This document shows positions 1 to 34,332 of a stretch of 34,332 nucleotides of DNA, piece after piece (position 1 is the stretch's first letter; each line of letters starts with the position of its first letter). Origin of the DNA: an uncultured Lachnospiraceae bacterium (GTDB lineage Bacteria > Bacillota > Clostridia > Lachnospirales > Lachnospiraceae). The DNA is taken from the NCBI GenBank assembly GCA_947630085.1, contig CANRGP010000017.1:1-34332 (forward strand), in the 5' to 3' direction. Position numbers and translations under genes: made by a program. The notes under the pieces are model-generated. The model ran no database searches and was not told where the DNA came from. It saw only the letters and a program-made list of their open reading frames with translations.

Positions 1-40
1 GAGGATCCACGCCAGAATCCGCTCGCTTTAAAAGAAAACG

Positions 41-76
41 TGCCTCGCAAGATGTCTCGCGGGGCATATTTTTTAA
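41..76 (+). terminator. Rho-independent terminator of a gene upstream of the window
   Basis: tgcctcgc-aagatgtct-cgcggggca hairpin (one G:U-type mismatch) followed by a T-rich tract (attttttaatttt). Confidence 0.6.
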
Positions 77-104
77 TTTTATTTCTTTTTTTTCGGTCGA
101 TTTA

Positions 105-133
105 TTGCATTTCTTTTCCAGTAGTAGTATAAT
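105..133 (+). promoter_or_regulatory. Sigma-A-like promoter, TTGCAT-17-TATAAT
   Basis: ttgcat at 105-110, 17-nt spacer, tataat at 128-133. No convincing + strand CDS follows. Confidence 0.5.
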
Positions 134-159
134 AAGACACGAAAAAGTAAGAAACGGTA

Positions 160-199
160 AAAAAAGGCATTTCGCAGAGTATACACATCTGCGAAATGC
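160..199 (-). terminator. Rho-independent terminator of the nfnA-nfnB operon
   Basis: Perfect 12-bp inverted repeat gcatttcgcaga...tctgcgaaatgc (167-199); read on the minus strand it is followed by a U-run (CCTTTTTTTACC). It lies just past the stop at 235. Confidence 0.85.
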
Positions 200-234
200 T
201 TTAAATTATAGATGAAAAAACGGCATGACCTCGG

Positions 235-1626
235 TTATTCCTTTTCGGAAAGGTACTGGTGGATGCCTCTGGCTCCTGCCCGGCCGGCCTCCATAGCCAG
301 GATCACCGTCGCGGCTCCAGTAACGGCGTCGCCTCCGGCAAAAACGCCGTCCTTGGTGGTCTTTCCCGTATCTCCCTCCGCCACGATACATTTTTTCCTG
401 TTCGTCTCAAGGCCGGGTGTCGTGCCGGAGATCAGCGGGTTGGGGGATGTCCCCAGCGACATGATCACCGTATCCAGCTCCATCTCAAATTCCGATCCCT
501 CTATGGGAACGGGTCTTCTTCTCCCCGATGCGTCAGGCTCGCCTAACTCCATCCGGATGCATCTCATCCCGCGGACCCATCCCTTCTCGTTCGTCAGGAT
601 CTCCACAGGATTGGTGAGAAGATCGAAAATGATTCCCTCTTCCTTTGCGTGGTGGACCTCCTCCGCCCTGGCGGGAAGCTCCGCCTCGCTCCTGCGGTAC
701 ACGATATGTACGTCCGCGCCCAGGCGCAGGGCCGTCCGCGCCGCATCCATCGCCACGTTGCCTCCCCCTACGACGGCAACCTTCTTTCCGGCCGCGATAG
801 GCGTATCGTAATCGTCCCGGTATGCCTTCATCAGATTGCTTCTCGTGAGGTACTCGTTGGCGGAAAATACTCCGTTGGCATTTTCACCGGGGATCCCCAT
901 GAACATGGGAAGTCCTGCCCCTGAGCCGATAAATACGGCGTCGAAGCCCTCCTCCTCCAGAAGCTGGTCGATGGTGACGCTCTTGCCGACGATCACATCC
1001 GTCTCGATCTTCACGCCCAGCTTCTTTACATTTTCGATCTCGGTCTTTACCACGGTGTCCTTCGGCAGACGGAACTCCGGGATGCCGTAGATCAGAACGC
1101 CGCCCGGCTGGTGCAGGGCCTCGAAGATGGTCACCTCATATCCCAGCTTCGCCAGATCTCCGGCGCAGGTCAGGCCGGAGGGGCCCGATCCGATCACAGC
1201 CACCTTCCTGCCGTTCGTCTTCTCCGGCGCCTTCGGGACGATCCCGTGCTCTCTCGACCAGTCGGCCACGAAGCGCTCCAGCTTGCCGATGGAGACGGCC
1301 TCTCCCTTGATCCCGCGCACGCAGACCCCCTCGCACTGTGTCTCCTGCGGACAGACACGGCCGCAGACCGCCGGAAGCGCCGACGCCTGGGCAATGACTC
1401 CTGCCGCCGCTTCAAAATCCCCGTTCTCTATTTCCTTTATGAAACCGGGAATATTGATCGATACGGGGCATCCTCCCATACAGCGGGCGTTCCTGCACTT
1501 TAAGCAGCGCGACGCCTCCTGCATGGCCTCCTCCTGACTGTATCCCAGGCAGACCTCGTCAAAATTGGCCGCCCTTACCTTCGGGTCCTGTTCGCGGACA
1601 GGCACCTTTTTTGTCATATCCATCAT
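235..1626 (-). CDS. nfnB: NADPH-dependent glutamate synthase small-subunit-like / NfnB-type NADP oxidoreductase subunit
   Basis: 463 aa; N-terminal Cys cluster CLKCRNARCMGGCPV, FAD and NAD(P) Rossmann motifs (VIGSGPSGLTCAGDLA, VVGGGNVAMDAARTALRLGA). Overlaps the upstream partner gene by 4 nt. Confidence 0.85.
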   Translation of the reverse strand: MMDMTKKVPVREQDPKVRAANFDEVCLGYSQEEAMQEASRCLKCRNARCMGGCPVSINIPGFIKEIENGDFEAAAGVIAQASALPAVCGRVCPQETQCEGVCVRGIKGEAVSIGKLERFVADWSREHGIVPKAPEKTNGRKVAVIGSGPSGLTCAGDLAKLGYEVTIFEALHQPGGVLIYGIPEFRLPKDTVVKTEIENVKKLGVKIETDVIVGKSVTIDQLLEEEGFDAVFIGSGAGLPMFMGIPGENANGVFSANEYLTRSNLMKAYRDDYDTPIAAGKKVAVVGGGNVAMDAARTALRLGADVHIVYRRSEAELPARAEEVHHAKEEGIIFDLLTNPVEILTNEKGWVRGMRCIRMELGEPDASGRRRPVPIEGSEFEMELDTVIMSLGTSPNPLISGTTPGLETNRKKCIVAEGDTGKTTKDGVFAGGDAVTGAATVILAMEAGRAGARGIHQYLSEKE

Positions 1627-2513
1627 CTGTCACCTCCGCAGTTCCCGCAGCCCCCGTGATGCGTATCTCCCTCCTGCTGTCTGAGGAGAGCACGCCCTTC
1701 CTGGGTCTTATACATCTGCTGCCGTTTCATAGCTTCGTCAAAATCTACCAGATGCCCGTCAAACTCCGGCCCGTCCACGCAGGCGAATTTTACCTTTCCT
1801 CCCACGCTCAGGCGGCAGGCCCCGCACATTCCGGTACCGTCCACCATGATGGGATTCATGCTGACAACCGTGGGGATCCCCAGCTCCTTTGTCAGCAGGC
1901 AGACGAATTTCATCATGATCATGGGGCCGATGGCTATACAGACATCGTACTTCTTTCCCTGCTTTTCAACGAGCTCGCGCAGGACGTCCGTACCCATGCC
2001 TTTTCTTACATAGGAGCCATCGTCGGTAGTCAGATAGAGATTGCCGGCCACGGCGCGCATCTCGTTCTCCAGAATGATCATCTCCCTGTTCCGCGCGCCC
2101 ACGATCACATCTGCGCTGACGCCGTGCTCATGGAGCCACTTGACCTGCGGGTAAACAGGCGCGGCTCCCAGCCCGCCGGCTACAAAGACTATCCTTTTAT
2201 TCTTCAGGGTCCCGGGATCCTCTTTTATGAGCTCCGACGGATTGCCCAGCGGGCCGGCAAAATCCGCAAACGCGTCCCCGGCCTTCAGCCTGCACATCCG
2301 GACGGTAGAGGCTCCCACCTCCTGGATGACGATGGTAACCGTCCCCTTCTCCCGGTCATAGTCACAGATGGTCAGCGGGATCCTCTCCCCGGCTTCATCC
2401 GTCCTTACGATCACAAACTCGCCCGGCTGACAGGATCTGGCCACACGCGGTGCCTGAACCTCCATCAGGTAGATCCTGTCGGCAAGTTTCTCTGCTTTTA
2501 CAATAGGAAACAT
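1623..2513 (-). CDS. nfnA: Sulfide/dihydroorotate dehydrogenase-like FAD/NAD-binding protein (NfnA-type subunit)
   Basis: MFPIVKAEKLADRIYLMEVQAPRVARSCQPGEFVIVR; C-terminal [2Fe-2S]-type Cys motif GMCGACRLSVGGKVKFACVDGPEF. Start set at the internal Met (2513) of the 2546 ORF. Confidence 0.85.
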   Translation of the reverse strand: MFPIVKAEKLADRIYLMEVQAPRVARSCQPGEFVIVRTDEAGERIPLTICDYDREKGTVTIVIQEVGASTVRMCRLKAGDAFADFAGPLGNPSELIKEDPGTLKNKRIVFVAGGLGAAPVYPQVKWLHEHGVSADVIVGARNREMIILENEMRAVAGNLYLTTDDGSYVRKGMGTDVLRELVEKQGKKYDVCIAIGPMIMMKFVCLLTKELGIPTVVSMNPIMVDGTGMCGACRLSVGGKVKFACVDGPEFDGHLVDFDEAMKRQQMYKTQEGRALLRQQEGDTHHGGCGNCGGDR

Positions 2514-2710
2514 AGTTTTCCTCCTGCCTGATATGTACTGTTTCACCGGTCCGCGGACCGGGCTGCCTGATTCTTTCTTATCTTATCATTATTACTCCGA
2601 TCTGGCAATGATATTTTTATTTCTTCTTTTTTGAAAAAGTGTTATAATGTAACAAGTTCGGACGGCCGGAGCGCCGTATGAGAATCCTGATAAGAACGAG
2701 GTGGCGGCGA

Positions 2711-3661
2711 ATGGAAGCGGAAAAACAGATATCGGCAATGCGTGACAATATCGGAAAAGTGATCGTCGGGAGAAAGGAAAGCGTGGATCTGGTGCTGACG
2801 GCTCTTCTTGCCGGCGGACATATCCTGCTGGAGGATGTGCCGGGTACAGGAAAGACCATGCTCGCCAAATCCCTGGCCAAAAGCCTGGATCTGCAGTTTT
2901 CACGGATCCAGTTTACGCCGGATCTTCTCCCCTCCGATGTGACCGGACTCAACTATTTCAATCAGGCGCAGAACCGGTTCGTCCTGCGCAGGGGCCCCGT
3001 ATTCACCAATATTCTCCTGGCCGACGAGATCAACCGGGCCACTCCCCGCACCCAGTCCAGCCTTCTCGAATCCATGGAGGAGCGCCAGGTCACCATCGAC
3101 GGAGAAACCTATCCGCTGGCCGATCCGTTTCTTGTGATCGCCACCCAGAATCCCATAGAGACGGCGGGGACCTATCCCCTCCCGGAAGCGCAGATGGACC
3201 GGTTCATGATGCAGATCTCCATGGGATATCCGGATAAGGACGAAGAGCTGTCCATTTTGCGGCGGTTCGGACAGGCAAGCCCGCTTTCCGCCCTGACGCC
3301 CGTCTGCGGCGCCGGGCAGATCAAAGAGCTGAAACAGGCCGCCGCCAACGTATATATCCATCCGGCTCTGGAGAGCTACCTCGTAGATATCGTGTCCGCC
3401 ACCCGCAGCGACCCGCAGATCGCAGCCGGAGCAAGCCCCAGAGGAAGCCTGGCCTATCTCTGCGCCGCGCGGGCGTTCGCGCTTGTAAACGGACGCGGCT
3501 ATGTGGTCCCGGAGGATCTCAAAGCCCTTGCCGTCCCGGTTCTGGCTCACCGCCTGGTCCCGGCGCGCACCTTCGGCGCCGCCTCCTGTGCCGCGGAGGC
3601 CATAACCCGTATTCTTTCCACCGTACCTCTTCCGACGGAAGACTGGAGCAAACGCCTATGA
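2711..3661 (+). CDS. MoxR-family AAA ATPase
   Basis: Walker A GTGKTMLAK, Walker B ILLADEINRATPRTQSSLLESMEERQVT. Start chosen at 2711 (MEAEKQIS) with upstream GAGG; the ORF track starts at 2678. Confidence 0.9.
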   Translation: MEAEKQISAMRDNIGKVIVGRKESVDLVLTALLAGGHILLEDVPGTGKTMLAKSLAKSLDLQFSRIQFTPDLLPSDVTGLNYFNQAQNRFVLRRGPVFTNILLADEINRATPRTQSSLLESMEERQVTIDGETYPLADPFLVIATQNPIETAGTYPLPEAQMDRFMMQISMGYPDKDEELSILRRFGQASPLSALTPVCGAGQIKELKQAAANVYIHPALESYLVDIVSATRSDPQIAAGASPRGSLAYLCAARAFALVNGRGYVVPEDLKALAVPVLAHRLVPARTFGAASCAAEAITRILSTVPLPTEDWSKRL

Positions 3662-4869
3662 AGCTTTTTGTCGTTCTGGCCGTATGTCTGGCCGCTCTGG
3701 CGCTTCAGGGAGCGCTCTTCCGGCGGTTGTGGAGCCGGGGCCTTACGGCGGATCTTTCCTTTTCCGATACGGCCGCCGTGGAGGGCGAGACGTCCCGCCT
3801 GGTGGAAACCGTAAGCAACCGGAAGTTTCTGCCTCTCCCCATCCTGCACGTCAAATTCCGGATGGGAAAAGAGCTCCCGTTCCTGTCCGGCTCCAATTCC
3901 AGGATCACGGACCAGAATTACCGCAGCGATGTTTTTTCCTGTATGCCCTGGCAGGAAATCCGGCGGACGCTGGAATTCTCCTGCACCAAAAGAGGCTACT
4001 ATCCGATCCGGGAGATGGATCTCGTCAGCTATGATCTCTTCTTTCTCCACCACTGCGCGGCCAATGTCCCGGTTGACACTGCCCTGTACGTTTATCCGCG
4101 TCCCGCGGACCCGTTCCGTCTTGAGCTTCCCCTCCGGGATCTTCTGGGACAGCTGCTGGCAAGGCGCGCCCTCCTTTCGGATCCCTTTGAAATACGGTCC
4201 GTTCGTCCCTATGAGACATACGACCCGCTCAGGACCGTCAACTGGAAGGCGACCGCCCGCACCGGAGAGCTTCAGGTCAACGTCTACTCTCCTGCCTCAT
4301 CGCAGAAGGCCGCGATCCTTCTGGATATCGAATCCGACCGGATTTTTGCCGACACGGACCTGACCGAAGAGTCGATCCGTCTCTGCGGCTCCATAGCCGC
4401 GTTCCTGATCGGCCGGGGAATCCCCGCCGCCATTTACAGCAACGGGGCCGACTGCCTGACGGGGGAGCCGTCCCGGCTGGAAGCAGGCGCGGGCAGCGGA
4501 CATCTTCATGCCGTCATGGAGCTTCTGGCGCGCATCCAGGTCTCGGCCGGCTCCACCGGATCGAAAACCGCCGTCAACGGGGCTCGGATCGCCGGTTCCC
4601 TGCAGGACGCGGATACGTCCATGGAAAACCTGATCTCCATGCTCTGCCGCGGGCGGGAAAAGGTGCTTGCCCCCGACTCCCTTTACATTCTAATCTCTCC
4701 CGGCCAGAGGAAGTCCCTCTCGGACGCCTTTGGCGCGGCCGCCGTACACTCTCCCGGCTCCGTCTGGATACTTCCCATGCGTCCGGGTGAAAAGCTCCGC
4801 ATCCCCGGCCCCGGCCCGATCCGGATATACGAATGGGAGGTTCCTTATGGTCATTCGCAAATGGTTTAA
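3658..4869 (+). CDS. DUF58 domain-containing protein
   Basis: 403 aa; VRPYETYDPLRTVNWKATARTGELQVNVYSP is the DUF58 core. ATGA overlap with moxR. Confidence 0.85.
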   Translation: MKLFVVLAVCLAALALQGALFRRLWSRGLTADLSFSDTAAVEGETSRLVETVSNRKFLPLPILHVKFRMGKELPFLSGSNSRITDQNYRSDVFSCMPWQEIRRTLEFSCTKRGYYPIREMDLVSYDLFFLHHCAANVPVDTALYVYPRPADPFRLELPLRDLLGQLLARRALLSDPFEIRSVRPYETYDPLRTVNWKATARTGELQVNVYSPASSQKAAILLDIESDRIFADTDLTEESIRLCGSIAAFLIGRGIPAAIYSNGADCLTGEPSRLEAGAGSGHLHAVMELLARIQVSAGSTGSKTAVNGARIAGSLQDADTSMENLISMLCRGREKVLAPDSLYILISPGQRKSLSDAFGAAAVHSPGSVWILPMRPGEKLRIPGPGPIRIYEWEVPYGHSQMV

Positions 4870-5794
4870 TTACTGGATATCCAAGCCCCGCAGCGGTTTT
4901 TTTTCCCTGATCGCCTTTTTTCTCGTCTCCTGCTATATCGCCGGAAGCGGGGTCGGGGCGTACGGCCTCGAGGGCCCTTCGCTCTTTCTGAAGCGGGCGG
5001 CCTTTATCGGAAGCCTTGTCCTTGCCCTTGCCGTTCTGATCCACAAGAATCTCCATGCTTCCTACCGGTTTCTGGAGCTGAACCGCGATACGGACCGTCT
5101 TCCGGTCAGACAGATCTCTCATGTAAATTCCTTCTGCATGACGGTCTTTCTCATCGGCGTATTCCTGTCCATTGTCCTGCTCACAGCGGCCACAGATCCG
5201 CTCTGGAAGGCCATTGCCGACTGGCTTGCGGACCGTCCTCCCATAGAAATTCCTGAAGAGACCCGGTATATGGGATATTTTCCGGAGGGTGACGCCGCCG
5301 CGCTGCCATTGCCGGAGATTCTCGGCGAGCCGTCTCCGCCCAGCCCGGCGATGCAGAACTTCAGCCGGATCGTGGAGGTCCTGGGCTATGTGCTGATCGG
5401 AGCGTTTCTTATTCTGATCCTCCGGGAAGCCGTGATCGCGGTCCTTCGCTTCTTTACCCGGCCCCGGAACTGGGACCGGGACGAAAAGATCTATCTGAAG
5501 CCCACTCTGCGCATCAACGCCCACCCGGAAAGGGACGTCTCCGACAAAAAGGAGACGGAAGGGGGTTCCCGCCTCTCCTTCTCCGCCCGGATACGCAGGC
5601 TTTATAAAAAAAGAATCCTGAATGCCAGAAAACAAAAAAAGGCCCCCTCGGTTCCGCCGCAATGGGCTTCCCCCAGGGAGCTGGAATCGGACTCGGGTAT
5701 TTTCGATGAAAATCTGCACCGTCTCTACGAAAAAGCCCGTTACAGCCGCGAAGAATGTACGGGTTCGGACTGGTCGCAGCTGAACGGCCCTTAA
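4847..5794 (+). CDS. Membrane protein with DUF4129-like C-terminus
   Basis: MVIRKWFNYWISKPRSG...; several TM segments and a C-terminal ENLHRLYEKARYSREECTGSDW motif. Third gene of the moxR-DUF58 operon; overlaps the DUF58 gene end. Confidence 0.7.
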   Translation: MVIRKWFNYWISKPRSGFFSLIAFFLVSCYIAGSGVGAYGLEGPSLFLKRAAFIGSLVLALAVLIHKNLHASYRFLELNRDTDRLPVRQISHVNSFCMTVFLIGVFLSIVLLTAATDPLWKAIADWLADRPPIEIPEETRYMGYFPEGDAAALPLPEILGEPSPPSPAMQNFSRIVEVLGYVLIGAFLILILREAVIAVLRFFTRPRNWDRDEKIYLKPTLRINAHPERDVSDKKETEGGSRLSFSARIRRLYKKRILNARKQKKAPSVPPQWASPRELESDSGIFDENLHRLYEKARYSREECTGSDWSQLNGP

Positions 5795-8199
5795 TCCCGC
5801 GGCTCCGCAAATATGCTCTCCGCATAATTGACCGAGGCCATTGCGTCCCTGCAGTACCGGTCCGCTCCGATGGCCGCGGCATAATCGGCCGTCAGCACGG
5901 CGCCCCCCACCATCACCTTCACCCAGGGTGTCCTCTTTCTGAGAAGCGCGATGGTTTCCTCCATTCCGGGAACCGTGGTGGTCATCAGGGCGCTCAGGCC
6001 CACAAGCGGGACATGGTACGCTTCCGCCGCCTCCGCCACCGTCTCCGGCGGCACATCTCTTCCCAGGTCGATCACCTCATAATCATAATTTTCCAGAAGC
6101 ACCTTCACAATATTCTTCCCGATATCATGAATATCGCCCTTCACCGTGGCCAGGATGATCCTGCCCTTCTTCTGCCGGGACTGGCCCGTCCGGCTCATCT
6201 GCTCCTTGATGACCTCAAACGCCGCCTTGGCCGCCTCAGCGCTCATGAGCAGCTGGGGGAGAAAAACCGTTCCTTTCTCAAATCCCTTGCCCACCCGATC
6301 CAGGGCCGGGATCATTTCCCTGTTGATGATATCCAGAGGATCCCTCTCCGGAAGAAGCTCACGCACCGCCTCCCGGGCCCGCTCCTTAAGGCCGCGCCCG
6401 ATACTGTCGGACAGAGATACCCCGCCCGCCGTTTCGCCGCCGGCAGCCGCGGTCTGTCCTCCATACGCGGAAATGTATCCCGCGCACTGAGGATCCTGGT
6501 CCATCAGCACCCTGGAGCCGTAATAGGCGCGCATCATCGCCTCCGAATTGGGGTTGATGATGGCCGCGTTCAGGCCGTTCTGCAGCGCCATCGTGAAAAA
6601 CGCTGCATTGATGATCTCCCTCTGCGGCAGACCGAACGAAATATTGGATACGCCCAGGACCGTCCTGCCGTGCAGCTCATCCCGCACGCGCCTCAGCGTC
6701 TCCAGCGTGGTCAGCGCCCCTCTGCTGTCGGAGCTGACCGTCAGGCACAGTGCGTCGATCAGGATGTCCTTCCGGGCGATCCCGTACCCTTCCGCCGTCC
6801 GGTAAATCTTTTTCGCGATCCGGATCCTTCCCTCCGCCGTCTCGGAGATCTACGATTCATCCAGCGTCAGGGCAACAACGACTCCTCCGTATTTCTTCAC
6901 CAGCGGGAACACCGCTTTCATGGACTCCTCCTTGCCGTTGACCGAATTGACCAGAGGCTTGCCATTGTAGATCCGCATAGCGCGTTCCAGAGCGGAGGCG
7001 TCCGAAGTATCGATCTGCAGGGGAAGGTCGATAACGCTCTGCAGCTCGCGAACCGTTTCCTCCATCACGGAGGGCTCATCGATCTCCGGAAGCCCTACAT
7101 TCACATCCAGGATATGGGCCCCGTGATCCTGCTGCGTCACCCCCTCCCGCAGGATGTATTCCATGTCGTGCTCCCGGAGAGCCTGTTTGAATCTGGATTT
7201 GCCCGTGGGATTGATCCGCTCCCCGATCAGCACCGGGGAAGATCCGATGACCACGGTCCGGGCATAGGAAGAAACGACCGTCCGGTCCTTGTCCGCGGGA
7301 AGGATCTGTTTCTTGCCGCGGCATCTGGACACCAGCCCGGCAATATGTTTCGGGGTGGTCCCGCAGCAGCCTCCCAGAACATTGGCGCCCATATCCGCCA
7401 TTTCCTCCATCACGGCCGCGAACTCGTCCGCGTCAATGTCGTAGACCGTCCTGCCGTTCTCGCTCCTGGGAAGTCCGGCGTTCGGATTAACGATCACCGG
7501 GACCGACGCCACTCTAAGAAGCTCTCTCAGGATCTCTTTCATCTGAACCGGGCCGAGTCCGCAGTTGGCTCCCAGCATATCCACCCCAAGGCCCTCCAGA
7601 AGGGCGGTCGCGGATTCCACATCCCCGCCGGTCAGAAGCTTTCCGTTTTTATCAAAGATCATGGTGGCGCACACCGGAAGATCACAGTTCTCCCTGGCCG
7701 CCAGAACAGCCGCCTTCGCCTCATAGCAGTCGCTCATGGTCTCCACAAGAACGAAATCGGCGCCCGCCTCCACGCCGCAGATCACTACTTCCCTGTAGAG
7801 CTCATATGCTTCTGCAAAGTCGAGATCTCCCAGAGGCTTTAAGAGCTTTCCCGTAGGACCCAGGTCGAGACCGATATATACAGGGGAGGCGTCTCCGCTC
7901 TCCGACGCATACCGTTCCCTGGCGGCTTTTGCGTTCTCCACCGCAGCCTTCACCAGCCTTTTCAGGGAAAACTCCCCTTCCCTCCCGAATTTCAGTCCGT
8001 TGGCCCCGAACGTATTCGTCGTGATCTCATTGCTTCCGGCGCGCAGATACTCCATATGGATCTCCTGGATCACATCCGGATGCGTTACATTCCACGTCTC
8101 CGGAAGCTCTCCCGGAGCCAGCCCTCTCTCTACCAGGAGGCTTCCCATTCCTCCGTCAAAAAACAGTTTTTTCTCTCTTACCGTCTCCAGTATTCCCAT
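5791..8199 (-). pseudogene. metH: Methionine synthase MetH (Hcy, pterin and cobalamin domains) interrupted by one in-frame UAG at 6850-6852
   Basis: ORFs 6850..8199 (Hcy domain with GGCCGTTPKH, start of pterin domain) and 5791..6687 (rest of pterin domain, DIHDIGKN cobalamin motif) are in the same frame. Codons across the break read ...LTLDES-TAG-ISETAEGRIRIAKKIYRTAEGYGIARKD..., with no frameshift. Confidence 0.85.
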
Positions 8200-8294
8200 A
8201 GCCCGATTCCTCTCTTATATATCAGGGATATTCCTCTCCCGCCGTCCGGATATGTGCCGTGCCGCTTTTGCGGCGCATCCGGGCCGTCCGGGAT

Positions 8295-8936
8295 TCACGC
8301 CGTCCGAAACGCGCAGTCGGTTTTCCCGCAGGCCGCGCATCCCTGTTTTCCGCACGCAGGCGGTGTCCTTCCCACGCCGATCACCGCCGTTACCGACTTG
8401 GACGGAACCATCTGGAGATTGTCCGTGAGAGTGATCCCCACGCGCTTGCCCGCTTCCAGGCATCCGACGATCTCCCGCTGGCACTCCAGAGAAAAGTCCC
8501 CGTAGCCCGGGCTGAAGCGCGGGCGAAGGTACCGTCCGTCCGCCTCATATCGCTGCCGGATCTCTTCGTTCACCCGGTCGCAATAATCCTCCAGATACGC
8601 TGCCGCAGCTGCCTGGAGCACCACCGCCCTGCTCATCTGCAGCTTCTCGTACCGCCGGATCAGCAGATCGGCCGCGCCTCCCAGCGACGCCGCAAATATC
8701 AGGAGCTGCCCGCATCCGCGAAGATTTCTGGCAAGCGCCCTGCTCTTCGTCCGAAAAACATAGGCATCGATCTCGTCCCCCGCCACCGAAAGCGGATATT
8801 CCCGCCAAAAAGAGCGCGGCGACGACGCCTGCTCCAGCTCCTCCCAGCACTGCCGGACCATGGCAAGCACCGCTTCGTCGGCGGGCCGATCCTTATATCC
8901 CAGATATCTCAGTGTCTCTCTGTAATTGACATCCAT
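8295..8936 (-). CDS. Stand-alone vitamin B12-dependent methionine synthase activation-domain protein
   Basis: MDVNYRETLRYLGYKDRPADEAV...; located between metF and metH. ATG at 8934-8936 chosen over the 9008 ORF start. Confidence 0.8.
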   Translation of the reverse strand: MDVNYRETLRYLGYKDRPADEAVLAMVRQCWEELEQASSPRSFWREYPLSVAGDEIDAYVFRTKSRALARNLRGCGQLLIFAASLGGAADLLIRRYEKLQMSRAVVLQAAAAAYLEDYCDRVNEEIRQRYEADGRYLRPRFSPGYGDFSLECQREIVGCLEAGKRVGITLTDNLQMVPSKSVTAVIGVGRTPPACGKQGCAACGKTDCAFRTA

Positions 8937-8964
8937 TCCGTCCCTCACGATCTCCTGCCGCGCC

Positions 8965-9822
8965 CTACAGGATCTCCGACAGATTCTCCCGGATCTTTTC
9001 CGCCACATCCGGATGGTTCATGGAGTACACATGAATATGCTCCACCCCGTTCGCCACCAGATCGATGATCTGCTCCGCCGCATAGGCGATCCCCGCCTGC
9101 TTCATGGCCGCCGGCCGGTCCCCGAACCGGTCCACCAGCGCCTTAAACCGTTCCGGCAGATAGGTACCCGACATCCGGCAGATATTCGCAACCTGCTTTA
9201 CATGGGTCACAGGCATGATCCCCGCTACCACCGGCACGGTGATCCCTCTTTCCCGGATCCGATACAGGAAATTGTACAGAATATGGTTGTCAAAAAACAT
9301 CTGTGTCGTCAGAAAATCACACCCGGCCTCCACCTTTTCCTTCAAAAACCCGATATCCGCCGTTTTGTTCGCCGACTCTACGTGTCCCTCGGGATAGCAG
9401 GCGGCTCCCACGCAGAAATCCCCGCCGCTCCTGATCTCCCGGACCAGCTCCGCCGCATACCGGAAATCCGTCTCCACGCGGCCGTCCCCGGGAATATCTC
9501 CCCGCAGGGCCAGGATGTTCTCGATCCCGCGTTTGTTAAGCTCGTCCATGATCTCATGCACACGCTCCCGCGTCGAAGAAACACAGGTCAGATGCGCCAG
9601 CGTCGGAACCTGGTATTCATTGTTCAGTGTGTCCGCGATATCAATGGTGTAACGTCTGGTCCCGCCCCCGGCGCCGTAGGTCACGCTCATAAAATCCGGC
9701 TTCAGAAGCGCGATTTTTTTGGCTGCCGCCTCCACATTCTCATAATTGTCCGCCGTCTTGGGCGGAAATACTTCAAAGGAAATCGTAGGCCGCCCCTGGG
9801 CCAGAATATCTTTTATCTTCAT
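8965..9822 (-). CDS. metF: Methylenetetrahydrofolate reductase
   Basis: MKIKDILAQGRPTISFEVFPPKTADNYENV...LKPDFMSVTYGAGGGTRRYT; MetF family motifs. Terminates with TAG. Confidence 0.93.
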   Translation of the reverse strand: MKIKDILAQGRPTISFEVFPPKTADNYENVEAAAKKIALLKPDFMSVTYGAGGGTRRYTIDIADTLNNEYQVPTLAHLTCVSSTRERVHEIMDELNKRGIENILALRGDIPGDGRVETDFRYAAELVREIRSGGDFCVGAACYPEGHVESANKTADIGFLKEKVEAGCDFLTTQMFFDNHILYNFLYRIRERGITVPVVAGIMPVTHVKQVANICRMSGTYLPERFKALVDRFGDRPAAMKQAGIAYAAEQIIDLVANGVEHIHVYSMNHPDVAEKIRENLSEIL

Positions 9823-9958
9823 GCTGTGATTCCTCCCGCCTGCAGATCTTCATTTGCCGGCCGCATTTGTCCGCAGCTCTGCCCTGCACCCGTTCATCAT
9901 ATCACAATCCGGGCAAAAGTACAATCTTTCTGTCTTTCCCATAAACGGCGGATCTGTC

Positions 9959-10828
9959 CTACTGCATGAAAATACTTGCGATCGGCGAGTCCGCCGGCAG
10001 GATCAGTGTGTTGCTGCTGCCGGTCAGAGAAGCCCTCGCCGCCTCCAGCGACCTGGTAAACGCATAGAATTCCGCCCGGTCCTCCGTGCTGTATGCATCC
10101 GCCAGGATCCTCATGTATTCTGCCTCCCCCTCGGCCGTTACCGCAGCGGCCTGGGCTTCGGCGTTTGAGATGTTGATGGCAATCTCGCGGTCGGTCGTAT
10201 TGCGGATCACCTGGGCCTCGGATTTTCCCTCCGCGGTAAAAGTAGCCGCGATCTTGTCGCGCTCGGAAATCATTCTTTCATAAACGGCTTCTTTATTGTC
10301 CGCCGGCAGATCCAGCTTCTTTGTCTCCACCGCCAGAAGGCTGATGCCGTACTGATCCACGCTGGTTCCGATGTTTTTCATGATCGCTTCGGAGAGCTCG
10401 CCGTCCCGGCCGCTGATCACCTCGTTCTGGCTCAGGCTGCTGATCACATTCTTGATGGAGTTATAGACCACGGCGTCGATCCTGCGCTCCGCGTTGGTCA
10501 CGGAGGAGTTCAGCGTCTGAGCAAATTTTAGCGGATCCGTGATCTTCCACAGCACATAGCTGTCGGTCAGCATGGTTTTTTTGTCCATCGTGATGACGTC
10601 CGACGGCGCGAGGTCATAGATCAGGATCTCCCTCGGCAGCGTATCCGCCGTCTGCACAAAAGGAACCTTAAAGGATATGCCGGCCGTGTCGATGATCCGC
10701 TCCACACGTCCGAACTGGCGGATCAGCTTATATTCATTTTCCCTTGTGACGACCAGAGAACTGCATAAGGTCACAACCGCCGCCAGTATGATGATGATTG
10801 CAGCTGCTTTTGATATTGTCTTTTTCAT
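9959..10828 (-). CDS. hflC: SPFH/band-7 protein, HflC
   Basis: N-terminal TM then SPFH domain: VVTRENEYKLIRQFGRVERIIDTAGISFKVPFVQTADTLPREILIYD. Paired with hflK. Confidence 0.88.
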   Translation of the reverse strand: MKKTISKAAAIIIILAAVVTLCSSLVVTRENEYKLIRQFGRVERIIDTAGISFKVPFVQTADTLPREILIYDLAPSDVITMDKKTMLTDSYVLWKITDPLKFAQTLNSSVTNAERRIDAVVYNSIKNVISSLSQNEVISGRDGELSEAIMKNIGTSVDQYGISLLAVETKKLDLPADNKEAVYERMISERDKIAATFTAEGKSEAQVIRNTTDREIAINISNAEAQAAAVTAEGEAEYMRILADAYSTEDRAEFYAFTRSLEAARASLTGSSNTLILPADSPIASIFMQ

Positions 10829-10867
10829 AACGGTTTTCCTTTCCCAGGATATTTTCTCAAGATATTG

Positions 10868-11218
10868 TTATCCCTCTGTCTTTTTTTCTTTTCCTCGATA
10901 TTTCTTCTCGATGACCAATGTATACACACACATCGCCGCGATCGTCGCGGCCATCACGCCCGGCACGCTCACCAGTACGATCAGCGGGGAATTCTGCCCC
11001 GCCAGAAGCGGCAGCCCCAGCAAGATAAATGCAGCGCCGTAAACAGTCCACAGCTTTCCAAGCGCACGGTTGTAGCCCTTCACGTCGTCCACCGCAAATG
11101 TCTCCGCGTTCGCCCAGAATCCCAGCGGCTTCTTCGCAAACAAGCTGAAAATGCCGATCCCGATAAACACCGCGCCGCAAACCGTCCATAAAAAGAATCC
11201 GAGAGCCGTTCCTTTCAT
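10868..11218 (-). CDS. Small membrane protein of unknown function between hflK and hflC
   Basis: MKGTALGFFLWTVCGAVFIGIGIFSLFAKKPLGFW...; predicted three TM segments. Start at 11218 (internal Met of the 11242 ORF). Confidence 0.75.
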   Translation of the reverse strand: MKGTALGFFLWTVCGAVFIGIGIFSLFAKKPLGFWANAETFAVDDVKGYNRALGKLWTVYGAAFILLGLPLLAGQNSPLIVLVSVPGVMAATIAAMCVYTLVIEKKYRGKEKKTEG

Positions 11219-11244
11219 AGCGTTTTCCTCCGCACAGTGCACGG

Positions 11245-12261
11245 TTATTCCGCGTTTCCTTCGCCTGCGCCGGTGCTTCCCGCCGCGGCCGCGTTTCCGC
11301 TGCCGGTGCCTGCGCCCGTGGTAGCTGTGAAGCTGTCAAGCGGCAGGATCGTCTCCGTTCCGTCGGTCCCGTCGATGATCACCTTCATCCGGGGCAGCAC
11401 ATCCTCCATCGTCTCGTAGAACATTCTGCGGCGGGTCACCTCCGGATTCTTGACATACTCCTCATACATGGCGTTAAATATGGCCACCTCCGCGTTCGCC
11501 TCGTTGATGCGCTCGGTCTTCTGCGCCTCGGCCTCCTGCATGATCTTGTCGATCTGCGCCTCCGCTTCCGGAAGCTTCTCGTTGCGGTACTTATTGGCGT
11601 CGTTGACGGCCGTCTCCTTTCCCTGGCGCGCCGTCTCCACGGCCTTAAAGGCTTCCATGACTTCTGTTGTCGGCGGCTCGGAATCCTGGATCGTCACATT
11701 CATCACCTGCAGGCCGATGTCATACTGCTCCAGCTTTTCCGCGATCTGCTCCCGCACTTTCGACTGGATCTCATTCTTCCCCGTGGTCAGCACCGAATCC
11801 ACATCGTAGCTTCCGATCACGCTCCGGATGCAGCTGCGGCTGATATTCTGCAGGATCAGCAGCGGATCCTCGGACGCGTAGACCGCTTTCACCGGATCGG
11901 ATACTTTGTATTCCACGAAGAAATCCACATTGACAAAATTGTAATCGCTGGTGATCATCAGGGAGTCGTCCTCCTGACTTTCATTGCTGCTGGGATCATA
12001 GCCGATGGCGAATCCCTGGATGGTGGTATTGACCTTCTGCACTCTCTGGATCAGCGGGATCTTAAAATGCAGTCCCGGCTCCGTAACGCTCGTGGCTACG
12101 CCAAAGGTAGTCAGCACTGCCTGCTCCTGCTCCTCGATATTATAAAACGAGTTCAGAACAAGGATCAGCGCGGCAATCCCGCAGACGGCGATCAGTCCGC
12201 CGCGCCCCACTTTTTTCATGGTACGCTTCATTTTTTCTTTCATCTCATCATAGACTTCCAT
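11245..12261 (-). CDS. hflK: SPFH/band-7 protein, HflK
   Basis: 338 aa; TM followed by YNIEEQEQAVLTTFGVATSVTEPGLHFKIPLIQRVQKVNTTIQGFAIGY. Confidence 0.88.
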   Translation of the reverse strand: MEVYDEMKEKMKRTMKKVGRGGLIAVCGIAALILVLNSFYNIEEQEQAVLTTFGVATSVTEPGLHFKIPLIQRVQKVNTTIQGFAIGYDPSSNESQEDDSLMITSDYNFVNVDFFVEYKVSDPVKAVYASEDPLLILQNISRSCIRSVIGSYDVDSVLTTGKNEIQSKVREQIAEKLEQYDIGLQVMNVTIQDSEPPTTEVMEAFKAVETARQGKETAVNDANKYRNEKLPEAEAQIDKIMQEAEAQKTERINEANAEVAIFNAMYEEYVKNPEVTRRRMFYETMEDVLPRMKVIIDGTDGTETILPLDSFTATTGAGTGSGNAAAAGSTGAGEGNAE

Positions 12262-12550
12262 TCTTTTCCACCTTTCTTCATGTGATCTGCGCCGGACCTG
12301 TCCGGGTCACGGCAATTTTTCTGTGTCACAGATTCCGCGCATCTTCCCCCGCTCCCTTTATCCGCGTAAGCGTCCGCGCATCCGCAAGAGTTCCCGGCGT
12401 CCTTCCTATACCTTCCTTCATCATACCACGGATCCGCCAGAATTCATACACCAAATGCGTCCCCGGGCAGAATCTTGTATCCCGCGGCGCATTCCGTCCC
12501 GCCAATCCGAGCCGAGCGTTTTTTATCCCGCGGGATGATCTCCCGGCGGA

Positions 12551-12597
12551 TAAAAAAAGACCTTTACTGACGCCGATATGGCTTCAGTAAAAGTCTT
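12551..12597 (-). terminator. Intrinsic terminator (expression platform) of the riboswitch
   Basis: AAGACTTTTACTGA...TCAGTAAAGGTCTT (14 bp, one wobble) followed by TTTTTTT on the minus strand. Confidence 0.88.
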
Positions 12598-12682
12598 GCA
12601 ATCTCACAAGCAGATGCGGATAGGTTCCTATCGTCCTGACGTCGTCTGCTCACCGTTTCCGGTGTGCTACTCCCTCTTACGT
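12551..12682 (-). ncRNA. Probable yybP-ykoY (manganese) riboswitch with intrinsic terminator
   Basis: Minus-strand RNA GUAAGAGGGAGUAGC-ACACCGGAAACGGUG-...-GUCAGGACG...-UUGCAAGACUUUUAC-UGAAGCC...GUCAGUAAAGGUCUUUUUUU. It has the GGGAGUAGC and GCAAGAC signature segments; P1 GUAAGAG/CUUUUAC shares its 3' strand with the terminator stem. Confidence 0.8.
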
Positions 12683-12689
12683 TGTCCCC

Positions 12690-12718
12690 ACTATAGCACG
12701 GACCGGATCATTTGTCAA
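12690..12718 (-). promoter_or_regulatory. Strong sigma-A promoter, TTGACA-17-TATAGT, for the riboswitch transcript
   Basis: tgtcaa (12713-12718) and actata (12690-12695) on the + strand; 17-nt spacer. Confidence 0.85.
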
Positions 12719-12762
12719 GATGTTTGTTAAAAAATTATCGTTATCAATTTAACAAGCATCTG

Positions 12763-13773
12763 TCAATCCAGTTCCCGAAGGCCGCACCCAGGGTCCTGCA
12801 TCGACCGCAGGATCGCCCGGATCCCGTCCGCGAAGGTCGTCTCGGGCTTCCATCCCGTGTCCCGGCAAAGGGCGGAAATATCCGCGCAAAGGTACATGGA
12901 CTGGCCGGGGGCATAGGGAAGCTTCCCGATCCCCAGGCTGCTTCCCGGAGCGGCGATATCCCGTATCTGCCGGATATATTCCGCCAGCGGCCTGGCCCGG
13001 CCGCTTCCCAGGACATAGATGCGGCCGTCAGGACGCGTATCCGGCGTCTGTCCCGCCTCACCGCCTGTTCCGGCCTCCCCGCCTCTTCCGGCCTCCCCGC
13101 CTCTTCCGGCCTCGCCGAGCATCCGCAGTGCCTTCGCGGCATCCCCGCTGTACAGATAATCCCACAGCTGTTCCGCTTTCGTAAACTCCGGCACGATACC
13201 GTCCCGCAGCTTCCGGATGGTAGACATGACCATCGACTGGGCTCCGTCACAGGGGCCGTAGACGCTCAGGATGCGCACCCAGATATGTCCGATCCCCAGC
13301 TGACGGGCATAGTCCCGGGTCATCTGTCCCGCGCACAGCTTCGCATAGCCGTAGCCCATCTGCGGGTGTACCGGGGTTTCCGGGGTAAGCTTCTCACCGC
13401 AGCTTCCGTACTCTGCCTGGGAACCCGCGCCGACAAACAGCCGGCAGCCGAACCGCGCGGCGGCCGCCACGGCGTCAAGCGCAAACGTTACGTTGCGGTT
13501 CTGCAGATACATATCGTTCCTGCCCGGCCCGGACGCTCCTGCCCAGGCAAGATGATAAAACACATCCCAGTCCTGTCCGGTGGTATTCCGGAGCCCGGAC
13601 AGATCCTCCATCGCGCAGGAGATCCGCTTCACCAGCGGGTGCTCCGGGATATTCCGGCTGCGCGGGGAATCGTCCCTCACCAGAACCAGCACCTGCACCC
13701 CGGCCTCGGCCAGCTCCCGCACCAGGGCTGTCCCGATAGCGCCGGTAGCCCCCGTTACAATCGCTCGCGTCAT
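12763..13773 (-). CDS. NAD-dependent epimerase/dehydratase (extended SDR)
   Basis: MTRAIVTGATGAIGTALVRELAEAGV (Rossmann motif), YGYAKLCAGQM (YxxxK). ATG at 13771-13773; the longer ORF overlaps the upstream gene. Confidence 0.85.
   Translation of the reverse strand: MTRAIVTGATGAIGTALVRELAEAGVQVLVLVRDDSPRSRNIPEHPLVKRISCAMEDLSGLRNTTGQDWDVFYHLAWAGASGPGRNDMYLQNRNVTFALDAVAAAARFGCRLFVGAGSQAEYGSCGEKLTPETPVHPQMGYGYAKLCAGQMTRDYARQLGIGHIWVRILSVYGPCDGAQSMVMSTIRKLRDGIVPEFTKAEQLWDYLYSGDAAKALRMLGEAGRGGEAGRGGEAGTGGEAGQTPDTRPDGRIYVLGSGRARPLAEYIRQIRDIAAPGSSLGIGKLPYAPGQSMYLCADISALCRDTGWKPETTFADGIRAILRSMQDPGCGLRELD
13043..13114 (-). repeat. In-frame 18-bp tandem repeat (three copies plus partial) within the epimerase gene
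   Basis: ccgcctgttccggcctcc / ccgcctcttccggcctcc / ccgcctcttccggcctcg; encodes GRGGEAGRGGEAGTGGEAGQ. Confidence 0.9.
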
Positions 13774-13789
13774 CGCATCTCTTCTCCCA

Positions 13790-15622
13790 TCAGATTTCTT
13801 TTCGGCAGACGGTATCGCTCCCGGAGCCGTACCGTATCTTTTCAAATTCCTCCCGGTCAAGGAACGGCGCCATATCGTCAAGCGACGGTGATACGATGCG
13901 CCCGTCAGGGAGCACCCTGGAGGAGGACTTGGGTGCAAAGTTCTGTTCCGGATCCACCACGGCCTCGCAGATACAGGGGCCGTCACAGTTAAGCGCCTCC
14001 TCGAGCACGGGTCCGCAGTTTTCCTCACTGTCCAGCATGAAATATGCAAGTCCGAACGCCTGGGCCAGCTTTCCGAAATCCGGGAACCCGACGCCGCTTT
14101 CCGGGTCGATGCCGATCAGGGGCGGTTGGAAGAGGTTTCTCTGCGTCTGGCGGATCGAATGGTACCCGTTGTTGTTAAGGACTATGATCTTCACATTCAG
14201 GCGGTTGTGGGCAATGGTGGCCAGCTCCTGGAGGTTCATCATGATGCTTCCGTCGCCGTCGATGCAGACGGTCCTTCGGCTGTTGTCGGAGACCGCCACG
14301 CCGAGGGCGGCCGGAAGCCCGTATCCCATCGCCGCGCATCCGGAATTGGTAAACATCCGCTGCCCCTGCCTGATCTTTGCCGCCTGGAACGTGATCACAC
14401 AGGCGCTTCCGTTTCCGCAGATGATCCTCTCATCCTCCCGGAGCCTGTCAAACAGGCTGTCCATAAAGATATACGGATTGACAGGACCGCCGTCCCGCCT
14501 GTGATAATCCGGCAGCGCCGCCGGATACGTCTTCATCAGGCTGCGGCACCAGACCACCCAGGCTTCATGCTTCTTCTGCGGCTCATAGTCCGCCGCCAAG
14601 AGACGCCCGATCAGATCCTTTACATCGGCGTTTACCGGCATATCGGGACGCACCGTGGGTTTTAAGAGCTCCCGCGGATCAATATCCACGATGATCTTAT
14701 ATGCGTTCTTTGCAAAATCAAAATGGTTGTATCCAATCATACGGATGTTCAGCCGGCATCCCAGGCTCAAAAGCAGATCGCAGTTCTGCACCGCGAAATT
14801 TCCCGGACGCGTTCCCACAGTCCCGGGCATCCCCGCAAAATACGGATTATCATAGGCCACCGTATCATTGGCGTTCCAGGCGGTAACGACCGGGATCCGG
14901 AGCTTTTCTATCAGCCGCAAAAGCCCGTCCTCCGCATCGCCCAGGCGGATCCCCGTTCCCGCTAACAGAAGAGGCGAGCGGGCCTCGCGGATCTTTTCGA
15001 GAATGGCCTGCACCGTATCGTCCGTGAGCTCCGGAAGCTTCCGGGATTCCTCCGCGGCCGGGTCAAAATGGACCAGCTCCTCCGTCTCCACCACCGCCCC
15101 CTGGACATCCAGGGGCACATCGATCCAACCCGGCCCGCCCCTGCCGTCAAGCGCCAGGTAGAGGGCCTTCTCCAGATGGTAAGCGCAGCGGGCGGGATCC
15201 GTCATCATCACCGCATATTTCGTCATGTTGGACACCGAGCGGATAATGTCAAATTCCTGGTCCCCCAGCTGACGGAGCCCAAGCTCCGGACACGACCAGA
15301 CCGTCGTTTCGCGCTTCACCTGCCCGGACAGCACAAACATGGGGATGGAATCCAGCCAGCCGCCCATAACCCCGGTAATGGCGTTGGTCCCGCCGGGTCC
15401 GCTGGTCACGCAGACCGCCGCCAGGCGTCCGGTCATACGGGTATATGCCTCCGCCGCGATGGCGCACGCCTGCTCGTGGTGGTTGAAAATGCACCGCAGT
15501 CCCTCCTGGTGGCCTATGGCGTCATCCAGGTGCATCGCGCCCCCTCCGGTAACCATAAAGCAGTCCGTAATGCCGTGCTCCTTCAAAAAAAGTGAAATGT
15601 ATTTCGCAACTTTTATTTTCAT
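13790..15622 (-). CDS. Thiamine-diphosphate-dependent acetolactate synthase-like enzyme
   Basis: 610 aa; MKIKVAKYISLFLKEHGITDCFMVTGGGAMHLDDAIG...NHHEQACAIAAEAYTR...TSGPGGTNAITGV...GDGSIMMNLQELATIAHNRLNVKIIVLNNNGYHSIRQTQ (ThDP-binding GDGS...NN motif). Confidence 0.88.
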   Translation of the reverse strand: MKIKVAKYISLFLKEHGITDCFMVTGGGAMHLDDAIGHQEGLRCIFNHHEQACAIAAEAYTRMTGRLAAVCVTSGPGGTNAITGVMGGWLDSIPMFVLSGQVKRETTVWSCPELGLRQLGDQEFDIIRSVSNMTKYAVMMTDPARCAYHLEKALYLALDGRGGPGWIDVPLDVQGAVVETEELVHFDPAAEESRKLPELTDDTVQAILEKIREARSPLLLAGTGIRLGDAEDGLLRLIEKLRIPVVTAWNANDTVAYDNPYFAGMPGTVGTRPGNFAVQNCDLLLSLGCRLNIRMIGYNHFDFAKNAYKIIVDIDPRELLKPTVRPDMPVNADVKDLIGRLLAADYEPQKKHEAWVVWCRSLMKTYPAALPDYHRRDGGPVNPYIFMDSLFDRLREDERIICGNGSACVITFQAAKIRQGQRMFTNSGCAAMGYGLPAALGVAVSDNSRRTVCIDGDGSIMMNLQELATIAHNRLNVKIIVLNNNGYHSIRQTQRNLFQPPLIGIDPESGVGFPDFGKLAQAFGLAYFMLDSEENCGPVLEEALNCDGPCICEAVVDPEQNFAPKSSSRVLPDGRIVSPSLDDMAPFLDREEFEKIRYGSGSDTVCRKEI

Positions 15623-15661
15623 GGTCTTTCACCTCTCCCGTATCGTTTTCCCGGTCCTGCC

Positions 15662-16351
15662 TCACGCGCCGCAGAGCAGGCCGAGGATATCCGACGGTTT
15701 TTCCGCGATCCCCACATTGGGCACGCCGTCCAGGTCCTTCGCCTCACGGAAGCCGAATCCGTAGGTCACCGCCAGGAAATCCACCCCCAGCTTCGCGGCC
15801 CCCTCCGCGTCGTGCACGGTGTCTCCTATCATCACCACGCGGCGCAGATCCGTCACTCCGGCTTCGGCGATGCACATTCGGATGATATCCTGTTTCTTCA
15901 GCCGGTTCTCATGATCCGCTCCGTGCATGACCTTCATATATTTCCCGAAGCCGTAATGTTCAAGGAGCGTCACCGCGTAATCCTCCCGCTTGTAGGTAGC
16001 CACGGCCGGAACGATGCCCCGATCCAGAAGCCCCCGGCAGAGGTCATAGATCCCCTCATACGGTCTGGCCTTCAGAAGATCCACATCCTTGTAGCGGTCG
16101 CGAAAAACCGTGGCGATCTCCTGGAGGACGGGGCCCGACAGGCCGTAGGCCGCCGCAAAGGAATCCTGGATCGGCGGCCCGATAAAGGCAGCCAGACGCT
16201 CCTCGGAAAGCATGGGATATCCCATCTTTTCGATGGTGTACCGGGCAGCGGCCAGCACCCCCTCCGTTGTGTCCAGAAGCGTGCCGTCCAGATCAAAGAC
16301 CGCCGCGTCATACCGCCCTCCCCCGCGGATCTTTTTCTCATTTTCCGTCAT
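15662..16351 (-). CDS. HAD-superfamily hydrolase (phosphoglycolate phosphatase-like)
   Basis: AVFDLDGTLLDTTEGV, VATYKRED, GDTVHDAEGAAKLGVDFLAVTYGFG (HAD motifs I, II, IV). Confidence 0.88.
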   Translation of the reverse strand: MTENEKKIRGGGRYDAAVFDLDGTLLDTTEGVLAAARYTIEKMGYPMLSEERLAAFIGPPIQDSFAAAYGLSGPVLQEIATVFRDRYKDVDLLKARPYEGIYDLCRGLLDRGIVPAVATYKREDYAVTLLEHYGFGKYMKVMHGADHENRLKKQDIIRMCIAEAGVTDLRRVVMIGDTVHDAEGAAKLGVDFLAVTYGFGFREAKDLDGVPNVGIAEKPSDILGLLCGA

Positions 16352-16375
16352 TTTCTGTTTCCTCTCCCGCCGTTT

Positions 16376-17986
16376 TCAGCACGTTTTTTCTTCCGGTACC
16401 TCATAGCGTGTATCCGTCAGAAAAGTCACCCGGATCCGGTCCCGGATCCCGCTCAGGAAATCGCGGATATAGCGGTTCAGATACCGGGCCTTGCTCTTCA
16501 CAAAATCATACTCCATATCCATGTTGTGATAATTGTCCGTCTCGCTGGAATAGCCGTCAAATCCGGCAAGGGATACTTCGGTGCACCCCACCGAGATCAG
16601 TGTTTTCAGGAGCATGACCAGAGAGTTGTCCGGGATCTCCTCCCCCGCGTCGATCAGGCTGCTGTAATTCAGCGTATAGTCAAACGCGTCCTCGCTTGTC
16701 CCGGTCACGTTGGATGTGGCGATCACACGGTATCTCTCCTGGCTGAGCCGGGTAGCCAAATGCAGATAGCGCTTGGAATTGCTCAGAAAAATGTATTCCG
16801 GACGGAAATCCTCCGGCACATAATTGATGGAGATCACGACCGGATCGTTTTCCCGCAGATATCTCCGGATCCGGTCCTGCTGGGTCTTTACCGTCACGCC
16901 CGGCCCGATGACCAGGATCTTTTTCCCGGCCAGGGCAGCCTTGAGGCGCTTCCGGTCGGTCTCGTCGTTGACCTCGTTTTTCTGATATTCCACATACAGC
17001 TGCTCGATATAGTTTTTGTCGTAGAGCAGCTTCTTTTCACCCTCCAGCTTCCGGAGCACCGCCAGGATGGATTTGACGGACAGGGTCCTCTTGTCCATCA
17101 GATAGGCCACATAGTTGGGATGGCAGTCGCTGGACGCGGCAATGTAGTAGAACATATTGTAGCCCCAGCTGGCCGGATGGTAAAACTGGGACAGGCTGGA
17201 GTCGATCGCCTCCAGGATCTGGCTGATATGGTAGCGCTTGCCGAGCACATTGTTCATGTGCATGGCGATCAGCTCGATCGGCGCATTTCCGGCGCTTTTT
17301 CCCATACCATAGATCGTTCCGTCCACCACCATCGTCCTCTGCGTCTCCATGGACAGCATTGCGATGCAGTTCGCATAGCCCATCTGAAAATTGTTGTGGG
17401 CATGATAACCGAGTCCGATCTCCGGATCCAGGTGCTCGTCGAGCAGACGAAAATAATGCATCAGATTATTCTGGTGCATCAGGCCATAGGTATCCACCAT
17501 GGATACGGCATAGGGTCTGACCTCGTTAGCCAGCCGGATCAGATCCATCATCTCCTCATCGCTGTAGCTGGTCACGCTTACCAGCTGGGCGAAGACCTTG
17601 TAGCCGAGCTCCTTGAGCCGGCTGCAGAACTCCAGCGCCGGACGGCGCAGATGCTTTTTGAAGATCACCCGGATCCCGTCAAGATAGCTTTCCCGGCAGG
17701 GCTGGATCTGTCCGATCCCGCAGGTCCCGTAATCGATCATTCCCACGACCGTCGCCTGCTTCCTGTCCAGGCGCCCGTAGATCCTTTCCGCGCTGGCCGT
17801 ATCCGGCATGATGCTCCGATCCATATCGAAAGGACGCCTTTCGTCCAGGAATCCTATCTCGATGATATCCACGCCCGCGTCTACCAGGCGTTCAAAGATG
17901 TTCACCAGATTGTCGTGACCGAATTTCCAGTCGTTCAGGTATCCGCCGTCCCGCAGCGTACAGTCCAAAAGCCTCACATCGCCCAT
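16376..17986 (-). CDS. HMGL-like (DRE-TIM) aldolase fused to a C-terminal Rossmann-like domain
   Basis: MGDVRLLDCTLRDGGYLNDWKFG (DRE-TIM motif), GYHAHNNFQMGYANCIAM, then KKILVIGPGVTVKTQQDRIRRYLRENDPVVISINYVPEDFRPEYIFLSNSKRY. ATG at 17984-17986. Confidence 0.85.
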   Translation of the reverse strand: MGDVRLLDCTLRDGGYLNDWKFGHDNLVNIFERLVDAGVDIIEIGFLDERRPFDMDRSIMPDTASAERIYGRLDRKQATVVGMIDYGTCGIGQIQPCRESYLDGIRVIFKKHLRRPALEFCSRLKELGYKVFAQLVSVTSYSDEEMMDLIRLANEVRPYAVSMVDTYGLMHQNNLMHYFRLLDEHLDPEIGLGYHAHNNFQMGYANCIAMLSMETQRTMVVDGTIYGMGKSAGNAPIELIAMHMNNVLGKRYHISQILEAIDSSLSQFYHPASWGYNMFYYIAASSDCHPNYVAYLMDKRTLSVKSILAVLRKLEGEKKLLYDKNYIEQLYVEYQKNEVNDETDRKRLKAALAGKKILVIGPGVTVKTQQDRIRRYLRENDPVVISINYVPEDFRPEYIFLSNSKRYLHLATRLSQERYRVIATSNVTGTSEDAFDYTLNYSSLIDAGEEIPDNSLVMLLKTLISVGCTEVSLAGFDGYSSETDNYHNMDMEYDFVKSKARYLNRYIRDFLSGIRDRIRVTFLTDTRYEVPEEKTC

Positions 17987-18032
17987 ATGTCTTCTCCTCC
18001 CCGTGCCGGCGCCCTGCCGTCGCCGGTCCCGT

Positions 18033-20177
18033 CTACTTTCCCGGTTTTTTATAGAACCGTGCCGCCGCTTCAAAACGGTCCCGCAGCCGGTTCCTGTCGT
18101 TCAGGCGCAGAACGCTTCCGGTGCGCCCCGCCACAAAACGTTCCAGTTTTTCCATGTATTCCTCGGATGTGATGCTCCCCTCCGCCACATAAGCCAGTCC
18201 CTTTTCCCAGCTGGCCGTCAGATCCGGATTCAGGAGAGGCCGGATGGAAGCGTCCACCACCTCATATACCAGTTCGCCCAGAAGCGTGGGCGTGATCACC
18301 TGGGTTTTATGATTTAAAGACAGATATTTGATATTGACCAGCTTTTTCAGGATCTCCGCCCGGGTGGCGCTGGTCCCGATACCGCTCCCCCGGATCTGCG
18401 CCCGCAGCTCCTCGTCCTCGATCAGCTGTCCCGCATTCTCCATGGCAAGGATCATCGATCCGGACGAATAGCGCCTGGGCGGCGAAGTCTCTCCTTCTTT
18501 TACGGAAAAGCCCCGGATCTCCAGTTTCATACCCTTTCTGAGCGACGCAAGCATCTTCAGGAACTCCGGATTTTCCAGGTTCCGGCGGTTCCGGTCGGAA
18601 TCACCGGCTTCTCCGCCTTTTTTGCCGGAGGTCTCATCACCCTCGGAGCCGCTCCCGCCGTCCTCTCTGACAGCGCCGTCCCTCTCTTTTTTTCCGTACC
18701 CGCCGGCTACTTTCAGGTATCCCGGCTCCGCAAGCACTTTAAAGGCCGCAAAAAAATGCTCCCCCTTTTCCGTCAGCTCCAGGGAAGTCTTCTGATAGAC
18801 CGCCGCCGGATAAAAAATACTCAGGAACCGCCTGGCGATGATCTCATAGACCCGGACAGCCAGCGGTTTCAGTCCCGGAAGAGCTCCGAATCCCTGTCCC
18901 GTCGGAATGACGGCATAGTGGTCCGTAATCTGTCCGTCATTGACGTAGCGGGTCCTGGCTATGTTCTTGTAGCTCCCCGCCTGCAGGATCTCTCTTGCGA
19001 AATCTCCCAGAGGATCGAAACGGCACAGGCCCTCGATGTTTCTGCGGATCTCCTTTGCCACTGCCGTGGAGAGCACTCTGGCATCCGTTCTGGGATAGGT
19101 GACCAGTTTTTTTTCGTAAAGCTCCTGCACGATCTGCAGCGTCTGGTCGGGGCTGATCTTGAACATCTTGGAACAGTCGTTCTGCAGCTCCGCCAGATTA
19201 TAGAGAAGCGGCGGATTTTTCGTCTCTTTTCTGCGCTCCGTCGCGGACACGACCGCCGTCAGGGAGCGTTCCGTCTGTCCCGCTCCGTCCGCCGTACCGG
19301 GAAAACCGGCGGCGTCCGCCCCGGCGCCTGTCTGTCCTCCGGACAGATACGCGATCAGCTCCTCCGCTGTCCTTCTCTCCCGAAAGCCGTTGTCTTTATA
19401 TAAAGCCGGCGTACCGAAATATCTCGATCCCTCCACGCAGCGCCATTCCCCGTCAAACTCCTGTCCTTTCCCGCCGAAGGTCCCGATCACCCGATAGAAG
19501 GGCGTCTTCACGAAGGAGCGGATCTCCCGCTCCCTGCGCACGACCATCCCCAGCACACAGGTCATGACGCGGCCCACGCTGACCACGGTACGGTCCCGCT
19601 TCAGAAAACCCGAAAGCTCATTACCGTACCGGAGCGTCAGGAGTCTTGAAAAGTTGATTCCCATCAGATAGTCCTCTTTGGCCCGCAGATAAGCGGAGGC
19701 GGAGAGATTGTCATACTCCGTCCAGTCCTTCGCCTCCCGGATGCCTCTGAGTATCTCCTCCTCGGTCTGGGAATCGATCCAGACGCGCTTTCGCGTCTTG
19801 TCCTTCACGCCGGCCATCTGGTCCACCAGCCGGTAGATATATTCTCCCTCCCGTCCGGAATCGGTACAGATATAGATCACATCCACATCCGGACGGTTCA
19901 GCAGGCCGCTGACAATGCCGAACTGCCTGGCCGTGCTGTCGATGACCTGGTATTTGAATTCCTTCGGAAGAAAAGGCAGCGTCTGAAGGCTCCAGCGCTT
20001 ATACGCCGGATCATACGCCTCCGGATAACTCATGGTTACCAGATGTCCCACGCACCACGTCACAATGGCGTCGTCCGCCTCCTGGTAGCCGTCGAACCGC
20101 CGCCAGTTCTTCTTCAGCGCCGCGGCGAACTGCTGGGCGACGCTTGGCTTTTCCGCGATAAACAGTGATTTTGCCAT
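18033..20177 (-). CDS. topB: DNA topoisomerase III (type IA)
   Basis: MAKSLFIAEKPSVAQQFAAAL..., TDSGREGEYIYRLV, VTYPRTDARVLS (active-site Tyr region), GIGTSATRAEIL. Confidence 0.92.
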   Translation of the reverse strand: MAKSLFIAEKPSVAQQFAAALKKNWRRFDGYQEADDAIVTWCVGHLVTMSYPEAYDPAYKRWSLQTLPFLPKEFKYQVIDSTARQFGIVSGLLNRPDVDVIYICTDSGREGEYIYRLVDQMAGVKDKTRKRVWIDSQTEEEILRGIREAKDWTEYDNLSASAYLRAKEDYLMGINFSRLLTLRYGNELSGFLKRDRTVVSVGRVMTCVLGMVVRREREIRSFVKTPFYRVIGTFGGKGQEFDGEWRCVEGSRYFGTPALYKDNGFRERRTAEELIAYLSGGQTGAGADAAGFPGTADGAGQTERSLTAVVSATERRKETKNPPLLYNLAELQNDCSKMFKISPDQTLQIVQELYEKKLVTYPRTDARVLSTAVAKEIRRNIEGLCRFDPLGDFAREILQAGSYKNIARTRYVNDGQITDHYAVIPTGQGFGALPGLKPLAVRVYEIIARRFLSIFYPAAVYQKTSLELTEKGEHFFAAFKVLAEPGYLKVAGGYGKKERDGAVREDGGSGSEGDETSGKKGGEAGDSDRNRRNLENPEFLKMLASLRKGMKLEIRGFSVKEGETSPPRRYSSGSMILAMENAGQLIEDEELRAQIRGSGIGTSATRAEILKKLVNIKYLSLNHKTQVITPTLLGELVYEVVDASIRPLLNPDLTASWEKGLAYVAEGSITSEEYMEKLERFVAGRTGSVLRLNDRNRLRDRFEAAARFYKKPGK

Positions 20178-20239
20178 GTATTGCTCTGCTCCGTACTGAT
20201 GATTTGCCGTATAGCTTTATCCGCCCCTCCGCGTATCGC

Positions 20240-21295
20240 TCATTCCGCCCCGAACTGATAGACCGTCGTCGTCTTATACTCGTCGCCCGCTTTCAGCACC
20301 GAGGAAGCAAAGCCCGGACAGTTCAGGTTGTTGGGGAAAAACTGGGACTCGAAGCAGTATCCGTACCGGTCATGGTAGGCCGCACCGTTCTTGCCCAGAT
20401 CCGTAGACAGGGAATTCCCCGCGTAGAGCTGCAGTCCCGGAAGATCCGTGTAGACCTCCATGAAACGCCCGCTCTTCGGATCATACGCCCGTGCCGCCAG
20501 GGCCAGCTCGCCCGGCGCATGGTTCAGAACAAAGTTATTGTCGTAGCCGCCGCAGACGGCTACCTGGCGGAAATCGGTGTCGATCTCCGCTCCCAGGGGC
20601 TTCGCGGTGCGAAAATCCAGCGGCGTCCCTTCCACCGGCGCGATCTCCCCTGTGGGGACGCTCCCGTCGTTGGTCACCGTATAGCGGTCCGCGTTGATCC
20701 AGACCAGCTGATCCGTGGCAGGGCCGGAATCGTGGCCGGCCAGATTAAAATAGGCATGGTTTGTCATATTGAACACGGTATCCGAATCACAGACGGCACG
20801 GTATTCGATCCGGAGCGCGTTGTCCTCCGTCAGCGTATAGGTCACCGTGATCCTGGCATTGCCCGGAAATCCCTGGTCCCCGTCGGGGCTGAACAGAGAG
20901 AACGCGGCCGCGGTGCCCAGAGCTGTCTCCTTCACTTCCGCCTCCCACCTCCGGAAACGGTAATAATCCGGCCCGCTGTGAAGGTTGCTGCTGCCGTTGT
21001 TCCGCGAAAGCCGGTAGGTCACGCCGTTTAACGTAAACTGCGCGCCTCCGATCCGGTTGGCATTGCGGCCGACGATCTCGCCCATATGCCCGGGGTTCAC
21101 CCTGAGCGCCTCCACAGTGTCCACACCCAGAACCACGTCCGCCATCCGTCCGTCCCTGTCCGGCACCTCCATGGTCAGCCACACGGCTCCCATATCCGTA
21201 AACGACGCCGTCGCGCCCGAACCGTTTTTAAGCGTATAGCGGTACACCTCCGAACCGTCGTCCATTTTTCCAAATACTGTCTTCGTATAGCTCAC
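20240..21295 (-). CDS. galM: Aldose 1-epimerase (galactose mutarotase)
   Basis: RNANRIGGAQFTLNGVTYRLSRNNGSSNLHSG, NMTNHAYFNLAGHDSG, ESQFFPNNLNCPGF. GTG start at 21295 with upstream AAGGAG inferred. Confidence 0.88.
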   Translation of the reverse strand: MSYTKTVFGKMDDGSEVYRYTLKNGSGATASFTDMGAVWLTMEVPDRDGRMADVVLGVDTVEALRVNPGHMGEIVGRNANRIGGAQFTLNGVTYRLSRNNGSSNLHSGPDYYRFRRWEAEVKETALGTAAAFSLFSPDGDQGFPGNARITVTYTLTEDNALRIEYRAVCDSDTVFNMTNHAYFNLAGHDSGPATDQLVWINADRYTVTNDGSVPTGEIAPVEGTPLDFRTAKPLGAEIDTDFRQVAVCGGYDNNFVLNHAPGELALAARAYDPKSGRFMEVYTDLPGLQLYAGNSLSTDLGKNGAAYHDRYGYCFESQFFPNNLNCPGFASSVLKAGDEYKTTTVYQFGAE

Positions 21296-21382
21296 GCCGC
21301 ATCTCCTTATCCGATATAAACCGTATCTTCTCCGCCCCGGCATTTCCATTCCGCCGGAGCGTCCGTTTCGCTTCTGGAATCT

Positions 21383-21411
21383 ATTATATAAAGGTCGGGC
21401 TGCAAATTCAA
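21383..21411 (-). promoter_or_regulatory. Sigma-A promoter, TTGAAT-17-TATAAT, upstream of galM
   Basis: attcaa 21406-21411 and attata 21383-21388 on the + strand; 17-nt spacer. Confidence 0.75.
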
Positions 21412-21424
21412 GTGAATTCCATAA

Positions 21425-21477
21425 AATAGGGGCTGTGAAAAAAGCAGAGCACCCCGGCTCCCTTTCTTCACAGCCCC
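21425..21477 (-). terminator. Terminator-like long hairpin downstream of asd
   Basis: ggggctgtgaa...ttcacagcccc inverted repeat with inner stem. Confidence 0.6.
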
Positions 21478-21555
21478 TCCGGTTTCGGGCCGTATGAAAT
21501 ATCCGCCGCCCGGGCGGAACGCCTTTGATCCCGGCGGGACGGGCGCGGCATACGG

Positions 21556-22641
21556 TTATTTCGCGGAAATGTATCCCTGCGCCGTCAGAAGCTCCGCGCA
21601 CAGCACGGCTCCGCCCGCGGCGCCGCGGATCGTATTGTGAGACAGGCCCACAAACTTGTAATCATAGATCGTATCCTCGCGCAGACGCCCCACAGACACG
21701 CCCATGCCGTTCTCGTAGTCCACGTCCAGAGCGATCTGGGGCCGGTCGTTCTCCTCCATATAGCGGAGGAACTGCTTCGGAGCGCTGGGGAGCCCGAGTT
21801 TCTGAGGAAGCCCGGAAAATGTGTTCAGTTTTTCGATCAGCTGCGCCTTCTCGGGTTTTTTGCGGAACTTAACAAATACGGCCGCCGTATGTCCGTTGAG
21901 TATGGGCACGCGCAGACACTGGCAGGTGATGCGCGGCTCGGACGCCTTCACGATCACTCCGTTTTCGATCTTTCCCCACAGGCGCAGAGGCTCCTGCTCG
22001 CTCTTTTCCTCCTCGCCGGAAATAAAGGGGATCAGATTGCCCACCATCTCGGGCCAGTCCTTAAATGTCTTGCCGGCCCCGGAAATAGCCTGGTAGGTAG
22101 TGGCCGCCACCTCATAGGGCTCGAATTCCCTCCATGCCGTCAGTACCGGCGCGTAGCTCTGGATGGAACAGTTGGGTTTTACCGCCACAAACCCGCGCTC
22201 CGTCCCCAGACGCCTGCGCTGATATTCGATAACTGCGGCGTGCTCGGGATTGATCTCCGGAATCATCATGGGCACGTCCGGTGTCCAGCGGTGGGCGCTG
22301 TTGTTGGAAACCACGGGCGTCTCCGTCTTCGCGTAGGCTTCTTCGATCGCGCGGATCTCATCCTTGCTCATATCCACGGCGCTGAAAACAAAATCCACCT
22401 CCGACGCCACGCTCTCCACTTCATTTACATTGCGGACCACCATATTGCGAACGGCCTCGGGCATAGGGGTATCGAGCTTCCAGCGTCCGCCTATGGCTTC
22501 CTCATAGGTCTTTCCCGCAGAGCGGGGGCTGGCCGCAACGCTGGTTACCTCGAACCAGGGATGCTTCTCCAAAAGTGTGATAAAACGCTGCCCTACCATT
22601 CCCGTAGCGCCTAATACGCCGACTTTCAGCTTCTTTTCCAT
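21556..22641 (-). CDS. asd: Aspartate-semialdehyde dehydrogenase (archaeal/fungal-type long form)
   Basis: MEKKLKVGVLGATGMVGQRFITLLEKHPWFEV...VAVKPNCSIQSYAPVLTAW (active-site Cys), TYQAISGAGK. Confidence 0.9.
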   Translation of the reverse strand: MEKKLKVGVLGATGMVGQRFITLLEKHPWFEVTSVAASPRSAGKTYEEAIGGRWKLDTPMPEAVRNMVVRNVNEVESVASEVDFVFSAVDMSKDEIRAIEEAYAKTETPVVSNNSAHRWTPDVPMMIPEINPEHAAVIEYQRRRLGTERGFVAVKPNCSIQSYAPVLTAWREFEPYEVAATTYQAISGAGKTFKDWPEMVGNLIPFISGEEEKSEQEPLRLWGKIENGVIVKASEPRITCQCLRVPILNGHTAAVFVKFRKKPEKAQLIEKLNTFSGLPQKLGLPSAPKQFLRYMEENDRPQIALDVDYENGMGVSVGRLREDTIYDYKFVGLSHNTIRGAAGGAVLCAELLTAQGYISAK

Positions 22642-22676
22642 AACTTATCTCCTCGCCTTCCTGTAACATCTCACCT

Positions 22677-22705
22677 ATCCTACACAAAACTTTCGGAAAA
22701 GTCAA
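22677..22705 (-). promoter_or_regulatory. Sigma-A promoter, TTGACT-17-TAGGAT, upstream of asd
   Basis: agtcaa 22700-22705 and atccta 22677-22682 on the + strand. Confidence 0.7.
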
Positions 22706-22750
22706 TAGGAATTCGCAAGAAAAATACATTTGTACGCGTATGGCGAACAT

Positions 22751-23302
22751 TCATTTTTTTCGCCCGCAGCAGTCGCATTCCGCTCCGTGCGCATTCAATA
22801 CGCCGATCGCCTGGAGATATGAATAAACGATCGTGGATCCTGCAAACTTCATGCCGCGGCGGATCAGGTCCTTCGATATCCGGTCCGAGAGCGGCGACGT
22901 GGTCCGGAGCCGATAATCCTCCACAAGGGTCCGTCCCTCGGTAAAGCCCCAGATATACGCGTCAAATGAGCCGAATTCCTTCTGGATCTGCCAGAACACA
23001 GCGCTGTTGGCAATGCTGGCCCGCACCTTCCGCTCGTTTCGGATGATCCCGGCATCCGACAGGAGGCGGGCAATATCCTCTTCGCCATAATTCATAACCT
23101 TCCCGATCTCAAAACCGTCATAAGCCTGTCGGAACGCCTCCCGCTTATTGAGGACACATTCCCAGGAAAGACCTGCCTGGAAGCCCTCCAGGATAAAAAG
23201 CTCGTAAAGGCCGTGGTCGTCATGCAGCGGCACGCCCCACTCCTCGTCATGGTATCGGATATAAACCGGATTTCCGGGATTCACCCATGCGCAGCGTTTC
23301 AT
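22751..23302 (-). CDS. tag: DNA-3-methyladenine glycosylase I
   Basis: MKRCAWVNPGNPVYIRYHDEEWGVPLHDDHGLYELFILEGFQAGLSWECVLNKREAFR; Cys/His zinc ligands. Confidence 0.92.
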   Translation of the reverse strand: MKRCAWVNPGNPVYIRYHDEEWGVPLHDDHGLYELFILEGFQAGLSWECVLNKREAFRQAYDGFEIGKVMNYGEEDIARLLSDAGIIRNERKVRASIANSAVFWQIQKEFGSFDAYIWGFTEGRTLVEDYRLRTTSPLSDRISKDLIRRGMKFAGSTIVYSYLQAIGVLNAHGAECDCCGRKK

Positions 23303-23317
23303 AAACCGTTCCCCCCG

Positions 23318-24196
23318 CTAAAATTTGTGGCCGCCGCCTCCGCCGCTGTGACCGCCGCTGCTTCCGCCGCTGTGACCGCCTCCGCCGCCTCCGCTGCTGC
23401 TTCCGCCGTCTCCTTTGAAGATCGGGTCATAATCTTTTGTCTGATGCGTATAGATCGCGCCAATACCTGAATACAAAAACTGCCTGCGGATGTTGGCCAA
23501 TATGGTCCTTTCTGCCGGCCCGCGCCGCATACTGAGAGAAGCGGCCAGCCCGTAATTGATCAGGAGAGCAAGGAGCATGGCCAGCAGGGCATTGCTGATA
23601 TATTTCATGGGCTGGGCGATCCGCCGCCCTTCCAGAAGCGCGTGGATCTCTTTAAACGCCTCGCTGGCACATCCGTAATAATCTTCTTCTGACGCGTAGC
23701 GGTACACGTTGTCCGTCACGGTATTGGCATAATCGGTGGTTACCACATCCCAGACAGCCCCGTCACTGTATATCCAGATGTTGCGGTTATCCATATCGAT
23801 CACAAATACCGTTCCGCTGTCGGTTCCAAACCATTTCCGATAACAGCGCCGGGCAAAATCCTCCGTGGAGGATCTGTTGCTGTCCGTTGTCACAAACGCG
23901 GCGTTTCCGTAATCGGTGATCTTCTCCATCTCCCCGGACAGCTTCTCGCGCTGCCCTGCGGTAAGCAGTCCTGCCCGATCCTCCAGCCTGACCTCATATC
24001 CGGTATCCGGGTTTCGGAAGACGGCATCCGCTCCGGAGGAATCCGCCTCTTTCGCGCCTGCCGCCAGACAGAAAGTTCCTCCCCTTCCCAGGATAACGGC
24101 AAAAAATACAGCCGCGGCAAGGAAGACCCGAAGAAGCCCGGAACGGCTTCCCCGTACCTTTCGCATTTTTCCGTCAGACATCCGATCCATCTTCAT
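23318..24196 (-). CDS. TPM-domain membrane protein with Gly/Ser/His-rich C-terminus
   Basis: VRLEDRAGLLTAGQREKLSGEMEKITDYGNAAFVTTD...FVIDMDNRNIWIYSDG; tail GGGGGGHSGGSSGGHSGGGGGHKF. Start may be 24190 or 24196. Confidence 0.78.
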   Translation of the reverse strand: MKMDRMSDGKMRKVRGSRSGLLRVFLAAAVFFAVILGRGGTFCLAAGAKEADSSGADAVFRNPDTGYEVRLEDRAGLLTAGQREKLSGEMEKITDYGNAAFVTTDSNRSSTEDFARRCYRKWFGTDSGTVFVIDMDNRNIWIYSDGAVWDVVTTDYANTVTDNVYRYASEEDYYGCASEAFKEIHALLEGRRIAQPMKYISNALLAMLLALLINYGLAASLSMRRGPAERTILANIRRQFLYSGIGAIYTHQTKDYDPIFKGDGGSSSGGGGGGHSGGSSGGHSGGGGGHKF

Positions 24197-25859
24197 CGCC
24201 TCCCCGTCTGTTCAGCTGCGGCAGTTTGCGGGTCGCAAGCAGATTGTACTGCCGAATGATATCCAGGATCGCCCACAGGGCCGTTCCCATGCAGATCAGC
24301 GCTCCTATGTAATAAAACCAGTCGGAAACCGGATTCCAGATGCAGATGACAAGCGCGCAGCCGATGCCTGCCAGCGGTTTTCTTAAAACCGGCCATTTTT
24401 CCTTGAAATGTCCCCCGCCGAAGGGCCCCTTCTTCTTGGAGGGCGCCCGATCCCTCACATTCCTGCGCCGCTTAAAAAACACCGCGCGTACCACCTGCCA
24501 AAAAAGAACCAAAGGAAATATAACGTTTATCAGAGTCATCCAGGCCACGTCGTTCTCGCCCGATACCCGATTTAAAAGCCCCTGTAATCCCCCGATAAGA
24601 AGCGGAGCGAGGAAATTCAGGAAAACCAGACAAAGGGCAATTCCTATGACGTTCATCAGCGGTCCCCGCAGCCGGCTCAGTTCCCGCGTTTTTTGTTCCT
24701 TCCCGTCTTCCCCGGGCGCCGGCCTGACGGAGGCAAGCCCCTTGTCGTCTTCTCCGGTTTCCCCTGCTATGATCCGGGTAAGCTGGTCATTGGAAATCAG
24801 GACGCAGATGAAGGCCGGCAGGATCGCCAGGAGCAGAAGAAGCTCCGGTTTTAATGTCAGGAAAAGATTGAGCAGGATAAACAGCGGAACAGCAAGCAAA
24901 AACGAGCCCGCCAGGAACCGCTTCCCGTCAACCGGAAGATCGGCCGCCGCCTTTCCGGTCTGGCCGTTCACCACCGCGTAGCTGACCCGGTCCCCGTTCC
25001 GGTAAGAGAGGAACCATACCGGCAGCATGGCAAGCTCTATGCTTCTCTCGGCCGGACGCAGCGCTTCCCGGATCGCTTCCTGCCGGATCTGATATTTTCT
25101 GCACGCTGAGTCGCCCGAGAGCTCCCGGACGGCGTCCCGGACGACCGTTTCCTCCGCCTCTTCCAGATAGACCTGCTTTTCCACATCATTGGTGTCCGCG
25201 TAAAAGCCGCTGAGAAAGGACGGCGTGAACTCCTTCGCCTCCTTCATGTCAAACGGCCCTATGGCGCCGCTCAGACTGTCCGAAAACGTGGAGGAGGCAT
25301 CGTAAGCCAATCCGTCATAATCCTCATCGATCTCGTATTCTATATCGTAATTGTTCGTGATCTGATAATCGCCCTTCCGGGAGGAGCGCTCCCCCGGCAT
25401 GGTGACCGTTCCCTTTTTCCGGAACGAGTAGACCCAGTACGGCATATAGATCCCTCTGAATTTTTCGATCAGAGACTCGTCCTTCAATTCCTTCGGCGCA
25501 AAAAAGGCACGTCCGAGCAGCCTCCGGTAAGCGGCCCTGCAGTCCTCCCGGGTCCTGGTAAAGGGAATGATGCGGGACGGGCGGCGCTCCTTTCTGACAC
25601 GGCTGTCCAGTATGACCGACCCTCCGCAGAAGCTGCAGAAGGTAGCCGCCGTAGTATCTTCGCTGAGGATCTCCGCTCCGCACTGCGGACAGGTAAAGAC
25701 CGTCACCTCATATTCCCCGGATGACGGCCCGCTCTCTTCTGCGTCCTTCTCTTTGTGAAAATCATAGGGATCCACCTGTGTGCCGCAGAAGTCACAGTAC
25801 AGCTGTTGCCGCGCAATGTCAAACTTCAGGTTTCCTCCGCAATTCGGACATTCATACAT
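24174..25859 (-). CDS. Zinc-ribbon (TFIIB-type) membrane protein
   Basis: MYECPNCGGNLKFDIARQQLYCDFCGTQVD, second pair CPQCGAEI...CSFCGG, C-terminal TM segments. Confidence 0.8.
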   Translation of the reverse strand: MYECPNCGGNLKFDIARQQLYCDFCGTQVDPYDFHKEKDAEESGPSSGEYEVTVFTCPQCGAEILSEDTTAATFCSFCGGSVILDSRVRKERRPSRIIPFTRTREDCRAAYRRLLGRAFFAPKELKDESLIEKFRGIYMPYWVYSFRKKGTVTMPGERSSRKGDYQITNNYDIEYEIDEDYDGLAYDASSTFSDSLSGAIGPFDMKEAKEFTPSFLSGFYADTNDVEKQVYLEEAEETVVRDAVRELSGDSACRKYQIRQEAIREALRPAERSIELAMLPVWFLSYRNGDRVSYAVVNGQTGKAAADLPVDGKRFLAGSFLLAVPLFILLNLFLTLKPELLLLLAILPAFICVLISNDQLTRIIAGETGEDDKGLASVRPAPGEDGKEQKTRELSRLRGPLMNVIGIALCLVFLNFLAPLLIGGLQGLLNRVSGENDVAWMTLINVIFPLVLFWQVVRAVFFKRRRNVRDRAPSKKKGPFGGGHFKEKWPVLRKPLAGIGCALVICIWNPVSDWFYYIGALICMGTALWAILDIIRQYNLLATRKLPQLNRRGGDEDGSDV

Positions 25860-25900
25860 CGCTCTTTCCTCCTGTCTCCTGCCCGTTCCATCCTCCGCTC

Positions 25901-26707
25901 TTACTTTTCCCTGCCGAGCTCCACGGTCCGCTCATAGGAAGCGCGGACGGCCTTTTCCACCTCTCCGGCAAACTCCCCGGCTTCAAGAGAACGCACGCCC
26001 TCGATCGTAGAGCCTCCCGGCGAGCAGACCTGGCTGCAGAGCACTTCGGGAGCTTCCCCCGACTCGACCGCAAGCCTTGCGGCGCCAAGTACCGTCTGCC
26101 CGGCCAGACGCGCGGCGATATCCGGCGCCAGCCCTACGCTCTCTCCGGCTTTTGCGAAAGCGATGATGAATTGGTACACAAAAGCGGGTCCGCAGCCGGA
26201 TATGGCGCATCCCGCGTCAATAAGCTCCTCCGGAAGCCCGCAAAGCTGCCCGGTAAGGCGGAGGCTGTCCAGGATCGCGTTTTTTCCCTCATCCGCCAGT
26301 TTTCCGTTTCCCGCGTACAGCATACAGCCTTCTCCCACCGCGGCAGGCGTATTGGGCATGATCCGCAGTACCGGCGCCTCAAAGCCCAGCATCCCGCAGA
26401 TGGCCTTTGTCGTGATCCCGGCGGCCATAGTCACAAGAGAGAAATCCTGCCGGCGGGCCAGGACCGGGCCGATAGTCTCCAGAAGCTCCCGCATATTCTG
26501 AGGCTTTACACCGAGATAAATGTATCTGCAGTCCGCCGCAAGCTCCCCGGCGTTCATGACGGTGCAGCCCGTCTGCTGCGCAAACGGGCCGACCCTCACG
26601 GCATCCGCGTCACACAAAACCACATTTTCCGCTCCCTCGGCCCTGATCACGGCCTCCGCGAGGGTTTTTCCCATATGCCCCACTCCGATAAATCCAAACC
26701 GATGCAT
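25901..26707 (-). CDS. proC: Pyrroline-5-carboxylate reductase
   Basis: MHRFGFIGVGHMGKTLAEAVI..., MPNTPAAVGEGC, SGCGPAFVYQFI, CSPGGSTIEGV. Confidence 0.93.
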   Translation of the reverse strand: MHRFGFIGVGHMGKTLAEAVIRAEGAENVVLCDADAVRVGPFAQQTGCTVMNAGELAADCRYIYLGVKPQNMRELLETIGPVLARRQDFSLVTMAAGITTKAICGMLGFEAPVLRIMPNTPAAVGEGCMLYAGNGKLADEGKNAILDSLRLTGQLCGLPEELIDAGCAISGCGPAFVYQFIIAFAKAGESVGLAPDIAARLAGQTVLGAARLAVESGEAPEVLCSQVCSPGGSTIEGVRSLEAGEFAGEVEKAVRASYERTVELGREK

Positions 26708-26719
26708 TCCTTTCCCTCC

Positions 26720-27976
26720 TCATCTGATGTGTCCGTCGCCGTGGATCACATATTTGCAGGTCGTCAGTTCCCTCAATCCCACCGGTCCCCTGGCGTGAAG
26801 CTTCTGGGTGGAGATCCCCATCTCACACCCGAGTCCGAATTCGCCTCCGTCGGTAAAGCGGGTGGACGCGTTCACATACACCGCCGCGCTGTCGACGCCG
26901 GCAATGAAGAGCTTCTGATTTTCCGCATTTTCCGTAACAATGGCGTCGGAGTGGTGCGTGGAATGGGCCGCGATATGCGCGATCGCCTCCTCTATGGAAT
27001 CCACCACCCTGACCGCCAGGATGTAGTCCAGAAATTCCGTGTCAAAATCCTTGTCCGATGCCGGCACACCGTCAATGACCGCGCGGGCCCCGGCGTCAAG
27101 GCGCAGCTCTACCGGCGTTTTTCCGGCCGCCGCACGGCTGTCCGTCAGCGCTCTCTTCAGCATCGGCAGAAACGCATCCGCCACGGCGGCATGAACCAGG
27201 CATACCTCCTCGGCGTTGCAGACGCTGGGACGGCTCGTTTTGGCGTTTTCGATTATCTTCACGGCCTTTTCCAGATCCGCATACTCATCCACATATACGC
27301 TGCATATCCCCGTCCCCGTCTCCAGGCACGGAACCGTGGCATTCTCCACGCAGGCCCGTATCAGGCCCGCGCCTCCCCGCGGGATCAGCAGGTCGATATA
27401 CCCGGACGCGGTCATCAGTTCATTGGCCGAGGCCCGGCTCGTGTCTTCGATCAGATTGATGTAATCGGCGTTGAGCCCGGCCTTCACGAGTCCGCGCCGC
27501 AAAGCGTTCGTCACGGCGTTGGCGCTGCGCCAGGCTTCCTTTCCGGAGCGCAGCACGCACACGTTCCCGCTCTTAAACGCGAGGACCGCGGCATCGCTTG
27601 TCACATTCGGCCTGGATTCATAGATGATCGCAATCACCCCCAGCGGCACGGAGATCTTCTCGATCCGAAGTCCGTCCTCCCGTGTAAAGGACTCCAAAAC
27701 CCTTCCCACAGGATCCGGGAGCTTGGCTACCGCCAGCATCCCTTCGGCCATCGCCTTGATCCTGTTCTCATCCAGCCGCAGTCTGTCAAGCATGACCTCG
27801 GAGATCCGTCCCCGCGCGGCGTCCATATCCTCCCTGTTCGCGGCCAGTATTTCCGCCGCGGCTCCCGTAAGCTCATCCGCCATCACGCCGATCGCGGCGT
27901 TCTTTGCCGCGGTGTCCAGTGTTCCCAGGCCCGCGGAAGCCTTCTTCGCCCGCTTTATGATTTCTAATGTCGTCAT
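26720..27976 (-). CDS. proA: Glutamate-5-semialdehyde dehydrogenase
   Basis: KISVPLGVIAIIYESRPNVTSDAAVLAFKSGN; TSRPSVCNAEEVCLVH (active-site Cys region). 4-nt overlap with proB. Confidence 0.95.
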   Translation of the reverse strand: MTTLEIIKRAKKASAGLGTLDTAAKNAAIGVMADELTGAAAEILAANREDMDAARGRISEVMLDRLRLDENRIKAMAEGMLAVAKLPDPVGRVLESFTREDGLRIEKISVPLGVIAIIYESRPNVTSDAAVLAFKSGNVCVLRSGKEAWRSANAVTNALRRGLVKAGLNADYINLIEDTSRASANELMTASGYIDLLIPRGGAGLIRACVENATVPCLETGTGICSVYVDEYADLEKAVKIIENAKTSRPSVCNAEEVCLVHAAVADAFLPMLKRALTDSRAAAGKTPVELRLDAGARAVIDGVPASDKDFDTEFLDYILAVRVVDSIEEAIAHIAAHSTHHSDAIVTENAENQKLFIAGVDSAAVYVNASTRFTDGGEFGLGCEMGISTQKLHARGPVGLRELTTCKYVIHGDGHIR

Positions 27977-28743
27977 TTTTTCCTCCCGATAAATCTTGTC
28001 CCGACGGGCTTTCCGTCCACGATGTCATACAGACTTTCCGGTTTCGCCCCGCTTGTAATGACCATATCGATCCCGGCCTCCACAGCCGTCCTGGCCGCAT
28101 GGAGCTTGGTTTTCATGCCCCCGGTTCCGAGCGGGCTCCCCGCGCCTCTGGCCGCCTCCATGATCTCAGGAGTGATCTCCCGCACCACCCGGATCCGGTC
28201 GGCGTTCTTGTTTTCTCTGGGATCCGAGGTGTAAAGCCCGTCTATGTCCGTTAAAAGCACCAGAAGATCCGCCCCCACAGATACCGCCACTACCGCCGCG
28301 AGCGTATCATTATCGCCGATGACGATCTCCTCCGTGGCCACGGTATCGTTTTCGTTGACGACCGGGACCGCCCCGATCTCGAGAAGCCGCAGGATCGTGT
28401 TGCGGAAATTCTCATGCCTGTTCTCGTCCTCAATGTCCGCGGCTGTCAGGAGGATCTGCGCCACGGTGTGGGAATATTCGGAAAACAGCTTGTCGTATGT
28501 GTACATCAGCTCACACTGGCCCACCGCCGCGGCCGCCTGCTTTCCGGGGATATCCTCCGGCCTTTCCGCAAGCCCCAGCTTTCCCACGCCCATGGCTATG
28601 GCGCCTGACGATACAAAAATGATCTCGTGCCCTGCATTTTTCAGATCGCTTAAGACCCTCACAAGGCTTTCCACCCGGCGGATGTTCATCCGCCCTGTCG
28701 TATAGGATAATGTGGAGGATCCCACTTTCACAACAATCCGCAT
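27973..28743 (-). CDS. proB: Glutamate 5-kinase (short form, no PUA domain)
   Basis: MRIVVKVGSSTLSYTTGRMN...FVSSGAIAMGVGKL...VNENDTVATEEI...GTGGMKTKLHAA. Confidence 0.94.
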   Translation of the reverse strand: MRIVVKVGSSTLSYTTGRMNIRRVESLVRVLSDLKNAGHEIIFVSSGAIAMGVGKLGLAERPEDIPGKQAAAAVGQCELMYTYDKLFSEYSHTVAQILLTAADIEDENRHENFRNTILRLLEIGAVPVVNENDTVATEEIVIGDNDTLAAVVAVSVGADLLVLLTDIDGLYTSDPRENKNADRIRVVREITPEIMEAARGAGSPLGTGGMKTKLHAARTAVEAGIDMVITSGAKPESLYDIVDGKPVGTRFIGRKK

Positions 28744-28798
28744 CGCAATCCCTTTCTCAATATATGGTCTTCTTCCCTAAAATCTCACATTCTTTTCT

Positions 28799-28827
28799 AT
28801 TATAGCGAATCCGGTCCTAATATTCAA
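28799..28827 (-). promoter_or_regulatory. Sigma-A promoter, TTGAAT-17-TATAAT, upstream of proB
   Basis: attcaa 28822-28827 and attata 28799-28804 on the + strand; 17-nt spacer. Confidence 0.78.
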
Positions 28828-28850
28828 CAATAAATCTCTTTCCTTCATGC

Positions 28851-30197
28851 CTATGCGCGGTCTGTGTCCCGAAGCGGGCAAAGCGGCAGCATAAACACCG
28901 TCCTGTAATAATTCGCCTCAAGCCCCATCTGCAGGATTCCGTCGCTGTGGCGGATCGTCTCCCTGACGATACGCAGTCCCAGACCATGTTGATTTACATC
29001 CTGCTTCGTCGTTTGCATTTGGGGATTTCCGGTGATTTTTTCGGTCCTCACCTTGTTGGATATCTCGCAGTGAAGATAATTCTGCACACATTTCAGCGAG
29101 ATATGGATATCGGGATTCTCCTCATCCGCGCTTGCTTCGATTGCATTGTCGATCAGATTCAAAAAGATCGTGCAGAAATCGGCGTCATCCACCGGCAGGG
29201 CGGCCGGGATCAGGATCTCCGAATAAATCTTAATGCCCGCCTCCTGCGCCTGACGGATCTTCTGGGTGAGAACATAATCGATGGTAGGATTTCCCGTGGA
29301 AACCATGGACAGCGAATCCATGCGCTGGCCGATCTTTTCCTCGAGATAAGCGTCCAGCTGATCGTATTTCTTCTGCCTGAGAAGCGTATGGATATACAGA
29401 TACCGGTTCTTCAGCTCATGACGCTCCATCCGCAGCCTCTCCTCCATTTCCGCCGACAGACGGTACATCCCTGCCTGGGCGTTGGCCCTGGATAATGCCT
29501 GATCTATGCGGCGCTGGTCCGCAAAGGAATTCAGCAGAGAGGCAAACAGGTAATAGAGCAGCGGCATGGCGATCAGGATGATCGCGGCAAGATATTGTTC
29601 AATGTAGTCCTGCAGGAAATCCGCCCCGGAAAACCGGATCGCGTAAAACAGGAGCAGCGCCACCGGAAAATAAAGCGTGATCCAAAAGCCGCGCGCAAAA
29701 ATCTTCCCGGTATCCGGCAGCTTCACGCGGCGGCACAGCACATAGAAGAGGTAGAGAAGAAGATAAAGGAGCACGGACGTAGCCAGATCCAGCCTTCTGT
29801 ACAGGAGCGGGTCCATCGTATACTCCGCCGAATACAGGGGACCGCAGACCACCTTATAGAGCTGTACGAAAGAAATATAAAACAAAGTATATACCAGCTT
29901 GCTTGCAAAGGAGCCGTCAAGACAGAGACAGGCCATCGTCATCGCCGAGACCGTCGTGCAGAGGAAACCGTACCAGTAGGGATGCAGACGCGGGAAAACT
30001 CCGGGAATAAAAAAGGGTTCCGAAACGAAAAGAAATGTCAGATAATACAGCGCTGTATAGAGGAGCATACCGCCAAGCATATAGCGGACAAAGCTCTTCC
30101 CTTTCTGAAGCCCAAACAGGGATCGCAGGATCAGAAGAAGCAAAAACATCAGAATACAGCCTTCAAATTCACTCTCGCGATAGATATTGTAGAGCAT
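28851..30197 (-). CDS. GHKL-type sensor histidine kinase (AgrC/ComD-like membrane sensor)
   Basis: Multi-TM N-terminus; MERHELKNRYLYIHTLL (H box), IFLNLIDNAIEASADEENPDI (N box), GLGLRIVRETIRHSDG. Confidence 0.85.
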   Translation of the reverse strand: MLYNIYRESEFEGCILMFLLLLILRSLFGLQKGKSFVRYMLGGMLLYTALYYLTFLFVSEPFFIPGVFPRLHPYWYGFLCTTVSAMTMACLCLDGSFASKLVYTLFYISFVQLYKVVCGPLYSAEYTMDPLLYRRLDLATSVLLYLLLYLFYVLCRRVKLPDTGKIFARGFWITLYFPVALLLFYAIRFSGADFLQDYIEQYLAAIILIAMPLLYYLFASLLNSFADQRRIDQALSRANAQAGMYRLSAEMEERLRMERHELKNRYLYIHTLLRQKKYDQLDAYLEEKIGQRMDSLSMVSTGNPTIDYVLTQKIRQAQEAGIKIYSEILIPAALPVDDADFCTIFLNLIDNAIEASADEENPDIHISLKCVQNYLHCEISNKVRTEKITGNPQMQTTKQDVNQHGLGLRIVRETIRHSDGILQMGLEANYYRTVFMLPLCPLRDTDRA

Positions 30198-30207
30198 ATG
30201 TCTCCCC

Positions 30208-30927
30208 CTACCCAATGGTATACAGCATGAACTGCTGCTTGACCGCCTCCTGCTTGCCCCGGCTGACCGGAACCGTGCCCCGGTCTGTCAGCATGATCTC
30301 GTTTTTGCCGATATAAAAGATATACCGGCAGTTGACCAGATAACTGCGGTGAGGTTTGAGGAAATGATGCCCCGCAAGCTCTTTTTCCAAATCCATCAGC
30401 CTGCAGCGCACGATCGTATCCGTGCTTCCCGTCACGATCCTGCAGATCTTCCCCTGTGCCTCGATGTAGCGGATGGTGTTAATGTCGAAAGAATACAGGT
30501 CCCCGGAACGTGCCTCCACGATTTTGAGTATACTGGGATTCCTTTTCGCCAGCTCCGCACACACGGAATCCGTGAGCGCCGAGACCAGCAAGTCAAACTG
30601 GCTCTTTCGGATGAACCGGAACGGCTGGACCTCAAAAGTCTGAAATACCAGTTCTTTCTTATTTGAGATAAACACGACCAGCGTCCCGGGCGCGACCTCC
30701 CGGACACGCCGGCAGACGGTAATGCCGTCGATATCCGGCATCTCGATGTCCAGAAAGACCATATCATAGTGATAATGTTCCGACACCATTCCAAGAAAAC
30801 CCTTCCCGGACGAAAACAGGTCAAAAGAGACGGGCAGGCTCCGCGCCGTAAACTCCCGTTCCATCCGCTCCTTCATATATCGGAGCATCTCCCGCTCGTC
30901 CTCCACAATCGCCGCCTGATACATCAC
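30208..30927 (-). CDS. LytTR-family response regulator
   Basis: REC domain (DMVFLDIEMPDIDGITVCRRVRE) and LytTR domain (IRYIEAQGKICRIVT...LEKELAGHHFLKPHRSYLVNCRYI). Confidence 0.92.
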   Translation of the reverse strand: MMYQAAIVEDEREMLRYMKERMEREFTARSLPVSFDLFSSGKGFLGMVSEHYHYDMVFLDIEMPDIDGITVCRRVREVAPGTLVVFISNKKELVFQTFEVQPFRFIRKSQFDLLVSALTDSVCAELAKRNPSILKIVEARSGDLYSFDINTIRYIEAQGKICRIVTGSTDTIVRCRLMDLEKELAGHHFLKPHRSYLVNCRYIFYIGKNEIMLTDRGTVPVSRGKQEAVKQQFMLYTIG

Positions 30928-30985
30928 GCACCCTCCTATAAGAACCTGATTTCATTTTACAGTATCCGCGCAAAATTGGAAAGTG

Positions 30986-31016
30986 CATTTCATACCATAT
31001 TTTCTCATTTCATACC
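30986..31016. promoter_or_regulatory. Direct repeat catttcatacc x2 (20-bp period), candidate LytTR regulator binding site
   Basis: Exact 11-bp copies at 30986-30996 and 31006-31016, just upstream of a -10 TATAAT (31045-31050) lacking a good -35. Confidence 0.5.
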
Positions 31017-31107
31017 GTTTTCCCGAATTCCGAATTTTTTCTGCTATAATAAAAAAACCTTATAGAGAACCGGAACCGGTTTTCATTACAATGAAAGGAG
31101 ATCCATC

Positions 31108-33723
31108 ATGAAAAAAAGAACAATTTCCCTGATGCTCGCCCTGACCGTAGTGCTGGCCCAAACTGCCTGCAGCGGCGCGCCGGGCACTCCGGATGCCCCT
31201 CCTGCTTCCAATAGCGCGGCCGCATCCGGCGAATCCGGCGAGGCCGAAACCTCCAACAATCCTTATGCCAACCCCTACGCCAATCCCTATGCTAATCCCT
31301 ATGCCAATCCGAACGAAGGGGAAAGCAGCGCCCCCGCAGAGCCCGCGCAGGCATTCGGCGCCGAGAAATATGTCCCTGTTCCCGGGGCGGACGCCAAGTA
31401 TACCGTCGAGGAAACCTCGGACGGATGGCTCAAGATCGTCAATGACGGCGGCGAAACCCTCGGCCTTTCTCCCATTTCCGGCGTTCACATTGTCGAGGCA
31501 GACGGCTACGCATTTAAGGATCTCAATCAGAACGGCGCACTGGATCCCTACGAAGACTGGCGGCTTTCCAGCGAAGAACGTACGACCGACCTGATCGGAC
31601 GGATGGAGGGCACCGAGAAAGCTACTATTCTTCTCCACAGCAACAGTCTGGCCGACGCATACAGCACCGCGCCGGTAACCACTCAGGATCTGACGTATAC
31701 GATCCTGACGGGCGGAGCGCGCGGCGGCGTGACCCGCAACGCACTTCGCGGAGCCGACCATGCCGTCTGGGCCAACAACGCCCAGGCCGTAGCCGAGAGC
31801 AGCTGGTACGGAATCCCCGTCATGATCTCCATTGATCCTTCCTTTATCTCCGGCATGGTGGAATCCGTTTCCCTGGCCTCAACCATGGATCCTGAACTTG
31901 CCGCCAAAATCGGGCAGGAAACTTCAAAGCAGTACCGCTCCGTTGGCGTCACGGCTCTTCTCGGCCCCCAGGTCGATATCGCATCTCCCACCCAGGAGCG
32001 CGCCGACGGAACCTACGGAGAAGATCCGCAGCTGACTCTGGATTTGGCGACCGCCTATGTCAACGCCATGCAGTCCACCTATGACGCCTCCGGAAAGGAC
32101 CTTGGCTGGGGCACGGATTCCGTTTTCTGTTTTACCAAGCATTTCGGAGGAGCAGGCGCAACCGAGGGCGGACGCAACGATCACTCTCCCACCGGACGCT
32201 ACGCCGTGTTCCCCGGCGATAACCTTGAGGCTCACCTGATCACCTACTTTGACGGTGTTTTCCATCTGCCCGGTCTGACCGGTTCCTCCGGAGTCATGAC
32301 AGAGTACGCCATCAACGTTGACGGAGAGGGCAAGCCTTATGGCGGCGAGTGGGCAGGAGCCTACAATCCCTACCTGTACGGTCTGCTGGACGAATACGGA
32401 TTTGACAGCCTGAAGATCACCGACTGGGGCGTCTATGAATTCGCCGGTGTCTGGGGCGCGGAAGATCTGACGCAGCCTGAGCGCGTGGCCTTAAGCTGGG
32501 AGCGCGGCGCCAACCTGCTTGGCGGATTTGACTCAGTGGATGTTGTAAAAGAAGCCTATGAACTGATGGTTTCCCGTGACGGCCAGGAACAGGCCGACGC
32601 GATCATCGACAAGGCTGCCTCCCACTTTATCCTGGCAATGATGAATCTGAATATGTTCGATCAGCCCTATGTGGACACAGCCACAGCCAAGGAGCTTGTG
32701 GGAAGCGCTTCCTCCAACGCTTTTGGACTGGAGACGCAGCGGGATTCTGTCGTCATGATCAAGAACGACGGCACGATCAGCGCCGACGGCGCTTCTTCCG
32801 ATAAGCCCACCGTGTATGTCCCCTATGTCTATCATACCGGCTTCAGCGTCAGCTGGATGGGCGGCATCAGCGCGGGTACGCCCTCCTGGGCCCCCGGCCT
32901 GGATCTGGATGCTCTCGGAAAATATTTTAACATCGTCACCGACACCGTAGGGGATCCTACGGGCCCGGCGGATGACAGCGGCAACCCCACCTATGCATCC
33001 ACGGACATCGTCCGCGCCTCCGCCGATCAGATCGCAGCCTGCGATTATGTACTGGTAGGTATGGAGAATCCGTACAGCGTCTCCTATGACGATAATTACG
33101 TCGTCGCGTGGATCTACCAGATGTCTTATGACAACGGTCTCTTCTTTGAAGACACCACATGGTATCCCGTCTCCCTGCAGTACAAGGCGTATACCGCCGA
33201 TACAGCCAGGGAAGTCTCGATCAGCGGTCTGACCCTTCCGGACGGCACGAAGCAGAACCGCTCCTATAAGGGCGTCACTGCTCCCGAAGCTTCCAACTAC
33301 GGTGATCTGGAGGCTCTCGAGTATGCGGCCAATGCTGCCGGTGATGTGCCGGTGATCGTATCCATGAGCATGGGACGCGATATGGTATGGTCTGAGGTCG
33401 AACCCCTGGCGGATGTGATCCTGGTCAACTACAACAGCCAGAAGCCGGATGTCATCGCCGAAATCATCCTGGGCAAGACCGAACCGAACGGTTTGCTGGT
33501 CTTCCAGCAGCCCGCTTCCATGGAAGCCGTCGAGGCGCAGCTTGAGGACGTTCCGCGTGATATGGAGTGCTACGTAGACGCCAACGGCAATACCTATGAC
33601 TTTGCATTCGGTTTGAACTGGAGCGGCGTCATCCGCGACGACCGCGTCAGCAAATATTCCAAGGCCCCGCTGACCAAGATCCAGAATCTGGACTACGACG
33701 CATACGAAGCGGCAAACAAATAA
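31108..33723 (+). CDS. Exported/lipoprotein glycoside hydrolase family 3-like enzyme
   Basis: Signal peptide (MKKRTISLMLALTVVLAQTACSG), EF-hand-like DLNQNGALDPYEDW, CFTKHFGGAGATEGG, SLKITDWGVYEF (candidate nucleophile Asp). Confidence 0.85.
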   Translation: MKKRTISLMLALTVVLAQTACSGAPGTPDAPPASNSAAASGESGEAETSNNPYANPYANPYANPYANPNEGESSAPAEPAQAFGAEKYVPVPGADAKYTVEETSDGWLKIVNDGGETLGLSPISGVHIVEADGYAFKDLNQNGALDPYEDWRLSSEERTTDLIGRMEGTEKATILLHSNSLADAYSTAPVTTQDLTYTILTGGARGGVTRNALRGADHAVWANNAQAVAESSWYGIPVMISIDPSFISGMVESVSLASTMDPELAAKIGQETSKQYRSVGVTALLGPQVDIASPTQERADGTYGEDPQLTLDLATAYVNAMQSTYDASGKDLGWGTDSVFCFTKHFGGAGATEGGRNDHSPTGRYAVFPGDNLEAHLITYFDGVFHLPGLTGSSGVMTEYAINVDGEGKPYGGEWAGAYNPYLYGLLDEYGFDSLKITDWGVYEFAGVWGAEDLTQPERVALSWERGANLLGGFDSVDVVKEAYELMVSRDGQEQADAIIDKAASHFILAMMNLNMFDQPYVDTATAKELVGSASSNAFGLETQRDSVVMIKNDGTISADGASSDKPTVYVPYVYHTGFSVSWMGGISAGTPSWAPGLDLDALGKYFNIVTDTVGDPTGPADDSGNPTYASTDIVRASADQIAACDYVLVGMENPYSVSYDDNYVVAWIYQMSYDNGLFFEDTTWYPVSLQYKAYTADTAREVSISGLTLPDGTKQNRSYKGVTAPEASNYGDLEALEYAANAAGDVPVIVSMSMGRDMVWSEVEPLADVILVNYNSQKPDVIAEIILGKTEPNGLLVFQQPASMEAVEAQLEDVPRDMECYVDANGNTYDFAFGLNWSGVIRDDRVSKYSKAPLTKIQNLDYDAYEAANK
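31258..31311 (+). repeat. In-frame 12-bp tandem repeat encoding NPYA x4 plus NP
   Basis: AATCCTTATGCC/AACCCCTACGCC/AATCCCTATGCT/AATCCCTATGCC/AATCCG. Confidence 0.92.
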
Positions 33724-33738
33724 ACAATTTCCTGATAG

Positions 33739-33777
33739 AAAAAGGAGACGCGGTTTTTCAGGCCGCGTCTCCTTTTT
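33739..33777. terminator. Bidirectional Rho-independent terminator between the convergent GH3 gene and deoD
   Basis: Perfect 15-bp stem aaaaaggagacgcgg-tttttcagg-ccgcgtctccttttt. Confidence 0.92.
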
Positions 33778-33786
33778 CTCTTAATT

Positions 33787-34332
33787 TCACGCCAGCGCCA
33801 GGGCTACCTTCATCATGTCCGTGAACGTCTTCTGCCGTTCCTCCGCCGTCGTCACCTCGCCGGTGATCGCGGAATCCGAGATCGTGCAGATACACAGCGC
33901 GTTAGCTCCCGCCGCGGCCGCGTTGCTGTAGAGGGCGGCCGCCTCCATCTCCACGGCCAGGACGCCCATGTCCGACCAGGTCATGCCGCCGCTCACCTGC
34001 TTGTCCGGCGCGTAGAACATATCGGAGCTTAAGACGTTTCCCACATGGTACGTGATCCCCAGCTCTCTCGCCGCCGCCACGGCCTTCTCCAGGAGCTCGA
34101 AGCTTGCGATGCAGGAGTAATCCCCCGGCAGGCCGAAGAGCCGCACATAGTTGGAGGTGGTGCAGGCGCCCATGCCGATGACCATATCGCGGACCCTGCA
34201 CTTGGGGCTTAAAGCGCCGGCGGTGCCTACGCGGATCAGGTTCTTCACTCCGTAGAAATGGATCAGCTCGTAGGAATAGATCCCGATGGACGGGCAGCCC
34301 ATGCCGGTCCCCATGACCGAGACCCGCCTGCC
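33787..34332 (-). CDS. deoD: Purine-nucleoside phosphorylase DeoD-type (5' truncated by window end)
   Basis: [40 protein letters not shown]...[12 protein letters not shown]...[16 protein letters not shown]; the frame stays open to the window edge. Confidence 0.92.

Follow-up and report, generated by a model that had tools for sequence, protein, structure and literature searches.

A yybP-ykoY-type riboswitch that probably controls hflK and hflC in an uncultured Lachnospiraceae bacterium

Known yybP-ykoY riboswitches sense manganese and turn on metal exporters. In a 34,332-nt stretch of DNA from an uncultured Lachnospiraceae bacterium (contig CANRGP010000017.1; hereafter the window), an RNA with the hallmarks of this class lies upstream of hflK with no transporter gene in between. 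The locus raises the question of whether a metal-sensing switch has come to govern HflKC, an SPFH-type complex of membrane quality control, or whether the RNA was left behind by an exporter gene that has since been lost. To our knowledge, the role of SPFH complexes in bacteria and the signal that calls them are largely open, and a manganese-class riboswitch that repeatedly precedes hflK and flotillin genes would provide a testable signal for them.

Architecture of the hflK locus

The earlier note had described a minus-strand promoter (TTGACA-17-TATAGT) and the hallmark sequences of the yybP-ykoY class, GCAAGAC among them, and all of these are present where the note had placed them. The -35 (TTGACA, 12718-12713) and -10 (TATAGT, 12695-12690) hexamers are separated by a 17-nt spacer and match 11 of 12 consensus bases, while shuffles of the region hold 0.3 promoter-like sites on average. 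The RNA starts near position 12684 on the minus strand, and its aptamer spans about 106 nt. In transcript order it comprises GUAAGAG-GGAGUAGC, a GNRA-capped P2, a P3 arm with CGUCA, GCAAGAC-CUUUUAC and an intrinsic terminator (Table 1). The sequence GGGAGTAGC (12674-12666) occurs only once in the window, with 0.18 occurrences expected. The fold of 12546-12690 has a z-score of -4.5, and none of 200 shuffles was equally stable. The P4 segment UUGUGAGAU could form a CUUG/CAAG hairpin; this hairpin competes with P3.1 and was no part of the structure as modelled. As a side observation, GATAATTTTTTAACAAA (12722-12741, minus strand) lies just 5' of the -35 hexamer and is kept in 9/9 genus loci, with GATA...TTAACAAA invariant; this conserved block may be a UP element or a repressor half-site.

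The hflK start codon lies at 12261, 290 nt 3' of the T-run, and no open reading frame with supporting evidence was found in this gap. The placement of hflK about 290 nt downstream without an intervening transporter, as the earlier note had it, therefore holds, with the hflK product scoring above the cut-off of its curated model. The leader is longer than the 40 to 130 nt that usually precede transporter genes in the same locus set. It contains an extended -10 (TGTGGTATGATG), for which no convincing -35 was found upstream of hflK; the element is a real caveat, as it could allow metal-independent transcription of hflK. The leader (12262-12550, minus strand) also keeps GAACTCTTACGGAT, the palindromic CGCGNACCATGGCGCGG occurs in the hflK leaders of relatives, and AACTCTTACGG recurs 3' of the terminator in another genus (L057).

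Table 1. Features of the hflK locus, listed in transcript order (R3 is the covariance model described in the text)
Feature	Coordinates	Strand	Evidence or remark
Sigma-70-type promoter, TTGACA-17-TATAGT	12690..12718	-	Consensus scan; -35 and -10 kept in genus alignment
Putative yybP-ykoY-type (Mn2+) riboswitch aptamer	12580..12685	-	R3 model match and covariation
P1 (switch helix), 5' strand GUAAGAG	12674..12680	-	7 bp, pairs with CUUUUAC at 12587-12593
L1, 5' strand GGGAGUAGC	12666..12674	-	GGGAGUA in 79/79 family and 24/24 RF00080 loci
P2 hairpin CACCG-GAAA-CGGUG	12651..12664	-	Double changes in 5/5 pairs
P3 arm: P3.1 GCAGA/UCUGC, L3, P3.2 GAUAG/CUAUC	12610..12649	-	Covariation
L3 motif CGUCA	12637..12641	-	Invariant in 36-sequence alignment
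GCAAGAC (12599-12593) and P1 3' strand CUUUUAC	12587..12599	-	AGACUUUU invariant in 36 sequences
Intrinsic terminator, 5' arm AAGACUUUUACUGA includes P1 3' strand	12552..12597	-	Fold and T7; stem 12597-12557, T7 12558-12552, -23.1 kcal/mol
Possible second promoter, extended -10 TGGTATGAT	12420..12428	-	Between terminator and hflK; 6/9 genus loci
hflK, first gene behind the riboswitch	11245..12261	-	TIGR01933, 237.7 bits (cut-off 159.4); Band_7
Gene for 124-aa protein between hflK and hflC	10868..11242	-	No Pfam family; same place throughout genus
hflC	9959..10828	-	TIGR01932, 163.7 bits

Class assignment of the RNA

The Rfam covariance model of the class (RF00080; gathering score, 45 bits) gave no match in the window or in its genome at any threshold tried, a result that the earlier note had named as refuting its class call. 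Among 249 genomes of the phylum, the same model found a match in 50 and exceeded its cut-off in 7, and within the family it matched one of 60 genomes, weakly. With so few of the 249 genomes above the cut-off, the miss is a test of the Rfam threshold more than of the class. Because RF00080 misses nearly the whole family, the Rfam scan was dropped as sole arbiter and replaced by reciprocal covariance models. R1, built from eight genus sequences found by DNA search, gave 82 matches in 70/397 family genomes. R2, built from a 36-member family-wide alignment of relatives of the window element, recovered 24 of 25 RF00080 loci in register. R3 was built from 24 RF00080 loci alone (the sequences are all RF00080 matches, and the alignment was made through R2) and matched the window element with 54.6 bits (E = 1.1e-13). 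As far as sequence comparison reaches, these reciprocal matches settle that the window RNA is a yybP-ykoY aptamer, in a clade that Rfam misses; the class call is upheld by the R3 match despite the silence of Rfam. The RF00080 model thus overlooks a large clostridial clade of the manganese riboswitch.

The proposed structure is supported by covariation. In the 36 sequences, 97.5% of base-pair cells are kept and both sides have changed in 15/21 pairs, a level that 0 of 500 shuffles reached; the alignment was fitted to the structure, and slid controls fall to 37 to 52%. P1 cells are paired in 98.8% of cases, and double changes occur in 5/5 pairs of P3.1 and 3/4 pairs of P3.2. RNAalifold, run on an alignment that mixed in the two degenerate sequences, gave a structure lacking P1, which was set aside. 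The features of class membership that were found include GGGAGUA in L1, the 3' RAGAC strand, the L3 discriminator adenosine (here in CGUCA, in the class also in CAACA), covarying P1, P2, P3.1 and P3.2 helices, and a terminator with a shared strand. A cation transporter gene behind the RNA, which is usual for the class and does not define it, is absent from the window locus. An L3 motif of the CGUCA kind is present in 78/79 family loci. In the Xanthomonas oryzae riboswitch, A48 contacts Mn2+ through N7 and is the manganese discriminator adenosine (PMC6754395); A12637, the last A of CGUCA in the window, aligns with A48 and is kept.

A folate or SAM riboswitch was also considered, with metF and metH lying downstream, and was rejected: no Rfam family matched, and in relatives the RNA stays with hflK as metF moves away. 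Three family loci gave weak matches to another Rfam family, SSRC10 (RF02617, Streptococcus sRNA 10), which is filed as a small RNA (L075, 35.4 bits; L062, 33.4 bits; L061, 26.7 bits), and the window element itself gave no match to it. SSRC10 is probably a manganese-riboswitch leader in its own right and may have been misfiled.

Linkage to hflK and other targets across the family

The earlier note had proposed examining relatives for the riboswitch-hflK linkage, and the linkage proved to be conserved both within the genus and in roughly a dozen other genera of the family. A DNA search of the genus located the RNA in ten further species, two of them diverged (G012 matched twice, the second time through the opposite arm of the one terminator). 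The RNA of about 106 nt is near-invariant, with an intact aptamer, across nine species of the genus, and hflK lies directly behind it wherever the contig reaches far enough. The congeners G020 and G021 keep the promoter and terminator and have lost the GGGAGUA core, G020 also lacking the discriminator adenosine; R3 found no match in either leader, and their aptamers are apparently degenerate or re-specified. These leaders (L010:1466-1571 in G021 and L011:1493-1599 in G020) also keep the 3' half, with an otherwise identical 3' block of about 35 nt. Nine other close congeners carry hflK without such an RNA. The two broken aptamers and the nine congeners lacking the RNA suggest that riboswitch control of hflK is evolutionarily optional or dispensable. 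A linkage to the upstream epimerase gene was discarded, as G020 and G021 keep hflK with different upstream genes.

A census of targets scored the first gene behind 79 family loci outside the genus. SPFH genes follow 17 of these loci (12 HflK, 4 flotillin-like and 1 other Band_7), which gives a binomial p below 1e-28 against an assumed background of roughly 2 to 5 SPFH genes per genome, the loci not being independent. The same RNA clade also precedes the expected cation pumps and exchangers: the other targets were P-type ATPases of the Ca/Mn type (19), OadB (8), CNNM/CorC (2), an Na/Ca exchanger and a few singletons, and about 25 of the 79 loci encode an uncharacterised protein of about 145 amino acids, YccF or both. 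Outside the genus, the hflK linkage was found in 11 family genomes' worth of loci with R1 and, with R2, in G416, whose locus came from those fetched as controls. The leader is present in about one-tenth of the 130 family genomes with hflK, and its distribution on the HflK tree takes 9 gains or losses to explain, of which well-supported branches force at least 6.

Several genomes hold more than one copy of the switch. One (G451) has copies before hflK, flotillin and YccF genes, and another (G520) before genes for a P-type ATPase, HflK and YccF. The window's own genome carries a second yybP-ykoY-type riboswitch with its own terminator (G000:C6:3769-3898; locus L186, element near 2001-2130), and the exchanger gene behind it (2206-3147 of L186) is of the Na/Ca type (PF01699). 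Copies that precede different targets in one genome, including the exchanger copy in the window's genome, point to a regulon rather than a relic. We put at about even the chance that this is a Mn2+-induced membrane-maintenance regulon of a clostridial family, which would join exporters with several scaffold and quality-control proteins of the membrane, namely HflKC, a flotillin-like SPFH protein, YccF and the uncharacterised four-helix protein, sometimes in one genome. Outside the family, the loci read from a class-wide sample had ATPases, OadB and exchangers behind them and in no case an SPFH gene, so the SPFH branch of the regulon may be family-specific.

The protein of about 145 amino acids follows the riboswitch at L056, L076, L078, L104 and L126 and at some 20 others of the family loci, usually with YccF next and sometimes with an ABC ATPase gene. 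It matched no Pfam or NCBIfam family and nothing in the PDB at E below 0.001, and it is predicted to form a four-helix bundle (pLDDT, 78). The gene oadB, for the beta subunit of an Na+-translocating decarboxylase, lies directly behind the riboswitch at L061, L063, L086, L100, L105, L113 and L132, and at L160, L161, L163 and L172 among the class loci. Its recurrence as a target in many clostridial genomes has no obvious manganese rationale.

Switch mechanism, alternatives and known systems

The 3' strand of P1 forms part of the 5' arm of the terminator in 76/79 family, 11/11 genus and 24/24 RF00080 loci, so that P1 and the terminator are mutually exclusive. Both the strand sharing and the ON-switch layout that the earlier note had read from it are thus borne out by the family. 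The antitermination (ON) layout is established for the Lactococcus lactis switch (PMC11087558). We consider it probable that the window element, as a member of the yybP-ykoY (Mn2+) class, works as an ON switch of transcription and controls hflKC by read-through. At high Mn2+, which we infer to be the ligand, L1 would dock on L3 and stabilise P1, and the CUUUUAC strand would be withheld from the terminator. With the terminator blocked, RNA polymerase would read into hflK, the gene of the 124-aa protein and hflC, and more of the HflKC complex, which controls the FtsH membrane protease, would be made. At low Mn2+ the terminator would form, and the riboswitch promoter would yield a short RNA only. 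The placement of the switch suggests that membrane quality control is turned on at high manganese in these bacteria, presumably so that membrane proteins or translocons are protected when metal is in excess.

Three other readings deserve weighing. A variant of the class might sense another ion, such as Ca2+ or Mg2+, in which case SPFH, OadB, CaxA and YccF would make up the regulon of that ion. Breaker and colleagues expect that there may be variants with other ligands, given that yybP RNAs precede some genes inconsistent with Mn2+ sensing (PMC7266159); the clade is distant enough from RF00080 for Rfam to miss it, and among its targets are Na/Ca exchangers as well as subunits of Na+-pumping decarboxylases. 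However, the discriminator adenosine, CGUCA and L1 are unchanged, and ATPases of the PMR1 type (Ca/Mn) occur in the same clade, so that we regard a change of ion as unlikely. A chance resemblance of some unrelated structured leader or small RNA to a metal riboswitch, which the lack of any RF00080 match at the thresholds tried might suggest, is highly improbable: reciprocal covariance models join the two families, and the same class of RNA precedes known kinds of Mn/Ca transporter.

The RNA could also be the relic of a lost exporter gene, as the earlier note had allowed, or a stand-alone terminated leader, with hflK transcribed from its own downstream promoter only. The 290-nt gap with its conserved extended -10 and the degenerated aptamers of G020 and G021 would fit such a history, but a sequence of 106 nt that is near-invariant in nine species, independent recurrence before hflK and SPFH genes behind 17/79 family loci would not. 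Because the linkage recurs and a second copy precedes an exchanger gene in the same genome, the relic finds no support, and we hold it to be quite unlikely. Between the two alternatives of the earlier note, gene context and conservation favour metal-controlled SPFH/HflKC over the lost exporter.

The RNA itself is of a known kind; what seems to be new is its recurrent placement ahead of genes for SPFH scaffolds. In the literature searched, no paper joins yybP-ykoY with HflC and none appears to link hflK to a riboswitch; the tables of Dambach 2015, Price 2015 and Martin 2019 may already mention SPFH genes, so priority is uncertain. The window RNA shares the P1/L1/P2/P3/L3 layout, CGUCA and the P1-terminator strand with the L. 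lactis and X. oryzae riboswitches of RF00080 known from structures (PMC6754395, PMC11087558). It differs from the RF00080 riboswitches in falling below Rfam detection, in preceding hflKC instead of a cation transporter gene, in a P4 shrunk to an unpaired or weak segment and in an L3 3' strand of CCGY, not YGGY. By the curated models TIGR01933 and TIGR01932, hflK and hflC are orthologues of the genes of the Escherichia coli HflK-HflC SPFH complex; unlike hflK-hflC of E. coli, the window operon has the 124-aa gene in between and a riboswitch leader.

A physiological parallel exists in Bacillus subtilis, where FtsH becomes essential in the absence of the TerC proteins MeeF and MeeY and where meeY (ykoY) is itself under a manganese riboswitch (PMC10550928). 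This dependence of TerC-deficient cells on FtsH provides a precedent for a manganese-FtsH link, and a manganese riboswitch regulon widened beyond transport would fit it. In B. subtilis, as proposed for the window, the physiology of a manganese riboswitch is tied to FtsH-dependent membrane quality control. The B. subtilis riboswitch has a TerC metal exporter as its target, and the link to FtsH is genetic, whereas in the window the genes behind the switch are those of the FtsH modulator.
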